Assembly: GCA_024640685.1 (NCBI GenBank) | Contig: JAHEEN010000004.1 | Location: 1 to 45,328 of the forward strand | DNA: 45,328 nucleotides | Direction: 5' to 3' | Origin: Rhodospirillaceae bacterium | GTDB taxonomy: Bacteria; Pseudomonadota; Gammaproteobacteria; Steroidobacterales; Rariloculaceae | Part shown: positions 1-45,328 of the stretch, piece by piece | Layout: every line of letters starts with the position of its first letter | Position numbering within the stretch: the stretch's first letter is position 1 | The notes under the pieces: model-generated | Database searches by the model: none | The model's input: only the letters and a program-made list of their open reading frames with translations | What the model was told of the DNA's origin: nothing | Made by a program: the position numbers and the translations under genes

Positions 1-396
1 CTCGCCGGTGGCGCGCTGATTGGCGCTGCGAGCGCAATGATGTTGCTGCTGCTCGGGCGGATCACCGGCATCTCGGGCATTCTCGGTGGCGTCGTCGTCT
101 GGATGCGCTCGCACGAGCTTCGCTGGCGGGCGATGTTCATCGGCGGGCTCGTGCTGGGCGCGGCGGTTTTTCGCGTTGCGACCGGCGGGCTCGAGATCGA
201 GATGCAGGCTTCGGGGTGGCCGCTAGTCGCAGCTGGTGTGCTCGTCGGCGCCGGCACTCGATTGGGTTCGGGGTGCACGTCCGGGCACGGCGTCTGTGGC
301 ATGGCGCGGCGCTCGAAGCGATCGTTCACGGCGACCGCGACGTTCATCGGGGTGGCCTGCTTGACCGTGTTCGTCATCCGCCACGTGTTGTCATGA
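1..396 (+). CDS. YeeE/YedE family membrane protein (5' end outside window)
   Basis: The reading frame is already open at base 1, so the N-terminus is missing; the visible 131 codons end at a TGA overlapping the next ATG. The product is a polytopic inner-membrane protein of the YeeE/YedE (DUF395) family, which is linked to transport of sulfur species such as thiosulfate. The diagnostic family motif GSGCTSGHGVCG, with two cysteines, lies about 40 residues before the C-terminus and is followed by a basic RRSKRS loop and a last hydrophobic helix. The four-base overlap (ATGA) with the following half-transporter shows they are co-translated. The family is clear; the transported compound is inferred from relatives only. 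Confidence 0.85.
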   Translation, partial: LAGGALIGAASAMMLLLLGRITGISGILGGVVVWMRSHELRWRAMFIGGLVLGAAVFRVATGGLEIEMQASGWPLVAAGVLVGAGTRLGSGCTSGHGVCGMARRSKRSFTATATFIGVACLTVFVIRHVLS

Positions 397-800
397 TCCG
401 GCTGCTCGCAGCGCTCGGTTGTGGCACCGTGTTCGGCGTCGGCTTGTGCGTCTCGGAAATGGTCAATCCAGCCCGCGTGGTTGGCTTCCTGGACGTCTTC
501 GGCGCTTGGGATGCGACGCTCGTGTTCGTCATGGGCGCCGCGCTCGGCGTAACGGCAATAGCGTTCCCGTTGATCACGCGCCGCCGCAAGCCCTTGCTCG
601 AGGAGCAGTTCTTTCTGCCGCAGAAGACCGCAGTCGATGCACCGCTTCTGACAGGCAGCATCCTGTTTGGCATCGGTTGGGGTGTCGCGGGCTTATGTCC
701 GGGGCCGGCAATCGCCGGCCTCGCGTCGCTGTCGCCGTCGGTGGCGGTATTCGTCGCCTCGATGATTGCGGGACAGTGGCTCGTCTCCCGATTCGAGTAG
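393..800 (+). CDS. YeeE/YedE (DUF6691-like) half-transporter
   Basis: A 135-residue membrane protein and the second half of the YeeE/YedE pair. The frame is open further upstream, but ATG 393 is chosen because it overlaps the stop of the preceding gene (ATGA), the normal arrangement for these pairs. The sequence shows an N-terminal hydrophobic helix, a GLCVSEMVNPARV segment and a second motif GWGVAGLCPGPAIAGLAS, in which the cysteine of GLCPGPA is characteristic of this half. Four or so membrane helices are expected. In related bacteria such pairs usually sit beside rhodanese or ArsR-type genes; nothing of that kind is visible downstream, where copper genes follow. Substrate unknown. Confidence 0.85.
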   Translation: MIRLLAALGCGTVFGVGLCVSEMVNPARVVGFLDVFGAWDATLVFVMGAALGVTAIAFPLITRRRKPLLEEQFFLPQKTAVDAPLLTGSILFGIGWGVAGLCPGPAIAGLASLSPSVAVFVASMIAGQWLVSRFE

Positions 801-858
801 CGATCGCGTCTTGCAAGGGCGGGGTGGCCGACGCACAATGCTACCGAGGTGAAAAACT

Positions 859-1206
859 ATGCATTCGATTAGATTAATCACGCTGTCGTTGCTGCTCGTC
901 TCGGCCGTTGCATCGGCGCACACGCGGCTTTCGGGTTCGGTGCCCGCCGACAATGCGGCGGTCGCTACGTCTCCCGAGATGATCGAGCTCGCGTTCTCGA
1001 CGGACGTTCGCTTGACGGCGCTATCGCTGCAAGATGCGTCCGGCGCAACGTTCGATCTCGGCGCACTGCCGACCGATGCGAGCAGCGCGTTTGCGATTGC
1101 TGCACCTGCACTGCCGCCCGGCCAGTACACGCTCGGCTGGCGCGCTGTCGGTGCCGACACGCACGTCGTCTCCGGCGAAGTGCATTTCACGATCGCAGTC
1201 AGCTAA
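859..1206 (+). CDS. copC: CopC-family periplasmic copper-binding protein
   Basis: 115 residues: a signal peptide ending in ASA, then a small beta-sandwich CopC domain. The predicted mature protein begins with histidine (HTRLSGSVPADN), the position that forms the N-terminal copper site in CopC proteins; the second canonical part is DTHVVSGEVHFTI near the C-terminus, with two more histidines. CopC carries Cu(II) in the periplasm and commonly works with the membrane protein CopD. That partner starts 39 bases downstream on the same strand, so the two probably form an operon. The length is normal for the family. No copper-responsive operator was recognised upstream. Confidence 0.9.
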   Translation: MHSIRLITLSLLLVSAVASAHTRLSGSVPADNAAVATSPEMIELAFSTDVRLTALSLQDASGATFDLGALPTDASSAFAIAAPALPPGQYTLGWRAVGADTHVVSGEVHFTIAVS

Positions 1207-1245
1207 CTCTATCGCCGGGCCGCAGCCGGCTCGCGCGCCGCGACG

Positions 1246-2106
1246 ATGGGGGGCTCGATCGACGTTGCGGTCGCCGCCGCGCGCGCTATCGTCTTCGTCG
1301 TTGCGCTTCAGGCGGCTGGTGCGGCATTGTTTCGCATCGCGTTCGGCCCGCTGCCGGCTCGCATAGCGCCGCGTGTCGATCGCATCGTCGTTCTCGCATC
1401 TTTGTTGACGATCCTCGCCGTGATCGTTCGCGTCGTGCTCGAGCCTGCGCGTATGGCAGGCGGGTTCTCGGGCGTTGCCGACTCCTTTCTGTGGTCGCTC
1501 TTCTGGCAGTCCGACGTCGCTCTCGCGCAATCGTTTCGGCTTGTCGGCGCCGGACTCCTGGTCATCGTCTCGCTACGCGGCACTCAGCAGGCCCGATACG
1601 TAGCGTGGCTCGGAATCGCGCTGATCGTCGTGTCGTTTGCGACGATGGGGCACACACGCGCACATGCCGGCGCAGCTTTACTCGGCACATTGTTGATCGC
1701 TCACGTCGGTGTCGCAGCGTTTTGGTTCGGCGCCCTCGCGCCGCTGCTGCTCGTGCTGCGTCATGCATCATCCGCTGACGCAGCCCGTTTGCTCGGCGCA
1801 TTCTCGAAGGTTGCCGTGCGCGCCGTACCGATACTGTTCGTTGCCGGGCTCGCGCTTGCGACGTTGCTGATAGGCAACCTCGGCGGTCTCGTGACGCCGT
1901 ACGGCCGTTTGGTGACGCTGAAGCTCGCGCTGTTTGTGCTGCTGCTCGGATTGGCAGCCGCGAACCGCTATCGATGGACGACGCGCTTCGCGCTCGACGG
2001 CAACGCTTACCGTCTGCGGCGATCGATCGTCGCCGAATCGCTCGTCATGCTCGTGCTGCTCGGTGCGACGGCCGTCATGACGGCGTACTACTCGCCCGAC
2101 GCCTGA
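1246..2106 (+). CDS. copD: CopD-family copper resistance membrane protein
   Basis: A 286-residue polytopic inner-membrane protein with about eight hydrophobic segments, matching the CopD family in size and in order after CopC. Histidines occur near membrane segments (for example GHTRAHAGAALLG and IAHVGVAAFWFGAL), which is typical. CopD is thought to move copper between periplasm and cytoplasm together with CopC. The start at ATG 1246 leaves a short gap to copC and precedes the first hydrophobic helix; its ribosome-binding site is weak. The stop lies 119 bases before the next gene's chosen start, so the copper pair probably ends here. Confidence 0.88.
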   Translation: MGGSIDVAVAAARAIVFVVALQAAGAALFRIAFGPLPARIAPRVDRIVVLASLLTILAVIVRVVLEPARMAGGFSGVADSFLWSLFWQSDVALAQSFRLVGAGLLVIVSLRGTQQARYVAWLGIALIVVSFATMGHTRAHAGAALLGTLLIAHVGVAAFWFGALAPLLLVLRHASSADAARLLGAFSKVAVRAVPILFVAGLALATLLIGNLGGLVTPYGRLVTLKLALFVLLLGLAAANRYRWTTRFALDGNAYRLRRSIVAESLVMLVLLGATAVMTAYYSPDA

Positions 2107-2225
2107 GTCACAGGTCGGGCCGACTGCGCGCGTTCGTAGTCGATACTCCCCACGGCCATGCGGCAACCCCCGCAGACGGGTATGATCCGGCTCATCGCCC
2201 GCCTATTGAATCTGGGGAGCAGACT

Positions 2226-3746
2226 TTGGACGACACGACAAAAAACGACAAACGTTCGAACCCACTCGATGATGCAGCGACGACACTGTCGCGCCGTCAC
2301 GTATTGAAGTCCGCGAGTGGCTCGCTGGCCGCTGCCGCGCTAATGCCGGTTGCTCAGAGCCATGCGCAGCCGCGTGGTCCGAGGCTGCCGCGCGGCGCCG
2401 ACGTGACCGGGCGTCTCGCTGCCTACATGGCGCAGGCACGCGACATGGCGCTGCCCGCGTCTGTTGCGCTGGCCGCCAAGCACCGGACCCTCGATTCAGT
2501 CAGTGCGATCGTCTCGGGCGCGAAGCTACTGCCTGGCGAAGTTGCGATCGACTATGCGCGCGAGCAGGGCGGTCGGCCCGAGGCCAGTGTCGCGACGACG
2601 GATATCGTTACCAGCGCCGTCAATGCGGCATTGGCCAATGCGATGTTCGGGCATGCCGACGAGACCGACGACTTTCATCCGTATACAAAGGCGCACCCGG
2701 GCTGCTCGGTCGTGCCGGCAGCGTTCGCGATGGGTGAGCGCCAAGGCAGCTCCGGCCGTGACGTGCTGCGCGCGGTCGTGCTCGGTTACGATCTTTGTTG
2801 CCGAATTCTCATGGCGCTCGTGCCGGCGCTGGTGCGCGGCAACGGCCGCGCGGCCGAAGGCTATAGCGCGACGTTTGGCGCGGCCGCCGCCGCTGCATCG
2901 CTGGCCGAGTTCGACGAGACGCGGATGCGCTACGCGATCTCCTACGCCGTGCAGCAAACGAGCGGCGTCTGGAGCTGGGTGCGCGATGTCGAGCATATCG
3001 AGAAGGCGTTCGACTTCAGCGGCATGGGGGCGCGCAACGGCGTCGCGGGCGCGACGATGATCCAGGCAGGCTTCACCGGCGTGCTCGATGCGCTCGACGG
3101 GCAGCGCAACTTCATCGACGCGCAATCGACCGAGCCCTCACCCGAGGAGATGGTTGCCGACCTCGGCGAGCGTTTCTACGTCGAGGAAACCGCGATCAAG
3201 ACGTTCCCGGTCGGCTACCCAATTCAGTCGCCGTTGGCGGCGTTCTTCACGCTGCGTGAGGAGCACAATCTTACAGCCGACAGCGTTTCTCGAATGGTCA
3301 TCCGCCTGCCGGCGGACGGTGCGCGCATCGTCGACAATCGCTCGATGCCCGACGTCAACGTGCAGCACATCATGGCCGTCGCGCTCGTCGACGGTTACAT
3401 CGATTTCGAGAACAGCCATTCGTTCGAGCGGATGAACGACCCGGCCGTGCTCGCCGTCAAGGAGCGCATCGAGTTGATCGCCGACGAGGCGCTCGCGGTC
3501 GTCGAGGCACCGCGCAGTGGCCTCGTGACTGTGACGACGACAGCCGGTGAGACCGCCGAGCTATTCGTCAGCCATGCGCCGGGAACGCCCGAGAATCCGC
3601 TCGACACGGCAGGCGTCAATGCGAAAGCGCAGAGCCTGATGGCACCGGTGCTCGGCGCCGATCGCACCGAGCAGCTGATCGCGCGTATCAACGATATCGA
3701 AGACGTCGACGATATCCGTGATCTGCGCCCGCTGTGGAGCGCGTAA
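2226..3746 (+). CDS. Tat-exported MmgE/PrpD family protein
   Basis: 506 residues of the MmgE/PrpD fold (2-methylcitrate dehydratase and relatives). The frame is open from 1974, but TTG 2226 is preferred: GGGGAG sits six bases upstream and this start leads directly into a twin-arginine signal (LSRRHVLKSASG, hydrophobic stretch, then AQSHA). The family core follows, including GHADETDDFHPYTKAHPGCSVVPAA and an AIKTFPVGYPIQSP segment. Known PrpD enzymes are cytoplasmic, so export is unusual. Substrate cannot be assigned; no propionate genes are nearby. The gene converges on the next with only two bases between stop codons, leaving no room for a separate terminator. Confidence 0.85.
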   Translation: MDDTTKNDKRSNPLDDAATTLSRRHVLKSASGSLAAAALMPVAQSHAQPRGPRLPRGADVTGRLAAYMAQARDMALPASVALAAKHRTLDSVSAIVSGAKLLPGEVAIDYAREQGGRPEASVATTDIVTSAVNAALANAMFGHADETDDFHPYTKAHPGCSVVPAAFAMGERQGSSGRDVLRAVVLGYDLCCRILMALVPALVRGNGRAAEGYSATFGAAAAAASLAEFDETRMRYAISYAVQQTSGVWSWVRDVEHIEKAFDFSGMGARNGVAGATMIQAGFTGVLDALDGQRNFIDAQSTEPSPEEMVADLGERFYVEETAIKTFPVGYPIQSPLAAFFTLREEHNLTADSVSRMVIRLPADGARIVDNRSMPDVNVQHIMAVALVDGYIDFENSHSFERMNDPAVLAVKERIELIADEALAVVEAPRSGLVTVTTTAGETAELFVSHAPGTPENPLDTAGVNAKAQSLMAPVLGADRTEQLIARINDIEDVDDIRDLRPLWSA

Positions 3747-3748
3747 CG

Positions 3749-4750
3749 CTACTGGAGAAATCGCGAGGCGTTCTCCGGATCGCAGTTGTAGCCGTGCAGC
3801 GTCAGGTGCGGTGAGTACTGCCACTGCAGGCTGCCGCTGAACGGCTCGGCCAAATAAACCGGGTCTTCTACGAAGACGTCGATCGTCATGCGATTGCCGT
3901 CGCCGGTCAATGCGTAACGCTCGATGGTGTGCTTTTGGTTGCTCGACGGCACGCCTTGCCCCGTGACCGACTGCTGCTCGGCGAACGCGACAGTGTCGAC
4001 GACGAGGGCATTGTCTTCCCAGCGGCCGATCGAATGGCCTTGCGGCGTCGGTTCGATATCGTCCGGATGTCCTCGGCCGTCCATATAGACGGTTCGTACG
4101 GCATCGAAGAACTCGCTGCGGATCGTCACGACATCGTCACCGAGCTCGATCCCGCTGAGGTAGAGCACGTTCGACATGACGATTCGCGGCGACTGCGGCG
4201 CAACGCACTCGACCGGACGCATGTCGGTCAAGTAGCTGTAGTCGGCTTTTGCGCGCTGGCCGGCGGGCGTCAGCGCCGTCGCGTTCAAAGCATCGGAGAA
4301 CGCCGAGATCGACTCCGGCACGCCTCGCCAGACGCCCGCGATCGTATCGGTCGTTGCGTCGCGCTGCTCGGGTGCGCTGTGGACCTGCGCTAGAACCGTG
4401 CCGTCCTGCTTCGTCAACGACAGCAAGATGACGCCGTAGTATCCGGCGCGTTTGTCCGGGTGGCCGCGCACAGCGACGATATCTCCCGGTTCCAGCGAGT
4501 CCGGCGTCCAGCCGCTGCGCGCCATGATCGGCGTCGCGCCGGTCTCGACGAGCCATTCGACGGTTTCGCCGGCCGCGTTGACCGACTCGACCGTGACGTA
4601 GACGTGCGGGTTACGCCAGCCGTACTCGGTCACGACACCTTCGAACGCCGCCACTGAGTTGGCGTCGTAGCCGGCCTCACTGTGATGGGCCGTGGCGGGC
4701 AGACTGGCGAGCGCGCCTGCGAGGGCGCCGAGAATACATCTATAATTCAT
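3749..4750 (-). CDS. DUF6152-type exported two-domain protein (paralogue 1)
   Basis: 333 residues. The signal peptide ends in ATA and the mature chain would start HHSEAGYD. An N-terminal DUF6152 domain of about 100 residues follows, with the shared WRNPHVYVTVE motif and a conserved SLEPGDIVAVRGHPDK segment. A C-terminal domain of about 190 residues carries the motif GHSIGRWEDNALVVDT, which recurs in the other family members here. No enzymatic function is established for the family that I know of. The histidine-rich start and NPH motif suggest metal binding, by inference only. The downstream neighbour converges; upstream the gene is followed at some distance by ligB on the same strand. Confidence 0.8.
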   Translation of the reverse strand: MNYRCILGALAGALASLPATAHHSEAGYDANSVAAFEGVVTEYGWRNPHVYVTVESVNAAGETVEWLVETGATPIMARSGWTPDSLEPGDIVAVRGHPDKRAGYYGVILLSLTKQDGTVLAQVHSAPEQRDATTDTIAGVWRGVPESISAFSDALNATALTPAGQRAKADYSYLTDMRPVECVAPQSPRIVMSNVLYLSGIELGDDVVTIRSEFFDAVRTVYMDGRGHPDDIEPTPQGHSIGRWEDNALVVDTVAFAEQQSVTGQGVPSSNQKHTIERYALTGDGNRMTIDVFVEDPVYLAEPFSGSLQWQYSPHLTLHGYNCDPENASRFLQ

Positions 4751-4832
4751 GCTGTTACGTGTCCAGCGTGCGTCGAACGGTACGAGATTCTAGCGGGTAT
4801 CGGTGGGCTTGGCAGCACTCTACTGAGCGGGG

Positions 4833-5693
4833 CTAGTACCACAGCGCCGGCTGCGCGCGATTTTCGAGCACGAGCAGGCCGGCAGCCGTGTTCGAGACCG
4901 GAATGTGGTAGCTGCCGTGAATTTTATCGACGCGGTCGCCGAGCGCGCCGCGCGCCGCGAGCCACATGATGATCTCGGTGCCCTGCGTGCCGCCGAGCTT
5001 CACGATGTCGTGGATCGATAGCGCCGTCAGCGCGCCGGGATCGTCGATGATTTTCGCCATGCACATCTCGTCGAATTCTTTGTTGATGAAGCCGGCACGC
5101 TGCCCGTCGAGCTGATGCGAGAGGCCGCCGGTGCCGACGATCAGGACCCGCAGTTCATCGTCGAAGCTTTCGAGCGCTTGTCCGATCGCCCGCCCAAACG
5201 CAAGACAGCGCGATGTTTTCGGCAGCGGATGCTGCACGGTATTGATGTGGATCGGCAGCGTCGCGACCGGCGGCGGCGTGCGGTCGGGCCATAGCAGCCG
5301 CATCGGGTTGACGAACGCGTGGTCGACGCGCATCTCTTGGCACGTCGCAACGTCGAAGTCTTGCTCGACGAGCGTTTCGATGACGTGCCACGAAAGCTCC
5401 GGGATACCTCGGTAGGGTGGAAATGTCGGCAGCCCCCAGCCCTCGTCCTCGACCGAGTATTCCGGTGCCGCGCCAACCGCAAATGTCGGCAGGTTGTCGA
5501 GGAAGAAATTGAGCCCGTGATCGTTGTAGATCACGACAGCGACGTCCGGTCGCGCAGTGGCTAGCCACTCCCGCGCCCGCTCGTAGCCATCGAAAAATGG
5601 CGCCCAGTAAGGCTCGTGCTGCAGACCGTTCGCCATCGCGTTTCCGATCGCCGGAATGTGCGAGGTCGTCACGGCGCCGACGATCGTCGCCAT
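4833..5693 (-). CDS. ligB: Extradiol ring-cleavage dioxygenase, catalytic (LigB-type) subunit
   Basis: 286 residues of the class III extradiol dioxygenase beta subunit, as in protocatechuate 4,5-dioxygenase. Visible active-site landmarks match LigB: His12 in TTSHIPAIG and His59 in YNDHGLNFF as iron ligands, the catalytic-base histidine in GTGGLSHQLDG, and a late glutamate in GGTQGTEIIMWLAARG. The chosen ATG 5693 shares one base with the stop of the alpha subunit (TGATG), so the subunits are translationally coupled. It would open a catechol-type aromatic ring next to a hydroxyl. Substrate (protocatechuate, gallate or another) cannot be read from sequence, and no later pathway genes are nearby. 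Confidence 0.88.
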   Translation of the reverse strand: MATIVGAVTTSHIPAIGNAMANGLQHEPYWAPFFDGYERAREWLATARPDVAVVIYNDHGLNFFLDNLPTFAVGAAPEYSVEDEGWGLPTFPPYRGIPELSWHVIETLVEQDFDVATCQEMRVDHAFVNPMRLLWPDRTPPPVATLPIHINTVQHPLPKTSRCLAFGRAIGQALESFDDELRVLIVGTGGLSHQLDGQRAGFINKEFDEMCMAKIIDDPGALTALSIHDIVKLGGTQGTEIIMWLAARGALGDRVDKIHGSYHIPVSNTAAGLLVLENRAQPALWY

Positions 5694-6031
5694 CAGCGGC
5701 CTTGCTCGGCGAGCATCGCCTTGAAATCGTCGACGGACATGCCGGTCTGCTGGGCGCCGATATCCTGAACGCTGAGGCCGAAGATGCCTGCGAACTTGGC
5801 GAGGTAGTAGATATTGCCGCCGGCCTCGATCAATGCGAGCACGTTGCGGCGGCGAATGGCATCGCGTTGTACGTCGGTGAGCTCGAATCGAGCGCAGTAC
5901 GCATCCTCGTCTGCAAGGAACGCATCGCGATTCTCCTTGCTGTTGAACGAGTAGCACATCTTGTTCAGGCGATAGCCCTTCATCGCTTCGTGGCCATCGA
6001 AAATCGTCGTCCCCGGAATGTCCTGAACCAT
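5693..6031 (-). CDS. ligA: Extradiol dioxygenase small (LigA-type) subunit
   Basis: 112 residues matching the all-helical LigA alpha subunit that caps the active site of LigAB dioxygenases. Landmarks are MKGYRLNKMCYSFNSKENRDAF near the start, LTDVQRDAIRRRN in the middle, and GGNIYYLAKFAGIFGLSVQ before the C-terminus. The frame extends upstream to 6187, but ATG 6031 gives the normal family length and has AAGG eight bases before it. It overlaps ligB by one base, with LigA first as in known operons. A small divergent gene lies upstream, so the promoter should be in 6032-6230. Confidence 0.87.
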   Translation of the reverse strand: MVQDIPGTTIFDGHEAMKGYRLNKMCYSFNSKENRDAFLADEDAYCARFELTDVQRDAIRRRNVLALIEAGGNIYYLAKFAGIFGLSVQDIGAQQTGMSVDDFKAMLAEQGR

Positions 6032-6249
6032 GCTTGACACCTTCGAGCGGGCGAGTCGGCCTGTGTACGAGGCACGATGCCCGCCGGTCGCGGCGAGCTG
6101 ATTCGACGCTAGCGGTGGGCCTAGCCGCCAGCAATAAGTGGTTGCCGAAACCGCGCGCAGCTTTGCGCTGCGCAGCCTGGCACGCATTCAGCAACGGTTA
6201 AGCCACGAAGCCCTAACCTGAACACGATTCAGTGAAGCGGGAAGCCGAG

Positions 6250-6483
6250 ATGAACGCGATGACGAAGCCGCACTGCCAGGCTGCAATCGATTCGAACGAG
6301 TGCCGTTGGCTCGAGCGCAAGGCCGTCGAGCTTGCGCGCGAGCTGAACTGCCCGCTGCCGGATGCGCTCGTTGCGGCGCGCTGCGAGTTCGAGAGTCTGA
6401 AATCGCGTCCGAAGGCGCCGGTCGTTGCGCTTCTCGATTGGCAGGCCCGGCGCTCGCTCAGTTCTCGGGAAGCGAGCAGTTGA
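6250..6483 (+). CDS. Small hypothetical protein
   Basis: 77 residues, unrecognised, soluble, with three cysteines (two in the first 18 residues) and a helical, charged middle (WLERKAVELARELNCPLPDALVAARCEF). ATG 6250 is favoured over the upstream GTG 6232 because GGGAAG lies five bases before it. The gene diverges from ligA and its 3' end overlaps the end of the convergent DUF6152-type gene by 26 bases. It could be a genuine small protein, or a chance frame. The good ribosome site and helix-like residue pattern are the arguments for keeping it. Confidence 0.45.
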   Translation: MNAMTKPHCQAAIDSNECRWLERKAVELARELNCPLPDALVAARCEFESLKSRPKAPVVALLDWQARRSLSSREASS

Positions 6484-7462
6484 ACGGCTTGATCTGCTCG
6501 CCCGGAATCCAGACGAAAGCCTCTCGCATCGTCGCGGTGCCGTCGAAAATACGCGGGTCGACGACCTCGGTCTGGTAGTTCAGGCGGCGACCGTCTTCGC
6601 TGACTGTGAAGCGTTCGACGATCTCTGCCGTGGGGCTGAACGGCGTGCCGAGATCGTCGAAATACTCGGCGCTGACGCGGCTCGTGCGCACGACGAGCGT
6701 GTTGCCCTCCCATTGTCCCGTCGAGTAGCCGTAGTGGCTCGTGGGTTGGCCCGCGGGGTTCGCAGCGCCCTGCATGTGAATCGTCCGCCGGCCGTCCCAT
6801 TCCTCGAGCCTGAGCTCTATCGTGTCGCCTTGATCGGCGAACTGGATCGGATACGGGCTGAACATCATCGCCGGCATGCCGGGCGGCTCGCAGCGCAGCG
6901 CCGGATCGTCGACGAGCGGATCCCAGCCACCGCGCGCGTTCAATGCAAACTCCGTAAACGGCAGATGCGGCTCCTCACGCACTTGCTCGGCGCTCCAGAC
7001 ACGAAAGATGCCACTGGCCTCACGCTCGCCCTCGGCGACCGCCGCATTCGAGAACGGCGCCGGCGGCACGTTGCGGCCAATCGCAAGCGCACGCTGCGGC
7101 CATAACGGGACCTCGGTGCCGTCGGCCAGCGTCATCGTGTACGCAGCCATCGCTGGTAGGCCGGTGCGCGACAGCGCGCCGAGCAATGTCACGCGGTCGC
7201 CGACCGAGACGATGTCGGCGCTGTAGCCGGCGCGAGCGAGGCTGTTCGGCGAGCCGGACTCGGCAGTCCAAGTCTCGGTGACGCCGCTCGCCGAGACGCG
7301 CTGCAATGTCAAAACGACATGCGGATTGCGCCAAAACACGGAGACGACGTCACCCTCGATCGTGCCGAGGTTCTCGGTGTCATAGGCGACCGTCGTCGCA
7401 TGATGGCCGTGCGCCAGCGGTACGATCAGCGTCATTAGGGCAAGCAATGTCGTGCGGATCAT
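6458..7462 (-). CDS. DUF6152-type exported two-domain protein (paralogue 2)
   Basis: 334 residues with the same layout as the protein at 3749-4750. The signal peptide ends in AHG and the mature chain would start HHATTVAYD. The DUF6152 domain has FWRNPHVVLTLQ and SVGDRVTLLGALSR. The C-terminal domain has GYSTGQWEGNTLVVRT in place of the consensus GHSxGRWxxDxLVVxT, and a late NYQTEVVDPRIF segment. Paralogues 1 and 2 flank the ligAB genes, and this copy lies 21 bases downstream of the YncE-like gene on the same strand, so those two are probably co-transcribed. Function unknown; metal binding is an inference from the histidines. Confidence 0.8.
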   Translation of the reverse strand: MIRTTLLALMTLIVPLAHGHHATTVAYDTENLGTIEGDVVSVFWRNPHVVLTLQRVSASGVTETWTAESGSPNSLARAGYSADIVSVGDRVTLLGALSRTGLPAMAAYTMTLADGTEVPLWPQRALAIGRNVPPAPFSNAAVAEGEREASGIFRVWSAEQVREEPHLPFTEFALNARGGWDPLVDDPALRCEPPGMPAMMFSPYPIQFADQGDTIELRLEEWDGRRTIHMQGAANPAGQPTSHYGYSTGQWEGNTLVVRTSRVSAEYFDDLGTPFSPTAEIVERFTVSEDGRRLNYQTEVVDPRIFDGTATMREAFVWIPGEQIKPFNCSLPEN

Positions 7463-7483
7463 AGTGAGCTCCTTAGCCGGGAT

Positions 7484-8545
7484 TTAACGCCCAGCTAGCG
7501 GGTTGTCGAGCGCTGCGACACGTACTGGCGACCAAGCCATGCCGTCGGGCGTGTCGTGGTCGGCTGCGAACGTGCTTGGCGGCGCGTGCGGCTGGTCGAG
7601 ATCATATAAAAGAATACGTCCGTCGGCACGCGTGGTGACGAACGCATGTCTGCCGACGCTCAGAAAGCCGAAACCCCCAGCGGCGACGCCTTCTCCGGGC
7701 ACATCGAGCATGGCAATGACGGCGCGGGTTCGCACGTCGTAGATGCGAATGCCTGCGGTCTCGGCGTTGCCGTTGATGATCGCAAGCCGGTCGCCCGGCA
7801 GGTTCGCGAGCCGACGCGGCTGCGTTGCCGCTTCGAACGTCGCAAGAATCGTCAATTCTCGCGGATCGATGACCGAGATCGTATTTGCGTCCTGGTTCAA
7901 CACCCAGACGTCGCCGGTCGATGCGACCGTGATTGCCTCGGCACCTAGCCCGGTCGTGAGCACCGCTGGTGGCGATCCGCCCGCGACATCGACGATCGAC
8001 ACCGTGCCGCGGCCGAGCCGGCCGCCGACGTAGACCTGCGTGCCGTCGGCACTGAGCGTGATCATGTGGCCTTCGCGCGCGCCCGCGCCGATCGGCATTC
8101 GACGCACGACGGTCAGCGCCTCGACGTCCAGCACCGCGAGCTCGTCGGTCGTCTCTAGCGTCACGAGCGCGTGGCGGCCGTCGGGCAGAAACACCGTATC
8201 GTGGGGCTTGGTGTTTGGGCCCGTATCGATATGGCCGATCACGTCGGCGCTGGCAATATCGATGACGACGACGCGCTCGCCCGGTGTTGCTAGCCCGTAT
8301 TCGGCCGTCAGCGCGAGGCGCCCGTCCGGTGATACCGAGACCTCGTGAGGCCAGCCTGGGCCGATCGGGATGCGCGCGATCTCTTTCTCGGTCGGCAGGT
8401 CGAACAGCGACAGGCTGCCGGCAACGTCTTCACGGTTGACGACGAGCAGCGTGCCCGGCAGCGATTGGCCGAGGGCCGCGGCCGCGATACAGCCTGTGGC
8501 TGTCGCGAGGGTCAAATCCCGGGTCAGTCGGAGAACTCTGCTCAT
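7484..8545 (-). CDS. YncE-like exported beta-propeller protein
   Basis: 353 residues: a signal-like N-terminus (ATATGCIAAAALGQS), then seven or so repeated blades of the form VSPDGRLAL, FLPDGRHALVTL, LSADGTQVYVGG and VASTGDVWVLN, each followed by a V-I-D-type strand. This is the YncE/surface-layer-type beta-propeller fold, found in periplasmic proteins of diverse or unknown function; some belong to metal or quinone enzymes, but no such partner is seen. The start ATG lies only three bases from a palindrome-rich control region shared with the divergent zinc operon, and has no clear ribosome site. The start could therefore be slightly different. Confidence 0.8.
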   Translation of the reverse strand: MSRVLRLTRDLTLATATGCIAAAALGQSLPGTLLVVNREDVAGSLSLFDLPTEKEIARIPIGPGWPHEVSVSPDGRLALTAEYGLATPGERVVVIDIASADVIGHIDTGPNTKPHDTVFLPDGRHALVTLETTDELAVLDVEALTVVRRMPIGAGAREGHMITLSADGTQVYVGGRLGRGTVSIVDVAGGSPPAVLTTGLGAEAITVASTGDVWVLNQDANTISVIDPRELTILATFEAATQPRRLANLPGDRLAIINGNAETAGIRIYDVRTRAVIAMLDVPGEGVAAGGFGFLSVGRHAFVTTRADGRILLYDLDQPHAPPSTFAADHDTPDGMAWSPVRVAALDNPLAGR

Positions 8546-8547
8546 GA

Positions 8548-8628
8548 CGTTATGTATCCAATAACGGTTATTCTAACGGTTAGGCGTGTCGAGAGGCCCG
8601 GCTGCAGGCAGTTAACCGTTAATTAACG
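8548..8628. promoter_or_regulatory. Array of TAAC-S-GTTA palindromes, candidate metal-regulator operator
   Basis: Between the divergent YncE-like gene and the zinc operon there are three odd-centred 11-bp palindromes: ATAACGGTTAT (8561-8571), CTAACGGTTAG (8573-8583) and TTAACCGTTAA (8612-8622). The first two centres are 12 bp apart, one helical turn. The region also holds CGTTATGTATCCAATAACG (8548-8566) and the perfect 12-mer CGTTAATTAACG (8617-8628). The GTTAT...ATAAC orientation of the 19-mer resembles Zur boxes, but the spacer is longer than in the enterobacterial consensus, so the regulator is not assigned. Confidence 0.45.
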
Positions 8629-8698
8629 TGTCGAAGCTTTCGATCGGGCCAATTGAAAGCCATACTGCTATGCACGCCAGCAAGCTGGGAGTCGGATC

Positions 8699-9007
8699 AT
8701 GGTACGAACACTAAGTGCAATGACATTGCTGTTTCTAGCCAGCGCCGCTCACGCCCACACGCCGATCTGCGACTGCTATGACAACGGTGACGATACGATT
8801 ACCTGCGAGGGCGGTTTCAGCGACGGCGGCACCGCACAAGGCATTCCGATGCGGATCGTCGATACGTCCGGCCGCGTGCTGATCGAGGGCGCGATGAGTG
8901 ACAACAGCGATTTCACGTTTGCAAAGCCGAATGTCGACTTCCTCGTCGAGTTCGAGGGCGGCGAGGGGCATGTCATACAGATCGATGGCCGTGACATCGA
9001 GGAGTAG
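8699..9007 (+). CDS. Small exported His/CxC protein of zinc-uptake cluster
   Basis: 102 residues, first gene of the zinc operon. The signal peptide ends in AHA, and the mature protein would begin HTPICDCYDNGDD with a CxC pair (Cys24, Cys26) and a third cysteine at 36, followed by acidic strands (CEGGFSDGG, FLVEFEGGEGHVIQIDG). The C-terminal part looks like a small beta-sandwich. GGGAG seven bases before ATG 8699 supports the start. I know no named function. The histidine start, CxC and position suggest a periplasmic metal-handling or sensing role, which is inference. The next gene begins one base after its stop codon. Confidence 0.75.
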   Translation: MVRTLSAMTLLFLASAAHAHTPICDCYDNGDDTITCEGGFSDGGTAQGIPMRIVDTSGRVLIEGAMSDNSDFTFAKPNVDFLVEFEGGEGHVIQIDGRDIEE

Positions 9008-9008
9008 C

Positions 9009-9854
9009 ATGATTCGGCGAGACTCCGCGATGAGCGTGCGGCGCTGGGCGGTGCTGCTAGTCGCGATGTTCTTTTCGTCGGCCGAAGCGCACTTCCAGTT
9101 GCTCTACACGCCCGAGGCTGCGCTGCAGTCGTCGTCGGCCGTACCGCTCGCGCTGGTGTTCTCCCACCCGTTCAACAACGGCTACACGATGGACATGGGC
9201 GCGCCCGAGGAGTTCTATGTCGTCAGCCAGCGCGGTGCCGAAGCGCCTCGTCGAACGACGGACCTGATGGAGTTTCTCGAGCCGGTCACGTGGTCGGGGG
9301 TCGAGACTCAGGCCGCTGCATTCATAGCAAACCCGCCGCGGCGGGTGACCCGGTCATTGGGGGACTACACCTATGTGTTGAGGCCTGCGCCGTACTATGA
9401 GGCCGGGGAAGACAAGTACATTCAGCAGGTCACGAAGACCGTCATTAACGTCGGTGGCTTGCCCGGCGCGTGGGACGAGCCGCTCGGATTGCCGGTGGAG
9501 ATCGTGCCGCTAGACAAGCCTTACGCGAATTGGGTCGGCGGCGTATTCCGAGCGGTCGTGACCGCTGGTGGGCAGCCGGTACCGCACGCGGAGGTCGAGA
9601 TCGAGTATCTGAACCACGAGCCGCAGATCGATGCGCGGCGTTTCGACTCCGACGGGAAAGTCACGGCGCCGCAGGATTCGTTCATCACGTTGAGCATTCG
9701 CGCCGATGCGAACGGCCAGGTCATGATCGGCTTGCCGAAGGCTGGCTGGTGGGGCATCTGCGCGCTCGACCTGGACGACGGACTCGAGCACGACGGCAAA
9801 GAGTTGTCGCTCGATGCCGTGCTTTGGGTCCAGGCCAAGGACATGGTGCGCTGA
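9009..9854 (+). CDS. DUF4198-family periplasmic metal-associated protein
   Basis: 281 residues of the DUF4198 family, which occurs with nickel, cobalt and zinc transporters (NikK-like proteins). ATG 9009 is chosen since it follows the previous stop by one base and sits behind GGAG. The signal peptide ends in AEA, so the mature chain would start HFQLLYTP, the usual histidine start of this family. Inside are FSHPFNNGYTMDMGAPEEF and a C-terminal Ig-like region (GGQPVPHAEVEIEYLNH, then GQVMIGLPKAGWWGICAL). It probably binds metal in the periplasm and hands it to the uptake system encoded downstream. Which metal is not readable; zinc is suggested by znuABC. Confidence 0.8.
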   Translation: MIRRDSAMSVRRWAVLLVAMFFSSAEAHFQLLYTPEAALQSSSAVPLALVFSHPFNNGYTMDMGAPEEFYVVSQRGAEAPRRTTDLMEFLEPVTWSGVETQAAAFIANPPRRVTRSLGDYTYVLRPAPYYEAGEDKYIQQVTKTVINVGGLPGAWDEPLGLPVEIVPLDKPYANWVGGVFRAVVTAGGQPVPHAEVEIEYLNHEPQIDARRFDSDGKVTAPQDSFITLSIRADANGQVMIGLPKAGWWGICALDLDDGLEHDGKELSLDAVLWVQAKDMVR

Positions 9855-9864
9855 CGGTTCCGAT

Positions 9865-10512
9865 ATGAATGCCGTGACGACGTATGAGGTGCGACCCGCC
9901 GGCAGTCGCTACGAAGGTGCGGTCATATTGCTCGTGACGATCGCGGTCGTCGCAGTGCTGGCCCTCTACGTTCGCGAGCAAGGACGGTCCGATGACGTCG
10001 AGGAGATATTCGAGTGGCAGGTCAGCGCGTTCGCGACGCTGACGGGCGCCGATCAGGCGATCTACAACTCGCTGTACACAGTCGCCGAAGAGATTCCATA
10101 CATCTACGACGACATCAACTTCTCGAATGCACCCGGCGAGAAATTCCGATGGCCGTCGATCGAGGACTTTCAGTATTATCTGCTGCCGCCGTTTTACAAG
10201 GACACGAGTTGGGAGCAGAACGGCTCGCTGCAGTGGTCGCTGTATGAGCCGTTGCCCGAGGGCGAAATGCAGGGCTCGACGCTCTATCTCGGCACTGACG
10301 GGCAGCTACCGGGCCAAGGCTCTTTTCTGCTCGTCATCGGTCACGTCCATGCTGGGTTTACGAACAACAACGCGATCGTGATCTGGTGGAACGAGGCCAA
10401 CCACGTCGAGATGCCGGAGAGCGGGTTCCAGGACGGGCTGATACTGCGTGGCTGGCGCGAAGTCGTGCCGTATAGCGGCGAGCAGGAAGTCGATCGAATT
10501 TATGGGGAGTAG
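9865..10512 (+). CDS. DUF6162-like single-pass membrane protein
   Basis: 215 residues with one N-terminal transmembrane helix (about residues 18-37) and a periplasmic domain rich in aromatic residues and tryptophan (WPSIEDFQYYLLPPFY, SLYEPLPEGE). It has a histidine pair in VIGHVHAGF and another histidine in WWNEANHVEMPE. It matches my recollection of the DUF6162 family seen in zinc-uptake clusters; that name should be checked. ATG 9865 is taken because it lies just after the DUF4198 stop and just ahead of the helix. The stop is three bases before znuA, so it is in the same operon. Role unknown. Confidence 0.7.
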   Translation: MNAVTTYEVRPAGSRYEGAVILLVTIAVVAVLALYVREQGRSDDVEEIFEWQVSAFATLTGADQAIYNSLYTVAEEIPYIYDDINFSNAPGEKFRWPSIEDFQYYLLPPFYKDTSWEQNGSLQWSLYEPLPEGEMQGSTLYLGTDGQLPGQGSFLLVIGHVHAGFTNNNAIVIWWNEANHVEMPESGFQDGLILRGWREVVPYSGEQEVDRIYGE

Positions 10513-10515
10513 GGC

Positions 10516-11439
10516 ATGCGTCTGTCGGATCTAATACAGCGACCGTTGCTTGGTCTTGTAACGATCGTGCTCGCGTTTGCGGCCGGCGCCGCCGACGCGG
10601 CCGGCTTGAAAATCGGCATCACGCTGCATCCGTACTATAGCTTCGTCGCCAATATCGTCGGCGATCGCGCCGAGATCGTCCCGTTGATCGACGCCAACGC
10701 GAATCCCCACGGCTATGCGCCGCAGCCGAACGACATGATCCGGATGACGACGATGGACGTGTTGATCGTCAACGGCATCGGCCACGACGCGTGGGCATTC
10801 GAGATTCTCGATGCGGCCGGCGTCGCTGACACGCTGCAGCTGATCTACGCGAACGATGGCGTTTCTCTGATCCCGATTGCCGGCGATCCGAGCGGCGAGA
10901 AGATCGTCAACCCGCATACGTTCATCTCGACGACTGCGGCGATTCAACAGGTGTACACGATTGCCCGGCAGCTCGGCGAACGCGATCCGGACAACGCGAC
11001 GTATTTCCGTAACAACGCACGCCGTTACGCGCTCGAGATTCGGCGCTTACGCTCGGAGTTCGACGAGAAAGTCGTCGGCGTCAATCTGTCCAACTTCCGT
11101 TGTGCGACGATGCACAGCGGCTACGACTACATTTTGCAGGAGCTGGGCTTGCAAGTGACGGCGGTCATCGAGCCGCGCCACGGCGTCGAGCCGTCGGCGC
11201 GCCAGCTCGCCGATACGATCGATAGAATCGAGGCCGCCGACGTCAACGTGTTGTTCGCCGAGAAGTACTTCGCAAGCCGGCTGTCCGACACGATTCGCGA
11301 GGCGACCGGCGTCAACATGTATTCGATCTCACATATCAGCAGCGGCGAGTACACGGCCGAGAAGTTCGTCTCGGAAATGCGCGAGAACTTGGGGACGTTA
11401 GCCCGTGCGATCACCGACACGGCTGATGCTAGCCGTTGA
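10516..11439 (+). CDS. znuA: Zinc ABC transporter substrate-binding protein ZnuA
   Basis: 307 residues, cluster A-I metal-binding protein. After a signal peptide the mature part starts GLKIGITLHPYYSFVANIVGD. The three canonical histidine ligands are present: His65 in NANPHGYAP, His134 in NPHTFIS and His200 in CATMHSGYDY; His273 in SISHISSGEY may be the fourth. It lacks the long His/Asp-rich loop of enterobacterial ZnuA. The protein captures Zn(II) (Mn(II) is possible for the family) in the periplasm for the ZnuBC permease encoded immediately downstream. A strong GGGGAG overlaps the preceding stop codon just before the ATG. Confidence 0.9.
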   Translation: MRLSDLIQRPLLGLVTIVLAFAAGAADAAGLKIGITLHPYYSFVANIVGDRAEIVPLIDANANPHGYAPQPNDMIRMTTMDVLIVNGIGHDAWAFEILDAAGVADTLQLIYANDGVSLIPIAGDPSGEKIVNPHTFISTTAAIQQVYTIARQLGERDPDNATYFRNNARRYALEIRRLRSEFDEKVVGVNLSNFRCATMHSGYDYILQELGLQVTAVIEPRHGVEPSARQLADTIDRIEAADVNVLFAEKYFASRLSDTIREATGVNMYSISHISSGEYTAEKFVSEMRENLGTLARAITDTADASR

Positions 11440-11446
11440 GCCACGT

Positions 11447-12178
11447 ATGAACGAACGGCGTATTCACGGTCCGGCGATCGAGCTCGACGGCGTAAGCCTA
11501 ACGCTGGGTGCGACGCGCATCCTCGAGAACGTCAGCTTCTCGGTCGCAGCCGGCAGTATCCACTGCGTCATTGGCGCGAACGGTGGCGGCAAGACGTCGC
11601 TTGTGCGTTCGATGCTCGGCCAGATGCCGCACACCGGACGAATTCAGATTCAGTGGCATGACAATCGTGTCGTTGGCTATGTGCCGCAGGTACTCGACTT
11701 CGACAAGACGTTACCGGTCACAGTCAACGATTTCATGGCGATGGCGTGTCAGCGGCGCCCGGTCTTTCTCGGTGTCTCGAAGTCGAGAAGGCAGGAGATC
11801 GACGAGGTTCTCGAGCGATTGGGTCTGGCAGGGAAGGGCCGTTACAAGCTCGGCACGTTGTCCGGCGGTGAGCGGCAGCGTGTGTTGTTCGCCCAAGCCT
11901 TGATTCCCGAGCCGGCATTGCTCGTGCTCGACGAGCCGATGACTGGACTCGACGTCGCAGGACACGATCTGATCGAACGCTCGATTGTCGAGTTCGCCCA
12001 AGCCGGCGGCACGGTCGTCTGGATCAACCACGACATCGTCCAGGTCAAGGAGATCGCCGATACCGTGACCTACGTCGATCGCGAGGTGCGGCTGCAGGGC
12101 AACGCACGGGAAGTGCTAGCGAGCGGTGTTGCGGCCGGGCTGTTCCCGAGTCTCGCAAACGCCTTGCCGGCGACGTAG
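11447..12178 (+). CDS. znuC: Zinc ABC transporter ATP-binding protein ZnuC
   Basis: 243 residues with all ABC ATPase motifs: Walker A GANGGGKTS, a Q-loop in GYVPQVLDF, signature LSGGERQRV, Walker B LLVLDEP, D-loop GLDVA and H-loop WINHD. It powers the ZnuB permease from the cytoplasmic face. The start is uncertain: ATG 11447 gives a normal N-terminus, while ATG 11426 lies inside the end of znuA and would overlap it; neither has a strong ribosome site, which fits translational coupling. The gene sits between znuA and znuB in the same direction with short spacings. Confidence 0.88.
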   Translation: MNERRIHGPAIELDGVSLTLGATRILENVSFSVAAGSIHCVIGANGGGKTSLVRSMLGQMPHTGRIQIQWHDNRVVGYVPQVLDFDKTLPVTVNDFMAMACQRRPVFLGVSKSRRQEIDEVLERLGLAGKGRYKLGTLSGGERQRVLFAQALIPEPALLVLDEPMTGLDVAGHDLIERSIVEFAQAGGTVVWINHDIVQVKEIADTVTYVDREVRLQGNAREVLASGVAAGLFPSLANALPAT

Positions 12179-12193
12179 GCGCTAGAGACCGCG

Positions 12194-13099
12194 ATGGATT
12201 GGTTCTACGACATACCGCGTCAGTTCCTGATCGGCTTGGCCGATGAAGGTATTATCCATTACACGTTTTTATATGAGTTCGTCGTCAACGGGTTCCTCTG
12301 TGCGTTCGTCATTGGTCCGCTGCTGGGCGGCATCGGCACGATGGTCGTCGTCAAGCGGATGGCGTTCTTCTCGCAGGCGATCGGCAACGCTGCGCTGACC
12401 GGCGTCGCCGTTGGCGTAATCATCGGCGAATCGTATACGGCGCCGTATATGTCGATGTTCGGCTTCTGCATATTATTCGGGCTGTTGCTGAACTTCTCGA
12501 AGAACCGAACGAAGATGTCGTCGGATACGCTGATCGGCGTGTTCTTGTCGATTTCGCTAGCGATCGGCGCGACGACGCTTCTATGGGTCTCGGCGCGCGT
12601 CAATACGCACATTCTCGACACCGTGATGTTCGGCTCGATATTGACCGTCAATACGACCGACATGAACGTGTTGCTCGTCACGGCCGTATTGACGGCGCTG
12701 GTGGCGCTGCCGCTCTACAACCAGATGCTGCTCGGCAGCCTGAACCCGAGCCTCGCGCACGTGCGTGGCGTACGTGTGCACCTGCTCGAATATGTGTTCG
12801 TCTTGCTCGTGACGATATTGACGGTTGCTTGCGTCAAAATCGTAGGCGCCGTTCTTGTCGAGGCGCTACTGTTGATACCTGCAGCGGCAGCGCGCAATCT
12901 CAATCGCTCGATTCGCGGCTTCGTGCTGTGGAGCATCGCGTTTTCGACGATCAGTTGTTTGGTCGGCATTTACGCACCGATGCGCTGGGATCTGCCGGTG
13001 CCGTCGGGCGGTGCGATTATCCTGTCGGCAGCGACAATATTCTTGATCACGATGGGCATCCGCATGGTCGTGCCGCGGTTTCGCGAGGCGGCGCTTTGA
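12194..13099 (+). CDS. znuB: Zinc ABC transporter permease ZnuB
   Basis: 301 residues of the ABC-3 metal permease family, with about eight transmembrane helices. A family-typical stretch VVVKRMAFFSQAIGNAALTGVAVG lies near the N-terminus and contains the segment that contacts the ATPase. KIVGAVLVEALLLIPAAAARNLNRS occurs in the last third; the VG-A-L--ALL--PAA-A pattern there is diagnostic of ZnuB/MntB-type permeases. It forms the zinc channel with ZnuC. It starts 15 bases after znuC, and the degenerate binding protein follows 25 bases after its stop. Confidence 0.9.
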   Translation: MDWFYDIPRQFLIGLADEGIIHYTFLYEFVVNGFLCAFVIGPLLGGIGTMVVVKRMAFFSQAIGNAALTGVAVGVIIGESYTAPYMSMFGFCILFGLLLNFSKNRTKMSSDTLIGVFLSISLAIGATTLLWVSARVNTHILDTVMFGSILTVNTTDMNVLLVTAVLTALVALPLYNQMLLGSLNPSLAHVRGVRVHLLEYVFVLLVTILTVACVKIVGAVLVEALLLIPAAAARNLNRSIRGFVLWSIAFSTISCLVGIYAPMRWDLPVPSGGAIILSAATIFLITMGIRMVVPRFREAAL

Positions 13100-13124
13100 C
13101 GGAGTCGGCAGAGGAGGTCTGAAA

Positions 13125-14102
13125 GTGGCAATGATGAAGCTTTCTGAGATCGTCCGGTTCGGTGTGTTTGCCGGCGCCTTGTTGTCTGCCGGTTGGGTAC
13201 GAGCGGCCGACGAGCCGACTGCGACCGTCGTGACGGGCATGCAGGCGACATACTCGCTGGCCGTCGCGCTGACGGCCGACACGCCTATCGACGTCGTCAA
13301 TGTGCCAGCCGATGGCCGGCAGTTGACGTTGCTCAGGGACTACATCGGTCGACGCATGGACAGGCTCGCTCCGACGTTCGCCGATGCGAGCGCCGTCGTA
13401 TCCGTGACGAATGCATTGCCAGGCGACCCAATCTATCGCTTTGCGCGCGAGGCTAATATCCGAATCGTCAACATCGATGCGGCGATTCCGTGGTCGCTGA
13501 CGTCACCCGGTGTCGCGTTGACGGACGCGCCGGTATCGGACGTTGCCTGGGGCGTCGACACGGACACGCCGGATGCAGCGACGAGTCCGTATTTCTGGCT
13601 CAGCATTTCGAACACGATTCGAATGGCCGACTTGATCGCACATGACTTGGCGGAGATGTTCCCCGACTCTGCGCCCGCGATTGCGCGGAATCTCGACACG
13701 TTGAAGCGCGGCCTGCTCGCGGTCAGAAACGAGTATCAGAACCGCTTGATCGAGATCGGCGATGACACGGTCTTTGCGTTGACCGGAGATTTCGTCTACT
13801 TGACGAACGACATGGGGCTTTTCGTCGATGGTTACTTCATTAAGCAGGACATTCGCTGGACCGAAGACGATCTTGCGGCACTGACACGGCATCTCGAGGA
13901 CAGTGGCATCCGCGTCGTGCTCCACAAATGGCTGCCGAGCGATGAGATTCAACAGGCGATCGCTGCGGCCGGTGCCGAGCTCGTCGTTCTCAATACGGCC
14001 GATCCTGGCCTAGTCGCCGACCGACAACTCGTTGCCGATGGCTTGCAGCAGATTCTCGAGCGCAACCTCGAGGCGTTGTTTTCGGCGCTGGCGGGCGACT
14101 AG
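13125..14102 (+). CDS. ZnuA-like protein lacking the histidine metal ligands
   Basis: 325 residues with the overall fold of cluster A-I metal-binding proteins and a signal peptide. GTG 13125 is the likely start: AGGAGG lies seven bases upstream. It aligns by pattern with ZnuA in the SPYFWLSISNTIRMADLIAHDL helix region, normally DPHFWLD..., but tyrosine (Tyr156) replaces the ligand histidine. The third ligand site, normally HDAFGYL, reads TGDFVYLTNDMGL, with Gly at the ligand position. The first-ligand loop reads PADGRQLT rather than PHxY. All three histidines are therefore missing. It closes the zinc operon. It may bind something else, act as an accessory, or be decaying, though its reading frame is intact. 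Confidence 0.75.
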   Translation: MAMMKLSEIVRFGVFAGALLSAGWVRAADEPTATVVTGMQATYSLAVALTADTPIDVVNVPADGRQLTLLRDYIGRRMDRLAPTFADASAVVSVTNALPGDPIYRFAREANIRIVNIDAAIPWSLTSPGVALTDAPVSDVAWGVDTDTPDAATSPYFWLSISNTIRMADLIAHDLAEMFPDSAPAIARNLDTLKRGLLAVRNEYQNRLIEIGDDTVFALTGDFVYLTNDMGLFVDGYFIKQDIRWTEDDLAALTRHLEDSGIRVVLHKWLPSDEIQQAIAAAGAELVVLNTADPGLVADRQLVADGLQQILERNLEALFSALAGD

Positions 14103-14246
14103 CAGTCTGTCAAAAAAATCTCAGAGGAGTGCAGTTCAAGGCGAAAACGCTCGAGAAAGCGCAGTGTACACGCCAGTACATGAGCATTTTGAGAGCGTTT
14201 TCAACGCCGAAATGTGCCGTCTGAGATTTTTTTGACAGACTGCTAG
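14099..14246. repeat. 148-bp inverted-repeat element (MITE-like), also a bidirectional terminator
   Basis: The ends are a perfect inverted repeat of 27 bases: 14099-14125 matches the reverse complement of 14220-14246. Each arm contains a run of seven A/T next to GTCTGTC or GACAGAC. The interior is partly palindromic too: GCGAAAACGCTC on the left and GAGAGCGTTTTC on the right, so the whole unit can fold into one long hairpin. The stop codons of both flanking convergent genes (TAG at 14100-14102, and CTA at 14243-14245 read on the minus strand) lie inside the arms. No transposase is inside. No second copy was noticed in this window. Confidence 0.7.
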
Positions 14247-15220
14247 AGCCAGCGGCGCCACTTGAAGAGGAGTGCAAGGCCGACGCCGAGCATTGCCATG
14301 ACGACGAGCGACAGGCCGAACGCAGACGAGTCCTCGGTACCCGGTAGGCCTGCGACGTTCATGCCGAGCAGACCTGTGACGAAAGTCAGCGGCAGGAAGA
14401 TTGCCGCTATGATCGACAGCAGGTAGATGCGCGAGTTCTGCTCTTGCGCAATGCGGTTCATGAGCTCCTCCTGCAGCACGATCGCGCGTTCCCTGACGAG
14501 CTCTAAGTCCTCGAGGAAACGGGTGATGCGATCCGCCTGCTCGCGCAGCGCTTCCTCCTCATGACGCGAGAACAGCGGTCCGGGATTGCGATAGAGCCGG
14601 TCTAGCGCGTCGCGTTGCGGCGCGAGGTAGCGGCGGATGGCCGCCGTTCGCCGCCGAATGGCGCCGACTTCGGTGCGCAGCGCGGTTGACTCGGCGTTTG
14701 GCGCATCGTTCTCGGTTGCCTCGACGAGATCTTCGATGCTGTCGACGATGACGCCGATGCGCTCGGCGATGAATTCGACGAGCGTTACGACGAACTCGCC
14801 TACCGTTCGCGGTCCCTGGCCGGCATCGATCGCGTCGCGAACGTCTTGAACCGAAAAGATCCGGCGGCGGCGCACCGAGATGATTCGTCCGGGCTCGATC
14901 CAGAGCCTGACGGCAACCATGTCGTCGGGACGGGCGCCGGGATTCATGTTGACGCCGCGCAGCACGAGCAGCAGGCCGCGGTCGGACGACACGGCACGCG
15001 GCCGCGTCTCGTTTGCGAGCAATGCGTCCTCGATCAGGCTATCGATATCGCTGCGATCTGAAATCCAGGCACGCGCGGCCGGGACGTTGAGATCGAGATG
15101 CAGCCAGACGACGCTATCGCGTCCGAGCGCGGCGTCTAGCGACTCGGGTTCGATAGGCTGTCCGCCGCCTCGACCGTCGAGCTCGACGGCATGCACGAAC
15201 GGTGAGTCGTTGGGCGTCAC
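14243..15220 (-). CDS. zntB: CorA-family transporter, ZntB-like
   Basis: 325 residues: a large cytoplasmic N-terminal domain with a long helical stalk (about residues 140-260) and two C-terminal membrane helices. The signature loop reads GMNVAGLPG, closer to the GMNVGGIPG of zinc-specific ZntB than to the GMNFxxMPE of magnesium CorA, and the length equals ZntB. It should conduct Zn(II) across the inner membrane, which fits the convergent zinc-uptake operon next door. The GTG start at 15220 overlaps the stop of the mechanosensitive channel gene (GTGA), so it is the second gene of that pair. The 3' end lies inside the inverted-repeat element. Confidence 0.83.
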   Translation of the reverse strand: MTPNDSPFVHAVELDGRGGGQPIEPESLDAALGRDSVVWLHLDLNVPAARAWISDRSDIDSLIEDALLANETRPRAVSSDRGLLLVLRGVNMNPGARPDDMVAVRLWIEPGRIISVRRRRIFSVQDVRDAIDAGQGPRTVGEFVVTLVEFIAERIGVIVDSIEDLVEATENDAPNAESTALRTEVGAIRRRTAAIRRYLAPQRDALDRLYRNPGPLFSRHEEEALREQADRITRFLEDLELVRERAIVLQEELMNRIAQEQNSRIYLLSIIAAIFLPLTFVTGLLGMNVAGLPGTEDSSAFGLSLVVMAMLGVGLALLFKWRRWL

Positions 15221-16116
15221 GCGTCAGTCTCGGACGTTGCCGACGTCGTGCCCAGCATCTCGACCTGTAGTGGCTGCTGCATATCGAAGTGCACGTCGCG
15301 CTGCGGGAACGCGACGACGATGTCGTTCTCCGCGAACAGCTCGGTGATACGGAACCGCAGGTCGCTTCTGATTTTGCGCAGCTCGCGCTCACCGCCAGCG
15401 TTTGCCCAGAAATAGGCGTCGAATACGAGCGCGTTGTCACCGAAGTCGTCGAAGATCACGCTCGGCTTCGGATCCTCATTGACCCCGTCGTGCTCGTCGA
15501 GCGCTTGATAGATTAATCTCTCGACACTGCGCACCGGCGACCCGTAGGCGACGCCGACGCGGACCATTGTGCGTATCTGATCGTCGATAAGCGTCCAGTT
15601 AACGACCGTGTTCTCGAGAATTGCGCTGTTGGGTACGAGCATGTGAACGCCGTCGACGCGCCGAATCTGCGTCGAGCGGACGCCGATCAGCTCGACGGTG
15701 CCTTGCGAGCCGCCGACTTCGACAAAGTCGCCTATGCGTACCGGCCGCTCGGACATCAGGATCCAGCCGCTGATGAAATTATTGATGATGTTCTGTGCGC
15801 CGAAGCCTACGCCGATTGCGACTGCACCGGAGACGAACGCGAACGCCGTCAGCGGGACGTGAAGCAAGCCCAACGCCGTGATCGCGACGATGACGAGCAG
15901 CATGTAAAACAGTACGCGGCGAACCGCGACGATTGCGTCGCGCTCCATCTGCGTTTTCTTGAGCCGTCGGCCCACGGCCCGGTCGATCCACCGGCTTACG
16001 AATATGCCGATCGTGACGAGAACTAGGACCAGCACTAACTGACTTACCGTAATGACTGCGCCGTCGCTGAGCGAGATTAGTGGGTAGTTCCAGACGGCGA
16101 GCACTCGGTCCCACAT
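15217..16116 (-). CDS. MscS-family mechanosensitive ion channel
   Basis: 299 residues. Three N-terminal membrane helices lead into the pore-lining segment (GAVAIGVGFGAQNIINNFISG), followed by the beta-domain hallmark RPVRIGDFVEVGG, then GTVELIGVRSTQIRRVDG and LVPNSAILENTVVNW. These are standard MscS features, and the length matches the small MscS type. It would open under membrane tension to release solutes during osmotic downshock. It precedes zntB on the minus strand with a four-base overlap. The upstream spacer to divergent tamA holds the likely promoters of both. Confidence 0.9.
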   Translation of the reverse strand: MWDRVLAVWNYPLISLSDGAVITVSQLVLVLVLVTIGIFVSRWIDRAVGRRLKKTQMERDAIVAVRRVLFYMLLVIVAITALGLLHVPLTAFAFVSGAVAIGVGFGAQNIINNFISGWILMSERPVRIGDFVEVGGSQGTVELIGVRSTQIRRVDGVHMLVPNSAILENTVVNWTLIDDQIRTMVRVGVAYGSPVRSVERLIYQALDEHDGVNEDPKPSVIFDDFGDNALVFDAYFWANAGGERELRKIRSDLRFRITELFAENDIVVAFPQRDVHFDMQQPLQVEMLGTTSATSETDA

Positions 16117-16258
16117 GGATTGACGGCCTCACTAGGCTAGCAAATGGAGGATTGGCCTTACGGCGCGGTTGCTACAATACCACCCGGGCCGTGCACAAGG
16201 CATTCCGCGTGGTTCGGCAGGGAACCACGGTACCTAAGAGCTTGACTAAGCTTTCGCA

Positions 16259-18022
16259 ATGTTTGCATTGAATACTCACCAGCCGTTAGCGCCGCGACTT
16301 GGCGCAGCCAGCGCTCCGGTGCTGGTCGCGGCCGCGTTTGTCGCCCCGATTTTCTCGGCGGATGCAGCTGTCACCATCGAGGGGCTCGAAAGCGTGTTGC
16401 TCGATAACGCGCTCGTGCACGTACGGCTCGACGAGGAACCGTGCGACGCACCGGAGTGGCGCGTTAGAGAGCTGTTCTCGCGCATCGACGAGGACGTGCG
16501 CACGGCGCTCGAAGCCTACGGGTATTACTCGCCGGGAGTGACGGCGGATCTCGAGTTCGCGGAAGCGTGCTGGGAGGTTAATGTGACCGTCGATCCCGGC
16601 GAGCCAGTGCTGTTGCGTGACGTCGAGGTTCGGCTCGAGGGTGGTGCAGTCGATGACGAGGTATTTCGAGCCGTCGTCGACGAGGCGATGCTCGAGCCCG
16701 GTGAGCCGCTCGTCCATGCGATATACGAGCAGCTCAAGCGGCGCTTGCAAACGATGGCGTTTCAGCGCGGCTATCCCGAAGCAGCATACTCTGCCAACCG
16801 CATCGACGTGTATCCGGAGATGCGCGTCGCCGACATCACGCTCGTCTTCGACTCCGGGCCACGTTATACGTTTGGAGCAATCGAGTTCAGCCAAGATGTG
16901 CTCAATCCTACGGTGCTACACGGCTACTACGAGTTTCGACGCGGAGATCCGTTCAGCAGGTTACAGCTAACGCAGCTTCACGGCGTGCTAACGGACAGCG
17001 GTTACTTCAACTCCGTCGACATCCGGCCGCTCGAAGCCGACCGCGAGGCGCGTGAAATCCCAATCTCGGTTGCGTTGACGCCGGTGCGGCGACGCGCGGT
17101 CAACTACGGTCTCGGATTTTCGACAGACACTGGGCCGCGATTCCGGTTCGGGAGTTTGAATCGTCTCGTCGACGAACGCGGCACGCAGGCAAGCATTAAC
17201 GGGCAGCTTTCGCCTGTGATATCGGAGATTTCGTATAACCGGCGTTTGCCGTATGGCGACCCTAGGACCGAGTGGCTCAGCTTTGACGTCGGCATCAAGC
17301 ATGAAGATACCGAGACTGCCCTCAGCGATACGCTCGAGGTTGGCGTTCGGCGCGTTGTCGCTCGAGGTTCCGGGTGGCAGGAAACTCACTTTGTCGATGC
17401 GGTTCTCGAGGATTTCGTCGTCGCCGACACCAAGAGCCGTTCGCGGTTGCTGATGCCGGGTATCAGCTGGCTCAAGATCGTCGCCGACAACTCGTTGCGG
17501 CCTCGAAGCGGCTATCGCCTAGGGCTCCGGCTGACCGGCGCGGACGACAACTTGGGCTCCAACGCGACGTTCGCTCAAGCCGAGGCGTCGGCGAAATGGA
17601 TCACGTCGTTCAGTAACGACACGCGGTTGCTGATGCGCTTGCGCTTAGGGTTTACGTGGCACGATGGGTTTGACATCTTGCCACCGTCGGTGCGGTTTTT
17701 CGCCGGCGGTGATAACAGTGTTCGCGGTTTTGGCTTCGAGTCACTCGGGCCGGTCGACGAAGATGGCGAGGTCATCGGTGGTGACCGTCTTGCCGTTGCG
17801 AGCGTCGAATACGAAGTGCCGTTCTCGGCTAGCTGGTCGGGCGCGATGTTCATCGACAGCGGCAGTGCGTTCGCCGGCTCGGACTTCGATTCACGTACGG
17901 GCGCCGGTTTCGGTTTGCGTTGGCAATCGCCGCTAGGGCCGATTCGATTCGATATCGCCTGGCCGGTCGACGACATCGAGAACGATCCGCGCTTGCACGT
18001 CAGCCTGGGGGCCGACCTGTGA
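16259..18022 (+). CDS. tamA: Translocation and assembly module outer-membrane protein TamA
   Basis: 587 residues of the Omp85 superfamily. A signal-like N-terminus is followed by POTRA domains (about 35-260; for example EAYGYYSPGVTADLEF and YYEFRRGDPFSRLQLTQLHGVL, typical of POTRA 1 and 3) and a C-terminal 16-strand barrel. The L6 motif is seen as RFFAGGDNSVRGFGFESLGP (about 478-497), and the chain ends in LHVSLGADL as an outer-membrane targeting strand. TamA works with TamB in outer-membrane protein or lipid transfer. The stop overlaps the TamB start. ATG 16259 is kept; the first 25 residues are long for a signal peptide, so a later start is possible. Confidence 0.9.
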   Translation: MFALNTHQPLAPRLGAASAPVLVAAAFVAPIFSADAAVTIEGLESVLLDNALVHVRLDEEPCDAPEWRVRELFSRIDEDVRTALEAYGYYSPGVTADLEFAEACWEVNVTVDPGEPVLLRDVEVRLEGGAVDDEVFRAVVDEAMLEPGEPLVHAIYEQLKRRLQTMAFQRGYPEAAYSANRIDVYPEMRVADITLVFDSGPRYTFGAIEFSQDVLNPTVLHGYYEFRRGDPFSRLQLTQLHGVLTDSGYFNSVDIRPLEADREAREIPISVALTPVRRRAVNYGLGFSTDTGPRFRFGSLNRLVDERGTQASINGQLSPVISEISYNRRLPYGDPRTEWLSFDVGIKHEDTETALSDTLEVGVRRVVARGSGWQETHFVDAVLEDFVVADTKSRSRLLMPGISWLKIVADNSLRPRSGYRLGLRLTGADDNLGSNATFAQAEASAKWITSFSNDTRLLMRLRLGFTWHDGFDILPPSVRFFAGGDNSVRGFGFESLGPVDEDGEVIGGDRLAVASVEYEVPFSASWSGAMFIDSGSAFAGSDFDSRTGAGFGLRWQSPLGPIRFDIAWPVDDIENDPRLHVSLGADL

Positions 18023-21000
18023 AGCCGCTGCGGCTCGGGTTCACGATCGCTGCGTTCGTCGGAGGTGTCGTCGTTCTCGGTATCGGATTTGCCGCGTGGC
18101 TCGCGACGACGGAATCCGGAACGGCCTGGCTCGCCGCGCGGCTCGAGCAGCGTATTCCCGGAGCGGTCGCGTTCGGCTCAGTCGGCGGCACGTTTTGGAA
18201 TGGCATCGAGCTCACTGACGTTACCGTCTCGACCGATGCTACGTCTGTGGTAGTCGATGTTGCCGAGCTCGAGATCTCGCTCGCCGAGTTGCTGCAGCGT
18301 CGAATCATCGTCAACCGGCTCGACGTCGGCACGATTCGCTACGAGCAGCGCGCAGCGACCAGCGACACGCGAGAGCCTATCAACGTGCCGGTGGAGATGG
18401 TCGTCGATGCGGGCACGATCGAGACGTTGACGATCGTGCTCGACGGCGAAGCGCGTACGCTTGGCCCGGTGACATTCGTCGGCCACGTCGGGGGTGACAC
18501 GATCGTCATTACAGAGCTCGAGGGATCGGCGCTCGGTTTCGAGATTCAGGGTGCCGCGACGATCGTGCTCGACGATGAGCTCGAGATCGACACGGCTTTC
18601 GAGTGGTCGACCGTGCGCGACGGTACCGAGTATTCGGGTCGCGGTGGGGTTGTCGGCACGTGGCCAACGCTGAGTGTGAACCAAGATATCGCCGTACCAG
18701 TTGAGCTCGAAGCCATCGGCAGTATCTCCTTCGGCGAAACGCCGAACGCCGAGCTCGAACTGACTTGGGATGACGTACAGTGGCCCTGGGCGGTGGATAT
18801 CCAAAGCGCTGATGGACAACTGCAGGTCGCTGGGTGGCTAGACAGCGTCGCGTTCGAGGGCGATGCAAGTATCGTCGTCGATGACATTGCTGCCGATATT
18901 GCGGTGACAGGGACGGCGACGCTAACAGAGATTGTTTTTGATCGCTTGGCTGCGGTCAGTCAGTTCGGTCGTGCGACGAGTTCGGGTCGCCTCGTTGTCT
19001 CACCGCTTGAATGGACGTTCGACGTAAGCGCCGAAGGCGTCGATCCCTCGGTGCGTCTGCCTGACTGGCCAGGCGCGGTTGATGTCGTCGGACGGCTGTC
19101 GGGGCATGTCGAGCCCGAGCTGGGCATCGCGCTGTCGGATGCGACGGTCTCGGGATCACTCCGTGAGCGGCCGCTCGATGCGACCGGCAGCGTTGCGTAC
19201 ACGGTGCCTGCCGCATGGCAGTTCGACGCATTGGTCGTCGAAACAGGCGGCAATCGTCTGGCGCTCGATGGCACTCTCGACGAAGCGATCGATCTCGAAA
19301 TTGATGTCGATGCGACGGATCTTGCCGGTCTGATCGATTCGGCGTCGGGCGCCTTAACCGTCGACGGCACGCTCACAGGATCGCGTCAGGACCCGGCGTT
19401 TCGCGGTGCGGCTACGGCTGCCGGTGTGACGTACGGCAGTTACGGTGCCGGCTCGGTTACGATCGACGGCGAGGTCATTGCCGATCAAGCGCGAACGATC
19501 GCACTGAATCTCGAAGCAAGCGGCGTGCAAGTCGGCGAGCGCGAGATCGAAACCGTCACGGGTCGCGTGCGCGGTAACGCGGGCGACCACGTCATCGACA
19601 TCGACATGACGGCCGAGTATGGCGATGCGACGTTCCAGGCGCGCGGCGCTTGGGACGATCAGACTTGGTCGGGGGATGTCTCCACGCTTGCGTTGACGGA
19701 GCCGACGCTCGGTCGTTGGCAGCTAGCCGCGCCGACCGCTGTGACGGCGACGCGGGCCATGCTCCTGGTCGAGCGCGCGTGCGTCAACCGAGAGCGAGCG
19801 AGCTTGTGCGCGAGCGCCCGTGTCGGCACAGACGACGACATGCTCGATCTCGTACTGCGTTCGTTCGACCTCGAAGTACTCGCTAGCGTGTTACCCGACG
19901 GTATCTCGATGTCTGGCGTATATGACGCCGACCTCGCGCTCATTGGGCCGCTGCGTCAACCGACCGGGCAGTTTTCGGCCAGCGGCGCGAACAGTGTCGT
20001 CACAATCCGCGAGCCCGATCAGCCGCCGCTGGAGATACAGATCGAGACCCTGCGAGCCGACGCGGAGCTCTCGCCGAGCGGAGACCTGAGCCTCGATATG
20101 GCGTTCGATAGCAGCAGCGGTGGCAGCTTCGACGTAGCCGCGAGCGTCATCGCTCTCTGGTCTGAGGCGCCAACCGTCGCGGGTGAGATCTCCGGACGCT
20201 GGCCGGATCTCGGATTTCTGTCGCTACTGAGTCCTGACGTTGGCGAGGTTGTTGGTAGCGGAAGCGTCAATCTGATGCTCGACGGCCCGCTGCGCGATCC
20301 GCAACTCAGCGGTAGCGCACGTTGGCTTGGCGGACGGCTCGAGGTGCCGCGATTTGGTTTTGTCGTCGACGGTATCGACGCGACTATTTCGAGCACCGGC
20401 GGCACCGAGTTATCCGTCGACGCATCGGGCAACGTAGGCTCGGGCCGTCTGTTGGTTACTGGCACGACCCAGCTCGACTCTGACGCAGGCTGGCCGACCC
20501 GGCTGCAGATCTTTGGCGAGCGGCTCGAAGCGGTGCGTTTGCCTGAGGCGCAGATTCTGCTCACACCGGCGCTTTTGGTTGAGGCGGCGTTGCCGAACAT
20601 CAATGTGTCGGGCGCATTCTTGGTTCCGCAAGCACGACTGATGCTAGACGAGCTGCCGGAACAGGCTGCCGCGCCGTCGCCGGACACGGTCGTCCACGAC
20701 GTTGCGCGCGAGGCGGGACCGCGACCATTGAATGTTCGTGCCGATATTCGCGTCGGTCTCGGAGATGACGTGCGCTACATGGGCGCGGGTCTCGACGTCG
20801 CACTCGCCGGTGCGATGGGGGTGTCGTACCAGTCTGGCGAGGCCGCCATTGCATCCGGTGCCGTCACACTGTCGGGCCAGTATCAAGCCTATGGCCAGAC
20901 GCTAGAGATCGAGGAGGGTCGGTTGCTGTTTGCCGGGCCTATTGCGAATCCGAATCTCGACGTGCGGGCCATTCGTCGGATTGATGAGACGATAGCCGGC

Positions 21001-21429
21001 ATTCAATTGAGCGGCACCGTCGAAGCTCCGGTCAGCCGCGTGTTCTCGGAGCCGGCAATGCCGGAGGCCGACGCCTTAGCATACTTACTGCTCGGTCGTC
21101 CGCTGGCTGGGACTGGCGACGAGGAGACGGCAACGCTCGAGACTGCAGCGTTTGCAATGGGCCTTCAGCAAGCGCTGCCCGCCATTCAGCGCGTCGGTGA
21201 TTCGCTCGGTCTCGACGAGTTCGGCGTGCAGACGACGAGCGCCGACACCGGTGAGCTCATGGCCGGTAAGCGCATCAGCCCACGTGTCTATATTCGCTAC
21301 ACGTACGGGCTCTTCAATCGTATCGGCGGTGTGTTGATGCGGTTCAATCTCAACAACCGAGTCAGTCTCGAAACGCGCTCGGGCGACTATCGGTCGATGG
21401 ATCTTATTTACACTGTTGAGCGTGACTGA
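18019..21429 (+). CDS. tamB: Translocation and assembly module inner-membrane protein TamB
   Basis: 1136 residues with one N-terminal membrane helix (about 8-30), a very long repetitive beta-rich, acidic body (a beta-taco or AsmA-like groove), and the conserved C-terminal TamB domain (old name DUF490) in roughly the last 350 residues. The latter includes LLFAGPIANPNLDVRAIRR and ALAYLLLGRPLAG. It spans the periplasm and pairs with TamA. The frame is open into tamA, but GTG 18019 overlaps the tamA stop (GTGA) and places the membrane helix at the N-terminus, so it is the better start. A hairpin about 90 bases downstream could end the transcript. Confidence 0.9.
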   Translation: MKPLRLGFTIAAFVGGVVVLGIGFAAWLATTESGTAWLAARLEQRIPGAVAFGSVGGTFWNGIELTDVTVSTDATSVVVDVAELEISLAELLQRRIIVNRLDVGTIRYEQRAATSDTREPINVPVEMVVDAGTIETLTIVLDGEARTLGPVTFVGHVGGDTIVITELEGSALGFEIQGAATIVLDDELEIDTAFEWSTVRDGTEYSGRGGVVGTWPTLSVNQDIAVPVELEAIGSISFGETPNAELELTWDDVQWPWAVDIQSADGQLQVAGWLDSVAFEGDASIVVDDIAADIAVTGTATLTEIVFDRLAAVSQFGRATSSGRLVVSPLEWTFDVSAEGVDPSVRLPDWPGAVDVVGRLSGHVEPELGIALSDATVSGSLRERPLDATGSVAYTVPAAWQFDALVVETGGNRLALDGTLDEAIDLEIDVDATDLAGLIDSASGALTVDGTLTGSRQDPAFRGAATAAGVTYGSYGAGSVTIDGEVIADQARTIALNLEASGVQVGEREIETVTGRVRGNAGDHVIDIDMTAEYGDATFQARGAWDDQTWSGDVSTLALTEPTLGRWQLAAPTAVTATRAMLLVERACVNRERASLCASARVGTDDDMLDLVLRSFDLEVLASVLPDGISMSGVYDADLALIGPLRQPTGQFSASGANSVVTIREPDQPPLEIQIETLRADAELSPSGDLSLDMAFDSSSGGSFDVAASVIALWSEAPTVAGEISGRWPDLGFLSLLSPDVGEVVGSGSVNLMLDGPLRDPQLSGSARWLGGRLEVPRFGFVVDGIDATISSTGGTELSVDASGNVGSGRLLVTGTTQLDSDAGWPTRLQIFGERLEAVRLPEAQILLTPALLVEAALPNINVSGAFLVPQARLMLDELPEQAAAPSPDTVVHDVAREAGPRPLNVRADIRVGLGDDVRYMGAGLDVALAGAMGVSYQSGEAAIASGAVTLSGQYQAYGQTLEIEEGRLLFAGPIANPNLDVRAIRRIDETIAGIQLSGTVEAPVSRVFSEPAMPEADALAYLLLGRPLAGTGDEETATLETAAFAMGLQQALPAIQRVGDSLGLDEFGVQTTSADTGELMAGKRISPRVYIRYTYGLFNRIGGVLMRFNLNNRVSLETRSGDYRSMDLIYTVERD

Positions 21430-21516
21430 CGCGATCCTTCTACCGTGTCAGTTCGGACGCTCAATTAGATGGTCCGGCCGCGGGCGTTCCGCGATCGAAT
21501 GCTTCGAGGTGCTAAG

Positions 21517-21538
21517 AAATCCTCCCGCGGAAGGATTT
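21517..21538 (+). terminator. Hairpin downstream of tamB
   Basis: AAATCCT and AGGATTT form a seven-pair stem around an eight-base loop, followed by only one further T. It lies 87 bases after the tamB stop and is the best terminator candidate there, though the T-tract is short. Confidence 0.4.
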
Positions 21539-21886
21539 TCGAACTCCCGTGCGGCATCGCCGGATGGGAGGACAGAAACGCCGTCCGGATTGATGAAGCA
21601 GCATGAGGTTCTCGAGCGATGTCTCACCGCCCAATGCGCAACGACCGCCTGGCATAGGCTCTAGCTGCCGAATCGAACGATTCTAGCGTTCCCCGTCGCT
21701 GACAACGCGCGCAATGAGCTGCAATTCGGTGTTCGTGCTCGAATCGGCGCGGGGAGGGTCGAGGATTGCGCTCATTGATCGATTCGGCAGGACCTTTTCG
21801 TGACTTCAATCACACTGAATCCGACTTATTCCGTTAACACTTAACATGCTCACCCGTACGCAAGACAGGACAGGGAGCTTCAAGCT
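21539..21886. other. Intergenic spacer without a recognisable gene
   Basis: No convincing coding frame or RNA gene is seen. One perfect palindrome, GAATCG-AA-CGATTC at 21670-21683, could be a regulator site. The bases just before 21887 are AT-rich (for example TTATTCCGTTAACACTTAAC) and probably hold the promoter of the next gene, but no clean -35/-10 pair is visible. Confidence 0.4.
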
Positions 21887-22312
21887 GTGGACAATGCATT
21901 TACAGACACCGTTCCTAACGTTCTACTAGCCGCGGCTGAGGAAGATACGGCTGACACGGCGGAATTGCCTGTACTGGCGCCTACAGCGTCACAACAGTTT
22001 GAGAAGTATTCGAAAGCCTTCTTACGTTTCTACAGAGCTCGAAGAATCTTATCCGGCAATCGCAACATCAATACCGTAACTCGAGAACGTGCACTCTACG
22101 CCTGGCAGTATCTTGCGACTTTGGCGCCGATCGAGTTACCGCCGACACTTAGAGATCCCTATCGCGAAGTCTCCGAGCTTGCTGGTCAGCTAGATCAGGG
22201 AAGCGCGTCTCAGTCACCCGTCAAGCTGGTTGCGAATGTTTTGAAGCTAACCCTTTCTATCGACGAAACCGTGGACGACCTGCTAGCGGAAACTGAGAAG
22301 CCGTCCACCTAG
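21887..22312 (+). CDS. Hypothetical soluble protein
   Basis: 141 residues, not recognised. There is no signal peptide or membrane helix. The first 40 residues are acidic and low in complexity (AAAEEDTADTAELPVL), and the rest is predicted helical with two basic stretches (KYSKAFLRFYRARRILSGNRN). The start is GTG 21887, with AGGGAG about nine bases upstream; no in-frame ATG lies near the N-terminus. Base composition is lower in GC than in tamB, which fits an accessory region. A weak hairpin with a run of seven T follows at about 22354. The gene converges on the next one. Confidence 0.55.
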   Translation: MDNAFTDTVPNVLLAAAEEDTADTAELPVLAPTASQQFEKYSKAFLRFYRARRILSGNRNINTVTRERALYAWQYLATLAPIELPPTLRDPYREVSELAGQLDQGSASQSPVKLVANVLKLTLSIDETVDDLLAETEKPST

Positions 22313-22353
22313 GGTGGAAGAGGCCCCGTCCAAACACGAAAAGAAATCTCTCG

Positions 22354-22377
22354 AAACCAATGAGCTGCGGTTTTTTT
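22354..22377 (+). terminator. Weak terminator-like hairpin with T-tract
   Basis: AAACC (22354-22358) can pair with GGTTT (22369-22373), and a tract of seven T runs from 22371 to 22377. The stem is only five pairs, so this is a weak candidate for ending the gene at 21887-22312. Confidence 0.3.
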
Positions 22378-22412
22378 CTAGTGCTTGTATAGAGCTCGAG
22401 TTGCGTCGCTCA

Positions 22413-22784
22413 CTATAGCGCTAGAGTCGAATATCCGTTGCGTCTCTCGAGCACGGCGATGACGTGCCGAATACTGTTAGTTGGAGTTGTGCGCGCGACC
22501 ACGCGGTAGCCATTAATTTCTGGCGGCCCCAACAGACAGTCGCTGAACTCGGAACAGATTTTAGCTACCTGTTCTGCCTTTATATCCGATTGCGCTTCTG
22601 ACTCAACAGCTGAAACCACAATGCTATTTCCTTCGGCATCGATCACGTTCGTGAGTGTCACCATGCCATCCATGCCCATTATTGTCGGCAACAATTCCTG
22701 TGCCTTGGCCTCCGCTTCGGCAATGGATTCCAGCTTCATCGTGTATGTAGATATCCGTGCAAACAGGGGGGCTCTCTCTTTCAC
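22413..22784 (-). CDS. Ferredoxin-like-fold (antibiotic-biosynthesis-monooxygenase type) small protein
   Basis: 123 residues. FARISTYTMK at the start, then an amphipathic helix (SIAEAEAKAQELLPTIMGMDG) and a strand region (NSIVVSAVESEAQSDI), fit the small alpha/beta dimeric ferredoxin-like fold used by ABM-type and Dabb-type proteins. These often bind or oxidise small molecules, but many have no known activity, and no catalytic residue can be assigned. The start is GTG 22784; an earlier ATG one base pair away is followed immediately by a stop. The FARI strand must be included, so later ATG codons are less likely. No partner genes are obvious. Confidence 0.5.
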   Translation of the reverse strand: MKERAPLFARISTYTMKLESIAEAEAKAQELLPTIMGMDGMVTLTNVIDAEGNSIVVSAVESEAQSDIKAEQVAKICSEFSDCLLGPPEINGYRVVARTTPTNSIRHVIAVLERRNGYSTLAL

Positions 22785-23253
22785 ATCTCTCTTTAAATTA
22801 GCTGGGCGATGCTATCTCGCTGAGCATCACTTCGGTCGCTCTAGGGCGTCCACTCAACGTTGAGAAAATATCGCCCCAATGTCGGCATTTCTCCCGCGAG
22901 TTATCTCTAACCTACGTTAAATCTTCGTTTCTCCGGCTACGGCCGCTTCCGAGCGCACTCGAGATATTGGTTCGAGCTACGTTAGCGACCTGCCTAACGG
23001 TGAAGTCCAGCGAGTTGCGGACGTTTTCGCGAGGACACTGCCGGTTGGCCCTGCTGTCTCGATGTAGAGGCTCTCGGAGGCGCCTCATCGGGCGACATTG
23101 CCAAAACTTCCTCTCCGCGGCATTTCGCCGCGACCGCATTCATGGGCAGAAACTCGGTCTACCGCCGCGCTATTTTGTGAGCTAGTTCACAAGAAAACGA
23201 TGAAGACGCCAGCAGACTTCAACATAACGTAACCAGAAGTGAATTCCGCCGCT
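22785..23253. other. Intergenic spacer with degenerate repeat segments
   Basis: No convincing gene. It contains GGCTACGGCCGCTTCCGAG around 22932, nearly repeated in the spacer at about 23958, and GAGAAAATATC at about 22861, similar to segments near 25194 and 26381. These may be eroded copies of a dispersed intergenic sequence. Confidence 0.35.
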
Positions 23254-23856
23254 ATGTATTGCCGAATATTTGCAATTGCTCTTACCGCAAACACAGTAAT
23301 GGGCTGCGCAATGATGCAGGATTTCGCCACCCTTCGATCTGTTGATTTTCAGCTTGAAGGAATTGCCCAGGGGCGCCTAGCTGGAATCGATCTCTCCCGC
23401 GCTCGATCGTCATCGGACTTGAGTATAAGCGACGGCGCCCGTGTCGAATCCGCGCTAATGCGCGGCGAACTGCCACTGTCGTTTCAGATCCAGGTACGCG
23501 CTGAGAACCCGATCCGGAACCGCGTTGCCGCACGACTTTTGCGATTGCAATGGACCTTGTTTTTAGACGACACGGAGACGATTTCGGGTCAGACTGCGCC
23601 CGGCTACAGATTACTGCCCGGCGAACCGACGACTGTTCCGATCGAAATTTCGCTCGATCTGCTCGAATTCTACGAGCCAAATAGCCAGGACCTCATCGAA
23701 CTCGCGATTAGCTTAGCCGGAGCTGGTGCAATACCAGAAAAAATTGCGGTCCGTGCGGTGCCAACTATAAATACGCGCCTGGGAGCGATCACGTATCCAG
23801 GGCCGATCAGGATTGCATCTGACTCCGTTGGACGCACATTTGTAGCTCAAAACTAA
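23254..23856 (+). CDS. Lipoprotein with LEA14/WHy-like domain
   Basis: 200 residues. A short signal peptide ends in a lipobox-like VMGC, giving lipidation at the cysteine. The body resembles the LEA type-2 (water-stress, WHy) fold seen in bacterial lipoproteins: VDFQLEGIAQGRLAGIDLSRAR, then LPLSFQIQVRAENPIRNRVAARLLRLQWTLFLDD and LLPGEPTTVPIEISLDL. Such proteins sit in the cell envelope and their role is unclear. ATG 23254 is chosen because it begins a compact signal peptide; GTG 23239 would add five residues. Neither has a strong ribosome site. The neighbours do not suggest a function. Confidence 0.65.
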   Translation: MYCRIFAIALTANTVMGCAMMQDFATLRSVDFQLEGIAQGRLAGIDLSRARSSSDLSISDGARVESALMRGELPLSFQIQVRAENPIRNRVAARLLRLQWTLFLDDTETISGQTAPGYRLLPGEPTTVPIEISLDLLEFYEPNSQDLIELAISLAGAGAIPEKIAVRAVPTINTRLGAITYPGPIRIASDSVGRTFVAQN

Positions 23857-24065
23857 CGAACGCGACAGGCTAGCCGCGAACTAACCTTCAAGAAGTATTT
23901 CCGACAACGATCTACCGATACAGAAGTTCGCGACTAATGGTTGTCAACTTTTTGTTTCGAAGGCTACGTCCGCTTCGGAGCGCAGAGCAGACCGTTCGCT
24001 ATCCTCAACTAGCGTGCTGGCTAGGGACGGCTTGTGGCCGTTGAATCAGTATCCAGGAACCATTG

Positions 24066-25130
24066 CTAGTTCAACTCTTGCTCTACTTCACATGCGTAGC
24101 TATTAACGGATATCTCAGGTCTCCATATCCATGCCGTTGTTTGAGTGACCGGGGACTCCAACATGACTGGATCGGTCACTTCGATCTCATAGTCTAGTCT
24201 GCTTCCATCCGCGCTTGGCCTGAAAATCTCGAGCAGCTCAATCTCGGAACTTACCGGCAGCTCATACGTGCTCTCGGTGATATGGTTAGTTCGAATGACT
24301 AAGGCATCGCCATCCCAGCGACCGACCGAATGTCCCATTAGGGTATGCTCCTGCGGCACCTCTGCTTCGTCCGGATTCATATAGATAATCCGCCTAGAAT
24401 CGTTTTCCTCAAAGTGAATCACGATGTTCTCGCCATCTCGGACGAATTCCATCGGTAGCGGATTATTCATGAGTCTGGGCATATTCCAGTCCGTGCAACC
24501 AAGAATAAAATTGGCGGCTGGGTCCCATTCATCACGAACCGCTCGACCTTGAGCAGTAAATGGAAAGCTGTCAATTTCCTCATTGTTAAAGATCCCTCCC
24601 TCGTCAACTCGCAGCCTTTCTCCAATCCGGCTCCAGACCCGAAAGATCCCGTCGGCAGTTCGCCGCGCTATCTCGACGGCCTCCTCGTCGTAAGCGCCTT
24701 CCAGAAGTTCAACATCACCGTTAGCGGAAAAATACTCTCTGGCCCCAAGAGTGAGCAGAACCTCCTCTCCACTCGCCAACAGTATGTTCCTCGCAAACAT
24801 CTCTGGGCGGTTCCGCATCGACTGATCGCCGAGAATCTTGACGTTATCGCCGATGCTGAGGATTTCGCTGGTAATACCCTGGGCCCTAAGAACACCCAGC
24901 GCTCCAGACTCGACATGCCATCGGATCGTCTCGCCTCGTTCATCCTGAACATCAAGTTCAAAGATTGTGTGAGGATTCCTCCACTGAATTGCTCTAATTA
25001 CGCCTTCGATCTCTACTTTCACATCTGGATTGAAGAAAGCACGAGTCGAGTGATGAGCCAAGGATTCCGAAGGAAGGAGTAGAACCACAAATATCGCTAT
25101 GGATGACGCCTCGGCTCGATAGCAAAACAT
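24066..25130 (-). CDS. DUF6152-type exported two-domain protein (paralogue 3)
   Basis: 354 residues with the same two-domain plan as the proteins at 3749 and 6458. The signal peptide ends in SLA, giving a mature start HHSTRAFF. The DUF6152 part has IQWRNPHTIFELDV and SIGDNVKILGDQS, and the C-terminal domain has GHSVGRWDGDALVIRT. It ends with EVEQELN. Unlike paralogues 1 and 2, its codons are much less GC-biased, so it may have been acquired separately. It lies alone on the minus strand between a lipoprotein and an amidotransferase, with long spacers. Function unknown. Confidence 0.78.
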   Translation of the reverse strand: MFCYRAEASSIAIFVVLLLPSESLAHHSTRAFFNPDVKVEIEGVIRAIQWRNPHTIFELDVQDERGETIRWHVESGALGVLRAQGITSEILSIGDNVKILGDQSMRNRPEMFARNILLASGEEVLLTLGAREYFSANGDVELLEGAYDEEAVEIARRTADGIFRVWSRIGERLRVDEGGIFNNEEIDSFPFTAQGRAVRDEWDPAANFILGCTDWNMPRLMNNPLPMEFVRDGENIVIHFEENDSRRIIYMNPDEAEVPQEHTLMGHSVGRWDGDALVIRTNHITESTYELPVSSEIELLEIFRPSADGSRLDYEIEVTDPVMLESPVTQTTAWIWRPEISVNSYACEVEQELN

Positions 25131-25279
25131 TAGATTTCTCCCTCTGCGGAAGGTCGGCTTTCGGCCAGCTTGAGCTATCCGCTCAATGCTGAGAAGATAT
25201 CATCGGAAGTTCCGCTTTAGAGCGTTTTCTCGCTGTGAACGAAAGTTGACTCTTGGCTTCGGGCGCTTAGCGATCTCCG

Positions 25280-26146
25280 TCATCTTTCGAATACTATCGG
25301 CTCAACTTCGACCTGTGTGTCGGCAGAGACGCTGATCGAGTGGTTCAACGGCACTGGCCTCCAATTGCTTCGGTCATCGGTTAACGGCTCGGAGGCAATG
25401 ATTACGGTACTGGCCTGGCTCATATCGCCCAGCATTTGATACTGCCCGTCCCGAACCTCGAATCGCTCACCCTGGGTGATATAGAGTGTCTCGGCGTGAC
25501 TGTCAGAGGCGGTCACGTAGCGGGTCGCGAGCAAACTATTGCCGTCGGTGACACACAGATTCAGTCGTGAAGCCTCGGTAACTCCCCCATCCTCAAGCCA
25601 GGTCTCTAAGAGTCCGATCGTTCGCTCCATGGCTAGCCGCCAGCTCTCGAGTGCACGGGTATCCTCATAGCGGCTGAGCTCATTCAAGAACAACCCGAAA
25701 ACGTGCTCCGAGTCCGTCGTCCCCTGAATCAGATCATAGTACTCGTCGCCTAAATGTTGTCTCAGCCGCCGTCTTATTGTTTTGAAACCCGCGACTCGTC
25801 CGTTGTGCATCCATAGGAAGTCCCCATGCAGAAACGGATGACAGTTCAGCTCAGTGACAGGCATCCCCGGTGACGCAGCACGTACGTGAGCGAATATACA
25901 GGTCGACCGTACTTTATCTGCCAGTCGACGCAGATTGCGATTGGCCCAGGCCGGTTGGATACTGGTAAAGACGCATGGTGTCGAGTCGATCTCTTTTGTA
26001 TACCAACCGACTCCAAAGCCATCACCATTCAGCGGTTCCTCGCGCTCGCGAGCACGGAAACTCTGATGAATCAGCGATTGCTCGGCGCGCGTCAGAAGGT
26101 CCGCTAGGAAGATCGGCTGACCCTTGTAGGCGACGAATCGACACAT
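25280..26146 (-). CDS. Class II glutamine amidotransferase (YafJ/EgtC-like)
   Basis: 288 residues beginning MCRFVAYKG, so after removal of methionine the N-terminal cysteine is the nucleophile of an Ntn-type glutaminase. Further family marks are NGDGFGVGWY, a FAHVRAASPG segment, NCHPFLHGDFLWMHNGRV and a TTDSEHVFGLFL stretch. It should release ammonia from glutamine, or cleave a gamma-glutamyl amide as EgtC does. No ergothioneine genes are near, so the substrate is open. It has no fused synthase domain. Spacers on both sides are long, so it is probably monocistronic. Confidence 0.85.
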   Translation of the reverse strand: MCRFVAYKGQPIFLADLLTRAEQSLIHQSFRAREREEPLNGDGFGVGWYTKEIDSTPCVFTSIQPAWANRNLRRLADKVRSTCIFAHVRAASPGMPVTELNCHPFLHGDFLWMHNGRVAGFKTIRRRLRQHLGDEYYDLIQGTTDSEHVFGLFLNELSRYEDTRALESWRLAMERTIGLLETWLEDGGVTEASRLNLCVTDGNSLLATRYVTASDSHAETLYITQGERFEVRDGQYQMLGDMSQASTVIIASEPLTDDRSNWRPVPLNHSISVSADTQVEVEPIVFER

Positions 26147-26858
26147 GAGGTCTAGCGCCGCAAGTGCCTAACTCGAACCTTCATGCCTAGAATCTCTTTG
26201 CCCGCCCCGGTTGGCCGGAGCAATTGCCGTCGATCCTGTCCCTATGCCAACAATAGCTCACTATGACGCCGACGTTCGCGAGCGTGTTGACCGTTTGTCC
26301 GCGATCAGTTTCTTCATGTTTCTGTTTGGTTGCCGTTGCTGATCGGCAGCCAACGGTCATTTAAGCCGTCAGCTTGACGCAGAGAATATATCACTACAAC
26401 TTCCGCTTTGAAGCTGCTTTTTGTCCTTATCCGACGCTAACGATACGAGTAGCGCTACGAGATTAGGGATGCTCGGATCGAATTGAAGCGTTAGCGATCA
26501 CAAGCCCTGTAGTGTCACAGAAATGCATCCAGCGTCAGCTGTCGGTCCGCAGAAAGGCGCATAGCTTTCACCCTCCCGGCGTGGCAATCAATCCGTGCAT
26601 AAGGAGTGGAGGGCCTCATTACCTAGCGTCAACTGCCCTAGGCTCGGTCTGAACAACTGCTTCGGGGCAAGTTCGAGACGTCGATTATTGGCGCGTTACT
26701 GATATTCATTACTAGTAATAACGCCCCAAAATGATCAATCGCGGCAACGGACTCAATTTGACAAATTATCGATAGATGCCAGAAACGTGACGGACTTGTA
26801 GTTTTGACGGCTGACAAACACTAGTCTCAAGACCAGCAATATCGAGTAAGGCGTCACT
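26147..26858. other. Long intergenic spacer with hairpin and palindrome
   Basis: No convincing protein gene over 700 bases. Visible structures are a hairpin at 26333-26356 (CCGTTGCTG against CAGCCAACGG with one bulge), a perfect 12-mer palindrome ATTACTAGTAAT at 26708-26719 within a longer imperfect dyad bounded by GCGTTA and TAACGC, and a degenerate repeat-like segment near 26381. The right end should hold the promoter of the small gene at 26859. Confidence 0.4.
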
Positions 26859-27095
26859 ATGAGGCAAGTCCGCCGGAAGGAGGCTACGGCCGCTAGAAAA
26901 CCAGAGCGCGAGCGAGAACGTCGCGATGATGTCCCTGTTTTGGAGGATGATGCTGTACTTGAGGTTCTTGAAGCAGCGCGTGAGATAAATGCTAGGCAGG
27001 AACATGGTGGCGATCCGATTAAGGGAGTAGGCATTGCGGTGATTGTTGGAGCGGCCGTATGGGCTTCCTTGGCCGCTGCCCTCGTATTGTTCTGA
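26859..27095 (+). CDS. Small tail-anchored membrane protein (hypothetical)
   Basis: 78 residues with a strongly charged, arginine- and glutamate-rich first half (VRRKEATAARKPERERERRDD) and one C-terminal hydrophobic helix (about 56-78, GIAVIVGAAVWASLAAALVLF) ending at the C-terminus. This gives a tail-anchored layout. GTAAGG lies seven bases before the ATG, which supports translation. I do not recognise the family. It converges on mgtE with 30 bases between stop codons. A 12-mer palindrome about 140 bases upstream may be an operator. Confidence 0.45.
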   Translation: MRQVRRKEATAARKPERERERRDDVPVLEDDAVLEVLEAAREINARQEHGGDPIKGVGIAVIVGAAVWASLAAALVLF

Positions 27096-27125
27096 TACCG
27101 AATCCGTAGCCTTGGATCTGCATCG

Positions 27126-28508
27126 TCATGTCAGCCACGGCAGCGCCAGTGTTGCAAGACCCAGGACGAGAAAGAAGCCGCACATGTCAGTGACGGTCGT
27201 CAGCACCGGTCCCGACGCCAGCGCCGGATCTGCGCGCACTGCCTTGAGCAACAGCGGCACTGTGCCGCCTAATGACACAGCGACAAACGTGTTGATCGCG
27301 AGCGCCGCGCCGATCACGACGCCGAGCAACGCGTTGCCTTGCCAGAGATAAGCGGCGACTCCGAGCAGAAACCCGAGCGCTACGCCGTTCATCAGCCCGA
27401 CCGATGCTTCCTGCCACCAGACGCGCAGCGCGTCGCGGGGCTCGATGATCCCGAGCGTGAGCTCGCGCATCGTCACGGCAATCGCCTGGTTGCCCGAGCA
27501 GCCGCTCATGTCCGAGACGATCGGCAGAAACACCGCGAGTACGATCAACGCGCTCAACGTATCTTGAAACATTGCGATGACGCTGGCTGCAATAATGTTC
27601 AGGACAATATTGATGCTGAGCCACGACAATCGCCGCTTCGAGCGCGTGACCACGGGTAAATGTCGGAGCTCCTCACCGCCGACGATACCCTGCGATTTGA
27701 GCTGCTCATCCTGGGCGCGTTCTGCAATCGCATCCATGACGGCGTGTTGCCGCAAGCGCCCGACGAAGTGGCCGTCGCGATCGATGACCGGCGCGCCGAG
27801 CGTCTCGTAGCGCCGGAAGTAATCCTCGAGCTCGGTCAGTCCGGTGTCGACGCCGACGGGCTCGACAGCCTTGCTCAACGACGCGAGCGGCGTTTCGGGC
27901 TCGGCAAGCAGCACGTCGGCAATCTCGACGGCGCCCATCGGCTTGCGATCGACGTCGAGCAGGACCAGTCGTTGCGGCAGTTGCTCGACATCGTCACGTC
28001 GTTTACGAAGATCGACGAGAAAGTCGCCGACTGTTGCTGCGATCGGATAGACATAGAATTCGGTGCTCATCAGACCGCCGGCAACGTCTGCGGCGTAGGT
28101 GATCAAGCTGCGCATGCTGCCGGCGCGATCAGGGGGCATTTTGGCGAGGATCGCCTGGCGCTCGGGTGCTTCGATCTCCGCGAGCAGATCGGCGCCGTGG
28201 TCGCTGTCGAGCTCCTCGAAGATCTCCGCCGCCGCGCTCGCATCGAGCCGCTCGATCAGGTCCGCCGCGTGCACGTCGGGTAGGTCTTCGATGATTTCGG
28301 CGGCGCGATCAGCCGGCAATAACGCGACGAGCTGCTCTTGTTCCTCGCCGCTCAAGCGGAACAGCGCGCGGATTGTGGCGAGCGGCTCGAGGTCCTCGAG
28401 ATACGCAAGCAGTGCCTTGCCGTCTCCAGATGCGGTCAGGGATCTGAGCTTATCCCATGGTACATCCGGCATTACGCTTGCGTTACGGCTATCCGTCTCG
28501 TTGGCCAT
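27126..28508 (-). CDS. mgtE: Magnesium transporter MgtE
   Basis: 460 residues with the full MgtE plan. The N-terminal MgtE_N helical repeats (about 35-135) contain LLPADRAAEIIEDLPDVHAADLIERL. A CBS pair (about 140-265) and a linker helix follow. Five membrane helices (about 290-460) include the selectivity region SGCSGNQAIAVTMRELTLG and PVLTTVTDMCGFFLVLG. It is a Mg(II) channel gated by cytoplasmic magnesium bound at the N and CBS domains. It lies downstream of the malonyl-CoA decarboxylase gene on the same strand with a 107-base gap. No magnesium riboswitch was recognised in that gap. Confidence 0.92.
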   Translation of the reverse strand: MANETDSRNASVMPDVPWDKLRSLTASGDGKALLAYLEDLEPLATIRALFRLSGEEQEQLVALLPADRAAEIIEDLPDVHAADLIERLDASAAAEIFEELDSDHGADLLAEIEAPERQAILAKMPPDRAGSMRSLITYAADVAGGLMSTEFYVYPIAATVGDFLVDLRKRRDDVEQLPQRLVLLDVDRKPMGAVEIADVLLAEPETPLASLSKAVEPVGVDTGLTELEDYFRRYETLGAPVIDRDGHFVGRLRQHAVMDAIAERAQDEQLKSQGIVGGEELRHLPVVTRSKRRLSWLSINIVLNIIAASVIAMFQDTLSALIVLAVFLPIVSDMSGCSGNQAIAVTMRELTLGIIEPRDALRVWWQEASVGLMNGVALGFLLGVAAYLWQGNALLGVVIGAALAINTFVAVSLGGTVPLLLKAVRADPALASGPVLTTVTDMCGFFLVLGLATLALPWLT

Positions 28509-28615
28509 CGCCTACCTCTTCGACAACGCACGGTAAGTTTTTCCAGCGGTGAAACTGGTGGCGGCCACGATACTCCTGTCGGTCCGCCGTAGGAACCGAA
28601 GATCGACGGTCGACG

Positions 28616-29995
28616 TCAGCCTGCAAGTTTGCGAACGTCGGCCGAGGCGGTCAGCACGCCTTCGGCGAGGTAACGTTCGTGGTTCTTCTCGATGTCCGCA
28701 AGGTTGTACAGATAGTTGACCATGATGCCGGCTGATCGCTCTAGGCCGGCCGGTGACGGATCGGCAGCCCAATTGATTTGCTGGAGGCTTGCCCCATTGC
28801 TCATATGAAAACGCGTAACAGGGTCGAGCGGCTGGTCGCCGGCCTTGGCGTTCAACAGGTAGTAGCTACAGAGCCGCATCAAGCTTGCGCGTTGCCCGTC
28901 AGGGACGTCGTCGAGGTCCAGCTTAACCGACTGAGCCAGAAATTCGCGGGCGGTCTCGATATCGGCTGCCCGCGCTTCGGGCAACGAATCCAGCTGCACG
29001 CTCTCGAGCCAGCGCCGAAAACCTGGAACCGGCGACAGCGTTACGAACGTCTTGATGTTGTCGAGATCGCGTCGCAGCTCTTCGATGACTTGCTTGAGCA
29101 GGAAGTGGCCGAAGGAAATGCCCTGCAAGCCGTGATGGCAGTTGCTGATCGAGTAGAACACCGCCGTATCGGCATGACGTGGATTCGTAGTCGATCGATC
29201 GGGCGCCAGCAGCGGCCGAATCGCGTTTGCAGTACTGTCTGTCAACGCGACCTCGACGAAGATCAGCGGGTCGTCCGGCATCGCCGGATGAAAAAATGCG
29301 AAGCAGCGACGATCGTCAGCGAGCCGCGCGCGCAGATCGTCCCAGCCGTTGATCTCGTGAACGGCCTCGTACTCAATGATTTTTTCGAGCACGTTGGCCG
29401 ACGACGTCCAGTCGATGCGCTCCATGACGAGGAACCCGCGATTGAACCATGCGATCAACAGATGGCGAAGGTCGGTGTCGAGCGGACGCAGATGCGGACG
29501 CTCGCCAAGGACGTTGAGTAGGTCGCTGCGCAGCCTGACGAGGCGGCCGATTCCGTCAGGCACCATGTTGAGGCGTCGAAAGAGCTTCCGTCGCGGTGCC
29601 TCGACAGCTTTCGCCAACGCCGCTAGCGTCGTGGCGTCCGCAGCGTCCAAGTAGGCCGTTGCAGCATTGGCTATCGTCTCGTGGTCGGCCTCGAACTGCG
29701 CGACCAGCAGCTCGAAGAACTCGAGTCGGTCAGATACCGACAGTTTCTGGTACAGCGACAGAATCTCGTCGGCCAGCGCGAGGCCGGAGGCTTCGCCACG
29801 ATGGTCGAGTAGCTGCCGGCACAACGCGCCCAAGTGCTCGGCTGGACGGTCCTTGGCGCGATCACCGTTCCACGTCCGCGGCAGCAAACCACGGCCGACA
29901 TCGAGAATAGAGGACAGAATCCGCCGAAATGCGTCAGGACGGCGTACCGCGCGAATCGCGCCGGTGTCGTCTAAATGGGGGTTGGGCGTGCTCAT
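28616..29995 (-). CDS. Malonyl-CoA decarboxylase
   Basis: 459 residues matching malonyl-CoA decarboxylase: an N-terminal helical domain (about 1-190) and a C-terminal GNAT-like catalytic domain. The latter contains CFAFFHPAMPDDPLIFVEVALT, VFYSISNCHHGLQGISFGHFLLKQV and TFVTLSPVPGFRRWL, which carry the conserved histidine and serine of the active site. It converts malonyl-CoA to acetyl-CoA and CO2 in the cytoplasm. There are no malonate transport or CoA-ligase genes next to it. A weak TATACAAT-like -10 lies near 30050 on the minus strand. The sigma-54 regulator is upstream on the same strand, with about 100 bases between. Confidence 0.9.
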   Translation of the reverse strand: MSTPNPHLDDTGAIRAVRRPDAFRRILSSILDVGRGLLPRTWNGDRAKDRPAEHLGALCRQLLDHRGEASGLALADEILSLYQKLSVSDRLEFFELLVAQFEADHETIANAATAYLDAADATTLAALAKAVEAPRRKLFRRLNMVPDGIGRLVRLRSDLLNVLGERPHLRPLDTDLRHLLIAWFNRGFLVMERIDWTSSANVLEKIIEYEAVHEINGWDDLRARLADDRRCFAFFHPAMPDDPLIFVEVALTDSTANAIRPLLAPDRSTTNPRHADTAVFYSISNCHHGLQGISFGHFLLKQVIEELRRDLDNIKTFVTLSPVPGFRRWLESVQLDSLPEARAADIETAREFLAQSVKLDLDDVPDGQRASLMRLCSYYLLNAKAGDQPLDPVTRFHMSNGASLQQINWAADPSPAGLERSAGIMVNYLYNLADIEKNHERYLAEGVLTASADVRKLAG

Positions 29996-30094
29996 TCCGT
30001 TGCGCCTAGCATGCTCGGTTCCATCCGGCTTACCGCATGGCGCGATATTGTATAACGCCGATTGTGACGGAAGCTCGACCAGTCCCGCATTTTT

Positions 30095-31402
30095 TCAGTC
30101 GGGATCGGCATCGAGTGCGGCTATCTTGCGATACAACGCGCGCTCGCTGATGCCGAGGCGCTGCGCCAGCTCACGGCGCCCGACCTTGGTCGTTGCGAGC
30201 ACTTTTCGCAGATAACGTCGTTCGTGCAGATCGAGCGGCTCGACATCGACGGTCGGTCCGATCGACGCGGTTGCTTCACTGTGCCGTTGAAGCGGAGGTA
30301 GATGAGTGACGTCGATGCAGTCGTCGTCGGCCAGCAACAGCGCACGCTCAATGATGTTTCTGAGCTCACGCACGTTGCCTGGGAAGTCGTGCTGCTCGAG
30401 CGCCGCAAGTGCCTCATCGCTGATACGCATATTGTTTGCGCCGAGACGTCTGAGTATCGACGTCGCTAGTCGCTCGATATCCTCGACGCGCTCGCGCAGT
30501 GGCGGCAGCTCGACCTCCAGCACGTTCAGTCGGTAGTACAGATCCTCGCGAAACGTACCAGCTGCGACCATGTCCCGCAGGGATCGATGGGTCGCACAGA
30601 TCAAGCGAAAGTCGGCTTCCTTCCACTCGGTGCCACCGACGGGTCGGTAGCGACGCGTCTCGAGTAGCCGCAACAGCTTGACCTGCTCGGCCGGCGGCAC
30701 CTCGCCGATCTCATCGAGAAAGAGCGTGCCGCCGTTGGCAGCATCGACGAGGCCGTCGCGTCGGCTCGTCGCTCCGGTGAAGGCGCCTTTCTCGTGCCCG
30801 AATAGCTCACTTTCAAATAATGTCTCGGGCAAGCCGGCGCACTCGACCGGAACGAACGGCTTGTCGCGGCGTTGGCTCAAGCGATGAATAGTTTGCGCGA
30901 CGAGCTCCTTGCCGGTCCCGGTCTCGCCGAGCAGCATCACGGTCGTTTCCGATGGCGCCGCGCGCTCGACGAGCGCGAGCATGTGCTGAAATGCAGGCGA
31001 CTCGCCGACGAGTCGATCGGCCGCGGAGTCGACGCTGCCCGCGTCCGATGGTCGCATCCGCTCTAAGAAATACTTGATCTGACCGCTCGTCGGGTCCTTG
31101 ACGGGCCACATCTCGACGTTGACGTACTCCTTGCCGCGCGGCGTATGGTGAATGTGCAGCACGCGCGAGTTTCTACCCGTTGTCTGACTGTGCTTCAGCG
31201 GGCAAGTTTCACCGGCAAGGTCACACGGTTGCGTATAGCCATGGGATACCTCATAGCAGTGGTGCCGCCCTTGATCGATGTGATCCCCATAGGTATCGCG
31301 ATAGGCGTCGTTGGCGACGAGCACGCGGTAGTCGAGTCCGAGCAGGATCGCCGGCTCATCGAGGCAGTTCAGTAGCCCCTTCAGATCGTCCGAGTCGGTC
31401 AT
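30095..31402 (-). CDS. Sigma-54-dependent activator with Cys-rich PAS domain and Fis-type HTH
   Basis: 435 residues. A PAS-like sensor (about 1-115) carries three clustered cysteines (49, 60 and 67) and two adjacent histidines in the stretch [14 protein letters not shown]. The AAA+ domain has Walker [10 protein letters not shown], the sigma-54 contact loop GAFTGA (about 206-211) and Walker [13 protein letters not shown] Fis-type helix-turn-helix ([18 protein letters not shown]) ends the protein. It activates sigma-54 promoters from upstream sites. An in-frame ATG at 31420 would add six residues, but it lies inside a palindromic operator, so ATG 31402 is preferred; neither has a good ribosome site. 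The cysteines suggest redox or metal-cofactor sensing (inference). Confidence 0.87.
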
Positions 31403-31405
31403 AGC

Positions 31406-31452
31406 TGCCAATTTTGGCATAGTCTGCCAAATTTGACATGCCTGAAACGGCA
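31406..31452. promoter_or_regulatory. Three TGCC-N6-GGCA dyads, candidate enhancer sites for the sigma-54 activator
   Basis: TGCCAATTTTGGCA (31406-31419), TGCCAAATTTGACA (31425-31438) and TGCCTGAAACGGCA (31439-31452) share the pattern TGCC-N6-GGCA; the middle copy has one mismatch. They lie 65 to 112 bases upstream of the -24 element of the sigma-54 promoter, a usual distance for enhancer sites, and also overlap the start of the activator gene, which would allow autoregulation. Confidence 0.6.
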
Positions 31453-31514
31453 GAAATGGCTGGCTAGGTGTCAGCTCCTCGATCTAACTTGCTGTTTTTA
31501 ATAGGCACGAGAGA

Positions 31515-31531
31515 TTGGCACGAAACACGCA
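31515..31531 (+). promoter_or_regulatory. Sigma-54 promoter (-24/-12)
   Basis: TTGGCACGAAACACGCA matches the -24/-12 consensus: GG at 31517-31518 and GC at 31529-31530, separated by exactly ten bases, with the favoured TGGCACG at the -24 side. The -12 side reads ACGC instead of TTGC. Transcription should start near 31542 and run towards the small peptide gene. Confidence 0.65.
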
Positions 31532-31604
31532 TTAGACAGCATAGAGGTTAACAGACCGGTCCGGCGATTCCTGCTGCCGGCGGTCACGACGACAGGAGAC
31601 AACG

Positions 31605-31694
31605 ATGTTACAACTCAAGAGCATGATCGGGCTGATGGTCTACACCGCAGTATTGGGCGTCGCCGTGACAGCTGGCGCCATCCTGATGGCCTGA
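31605..31694 (+). CDS. 29-residue single-helix membrane peptide under sigma-54 control
   Basis: 29 codons plus TGA. The peptide begins MLQLKSMIGLMVYTAVLG and continues with a glycine/alanine-rich hydrophobic run to the end, so almost its whole length would form one membrane helix with a short basic N-terminal tail. AGGAG lies six bases before the ATG. It is the only frame between a sigma-54 promoter (about 63 bases of leader) and a strong terminator, so the transcript appears dedicated to it. I do not recognise a family. It could regulate or stabilise a membrane complex, as other microproteins do, but nothing identifies the partner. The RNA itself could also be the functional product. Confidence 0.65.
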   Translation: MLQLKSMIGLMVYTAVLGVAVTAGAILMA

Positions 31695-31759
31695 GATCGA
31701 GCCCCCGGCCGCTGCCAGCGTGTGGCGGTTTCGATCCCGAATCCAATGATCCCCCATTG

Positions 31760-31787
31760 CCGGCGCATGGAAGCGCCGGTTTTTTTT
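31760..31787 (+). terminator. Rho-independent terminator of the small-peptide transcript
   Basis: CCGGCGC and GCGCCGG form a perfect seven-pair GC stem around a six-base loop, followed by eight T (31780-31787). It lies 65 bases after the peptide stop codon. Confidence 0.85.
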
Positions 31788-31810
31788 GAGGGGTAAATCG
31801 CGATCGATCC

Positions 31811-31838
31811 AAAAAAATGCCCGGAGCAAAGTCCGGGC
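31811..31838 (-). terminator. Rho-independent terminator of the peroxiredoxin gene
   Basis: Read on the minus strand, GCCCGGA and TCCGGGC form a seven-pair stem around a six-base loop, followed by AT and a run of T (seven A at 31811-31817 on the plus strand). It sits 29 bases beyond the peroxiredoxin-glutaredoxin stop. Confidence 0.85.
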
Positions 31839-31867
31839 GAGTAGGGGGAGCTAGGAGAAAGAAGACG

Positions 31868-32611
31868 TCAGGCCGCGCGTCGGTGTCCAAGCCAGTCGGC
31901 GAGTGTGTCGGCGCCGCCAATCCGCTCGCCATCGACGAAAATCTGTGGATAGCTGAGGTCCTGCGAGACCGCACGCAGTGTCCGGTCGCTGAAGTCGCGA
32001 TTGAGCACGAGCTCGTCGAACTCGATACCAGCGTCGCGCAGCATGCCTTTCGCACGGACACAATGCGGGCAACCGTCGCGTGTAAAAACTGCAACGTCGA
32101 GCGGTTTCTGCGCGCTGGGCGCGAGATACTCGAGCATCGTATCGGCGTCGGAGGCGACGAACGGGTCGCCGGGCTCTTGCGGTTCGATGAACATCTTCTC
32201 GATGACGCCGTTTTTGACGAGCATCGAGTAGCGCCACGATCGCTGTCCGAAGCCGAGGTCTTCCTTGCCGACGAGCATGCCCATGCCGCGCGTGAAGTCG
32301 CCGTTGCCGTCAGGCAGGAACGTCACGTTGTCCGCATGTTGAGCGAGCTTCCACTCGTTCATGACGAATGCGTCGTTGACCGAGACGCAGACGATGTCAT
32401 CGACGCCGTGTTGGCGAAACTCGCGTGCGAGCTGATTGTAGCGAGGCACGTGCGATGACGAGCACGTCGGCGTAAATGCGCCCGGTAGCGAGAAAACGAC
32501 GACAGTTTTGCCGCCGAAGATGCCGTCGCTCGTGCGCTCGATCCAGGCGTGGTCATCGCGCGTCTTAAATGTGCAGTCCGGGATGCGGGTCCCTTCGCGG
32601 TTCTCGAACAT
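31868..32611 (-). CDS. Peroxiredoxin-glutaredoxin fusion protein (hybrid Prx5/Grx)
   Basis: 247 residues. The Prx5-type peroxiredoxin domain (about 1-160) has its peroxidatic cysteine at 50 in PGAFTPTC. The glutaredoxin domain (about 170-247) has the redox pair CPHC at 181-184 and a late [14 protein letters not shown] glutathione-site motif. Such fusions reduce hydrogen peroxide and alkyl hydroperoxides using glutathione directly. The gene lies between its own terminator and dps, on the same strand as dps with only 36 bases between them, and oxyR follows divergently. OxyR control is therefore likely but is inferred from context. Confidence 0.92.
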
Positions 32612-32647
32612 TGTGAATCCTCCGAGTTTCAGTCGTTGTAAATCGAG

Positions 32648-33118
32648 TTAGTGGTCGAGCATGCTGCGCAGCATCCACGCGTTCTTCTCGTGGATCTGCA
32701 TGCGTTGCGTTAGAAGGTCCGCGGTTGGCTCGTCGTTGGCGCGCTCCGCGGCTGGAAACGCTTCACGGGCCGTGCGCACGACGGCTTCTTGGCCGGCGAC
32801 GAGCGCGCGAATCATGTCCTCGGCATTCTCGTCGCCGCTGGCCTCGTCGACCGAAGCGAGCTGCGCGAACGCCGCATACGAGCCGGGTGCCTTGACGCCG
32901 AGGGTGCGGATACGTTCGGCGATCTCGTCGACGGCTGTCGCAAGCTCCGTGTACTGCGTCTCGAACATCGTATGCAGTGTGTTGAAGTGCGGACCCGTCA
33001 CGTTCCAGTGATAGTTGTGGGTCTTCAAATACAGCGTGTAGCTATCGGCAAGCAGCCTGGACAGACCGCCTGCTATAGCCTCGCGGTCCATGGTGTCGAT
33101 GCCGATTTCAATATTCAT
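32648..33118 (-). CDS. dps: Dps-family DNA-protecting ferritin-like protein
   Basis: 156 residues of the Dps four-helix fold. The inter-subunit ferroxidase site is visible: His in [13 protein letters not shown] and the acidic cluster in [14 protein letters not shown]. The chain also has [22 protein letters not shown] at the C-terminus. Dps shells bind iron and use hydrogen peroxide to oxidise it, limiting hydroxyl-radical damage. GGAGGAG lies five bases before the ATG. The peroxiredoxin gene follows closely on the same strand. OxyR is encoded divergently across a 104-base AT-rich spacer, the classical place for OxyR to act. Confidence 0.92.
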
Positions 33119-33222
33119 CTGTGCTCCTCCGGGTCGATTCTGTCGATGCGGAGTAGTCTAGATTGAGTATAAAAATCTGTAAAACAGAATAAATAGGAAA
33201 TAATATGCTATAAAAACGATCA
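33119..33222. promoter_or_regulatory. Divergent dps/oxyR control region
   Basis: A 104-base spacer that is strikingly AT-rich for this genome in its right-hand 60 bases. ATAG and CTAT elements typical of OxyR sites are present near 33193-33210, but not in the exact ATAG-N7-CTAT spacing, so a site is only suggested. Promoters for both genes must lie here. Confidence 0.4.
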
Positions 33223-34128
33223 ATGCGCATCCCGACTGTCAAGCAGATCCAGTATTTCCTCGCGCTCGCCGAGCACGAGCACTTCGGCCGCGCGGCGGCG
33301 GCGTCGTTCGTCTCGCAGTCCGCATTCAGCGCTGCGATCAAGGAGCTCGAAGCGACGTTAGGTGTGCAACTCGTCGATCGGACGAATCGCTCGGTCACGG
33401 TGACTGCGATGGGGCAACGCATTGCGGCGCAGGGCCGCCATTGCGTGGAGGCGCTCGAGGAACTCGTCGAGATCGCTCAAGGGCAGCGCAATCCGCTCGA
33501 AGGGGAGTTGCGGCTCGGCGTCATTCCGACGATTGCGCCATTCCTGCTGCCGACGCTGCTGCCATTGCTGCGGCAACGCTATCCGAAGCTACGGGCACTT
33601 TTGACCGAGGCGCAGACCGTGCCGCTGCACGAGAGCTTGTTGAACGGCGAGCTCGACGTGCTGCTGCTCGCGTTGCCGTTCGAGCTGCGCGGCACGGAAA
33701 CGAAAGCGCTGTTTGACGACAGGTTCTTGCTGGCCTTTCGCGACGGGACGACGCTAATCGATGCCGAGCGCTACCGTCTCGAGTCCGTCCCGGCAGAGTC
33801 CGTGTTGCTGCTGGGCGAAGGGCACTGCTTGCGCGGCCATGCGCTCGAGGCGTGTCGGTTGCGAGGCACAGAGAAACTGAGCCCGGTCTCGGCGACGAGC
33901 CTTTTGACGCTCGTCGAGATGGTCGATGCCGACCTCGGCATCACGTTTTTGCCGGAAATGTCTTTGGGCTCGACGTTGCTAGCGCACACGCAGTTGCGTC
34001 TGCAGCCGATACCAGGTGGGGGCGAGCGAACGATTGGGCTTGCGTGGCGCAAGGGCAGTGCCCGTGCCGCGGAGTTTGCGCTTCTGGGCGAGTTCATCGC
34101 CGCGCACGCCGGGCTAGATTCTACATAA
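33223..34128 (+). CDS. oxyR: Peroxide-sensing LysR-type regulator OxyR
   Basis: 301 residues. The N-terminal winged helix (TVKQIQYFLALAEHEHFGRAAAASFVSQSAFSAAIKELE) is followed by a LysR effector domain. The redox cysteines are present: Cys202 in GEGHCLRGHALEAC and Cys211, with the same nine-residue spacing as Cys199/Cys208 in E. coli OxyR. Peroxide would form the disulfide and switch on targets. Its divergent neighbours, dps and the peroxiredoxin fusion, are typical targets. It differs from the E. coli protein elsewhere, but the HCLRxHAL-xxC motif is decisive. Confidence 0.93.
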   Translation: MRIPTVKQIQYFLALAEHEHFGRAAAASFVSQSAFSAAIKELEATLGVQLVDRTNRSVTVTAMGQRIAAQGRHCVEALEELVEIAQGQRNPLEGELRLGVIPTIAPFLLPTLLPLLRQRYPKLRALLTEAQTVPLHESLLNGELDVLLLALPFELRGTETKALFDDRFLLAFRDGTTLIDAERYRLESVPAESVLLLGEGHCLRGHALEACRLRGTEKLSPVSATSLLTLVEMVDADLGITFLPEMSLGSTLLAHTQLRLQPIPGGGERTIGLAWRKGSARAAEFALLGEFIAAHAGLDST

Positions 34129-34221
34129 CGGCCTTCTTCACTATGCTGGCGCCGTCCTGCGGCGTATCGGTCAATGCGCGCTGGACACGGCTGGGTTTCG
34201 CATTCAAGCTCGATGCGCTGA

Positions 34222-34300
34222 TAAATGGCACACCCCTCGAAAGAGGGGGTCGCAAAGCCACCGGTCTAAGGAAGTTTCTAGGACAGCGGGGTTGCCAGCC
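34222..34300 (+). promoter_or_regulatory. Cyclic di-GMP-I (GEMM-I) riboswitch aptamer
   Basis: The sequence has the GEMM-I layout. P1 is TGGCA (34226-34230) with TGCCA (34293-34297). P2 is CCCCTC-GAAA-GAGGGG with its GNRA tetraloop. The invariant linker CGCAAAGCC precedes P3, whose 5' side CCGGTCTAAGG carries the tetraloop receptor. The closing segment AGCGGGGTTGCC ends the aptamer. Every landmark of the family is present in order. It would sense cyclic di-GMP and control the genes that follow. Confidence 0.92.
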
Positions 34301-34383
34301 ACGAGCCGCCAGGCTCGTTGCCCATCCTTCGTTGCGAAGCCTCTCGCGGCCGGTTGAACCGACGACCGATCGAGGATGGGACG
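34301..34383 (+). promoter_or_regulatory. Candidate translational expression platform of the riboswitch
   Basis: Right after the aptamer is a hairpin ACGAGCC-GCCA-GGCTCGT (34301-34318). Then CCCATCCT (34321-34328) is perfectly complementary to AGGATGGG (34373-34380), which contains the likely ribosome site of the ATG at 34384. No T-tract follows, so control by hiding the ribosome site is more likely than by termination. Pairing is read by eye. Confidence 0.5.
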
Positions 34384-34588
34384 ATGGTTTTCAATGAGCT
34401 CATGAGCATTACGCCGTACCCGGCGCAGCTGGATAAAGCCGAGCAGATCATCAACTACACGCTTTCGCGGCTCGAGGGCGAGGAGTCATTCGCGGTTGCG
34501 CGCATCGACACCGGCAGTTTTTAGCGAGCGCGAAGGCGGCTCTTGGCGCGCCATCAACGATTTGGATCGGCTCGAGCGGCTGCTGTGA
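34384..34588 (+). CDS. Small riboswitch-controlled gene, interrupted or read by +1 frameshift
   Basis: From ATG 34384, 46 codons end at TAG 34522-34524 (MVFNELMSITPYPAQLDKAEQ at the start). The frame one base ahead continues SEREGGSWRAINDLDRLERLL to TGA at 34588, in the same acidic, helical style, giving 67 residues if the frames join. The junction is AGT TTT TAG C in a run of five T: a TTT-decoding tRNA could slip +1 onto TTT with a stop in the A site, the logic used by prfB. One extra T from mutation or sequencing error would look the same. No internal ribosome-like site precedes the slip, which weakens the programmed reading. Function unknown; control by cyclic di-GMP is likely. Confidence 0.55.
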
Positions 34589-34630
34589 GTCGGCACGAGT
34601 TATATCCCGATTGATTCAAGGAGAGAAGCA

Positions 34631-35227
34631 ATGCGATGGGTAATGGCTACAGTGGTCTTGCTCGCAAGCGGTACCGTGCTGGCACAGGATGTCTCGGGCG
34701 CTTACATGGGCGCGACAGTCGGCAATCTGACGTACACCGAGCAAGCCGACGGCTTGATCAGCTCGAGCGACTTCGACGACAGCGCATCGGCGTACCGGCT
34801 TTATGGCGGCTACCGCCTCGGCAAGCGGCTCGCGCTAGAGCTTGGCTATGCGACGAGCGACGGCGTCTCCGACACGATTGACATGGACCTGCTGGGCAGT
34901 TTCGTGCCGGTCGAGGTCAGCAACGATTTCACGCTGACGACGGCGCGAGCACTTTTGCATTTTCCAATCAGTGCTGAGCGTCTACCGTTCGTCAGCCTCA
35001 GCGTGTTCGCCGGTCTGGGCGTCTACGATGCCGATATCGAGTCAACCGGAACGATCGCCGGCTTGCCGTTTGCGGTGACCGAGACGACCGACGATGGCTC
35101 GACGGCGTTACTGGGGCTCCAAGTCGACTTTCCGAAGGTCAGCATTCGCGGCGAGTACGAGTGGTTCGATACGCAATCGAGCGTCGATATCTGGTCCGCT
35201 GGTGTCGGCCTGATTTTTCGCTTCTAA
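34631..35227 (+). CDS. Outer-membrane beta-barrel protein (OmpA/OmpW-type)
   Basis: 198 residues. The signal peptide ends VLAQ, followed by alternating beta strands of an eight-stranded barrel (GAYMGATVGNLTY, AYRLYGGYRLGKRLALELGYA, TTARALLHF, SIRGEYEWF) and a terminal strand GVGLIFRF ending in phenylalanine, the BAM recognition signal. AAGGAG lies seven bases before the ATG. It follows the riboswitch-controlled small gene by 42 bases with no terminator between, so it may also respond to cyclic di-GMP. No enzymatic role is suggested; porin or adhesin-like surface roles are possible. Confidence 0.8.
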   Translation: MRWVMATVVLLASGTVLAQDVSGAYMGATVGNLTYTEQADGLISSSDFDDSASAYRLYGGYRLGKRLALELGYATSDGVSDTIDMDLLGSFVPVEVSNDFTLTTARALLHFPISAERLPFVSLSVFAGLGVYDADIESTGTIAGLPFAVTETTDDGSTALLGLQVDFPKVSIRGEYEWFDTQSSVDIWSAGVGLIFRF

Positions 35228-35236
35228 TCGTTTTGT

Positions 35237-36604
35237 CTACGAGTCGGCGGGTTGGCTTAGGTTGGGCTGACCCGCTGCTTCGCTGTCGATCCAACGATCC
35301 ATGATCTTGCTGGCGACGACATCGCCGGCCACATTGATCGCCGTGCGGCTCATATCGAGTATCCGGTCGACACCGATCAACAACGCGACGCTTTCAGCCG
35401 GAACGCCGATCGAGCTCAATACCGTCGCCAAAATAACAATCCCTACGCCCGGTGTTGCGGGCGAGCCGATCGACGCGCCGACGGCCATTGCGACGACGAG
35501 CGCCATCCCGCCTAGCCCGATCTCTATACCATAGACTTGAGCGAGAAACATCGCTGCGACGCCCTGGTAGAGTGCGGTCCCGTTCATGTTGATCGTCGCT
35601 CCGAGCGGCACGACGAATTGTGCGATCGAGCGGCGGACGCCGAGCCGTTCTTCGGCCGTCTTGATCGACAGAGGCATGACTGCCGCCGAGCTCGACGTCG
35701 AGAACGCGAGTAGCAATAGCTCCCTTGTCTCGCGTAGAAATTCGAGCGCGCCCTGCTTGGCGAGCAGCCGCAGCAGCACGAGATAGAGTGCGAGCAGCAT
35801 CAGCAAGCCCAGCCACACGGTGATGACGTAGTAGGCCATGCCGATGAGCGCCTCGATGCCGAGCTGGCTCGTCAGCCGCGCCATGAGACCGAACACTGCG
35901 ATCGGGGCGAGACGCATTGCCCAGCGAACGACGGTCATGCAAACGTGCTGCAGCGAAGTCAGAAGATCGAGTAACGGCTTGGATTGAGTCGGCGTCAACG
36001 AGACCAATGCGACCCCGACGATGACCGCGAATATCACAACCTGCAGCATCTCCCCTTCGACCATTGAGCCGAGCGGATTGCCGGGCAGCAAGCGAATCAG
36101 CGTTTCGGGTAGTTCCTCGAGACTGGGCGCCGCCATCGGTGCGGGCGGTGCGGTGCCGGATGCCTGCTCGATGAGATTCTCACCTAAGCTACGGCCCGGC
36201 CTGATTAAATCGGCAATCCAAAGGCCGATCGCAGCAGCAATAGCTGTCGTTGCGACGAAGAACAGCACGACGACGACACCGAGTCGCCGCAACTGCTCGA
36301 CGTTCTCGCTCGAGGCGAGACCGAGGATGATCGAGGCGAACACCAGCGGTATGACGATCATCTGCACGGCTGCGAGAAACAGCATGCCAGGCAGTGCAAG
36401 CCAGTTGCCGATTAGCGCCCCGGTGCTCGGCGCCAAGAAACCGGCGCTCGGCCCCAACGCAGCACCGGTCAGAAGCCCGAGAAACATGCCGATCAGGACT
36501 TTGAGCCAGAGCCGTCCGGCCGTGAGTCCGACCAGGTAGTCGGCCAGGTTCGTCAGCGGGCGCGGTTCCAGCACGTCGAGGTATTTGAGAAATCGTGTCG
36601 CCAT
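35237..36604 (-). CDS. Dicarboxylate/amino acid:cation symporter (DAACS family)
   Basis: 455 residues of the GltP/DctA/excitatory amino-acid transporter family. There are about eight membrane helices and two hairpins. Family marks are PLVFASIILGLASS, the serine-rich hairpin FSTSSSAAVMPLS, the unwound-helix motif VPLGATINMNGTALYQGVAAMFLAQ and the second hairpin GSPATPGVGIVILATVL. It takes up an acidic substrate such as glutamate, aspartate or a C4-dicarboxylate with sodium or protons. The stop converges on the barrel gene with nine bases between. No neighbouring metabolic genes narrow down the substrate. Confidence 0.9.
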   Translation of the reverse strand: MATRFLKYLDVLEPRPLTNLADYLVGLTAGRLWLKVLIGMFLGLLTGAALGPSAGFLAPSTGALIGNWLALPGMLFLAAVQMIVIPLVFASIILGLASSENVEQLRRLGVVVVLFFVATTAIAAAIGLWIADLIRPGRSLGENLIEQASGTAPPAPMAAPSLEELPETLIRLLPGNPLGSMVEGEMLQVVIFAVIVGVALVSLTPTQSKPLLDLLTSLQHVCMTVVRWAMRLAPIAVFGLMARLTSQLGIEALIGMAYYVITVWLGLLMLLALYLVLLRLLAKQGALEFLRETRELLLLAFSTSSSAAVMPLSIKTAEERLGVRRSIAQFVVPLGATINMNGTALYQGVAAMFLAQVYGIEIGLGGMALVVAMAVGASIGSPATPGVGIVILATVLSSIGVPAESVALLIGVDRILDMSRTAINVAGDVVASKIMDRWIDSEAAGQPNLSQPADS

Positions 36605-36802
36605 CGTTGCTCGATAGAGGCTTTCGGGATCGTCGGGGCCTGGCCGCGGACATACGGCGCGTAGCCGTTCCGTGACGGAAGCCTAGCAAATTCGCGGGAA
36701 TCTCCAGCACAGTAGATTCCGAAACGCGCGAGATTGGCGCCGGAATGTCACGGTTGTATTATCGGCAGCGCGCGTATGCTGGCAGACCAAGGAGTTGGGG
36801 CC

Positions 36803-38437
36803 ATGTATTGTCGAGCTTTTGAGATTGCGCTAGTTCTTGCGCTGTCGCTCGCGACGCTCGGCAGCGCGCTTGCCGAGACACCGGTCGAGGCGCGCCTTCG
36901 CAACCGAATCGAGGCCGCGGTTTTCACCGATAGCCTCAAGGTCGCCGACGAGCGCATTCACGCGCGCGAGACGATGCGTGCGTTCTATCCACTGCGCGAC
37001 TATCGCCCGGTTTGGGTGGGGGAGGCCGGTCTCTCGCCGCGCGGTGATGCGTTGCTCAACTGGATCCACACCGCACCCGCGCGGCACGGACTCAGGCCTG
37101 CCGACTACCATGTCGCCGTACTGGATGAGCTCGAGAGTGCCGACCGGCTCGGTGCTATCGTGGATCTCGAGCTCGCGATGACCGACGCCTTCCTGATGCT
37201 TGGCTCTCACTTCCTGGCGGGCCGACTGAACCCCGAGACGCTCGATTCAGAGTGGATAGCGAATCGCCGCCATCGACCGCTCGCGCCGTTGCTGGAGCGC
37301 GCGGCTGAGTCCGACGCGCCCAGTGCCGTTCTCGAGGAGTTGCTGCCGACCGATCCGGCCTACCACGCGCTAGTGGGGCGTCTTGCGAGCTTTCGGCAAC
37401 GGCGCGACTCGCTTGGGAACTGGCCGGAAGTGCCCGATGGTGCGACGCTTCGTGAGGGCGATTCGGGTGCGCGCGTCGACGCGTTGATCGATCGGTTGAT
37501 CGCTGCTGGAGATCTCGATGGCGATGCGCGCCCGTCGATGTTCGACACGACCGTAGCAGATGCCGCGCGGCGCTTTCAGCTGCGTCACGGTCTCGCCGCC
37601 GACGGCGTTGTCGGTCGGCAGACGCTGCGCGCACTGAACGTGCCGATCCAGGACCGTATCGATCAGCTCATAGTCAATCTCGAGCGCTGGCGGTGGCTTC
37701 CGGAAGACCTCGGAGATCTCTATGTGATCGTCAATATCGCGGGCTTTCGTCTGGACGTCATCGAGAACGACACGTCGATTCTCGACATGCGGGTCGTTGT
37801 TGGACAGCCGTATCGGCGTACGCCCGTCTTCTCGGATCAGATTCGCTATCTCGTGCTGAGCCCGTATTGGGAGGTGCCGCCGAGTATCGCGACCGGCGAC
37901 AAGCTGCCGTTGATTAAACGGGATCCAAGCTATCTTGCGGCCCAGGGTTACGAGCTATTGAGTGGTTGGGGCGATCAGGAGCGCCCGGTCGATCCCGCCG
38001 ACGTCGATTGGAACAGCGTCACTGCGCGGAACTTTCCCTATCGTCTGCGGCAGAAACCGGGTTCATTCAACGCGTTGGGTGCTGTGAAGTTCATGTTTCC
38101 GAACAAGTTCTCGGTGTATCTGCACGATACGCCTGCGCGCGAGCTGTTCGGGCAGAACGCACGGGCGTTTAGCTCCGGATGTATTCGTCTAGATCGGCCG
38201 CTGGATCTCGCGGAGCTGTTGCTCAGCGACCAGGCCGAGTGGACACGACCGGGGATCGAAGCGGCTGCGGGTGGCAACAGCGAGCAGACTGTGCGACTCA
38301 CGCGCCCGGTTCCCGTGCACTTGCTGTACTGGACCGCTTGGATCGATCCGAGCAGTGGCGATCTTCACTTCAGGGACGATATTTATGGACGCGACAATCC
38401 AGTGCTCCGCGAGCTTCGCGAGATGCCGCCGAGCTGA
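36803..38437 (+). CDS. L,D-transpeptidase (YcbB/LdtD-type)
   Basis: 544 residues. A signal peptide ending in ALAE is followed by an N-terminal scaffold domain, a peptidoglycan-binding domain (about 205-275, GDSGARVDALIDRL and FQLRHGLAADGVVGRQTL) and a YkuD catalytic domain. The active site reads HDTPARELFGQNARAFSSGC, with the nucleophile Cys460, followed by IRLDRP. It makes 3-3 crosslinks or related bonds in periplasmic peptidoglycan using tetrapeptide donors. The frame is open from 36734, but ATG 36803 has AAGGAG eight bases before it and starts the signal peptide. Its end overlaps the next gene, another peptidoglycan enzyme. Confidence 0.9.
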   Translation: MYCRAFEIALVLALSLATLGSALAETPVEARLRNRIEAAVFTDSLKVADERIHARETMRAFYPLRDYRPVWVGEAGLSPRGDALLNWIHTAPARHGLRPADYHVAVLDELESADRLGAIVDLELAMTDAFLMLGSHFLAGRLNPETLDSEWIANRRHRPLAPLLERAAESDAPSAVLEELLPTDPAYHALVGRLASFRQRRDSLGNWPEVPDGATLREGDSGARVDALIDRLIAAGDLDGDARPSMFDTTVADAARRFQLRHGLAADGVVGRQTLRALNVPIQDRIDQLIVNLERWRWLPEDLGDLYVIVNIAGFRLDVIENDTSILDMRVVVGQPYRRTPVFSDQIRYLVLSPYWEVPPSIATGDKLPLIKRDPSYLAAQGYELLSGWGDQERPVDPADVDWNSVTARNFPYRLRQKPGSFNALGAVKFMFPNKFSVYLHDTPARELFGQNARAFSSGCIRLDRPLDLAELLLSDQAEWTRPGIEAAAGGNSEQTVRLTRPVPVHLLYWTAWIDPSSGDLHFRDDIYGRDNPVLRELREMPPS

Positions 38438-39386
38438 GGCGCCTCGATATACGAGCCGTCTGCTCGTGATCATTGCTGTGTCGTGGCTGGCCGTGCAGCC
38501 GACGATTGCAACGTCGTTCGAGTCGGGCCGCGCCGAGTTCGCTGTCACAGTCAACGATCTCGAGATTCCTTATAGCGTCTTTGCGCTGTTCGTCCTGCCG
38601 GGTGAGTTGCTCTCTCTCGAGGCAGATGGATCGGTCGTATCGGCCGATGCATCGCAGTCCGCTCCTGAGCAGTCAGCGTTGGGTTGGCGGTGGCGAGCGC
38701 CGGGTAGTCCGGGCATCTATCGCCTGGACGTTACGCGTGGCGGCCATCGAATCGCGCTCAACGTGTTCGTCCTGGTTCCGCGCGATCGCGTACGGAATGA
38801 ACGATTGAACGACTATCTTATCGGCACTTATCCGAGCGAGCCGCTGAACGGCAATCCGCTCTATGAGCAACCCGACGGCTTTATCGAGCTTACGGAAGCA
38901 AACGCCGACACGCAGCTGTCACCGCATTTCAGGCTAGGCCAGTTTCCATCCAAGCAGTCTGGCGGCTATCCGAAGTACCTCGTATTGAGAGAGCAGCTGC
39001 TACTCAAGCTCGAGCTGCTATTGGAGGCGCTCAATAACGACGGCCGTACGGCGGAAACGTTGACGATCATGAGTGGTTATCGGACACCGTTCTACAATGC
39101 GGCCATTCGTAACGTGCCGTATAGCCGCCACGTTTACGGCGGTGCAGCCGATATCTACGTCGACGAGTCGCCGCGTGATGGAGACATGGATGATCTCAGT
39201 AGAGATGGCCGAATCGACTATCGCGACGCGCAGTATCTGCTGCGTCTAGCAGATACGCTCTTTCGAGACGCCGACTACGTCGAGTTGCGTGGCGGCATGG
39301 GCGTCTACCGGCGCAATGCGGCGCACGGCCCGTTCTTGCACATAGACGCGCGGCAACTGCGGGCGCGCTGGGGAGAGCTGCCCTAA
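38385..39386 (+). CDS. M15-type (D-Ala-D-Ala carboxypeptidase-like) murein peptidase
   Basis: 333 residues. The start ATG 38385 lies inside the end of the L,D-transpeptidase gene (53-base overlap) behind AGGGA; a later GTG near 38467 cannot be excluded. A hydrophobic anchor or signal follows (LLVIIAVSWLAVQPTIA). Then comes a beta-domain and a C-terminal zinc-peptidase domain of the M15A class: TIMSGYRTPFYNAAI, SRHVYGGAADIYVD (ligands His249 and Asp256), and a late FLHID (His319). It would trim peptide stems in the periplasm. The overlap with the transpeptidase gene points to coupled translation and joint action. Confidence 0.82.
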   Translation: MDATIQCSASFARCRRAEAPRYTSRLLVIIAVSWLAVQPTIATSFESGRAEFAVTVNDLEIPYSVFALFVLPGELLSLEADGSVVSADASQSAPEQSALGWRWRAPGSPGIYRLDVTRGGHRIALNVFVLVPRDRVRNERLNDYLIGTYPSEPLNGNPLYEQPDGFIELTEANADTQLSPHFRLGQFPSKQSGGYPKYLVLREQLLLKLELLLEALNNDGRTAETLTIMSGYRTPFYNAAIRNVPYSRHVYGGAADIYVDESPRDGDMDDLSRDGRIDYRDAQYLLRLADTLFRDADYVELRGGMGVYRRNAAHGPFLHIDARQLRARWGELP

Positions 39387-39403
39387 CTCGGGCAATGGGT
39401 CTG

Positions 39404-39791
39404 CTATAGGGCGTTAAAGTCCCGCGGATGACGCGCGCGGGACCGGCCAGCCTGATTCGTGCGATCGAGGTCGCCGGCCCAACGCGCCCGCGTACCTCGA
39501 ACGTCGACGTGGAGATACGCGCCGCGAATCGCTGACGGGTAGCTGTGAAGGTTGCCGCCACGTACCTCGTTCGCCGGGACTCGGACGAAAGCTGTTAGCT
39601 CAACGCTGGGTTCATCGGTACGCGACACGTTGATCGCCGCTCGGCCTGGGGCTCGCGGATGTACATCGAGATCGCGACGAGATCGTTGTCGGACGGGTCC
39701 ATATCGCTGGCGACGACGCCCATGACGGGGTTGCTCTCGAGCTGGTCGAAAATGTCGACCGGTGACGGACCGACCAGCAGACTCGAGTCGA
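39404..39791 (-). pseudogene. Decayed coding remnant
   Basis: Two minus-strand frames look coding but are not joined. The upstream one (39790 to about 39640) encodes SSLLVGPSPVDIFDQLESNP, then a valine- and aspartate-rich stretch ending ISMYIREP. The downstream one (to TAG 39404) includes AAINVSRTDEPSVELTAFVR, then AYLHVDVRGTRARW. Both use the acidic, GAC- and GTC-rich codons typical of this genome. Neither has a convincing start with a ribosome site, and a frame change near 39640 is needed to connect them. AYLHVDVRGTRARW resembles the FLHIDARQLRARW end of the neighbouring M15-type gene, which might mean a duplicated relic, but the similarity is short. Confidence 0.45.
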
Positions 39792-40211
39792 CTACTCGTC
39801 TCGTGGCCCCGGAGGCTTCAGGAGATCGGAAAATTTCATATTGAGGACCTGACCCGACGGCGTCGTTAACGTTTGACCCATCACGGACGTCACGGAGCCG
39901 CGGCCCGGGTGACCCATGGCCGTAACGGTATCACCGGGCTTGACCGAGTCATTCGTCCAACCGCCCATCTCTCGCATCTGCCCGGCATAGGCTTGAGCGT
40001 AGACGATCACTTCCGTCGACTCGCCATCGGCGCCCATCACCTCGAGAACGATCTCCGGATGTGGGTTGATGAGACGGAAGAGCTTGACGGTTCCAGTTAC
40101 CTCGACAACTTCATCGAGATGGTAGAAAGGGCCATGGGAATGGTGTGCGTGGACACCGCTCGCAGCCAACAGAATCGAGGCTGTCAGCGTACGCAGTGTG
40201 ACTGATTTCAT
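39792..40211 (-). CDS. Stand-alone DUF6152-domain exported protein (paralogue 4)
   Basis: 139 residues: signal peptide ending VHA, mature start HHSHGPFYHLDE, then only the N-terminal DUF6152 domain (FRLINPHPEIVLEVMG, SVKPGDTVTAMGHPGRG). The C-terminal domain of paralogues 1-3 is missing here, but a protein made of that domain alone is encoded just upstream at 40298-41053 on the same strand, 86 bases away. The two probably form one transcript and together reproduce the fused architecture. It has the most histidines at its start of any family member here. Function unknown. Confidence 0.8.
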   Translation of the reverse strand: MKSVTLRTLTASILLAASGVHAHHSHGPFYHLDEVVEVTGTVKLFRLINPHPEIVLEVMGADGESTEVIVYAQAYAGQMREMGGWTNDSVKPGDTVTAMGHPGRGSVTSVMGQTLTTPSGQVLNMKFSDLLKPPGPRDE

Positions 40212-40297
40212 GACTTCCTTCCTCGGTCGACGCAGCGGAATCGCCGATCGCCCGGATTGCGTGGGATGAGCGGATCAGGTGCCTGCAGAGGGCCTCG

Positions 40298-41053
40298 TCA
40301 GTCTCCGTATTTGGACACCGGGATTGTAGCCAACTGCCGCCGCGATTGCTCAGGGTCGCACGCACCCCATTCCCCGGGCGGAAACGTCGTGCGTTGAATC
40401 CGGCGTATCCAACTAAACGGCTCGTTGAGGAAGAGTGTGTCCTCATAAGTGATTTCGAGCTCGAGCGAATCGGGGCCGGCTCGTCTGTAACGCTCCGTCA
40501 GCCGTTTACGAGGTGAGCTCGGGAGATGACCGTGGTCGTCCAGCCCGTCCGGATCGAAAGTGAAATTCGTGGTCTCGACGACCAAGACATCATTTTCGTA
40601 ACGACCGATCGAGTGACCGTGATAGAACAATTCACTCGCTGGCGGATGGTCCCGGCCGTCCATCCAGATGGTTCGCCGACCGTCGTCGTGCTCATATGAG
40701 ATGAGTACTCGGTCTGGTCTCTGCACGATTTTCGTTGGGGTGGGGTGGCTCAGGATGCTCGGTAGTGGTGCCGGTGCACAATCCCACATACCTGACATTG
40801 GCTCGTCGAAGTACTGCGGCCACGCACGCAGCCTGGCGTTTGCCGGCGCCTGATCGATGGGGGCTGTGCACTCCTGCCGCACCTGACCGTTGTGATCGAT
40901 GTTCCAATCCCCGCAGGAATAGAACTCCCGAATAACCTGCCAGTTTCCAGCGACGTCGGGCGCGCCGGGCGGTTGAGCGGTAAGCAGCGCGGGCGCGAAG
41001 ATCAGCGCCAATAATAATAATGATGAGAAGCTCTTCGATCTACGCAGAAACAT
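40298..41053 (-). CDS. Exported protein equal to the C-terminal domain of the DUF6152 fusions
   Basis: 251 residues: signal peptide ending LTAQ, then APDVAGNWQVIREFYSCGDW and a domain with the shared motif GHSIGRYENDVLVVETTNF, matching the C-terminal half of the proteins at 3749, 6458 and 24066. Several cysteines in the mature part (SCGDW, QECTAP, MWDCAP and WGACDPE) could form disulfides, which the fused versions mostly lack. The frame is open to 41149, but ATG 41053 starts the signal peptide and has GGGGGC upstream. It precedes the stand-alone DUF6152 gene. Function unknown; a lipocalin-like ligand-binding fold is possible but not shown. Confidence 0.78.
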   Translation of the reverse strand: MFLRRSKSFSSLLLLALIFAPALLTAQPPGAPDVAGNWQVIREFYSCGDWNIDHNGQVRQECTAPIDQAPANARLRAWPQYFDEPMSGMWDCAPAPLPSILSHPTPTKIVQRPDRVLISYEHDDGRRTIWMDGRDHPPASELFYHGHSIGRYENDVLVVETTNFTFDPDGLDDHGHLPSSPRKRLTERYRRAGPDSLELEITYEDTLFLNEPFSWIRRIQRTTFPPGEWGACDPEQSRRQLATIPVSKYGD

Positions 41054-41397
41054 TTGAGCCCCCGTTTCGCCAAGCTCTGCAGACGGTGCGTGTTTCCGAC
41101 AAGTAGCACAGCGTAATCTATGCGTCAACGAGACGGCGTTTCCCGCCAATCAAAGCAGTCACTTAGAGTTTCGGGCTGAATCTAGCCCAATCTCGGCGTC
41201 CGGACCATTCTCGCTTCGAACCGGTATTAAATTCTGGTGCCTCGCGCGAAATTCGTTTATCGAAAACTCACCTGGCACCGACTTTGAGCCTTTGGTCTGC
41301 ACGCTGCGTCCGCCGGGGCGCACAGCCGACATGCGGTTTCGCGACGTTAATTGCTACCTTAACGAACTACGGCCAATAGCATACGTTCGCATGTGGC
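41054..41397. other. Intergenic spacer with a repeated segment
   Basis: No gene is seen. The segment 41315-41390, beginning GGGGCGCACAGCCGACATGC, is repeated in degenerate form at 45149-45230. Base composition is lower in GC than in the genes to the left. Confidence 0.45.
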
Positions 41398-41871
41398 TCA
41401 CGCCGACTCTCTTTTTACCGAAAGCTGCTCCTCGAGGAAATCCTGAAATGACTCGTCAAATGATTCTTTGAACACATTCCAGGACGCCCGAATAGCCTGC
41501 CGTCGGCTTCCGAGGTTCTGGATTATCCAAAGCAACTCTCGCCAATACTCGTCCGGAAGCAAACGCTTCCTCCGTAGCACATACATATCGTGCCAGTGGA
41601 GAATTGCTCGGCGCTCGAAGAAGACCAGCCGAGTCCTCTCGACTTCACCAAGACTTTCAAAATTCATACCTTGGACCCAAATCTCCGCGAATTCCTGGCT
41701 ATCGCTAACCGACGTCGATAGTTCAGTGTCTCGCTGTACACGCTCGCTCGCGGCGCTCGCGCGCATCATCTCTGTGTTCTGGCCAATCTGTCTGGCAACG
41801 TAGATAAGTGATGCAACCACTGCAATCGCTGCGATGATCTTTCCAATGTAGGCATATTGTTCGAGCGTCAT
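41398..41871 (-). CDS. Hypothetical single-pass membrane protein
   Basis: 157 residues. One N-terminal membrane helix (about 9-25, GKIIAAIAVVASLIYVARQI) is followed by a cytoplasmic helical domain: QIGQNTEMMRASAASERVQRD, then SQEFAEIWVQGMNF and WRELLWIIQNLGSRR. This plan is common in uncharacterised proteobacterial proteins that I cannot name with certainty. Nothing catalytic is visible. It stands alone on the minus strand in a less GC-rich stretch between the DUF6152 split pair and pilA, with long spacers on both sides. Confidence 0.6.
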   Translation of the reverse strand: MTLEQYAYIGKIIAAIAVVASLIYVARQIGQNTEMMRASAASERVQRDTELSTSVSDSQEFAEIWVQGMNFESLGEVERTRLVFFERRAILHWHDMYVLRRKRLLPDEYWRELLWIIQNLGSRRQAIRASWNVFKESFDESFQDFLEEQLSVKRESA

Positions 41872-41960
41872 GATTTCCCCTCATTCTTCTTTGTTCGGGG
41901 GGTATTATGCGCCCGGCGCTAGTCGAGGTTGCGTGCGCTACCGGATCTGAAACGCCGCTC

Positions 41961-42013
41961 GAAAATAAGCTCCCGCCTAGCTTATCTCAGTAAGACTCTT
42001 ATTGTCGGGAGCT
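41961..42013 (-). terminator. Inverted repeat downstream of pilA, terminator-like
   Basis: On the minus strand AGCTCCCG (42013-42006) and CGGGAGCT (41975-41968) can pair across a 30-base loop, followed by TATTTTC. The stem is eight perfect pairs. It lies about 70 bases beyond the pilA stop. The loop is long, so efficiency is uncertain. Confidence 0.4.
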
Positions 42014-42083
42014 ATGAAAAAATCACTCGGCTAGGCGAAAATCGTTCGTACGGCGAATTCTCAAAGTAATTGTGAGGTTCGAC

Positions 42084-42599
42084 TTAAATTTTGCAGGAAG
42101 CAGGAAGAAATGCCTGATCGACCGTCGGCGCGAGATAGGCTGCTGCACGCCCTCCCCCTGCTGTGCCGATCGGGCTCAATCCGGCTGGCTCCAACGCTGC
42201 GCCGCAGCGCCATACGACGCCGAGATTCGCCGTCTCGTAAGGGGTAAGGGTTAGAGTACGACCAGCGATGATCGCGTTCGCCCGGTTTCCGAAAGTGACG
42301 ACAATGACACCATCCACGATACCCACAGAGGCCACATAGATACCCGCCGTATCGGCAGCGTTCGGTGTAAGGCTTGCTTGCGCACGATCGGCTGGTGCCT
42401 CACCGTCGATCTGAAACGCTTCTGCAACTTGGGTCTTAACGTTTGCCGTGAGTTGTAGGGCTTCAGAAACCTGAGCGCGGACCGTGTAGCCCTGGTAGGC
42501 GGGAATGCCAATCGCAGCCAGTATTCCGACGATGCCCACGACGATCATGAGCTCGATCAGGGTAAATCCAGTTTGTTTCCGGTCGATCACTAAGAGCAT
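42084..42599 (-). CDS. pilA: Type IV pilin (PilA-like major pilin)
   Basis: 171 residues. A short ten-residue leader ending KQTG is followed by the class IVa prepilin motif [20 protein letters not shown], with the glutamate at mature position 5, so PilD would cleave before phenylalanine and methylate it. The globular domain ends with a cysteine pair ([11 protein letters not shown] and LPASCKI) forming the usual C-terminal disulfide loop. It should be the main subunit of a retractile pilus for twitching, adhesion or DNA uptake. It stands alone, with none of the assembly genes adjacent, as is common for pilA. Confidence 0.9.
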
Positions 42600-42941
42600 C
42601 TCTAATTTCGATGTTCACGAAGCCTAACTCATGGTTTCGGCTAAGCCTCAGGATTTCCTTGCTCATTACCTGGATTAATTTGCGCTCGCATTTCATCTAA
42701 ATGTGCAACGGTTGAGTTCAGCAGTCACGAAGTACGCTCAGCCTGTAACGGACTGCGCATTAGATCCTGGGCTTGCATGAGCCAGAAGAGAGGACTAACC
42801 GGGTAAACTTGGGGCTAGCAGTTTGCGGCCGATAGCACTGGGGTGGACTCCTCCTCACCTTACGGCATCACGATGCTCCAGACTGGATTGAGCGTTCTTC
42901 AAAACGAATTATCTCAGTCACAGGAAGACAAGAAATCCGAG
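42600..42941. other. Spacer between pilA and a truncated IS110-type element
   Basis: No gene is recognised. The left part should hold the pilA promoter (possibly sigma-54 type, but no match was found). The right part, from about 42780, probably belongs to the left end of the insertion element; its exact border could not be fixed because no flanking repeat was identified. Confidence 0.35.
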
Positions 42942-43464
42942 ATGCAGATTACCCGTGTTGGTGTGGATTTGCCGCAAAACGTCTTTCAGGTACATGGCGT
43001 CGATGCCACAGGTCGGCCAGTGCTTACACGGCAACTCAAGCGTTTCAACTGGCTGAAGGTGCTTAGCCAAATACGACAACCAGGCTGCGACATTGGCATG
43101 GAAGCCTGCGTCGGGTCGCATCACCGGGCGCGGGAGCTTCAATCGCGCGGATTTTAGGTCAAGCTCATCGCGCCACAGTTCGTCAAGCACCTCAAAACAT
43201 CACGGCACCGGCGGTAAGAATCTCATCTACCGCATCACCAAACTTGGCGATCCTTATCTGCGTAGCATCTTGATCCATGGCGCTCGTGCCGTAGTCAGCC
43301 AGGCCAAACGGCGTGATGACCACTTGAGTAGATGGGGCACCGAGCTTGCTCAGAAACGGCACACGAACGTCGCCGCAGTGGCTCTCGCCAACAAGACCGC
43401 GCGTATTGCCTGGGCAATGCTCAGATATGGGACTGATTACAACCCAGAGCTCGTCCGCTGCTAG
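42942..43464 (+). pseudogene. IS110-family transposase with internal deletion
   Basis: The N-terminal part (about 71 codons from ATG 42942) has MQITRVGVDLPQNVFQVHGV and IGMEAC, which carry the first aspartate and the glutamate of the DEDD catalytic site. It ends at TAG 43155, after which VKLIAPQFVKHLK is still readable in the same frame. The sequence then jumps, in another frame, to the C-terminal Transposase_20 part: GTGGKNLIYRITKLGDPYLR, then ILIHGARAV and TARIAWAMLRYG. The middle third, including the last two catalytic aspartates (normally in a KNDAADA-type motif), is gone. The enzyme cannot be active, so the element is a fossil. Confidence 0.85.
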
Positions 43465-43771
43465 GCGATCGAGCTCAATCGCTGAATAACAAAAAGCCTG
43501 TCACTTACGCTTGCAAAGCACAGTGGAAGATGCTGAAACGGTCGATCCGGCGCCAGTCAAACCCGAGAATGTCCGGGTGCGAAAAAGCACGTAAAAGCGA
43601 TTGGGAACTGGCGCGCGCAGACCCAACAAGGCCCCGCATCAACGTATGCCAACTCTCGAGGCGGGATACACGGGCGCAGTCATCCTGCTCCCCACTAACC
43701 ACTGGCTTGCAAAACGAGGAGGAGTCCATATGCGGTCATTCACGCATTTATTCGTGAACCTGACCTGTGCT
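43465..43771. other. Noncoding right flank of the IS110-type remnant
   Basis: About 300 bases without a convincing gene. IS110-type elements carry noncoding end sequences beyond the transposase (in part encoding a bridge RNA in some members), so part of this stretch may belong to the element. No terminal repeat or insertion border was recognised. Confidence 0.35.
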
Positions 43772-44212
43772 CTAGTCTGCGCTAACGAGATTTATCGTGA
43801 TTACCAAGTCCGTCGCGGATAAGACGATTTTTGCGTCTTCGTAGGATGCCGGCCCGAAGCGACCACGCGCGTTGTTGGAAAAACCAATTCTCTCTTTTGG
43901 TATTCGGAACAGCCCCGTGTCTAGTTCGCCATCCATATCTTCATCGTAGATCGCGCTTACAGCGTATTCCCCCGAAACTAGCCCGTGAAAGACTACGGTA
44001 CATCGGCCTTCGTCATTCACCATGCCCGTCTGCTGGGCTGTGGGCGTTTGCAGAAAATTTTCAGAATCGAACAGCGAAACGATAACTTGGCCCAGATTCG
44101 GATGTGCGTCTTCTACAGTCACCGTCAATAACAGCCCGCTATCCTGAGCCCACACCTCACTGACAGAGACTACACACAGCAGGACCACGAAGGGCCTTTT
44201 CATTAGGTTCAT
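43772..44212 (-). CDS. DUF2141-family exported protein
   Basis: 146 residues. The signal peptide ends VWAQ, followed by a beta-sandwich of the DUF2141 family. The hallmark run YDEDMDGELDTGLFRIPKER, continuing IGFSNNARGRFGP, closely fits the family consensus (acidic calcium-like DxDxDGxLD loop, then GxPKExxGFSN). Such proteins are secreted or periplasmic with no assigned reaction; the acidic loop may bind calcium (inference). It is on the minus strand, just beyond the insertion-element flank, and upstream lie two small membrane-protein genes in the same direction. Confidence 0.85.
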   Translation of the reverse strand: MNLMKRPFVVLLCVVSVSEVWAQDSGLLLTVTVEDAHPNLGQVIVSLFDSENFLQTPTAQQTGMVNDEGRCTVVFHGLVSGEYAVSAIYDEDMDGELDTGLFRIPKERIGFSNNARGRFGPASYEDAKIVLSATDLVITINLVSAD

Positions 44213-44248
44213 CGGTCCACGCTATTCAATTCGAGCACAACCTGATGC

Positions 44249-44500
44249 TTAACTGCCGCTGAGTTGGTCTCGGATCTCGCCCAGCCGATCGTAGGTCCTA
44301 AACGCGAGAATTGCGGTCTCAAAAATTACACGAACAGTCAGGGTTCCAAATATGAGCGGAAAGGGCCATGCCCAATGCCCCCGCGAGTAAAGAATGGCGC
44401 TTCCATAAAGCGTTCCACCTATTGCTCCCCAGAAAAGAATCTGAAGAAGCATCGGCGAAATCATCCGACGAAACGTCAGAGTCTCAATTAGCGTCTTCAT
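44249..44500 (-). CDS. DUF4282-like small membrane protein
   Basis: 83 residues with two hydrophobic segments (MLLQILFWGAIGGTLYGSAIL and PFPLIFGTLTVRVIFETAIL) and the pattern FRRMISPMLLQILFW at the start and RLGEIRDQL at the end, as in DUF4282 proteins. Function unknown. It overlaps the end of the upstream DoxX-like gene by 17 bases, so translation of the two is coupled. Confidence 0.7.
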   Translation of the reverse strand: MKTLIETLTFRRMISPMLLQILFWGAIGGTLYGSAILYSRGHWAWPFPLIFGTLTVRVIFETAILAFRTYDRLGEIRDQLSGS

Positions 44501-44957
44501 GCCGCACCTCCCTTACTGCGAACCAATATGCCCAGCCTATCAGGACAACCTGAACCGGGGCGCGCACCAATAGATAGGCAGGGCCCCATTGATGTCCTCC
44601 CATACCGACCGAATGAATTGCTGCGTAGATATTGGCAGGGAAGAATGCCGCCAGAACGACGATGCAGGCCCAACCGGATAGTCTCCGGGTACCGGCATTC
44701 CAGAGGCCGGCCGCTAGTACCCACTCAAGAATCCCCGTTGCATAAATGACCGCAATTCTTCTGGGTGCCCAAGGCGGTAACATCTCCGCCATCGGTTCCG
44801 TCTGCACAAAATGCCCCATACCGAAAAATATGAAAGCCGCGATGAGACCAATGACGCCGCCAATATCGGGATCGATAACAGGTCGCCGCCAGGCGATGAG
44901 ACGTACCGCAGCGAATGGCACCACCAGGATCGCAAGAATAAGGACCGGAGTCGTCAA
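44484..44957 (-). CDS. DoxX-like integral membrane protein
   Basis: 157 residues with four membrane helices. The pattern GHFVQTEPMAEMLPPWAPRR, then a helix with GILEWVLAAGL and AAFFPANIYAA, matches DoxX-type proteins, whose members are linked to quinone or thiol redox steps at the membrane but mostly lack defined roles. No sulfur or quinone genes are near. It is the first gene of a pair with the DUF4282-like gene. Confidence 0.75.
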   Translation of the reverse strand: MTTPVLILAILVVPFAAVRLIAWRRPVIDPDIGGVIGLIAAFIFFGMGHFVQTEPMAEMLPPWAPRRIAVIYATGILEWVLAAGLWNAGTRRLSGWACIVVLAAFFPANIYAAIHSVGMGGHQWGPAYLLVRAPVQVVLIGWAYWFAVREVRHEDAN

Positions 44958-45148
44958 CCGTCACCCTGTATTTCTGGCACCGTTGTTCCGTTTCTATCGC
45001 GAGTCCTGCGCTTGTGCCAGCGTCTACATCCGGACAGCTTAAGCCGAAAACTCGATTCCGAGAACATACCACGGGAACGTCCGCTCTTCGCTCGTATCTC
45101 GCCGTAATTTCTTGTTAATGACTTGGACCCGATCCAACCGGTAGCTTT

Positions 45149-45230
45149 GGGGCGAACAGCCGACCTGCTATTTCGCTATGTTATCGGTTTGTTTAACAAG
45201 TACGGCCATTAGCTACCGTTCCATAACTAG
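45149..45230. repeat. Second copy of the intergenic repeat at 41315-41390
   Basis: It begins GGGGCGAACAGCCGACCTGC and later has TTTAACAAGTACGGCCATTA, matching GGGGCGCACAGCCGACATGC and CTTAACGAACTACGGCCAAT of the first copy in the same order and strand. Matching is imperfect, suggesting old copies. The remaining bases 44958-45148 show nothing recognisable. Confidence 0.5.
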
Positions 45231-45254
45231 TACCAATGGTAGCCGCCTTGAATC

Positions 45255-45328
45255 ATGAAGACGGGGCCAAACAAACTCCCCGCATTCGATCCCAGTGTTC
45301 CAATAAGCGCGCTAGATTTCTCATCGTT
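45255..45328 (+). CDS. Possible start of a gene running off the window
   Basis: ATG 45255 opens a frame (MKTGPNKLPAFDPSVPISAL) that stays open for 24 codons to the end of the window. There is no clear ribosome site, so this is only a possibility. No family is recognisable from so short a stretch. Confidence 0.25.
   Translation, partial: MKTGPNKLPAFDPSVPISALDFSS

Follow-up and report, generated by a model that had tools for sequence, protein, structure and literature searches.

The window analysed here, a stretch of 45,328 nucleotides, contains an operon of seven codirectional genes on the forward strand, which encode a NikL-like protein, a DUF4198 protein, a DUF6162 protein, a metal-binding periplasmic substrate-binding protein (SBP), an ABC ATPase, a permease and, in last place, the protein that we will call F. 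The NikL-like periplasmic protein (8699–9007) scores 53 bits against NCBIfam NF058648, under the cut-off of 100, and stands where FpvJ stands in pyoverdine-type operons. Its predicted N-terminal residue after signal cleavage, between AHA and HTP, is a conserved histidine, and the DUF4198 protein (9030–9854; PF10670, 1.1e-51) is likewise predicted to begin with histidine, after cleavage between AEA and HFQ. The third gene (9865–10512; PF19659, 7.7e-14) encodes a membrane-anchored periplasmic domain, DUF6162, at the FpvK position. Its structure model has a pLDDT of 83.7, and a PDB fold search with this model gave no match at E ≤ 0.001. Of the 20 rows in the alignment, 18 retain His160 and His162 of DUF6162, and nothing on this domain was found in the open literature that was searched. 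The next three genes encode an FpvC-like metal-binding SBP (10516–11439; PDB FpvC, 6r3z, E = 4.9e-83) with invariant His65, His134, His200 and His273, an ABC ATPase at the FpvD position (11447–12178; PF00005) and an ABC-3 permease at the FpvE position (12194–13099; PF00950, 1e-45). The operon therefore has the order C-D-E-F (SBP-ATPase-permease-F), as is the case for FpvF. No TonB receptor or siderophore gene adjoining the operon has been identified within the window. Farther 5' of the operon, the genes at 3749–4750, 4833–5696 and 6458–7462 encode two DUF6152 proteins and a LigB-type ring-opening dioxygenase; Pseudomonas loci of the same type as the window also carry DUF6152 genes, adjoined by Abhydrolase_10 and DUF6644 genes.

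An operator-like GTTAAC repeat (GTTAACCGTTAATTAAC) is located 5' of the operon at 8611–8627 and is probably a shared control site. Upstream of nikL in 19 loci of the same type as the window, GTTAA/TTAAC occurs 3.4 times per 230 bp, as against 0.157 in 1444 background windows from the same loci. A spaced GTTAA/TTAAC pair is present in 13 of the 19 loci and in 0.35% of the background. These counts support the reading of the repeats as one putative control site for the whole operon. A crude scan of the upstream operator region with consensus strings gave no convincing site for Zur, Fur or NikR, and the best Zur-like match upstream of nikL reaches 8/14 in the window and at most 10/14 across the 19 loci.

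The F gene (13125–14102) is an intact frame of 325 codons with a GTG start and a TAG stop, and begins 25 nt after the permease stop at 13099. A perfect Shine-Dalgarno sequence, AGGAGGT (13112–13118), lies 6 nt 5' of the GTG, in agreement with the long frame and strong ribosome site described in the initial annotation of this gene; the start could also be one of two ATG codons, at 13131 or 13134. The N-terminus is a hydrophobic stretch, a putative signal peptide, that ends between VRA and ADE, and residues 6–20 form a helix in the structure model. PF01297 (ZnuA) is the sole Pfam family over its cut-off (62.3 bits versus 29) and covers residues 136–318 only, which bears out the ZnuA-like pattern noted earlier. 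In an hhalign comparison with the upstream SBP, Tyr156 of F pairs with His134 and Thr220 pairs with His200. The substituted ligand positions had been named as Tyr156 and Gly221; Tyr156 is the right residue, while Gly221 is one residue off. The loop that should hold the first ligand (NVPADGRQL) has no histidine in the profile alignment to the upstream SBP, as had been proposed. F therefore fails at all three loop positions where a ZnuA-type protein has histidine (no first-loop His, Y156 and T220). The entire protein has three histidine residues (173, 256 and 267) and no cysteine. F is a ligand-free relative of the metal-binding SBP encoded in the same operon.

The upstream SBP had been considered a normal ZnuA and the operon a zinc operon, and neither label holds. 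The best PDB match of the SBP is FpvC of P. aeruginosa (6r3z) at 282 bits, while the next non-FpvC entry scores 91 bits, and by this sequence match the protein is FpvC-like. The curated Azt/Znu cut-offs are all missed by the operon, with 119.7 bits for AztC (cut-off 350), 151.8 for AztA (220), 121.8 for AztB (280) and 47.2 for ZnuA (268). We reject the zinc label because no zinc SBP scores as high as FpvC and because these cut-offs are missed; the profile searches, the tree and the gene order described below also point to an Fpv-type operon, and a separate ZnuA-family ABC locus is found on contig C174 of the same genome. The operon shares the broad cluster A-I superfamily with AztABCD and ZnuABC, but its SBP, permease and ATPase stay under the Azt/Znu cut-offs and F has no AztD-like role.

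According to PMC6954188, FpvCDEF is an ABC importer in which two periplasmic binding proteins, FpvC and FpvF, serve FpvDE in pyoverdine uptake, and the P. aeruginosa genes have the order fpvGHJKCDEF. The same text describes a periplasmic FpvJ-FpvC-FpvF complex in P. aeruginosa and states that FpvC binds ferrous iron and, citing Brillet et al., that FpvF binds pyoverdine.

A profile search has identified relatives of F in 29 loci of named genomes, which belong to uncultured Gammaproteobacteria, Pseudomonas sp. KNUC1026, Achromobacter, Allopusillimonas, Marinobacter and one metagenome-assembled genome (MAG) titled Klebsiella pneumoniae. The operon in this last record is of the window type, typical of uncultured Gammaproteobacteria, and the record is probably mislabelled. 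F lies directly 3' of the permease gene in 29/29 of these loci and directly after E in 16/16 further Pseudomonas loci, and the same paralogue is thus found elsewhere in the same operon position; all of these loci were collected through the F gene itself, a count that operons without F would escape. In 17 of the 29 loci the F start and the permease stop share four bases (in L026, by way of an upstream GTG that the alignment does not use). DUF4198 is present in 20 of the 29 and absent from five (L050–L054), and four contigs end before its position. In the order to which the organism belongs, 13 of 246 genomes match F, 11 of them convincingly. The weak matches G017 and G032 have been rejected as orthologues. 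The metal SBP at the G017 locus is a different one, as are its ATPase and permease; G032 has been excluded on score alone. A class-level search of 369 genomes gave a full-length match in the organism's own genome only, and 52 other genomes gave partial matches of at most 65 bits.

The genus of strain KNUC1026 has been surveyed with a 30-protein F profile. By best score, 92 of the 119 Pseudomonas-genus genomes have a full-length match (E below 1e-70), 25 have weak matches only and two have none. A window-type copy (351–394 bits) is present in seven genomes and a lower-scoring copy (259–296 bits) in 90, where the scores of this second type are not independent of the profile, which contained five Achromobacter-like proteins. 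Six of the 16 Pseudomonas loci examined are of the window type and ten are of the second type, with the order PepSY reductase (FpvG), FpvH, FpvJ, FpvK, C, D, E, F. We call the second type pyoverdine-type because of this FpvG-to-F order and because its C protein is 84–88% identical to PDB FpvC in Pseudomonas; "pyoverdine-type FpvF" is thus assigned by gene order and FpvC identity, in a comparison that lacks the authentic PA2410 (FpvF). In the other pyoverdine-type loci, identity of C to PDB FpvC is 79–82% in two from Burkholderiales and 73% in the one from Marinobacter (L051 and L054 are unscored). Five of the seven Pseudomonas genomes with the window-type branch also hold a pyoverdine-type copy, whereas none was found in the environmental strain KNUC1026.

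A profile HMM of pyoverdine-type FpvF, made from 15 F proteins (the ten Pseudomonas loci and L050–L054), matches F of the window at 164.7 bits (E = 1.5e-49) and its FpvC-like neighbour at 5.9 bits. In the reverse direction, an HMM of 31 window-type F proteins gives 175–219 bits for the 15 pyoverdine-type F proteins and 2–54 bits for FpvC and other ZnuA proteins; one outgroup row identical to a C protein (Z_L096, C_L053) was removed before these scores were counted. In a tree of 108 rows, made by a quick method with SH-aLRT support, a single branch with a support of 100 separates all 46 F proteins. Within it, the window-type group has a support of 84 and the pyoverdine-type group 99. The C proteins split likewise (98 for the window-type, 99 for the pyoverdine-type group, within which the duplicate row falls), and because C and F divide in the same way, the cassette has diverged as a unit. 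By profile and tree, the degenerate paralogue is FpvF-like and falls in the FpvF clade. It shares with FpvF of P. aeruginosa the clade, the place after the permease, a ZnuA-type fold without His ligands and an FpvC-type partner, but differs in that its identity to the pyoverdine-type F clade is only about 33% and in its residues at 240, 267 and 269.

The initial annotation had held that the gene is likely kept for a purpose, and this view stands. Relative to its closest named relative, the F gene has a dN/dS of 0.10, with a dS of 1.83 that is near saturation, and the same comparison gives 0.06–0.08 for C, the ATPase and the permease. By this measure the F gene is under purifying selection, and its position is kept in all 29 loci.

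The AF2 model of F, made from 30 rows, has a pLDDT of 89.6. Its best PDB match is FpvC (Foldseek E = 3.6e-15), and a VIA-align superposition of the two gives Z = 27.8 and an rmsd of 2.9 over 268 residues, with the bilobed fold intact. FpvC (6r3z, 6ru4, 6r5s and 6r6k) is thus the best match to F by fold and to the neighbouring SBP by sequence; FpvC keeps its metal ligands, while F has none of them. His65, His134, His200 and His273 are invariant in 44/44 FpvC proteins. Histidine at position 156 is found in only three of 46 F proteins (L032–L034), and at position 220 in none of the 46. In the alignment, the loops that hold the FpvC ligands carry W158, Y225, D242, W245, H267 and W269 in 31/31 window-type F proteins. 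The pyoverdine-type proteins retain W158, Y225 and W245, have His at 267 in 10/15 and Arg at 269 in 14/15, and do not retain K240. Judged from the alignment, the conserved residues of F may cluster in the cleft, which suggests that the site has been remodelled to fit a ligand that is not a bare ion. The ligands probably differ between the two branches, because H267, W269 and K240 are not retained in pyoverdine-type F.

The two branches also differ in gene content. FpvG and FpvH are present in 14/15 and 15/15 pyoverdine-type loci, respectively, but each is found in 0/31 window-type loci, six of whose contigs (L026, L036, L038, L039, L044 and L049) begin within or just before the operon. The window operon has DUF4198 in addition, and its hosts extend beyond pyoverdine producers. 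A TonB receptor was found in 2/31 window-type loci with a single query that is too narrow to judge the other loci. Judged from gene content and phylogeny, the window operon is a distinct sister branch of the pyoverdine-type system, with nickel, iron or another metal as its cargo. The open literature that was searched has no description of the window-type branch and no report that joins DUF4198 with FpvF or FpvCDEF.

DUF4198 and NikL proteins are the NikKL accessory proteins of nickel/cobalt ECF transporters. The window operon resembles such systems in that it carries DUF4198 and NikL-like genes whose products have a predicted N-terminal His, but here they accompany a two-SBP transporter of the ABC-3 (cluster A-I) type rather than an ECF transporter. 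Histidine follows a plausible signal-peptide end in 18/19 window-type DUF4198 frames (the L030 frame begins too early to judge), and most of the window-type NikL-like proteins examined have the same N-terminal His. An Ideonella DUF4198 protein binds Ni through its N-terminal His with a Kd of 18 nM, as given in PMC12537917. Expression data have also tied DUF4198 to iron, and the Fur-regulated DUF4198 genes of Caulobacter, as described in PMC3751524 and PMC12004947, lend some support to iron as a possible cargo. An indirect test, a search for urease and NiFe hydrogenase, gave no support for nickel. Urease has no match in the organism's own genome (93% complete) and matches in five of 22 family genomes, four of them over the cut-off, while NiFe hydrogenase is found in 0/22 family genomes, the organism's own included. 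Lanthanide was considered as well, and no support for it was found in PMC12482762.

Taking these results together, we consider it likely that F serves an ABC importer with two SBPs as its second, FpvF-type periplasmic binding protein and is the partner of the metal-binding SBP. The FpvF clade, the last place in a J-(DUF4198)-K-C-D-E-F operon, the lack of metal ligands and the purifying selection are read from the sequences, and from there we infer the partnership with the metal SBP. In the proposed mechanism, F would hold the organic part, namely the metal-chelator complex and/or the emptied chelator, in a cleft whose rebuilt loops are aromatic and polar. The FpvC-like protein would bind the bare metal at its His site and deliver it to the permease, and the FpvJ/NikL-like and DUF4198 proteins, through their predicted N-terminal His, may help to pass the metal on. 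Because the FpvG and FpvH genes are missing, the cargo is probably either a divalent ion for which no reduction is required or iron whose reductase is encoded at another locus. Several PepSY_TM proteins are encoded elsewhere in the organism's own genome, so a reductase acting in trans is possible. It is also possible, if somewhat doubtful, that the system imports a divalent metal that is not reduced, for example nickel, after stripping it from a metallophore, in which case F would hold the chelator, the His-first DUF4198 and NikL/FpvJ-like proteins would pass the metal, and C would import it. Among the roles offered for F before, a partner of the metal SBP and a different ligand both fit FpvF, while a strict metallochaperone is at odds with the missing ligands and the proposal of a competitor found no support.

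A protein without metal ligands could instead be a pure scaffold that docks the metal SBP, the FpvJ-like protein and the permease to one another and binds no small ligand. The membership of FpvF in a periplasmic multiprotein complex, described in PMC6954188, would suit such a role, but the same text, citing Brillet et al., has P. aeruginosa FpvF binding pyoverdine. A mere scaffold would also have no need of strictly conserved aromatic and polar residues in the former ligand loops, and the bilobed fold is intact, so that we regard this reading as unlikely. Less probable still is a metal SBP with an alternative site formed by, for example, D/E222, D242, H267 and D/N290. H267 and D242 are indeed found in 31/31 window-type proteins, but position 222 is Q or H in 3/31 and position 290 is N or K in 4/31. 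F of the window has just three histidine residues and no cysteine to offer, and a fully equipped metal SBP is already encoded in the same operon.

A metallochaperone or competitor in a zinc operon, with an AztD-like role, is very improbable. The ATPase, permease and SBP do show weak, sub-cutoff similarity to AztA, AztB and AztC, but no zinc SBP comes within about 190 bits of FpvC. AztD is a beta-propeller while F has an SBP fold, a separate ZnuA-family ABC locus is present on C174, and the matches to the Zur consensus upstream of nikL are poor. The loss of the ligands might by itself suggest a decaying duplicate without function. We give this reading practically no weight, and pseudogene decay is refuted by the ligand loss common to the 46 F proteins (three of which retain one His), the dN/dS of 0.10 and the position kept in 29/29 loci.

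FpvCDEF is known from pyoverdine uptake, and the reason why it has two binding proteins is understood only in part. The window-type sister branch, which occurs outside pyoverdine producers, and beside a pyoverdine-type copy in some Pseudomonas, offers a natural comparison, with the two-SBP core, no reductase and DUF4198 added. It also connects FpvJ with the NikL family, and through it the roles of F, J and K could be tested apart from pyoverdine. If the operon does encode a metallophore-stripping importer, the FpvCDEF architecture would be a general device for unloading metallophores and not a speciality of pyoverdine. Pipelines that annotate both SBPs as zinc-binding are likely wrong here.

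Two further features of the window have been observed. A 147-bp near-perfect palindrome (14100–14246; MFE −83.5 kcal/mol, z −13) sits precisely where the F gene and a convergent minus-strand gene, which ends at 14243, meet, with both stop codons in the palindrome ends. Four full-length copies, this one included, are present in the organism's own genome with 87–100% identity, and the element is MITE- or terminator-like. A c-di-GMP-I riboswitch aptamer (Rfam RF01051, 76.3 bits) is located at 34217–34299.

Follow-up and report, generated by a model that had tools for sequence, protein, structure and literature searches.

What does a sigma-54 activator serve when the only transcription unit divergent from it holds a 29-codon frame and a terminator, with no large membrane enzyme? 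The question is raised by one locus in the window, by which we mean the whole 45,328-nucleotide stretch of DNA that was analysed. The initial annotation described this locus as a complete sigma-54 unit, and reading the frames and motifs in the window confirmed that observation: the sigma-54 promoter with exact GG-N10-GC spacing, the 29-codon frame with its ribosome site, the GC-rich terminator and the divergent activator gene are all present (Table 1). The three upstream dyads that it listed are also there, except that only two are exact and the middle one carries a mismatch. The activator gene may alternatively start at an internal ATG at 31402.

Table 1. Features of the sigma-54 unit and its activator, in window coordinates.
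Feature	Position	Strand	Description
FisR-type sigma-54 activator (by sequence)	30095..31420	-	Cys-PAS (C55, C66, C73), AAA+ with GAFTGA, Fis-type HTH
Upstream activator dyad 1, TGCCAATTTTGGCA	31406..31419		Exact TGCC-N6-GGCA; overlaps the first codons of the activator gene
Upstream activator dyad 2, TGCCAAATTTGACA	31425..31438		Read directly; one mismatch to TGCC-N6-GGCA
Upstream activator dyad 3, TGCCTGAAACGGCA	31439..31452		Exact TGCC-N6-GGCA
Sigma-54 (-24/-12) promoter, TGGCACGAAACACGCA	31516..31531	+	Exact GG-N10-GC; transcription start predicted near 31542
Ribosome binding site, AGGAGA	31594..31599	+	Start codon 5 bases downstream
29-residue single-span membrane microprotein, MLQLKSMIGLMVYTAVLGVAVTAGAILMA	31605..31694	+	ATG at 31605, stop at 31692-31694; 29 codons
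Intrinsic terminator, GCCGGCGC-N6-GCGCCGGT	31759..31787	+	GC-rich 8-pair stem at 31759-31780, then a T run

Taken by itself, the sigma-54 motif is at chance level, with 11 matches in the window versus 10.5 expected and, across the genome, 43 strong matches to the pattern TGGCAYRN5YGCW versus 67 for a reversed control pattern, so we set it aside as stand-alone evidence. Terminator-like sites number 4 in 1.7 kb, against 1.2 expected. The combined arrangement is well above chance, recurring in two further genomes of the GTDB family. As we read the sequences, the case for the unit rests on this conservation and not on the sigma-54 motif.

The activator is best classified as a FisR-type sigma-54 activator. 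It matches PF00158 (Sigma54_activat) with an E-value of 1.2e-68 and PF02954 with 23.3 bits, against a cut-off of 22; its PAS domain scores weakly in the domain search, and the GAFTGA motif is present in the sequence. The N-terminal PAS domain contains three cysteines spaced by 11 and 7 residues, and this spacing is identical in the 102 extracted relatives that have the Cys motif, including the FisR of Cupriavidus pinatubonensis, where the cysteines fall at 53, 64 and 71. A PAS search of genome contigs returned 322 relatives, and the 80 best of these were retained as FisR loci. In the loci examined, the gene divergent from FisR is mostly a persulfide dioxygenase, otherwise SQR, CydAB or others. 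A quick tree places the activator among FisR sequences, in a 12-member clade (SH-aLRT 100) made up of four peptide-linked FisRs and eight that drive dioxygenase genes, and the peptide was not found near any of these eight. Within the same tree the FisRs of two peptide-bearing genomes, G009 and G639, are sisters (SH-aLRT 99), while the exact position of the window activator is unsure because of its long branch. The initial annotation knew of no named counterpart for the circuit. For the regulator this fails, given the FisR-type Cys-PAS with the cysteine spacing of the C. pinatubonensis protein, but it stands for the microprotein target, and we found no published case of a FisR-controlled microprotein in the open-licence literature.

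Membership of the FisR family also points to a signal for a microprotein that is otherwise anonymous. In two papers that cite Li et al. 2017, the C. pinatubonensis FisR is described as sensing sulfane sulfur and driving sulfide-oxidising genes (PMC7315123, PMC9495516), and the review among them reports a tetrasulfide between its Cys53 and Cys64 (PMC9495516). By analogy with the family, the window activator would probably respond to sulfane sulfur as well. In Acinetobacter, sulfide induction depends on FisR, and that FisR is still sulfide-responsive although it does not have the regulatory cysteines (PMC7315123), so the link between cysteines and signal is not a strict one.

The upstream dyads are candidate sites of FisR action. 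Exact TGCC-Nx-GGCA dyads with spacers of 4-8 occur within 260 bp upstream of 50 of the best 80 of the 322 FisR relatives, compared with 2.2 loci in shuffles, a count that overstates independence because many of these loci come from closely related Burkholderia; the remaining 30 have no exact dyad. N6 is the commonest spacer, found in 34 of the exact dyads. The dyad is our candidate for the FisR operator. Dyad 1 is kept as CTGCC-N5/6-GGCA in three peptide-bearing genomes (G002, G009 and G639), and next to the activators of G002 and G009 it takes the form CTGCC-N6-GGCAG.

Several other FisR loci have short products or transcripts of their own. In L043 and L045, a FisR-linked sigma-54 promoter is followed by a small membrane protein and then CydA, and some FisRs thus appear to control a bd-type oxidase; the small protein of L043 has 59 aa, is CydP-like by eye and has no Pfam match. 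In L133, a 29-residue single-span frame that is unrelated to ours, MCLDSLTIAGIVASLTITLLLFVFGRKGA, lies ~205 bases after TGGCACATGGATTGCT. In L105, from a Sedimenticola thiotaurini MAG, a strong terminator lies ~145 nt after the FisR-linked sigma-54 site TGGCACGATCAATGCA, no convincing frame is found between them, and the transcript is possibly a FisR-controlled small RNA.

Among the 22 genomes of the GTDB family, the Cys-PAS activator is present in 3: the window genome, G002 from its own genus, where the activator is 60% identical, and G009 from elsewhere in the family, at 57%. Each of the three carries the dyad, the sigma-54 site and a membrane peptide of 29-32 residues. Two expectations of the initial annotation were borne out here: regulator, dyad, promoter and peptide occur together in relatives, and the short frame is kept in the two relatives that have the activator. 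Sigma-54 sites are found at the matching position in G002 (TGGCACGAATCACGCA), G009 (TGGCATGCGACTTGCT) and G639 (TGGCACGGAACTCGCA), and the short frames divergent from the activator are MVHWQPVIALMVFVALFGTVMTAVALLMA in G002 and MRLVKSMMFMMICTGVLGLWITAVALGIGAGG in G009. The G009 unit, too, seems to hold a single gene and is followed by a convergent one. In G002 the stop codon of the peptide overlaps the start codon of a gene for a DUF2202 protein, and the peptide of G639 lies within a FisR-driven operon in the order rhodanese, persulfide dioxygenase, peptide, peroxiredoxin, TauE. A peroxiredoxin is also found near the window unit, which is adjoined at 31868-34128 by genes for a peroxiredoxin-glutaredoxin fusion, a Dps-like ferritin and a LysR regulator (OxyR-like by eye).

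The family comprises nine copies of the peptide from eight genomes, the window genome among them. A profile built on the three peptides found first detected a 29-residue member in L042 (E 3e-7 among 10,306 ORFs), which is apparently the same genome as G639. A profile search also turned up a copy in G004 (E 4e-8), flanked by a TetR-like gene and a DUF6152 gene; the Cys-PAS activator was not found in that genome. Wider searches added one copy each in G619 and G635, where the peptide follows a gene for a PLP-dependent enzyme (PALP being its only Pfam match), and two copies in G689, which flank an amidase gene (G689:C268; L194, L204). In a class-wide peptide search, matches outside the window genome were weak (E above 0.004) and were not accepted, nor was a candidate in G057 (E 2.9e-4). 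A candidate in G665 (L195) was rejected because there a related amidase starts with the similar helix. Several of the peptide loci have no adjoining FisR, and no partner gene is consistent across them, the neighbours being DUF2202, peroxiredoxin and TauE, DUF6152, the PLP enzyme or the amidase. The PLP enzyme upstream of the peptide in G619 and G635 (L191, L192) resembles D-cysteine desulfhydrase, which again hints at sulfide. In the window, three proteins related by eye are encoded at 3749-4750, 6458-7462 and 24066-25130 (minus), the last of which was confirmed as DUF6152, as in the gene that follows the peptide in G004. No Pfam or NCBIfam family matches the peptide, and a PDB profile search gave a chance-level match to an antenna subunit (E 4.3). 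Taken together, the comparisons reveal what would be a small family of membrane peptides, so far without a name, that is linked to genes of sulfur and thiol metabolism.

In leave-one-out profiles, the nine members score 20-53 bits, and in no case does any of 5000 shuffles matched for composition attain the real score (for the window peptide, 38.4 bits, where the best shuffle gives 19.0). General hydrophobicity of the helix contributes part of this signal, although the shuffles control for composition. In nearly every pair of peptide genes, conservation is lowest at the third codon position, a weaker test than the shuffles because a membrane helix favours T at the second position, which partly raises conservation. 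Conservation along the peptide also has a helical period, with a peak at 98 degrees (permutation p = 0.0006), and the conserved face consists of M11, T14/A15, G18, T22 and A25. Conservation on one face is the pattern that helix packing on another helix would be expected to leave. On these grounds a conserved peptide, rather than an RNA alone, seems the right description of the product.

The initial annotation also proposed that the circuit is dedicated to the peptide. In the window genome this claim survives: exact dyads within 250 bp upstream are found at only 1 of the 43 strong sigma-54 sites, the one at 31516-31531, and no other dyad match in the assembly (~93% complete, 333 contigs) is arranged as dyad, strong sigma-54 site and gene, which leaves the peptide as the one target that can be recognised here. 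The divergent dioxygenase or SQR promoter that is the hallmark of the FisR operon is absent from the window unit. The persulfide dioxygenase of this genome is encoded on another contig (C78), is 67% identical to that of G639 and has neither dyad nor sigma-54 site upstream. A search for SQR in the window genome did not find it, and in three relatives that have SQR there is no sigma-54 site upstream of it; by eye, the SQR of these relatives adjoins an apparent ArsR-type regulator. As a general property, dedication does not hold, because promoters of the same kind in G002 and G639 also serve other genes.

The peptide may instead be one member of a larger FisR regulon, with further targets behind weak sites or in sequence that the assembly lacks. 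Such targets are conceivable given that 30 of the 80 FisR loci have no exact dyad and that the assembly is incomplete and fragmented, but with exact dyads at no other strong sigma-54 site, a dioxygenase gene free of both elements and no SQR found, we consider a larger regulon unlikely, though well worth keeping in mind. A different account, which we judge quite improbable, makes the peptide a functionless leftover of a decayed FisR operon like that of G639. It draws on the sister relationship of the G009 and G639 FisRs, on the position of the peptide-linked FisRs in a clade that otherwise drives dioxygenase, and on the dioxygenase that the window genome retains elsewhere. Decay would cost the frame, however, and frame, promoter and dyads are intact in three genomes whose regulators share 57-60% identity; the conserved helix face also implies selection.

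Two further alternatives concern what the product does. Type I toxins include short hydrophobic single-span peptides, and the peptide could act as a toxin that damages membranes, or as a stress effector, instead of a subunit-like modulator, but its place within a metabolic operon in G639 and a conserved face that suggests specific packing make this very improbable. Sigma-54 often drives regulatory RNAs such as Qrr, GlmY and CrcZ, and the Sedimenticola locus with a sigma-54 site, a terminator and no convincing frame could be taken to favour a small RNA in which our frame is incidental. We regard this as highly improbable, since the frame alone is clearly conserved within the transcript among relatives while the terminator is not, third codon positions are usually the most variable, and the G002 frame overlaps the start codon of the next gene. 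The small RNA that the initial annotation offered as an alternative product thus loses ground: the transcript has a folding z of -0.71, its Rfam matches are weak and sub-threshold with no family near threshold, and conservation is centred on the frame.

We therefore lean, with some reserve, towards a FisR-type sensor that induces, in response to sulfane sulfur, a single-span peptide packing against a larger membrane protein. On the analogy of Cys53 and Cys64 in FisR, a rise in persulfide or polysulfide would link C55 and C66 through sulfur, and the activator, acting from the TGCC-N6-GGCA dyads, would open the sigma-54 promoter. The short transcript would then yield a 29-residue inner-membrane peptide that has a single membrane-spanning helix and keeps its basic N-tail in the cytoplasm. 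Its conserved face (M11 to A25) would pack on the larger protein and adjust the activity or stability of that partner under sulfur stress. Action on a partner is something we infer from the helix pattern, and any partner that comes to mind, for instance a transporter such as TauE or a respiratory oxidase, is a guess. More tentatively, a sulfane-sulfur sensor may have been rewired so that its sole output is a microprotein of a new family, one that also occurs in dioxygenase, DUF2202, DUF6152, PLP-enzyme and amidase neighbourhoods and might serve as a snap-on regulator of membrane proteins in sulfur stress.

CydX and KdpF are small accessory subunits of ~30 residues with a single helix, co-encoded with their enzyme. 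The window peptide is of similar size, has a single helix and would be expected to pack on a larger protein; it differs in standing alone, with no library family match and no co-operonic large subunit. The GlmY, Qrr and CrcZ circuits are likewise under sigma-54 and have very short transcripts, whereas the conserved product here is probably a peptide. With the C. pinatubonensis FisR, the window activator shares the domain order, the spacing of Cys53/64/71, GAFTGA and a divergent sigma-54 target; in the papers cited above, that FisR targets sulfide-oxidising genes, while the window FisR adjoins a lone microprotein. The FisR of Acinetobacter baumannii is also divergent from a sigma-54 promoter, which is sulfide-induced, but it drives PDO-SQR-TauE-hsd and does not have the regulatory cysteines (PMC7315123), and the window circuit differs in both respects. 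In known FisR circuits, the output consists of enzymes that break down sulfide and persulfide. With a membrane peptide of 29 residues as the adjacent output, this cell may meet reactive sulfur by tuning a membrane protein that it already has, instead of producing an enzyme for detoxification.
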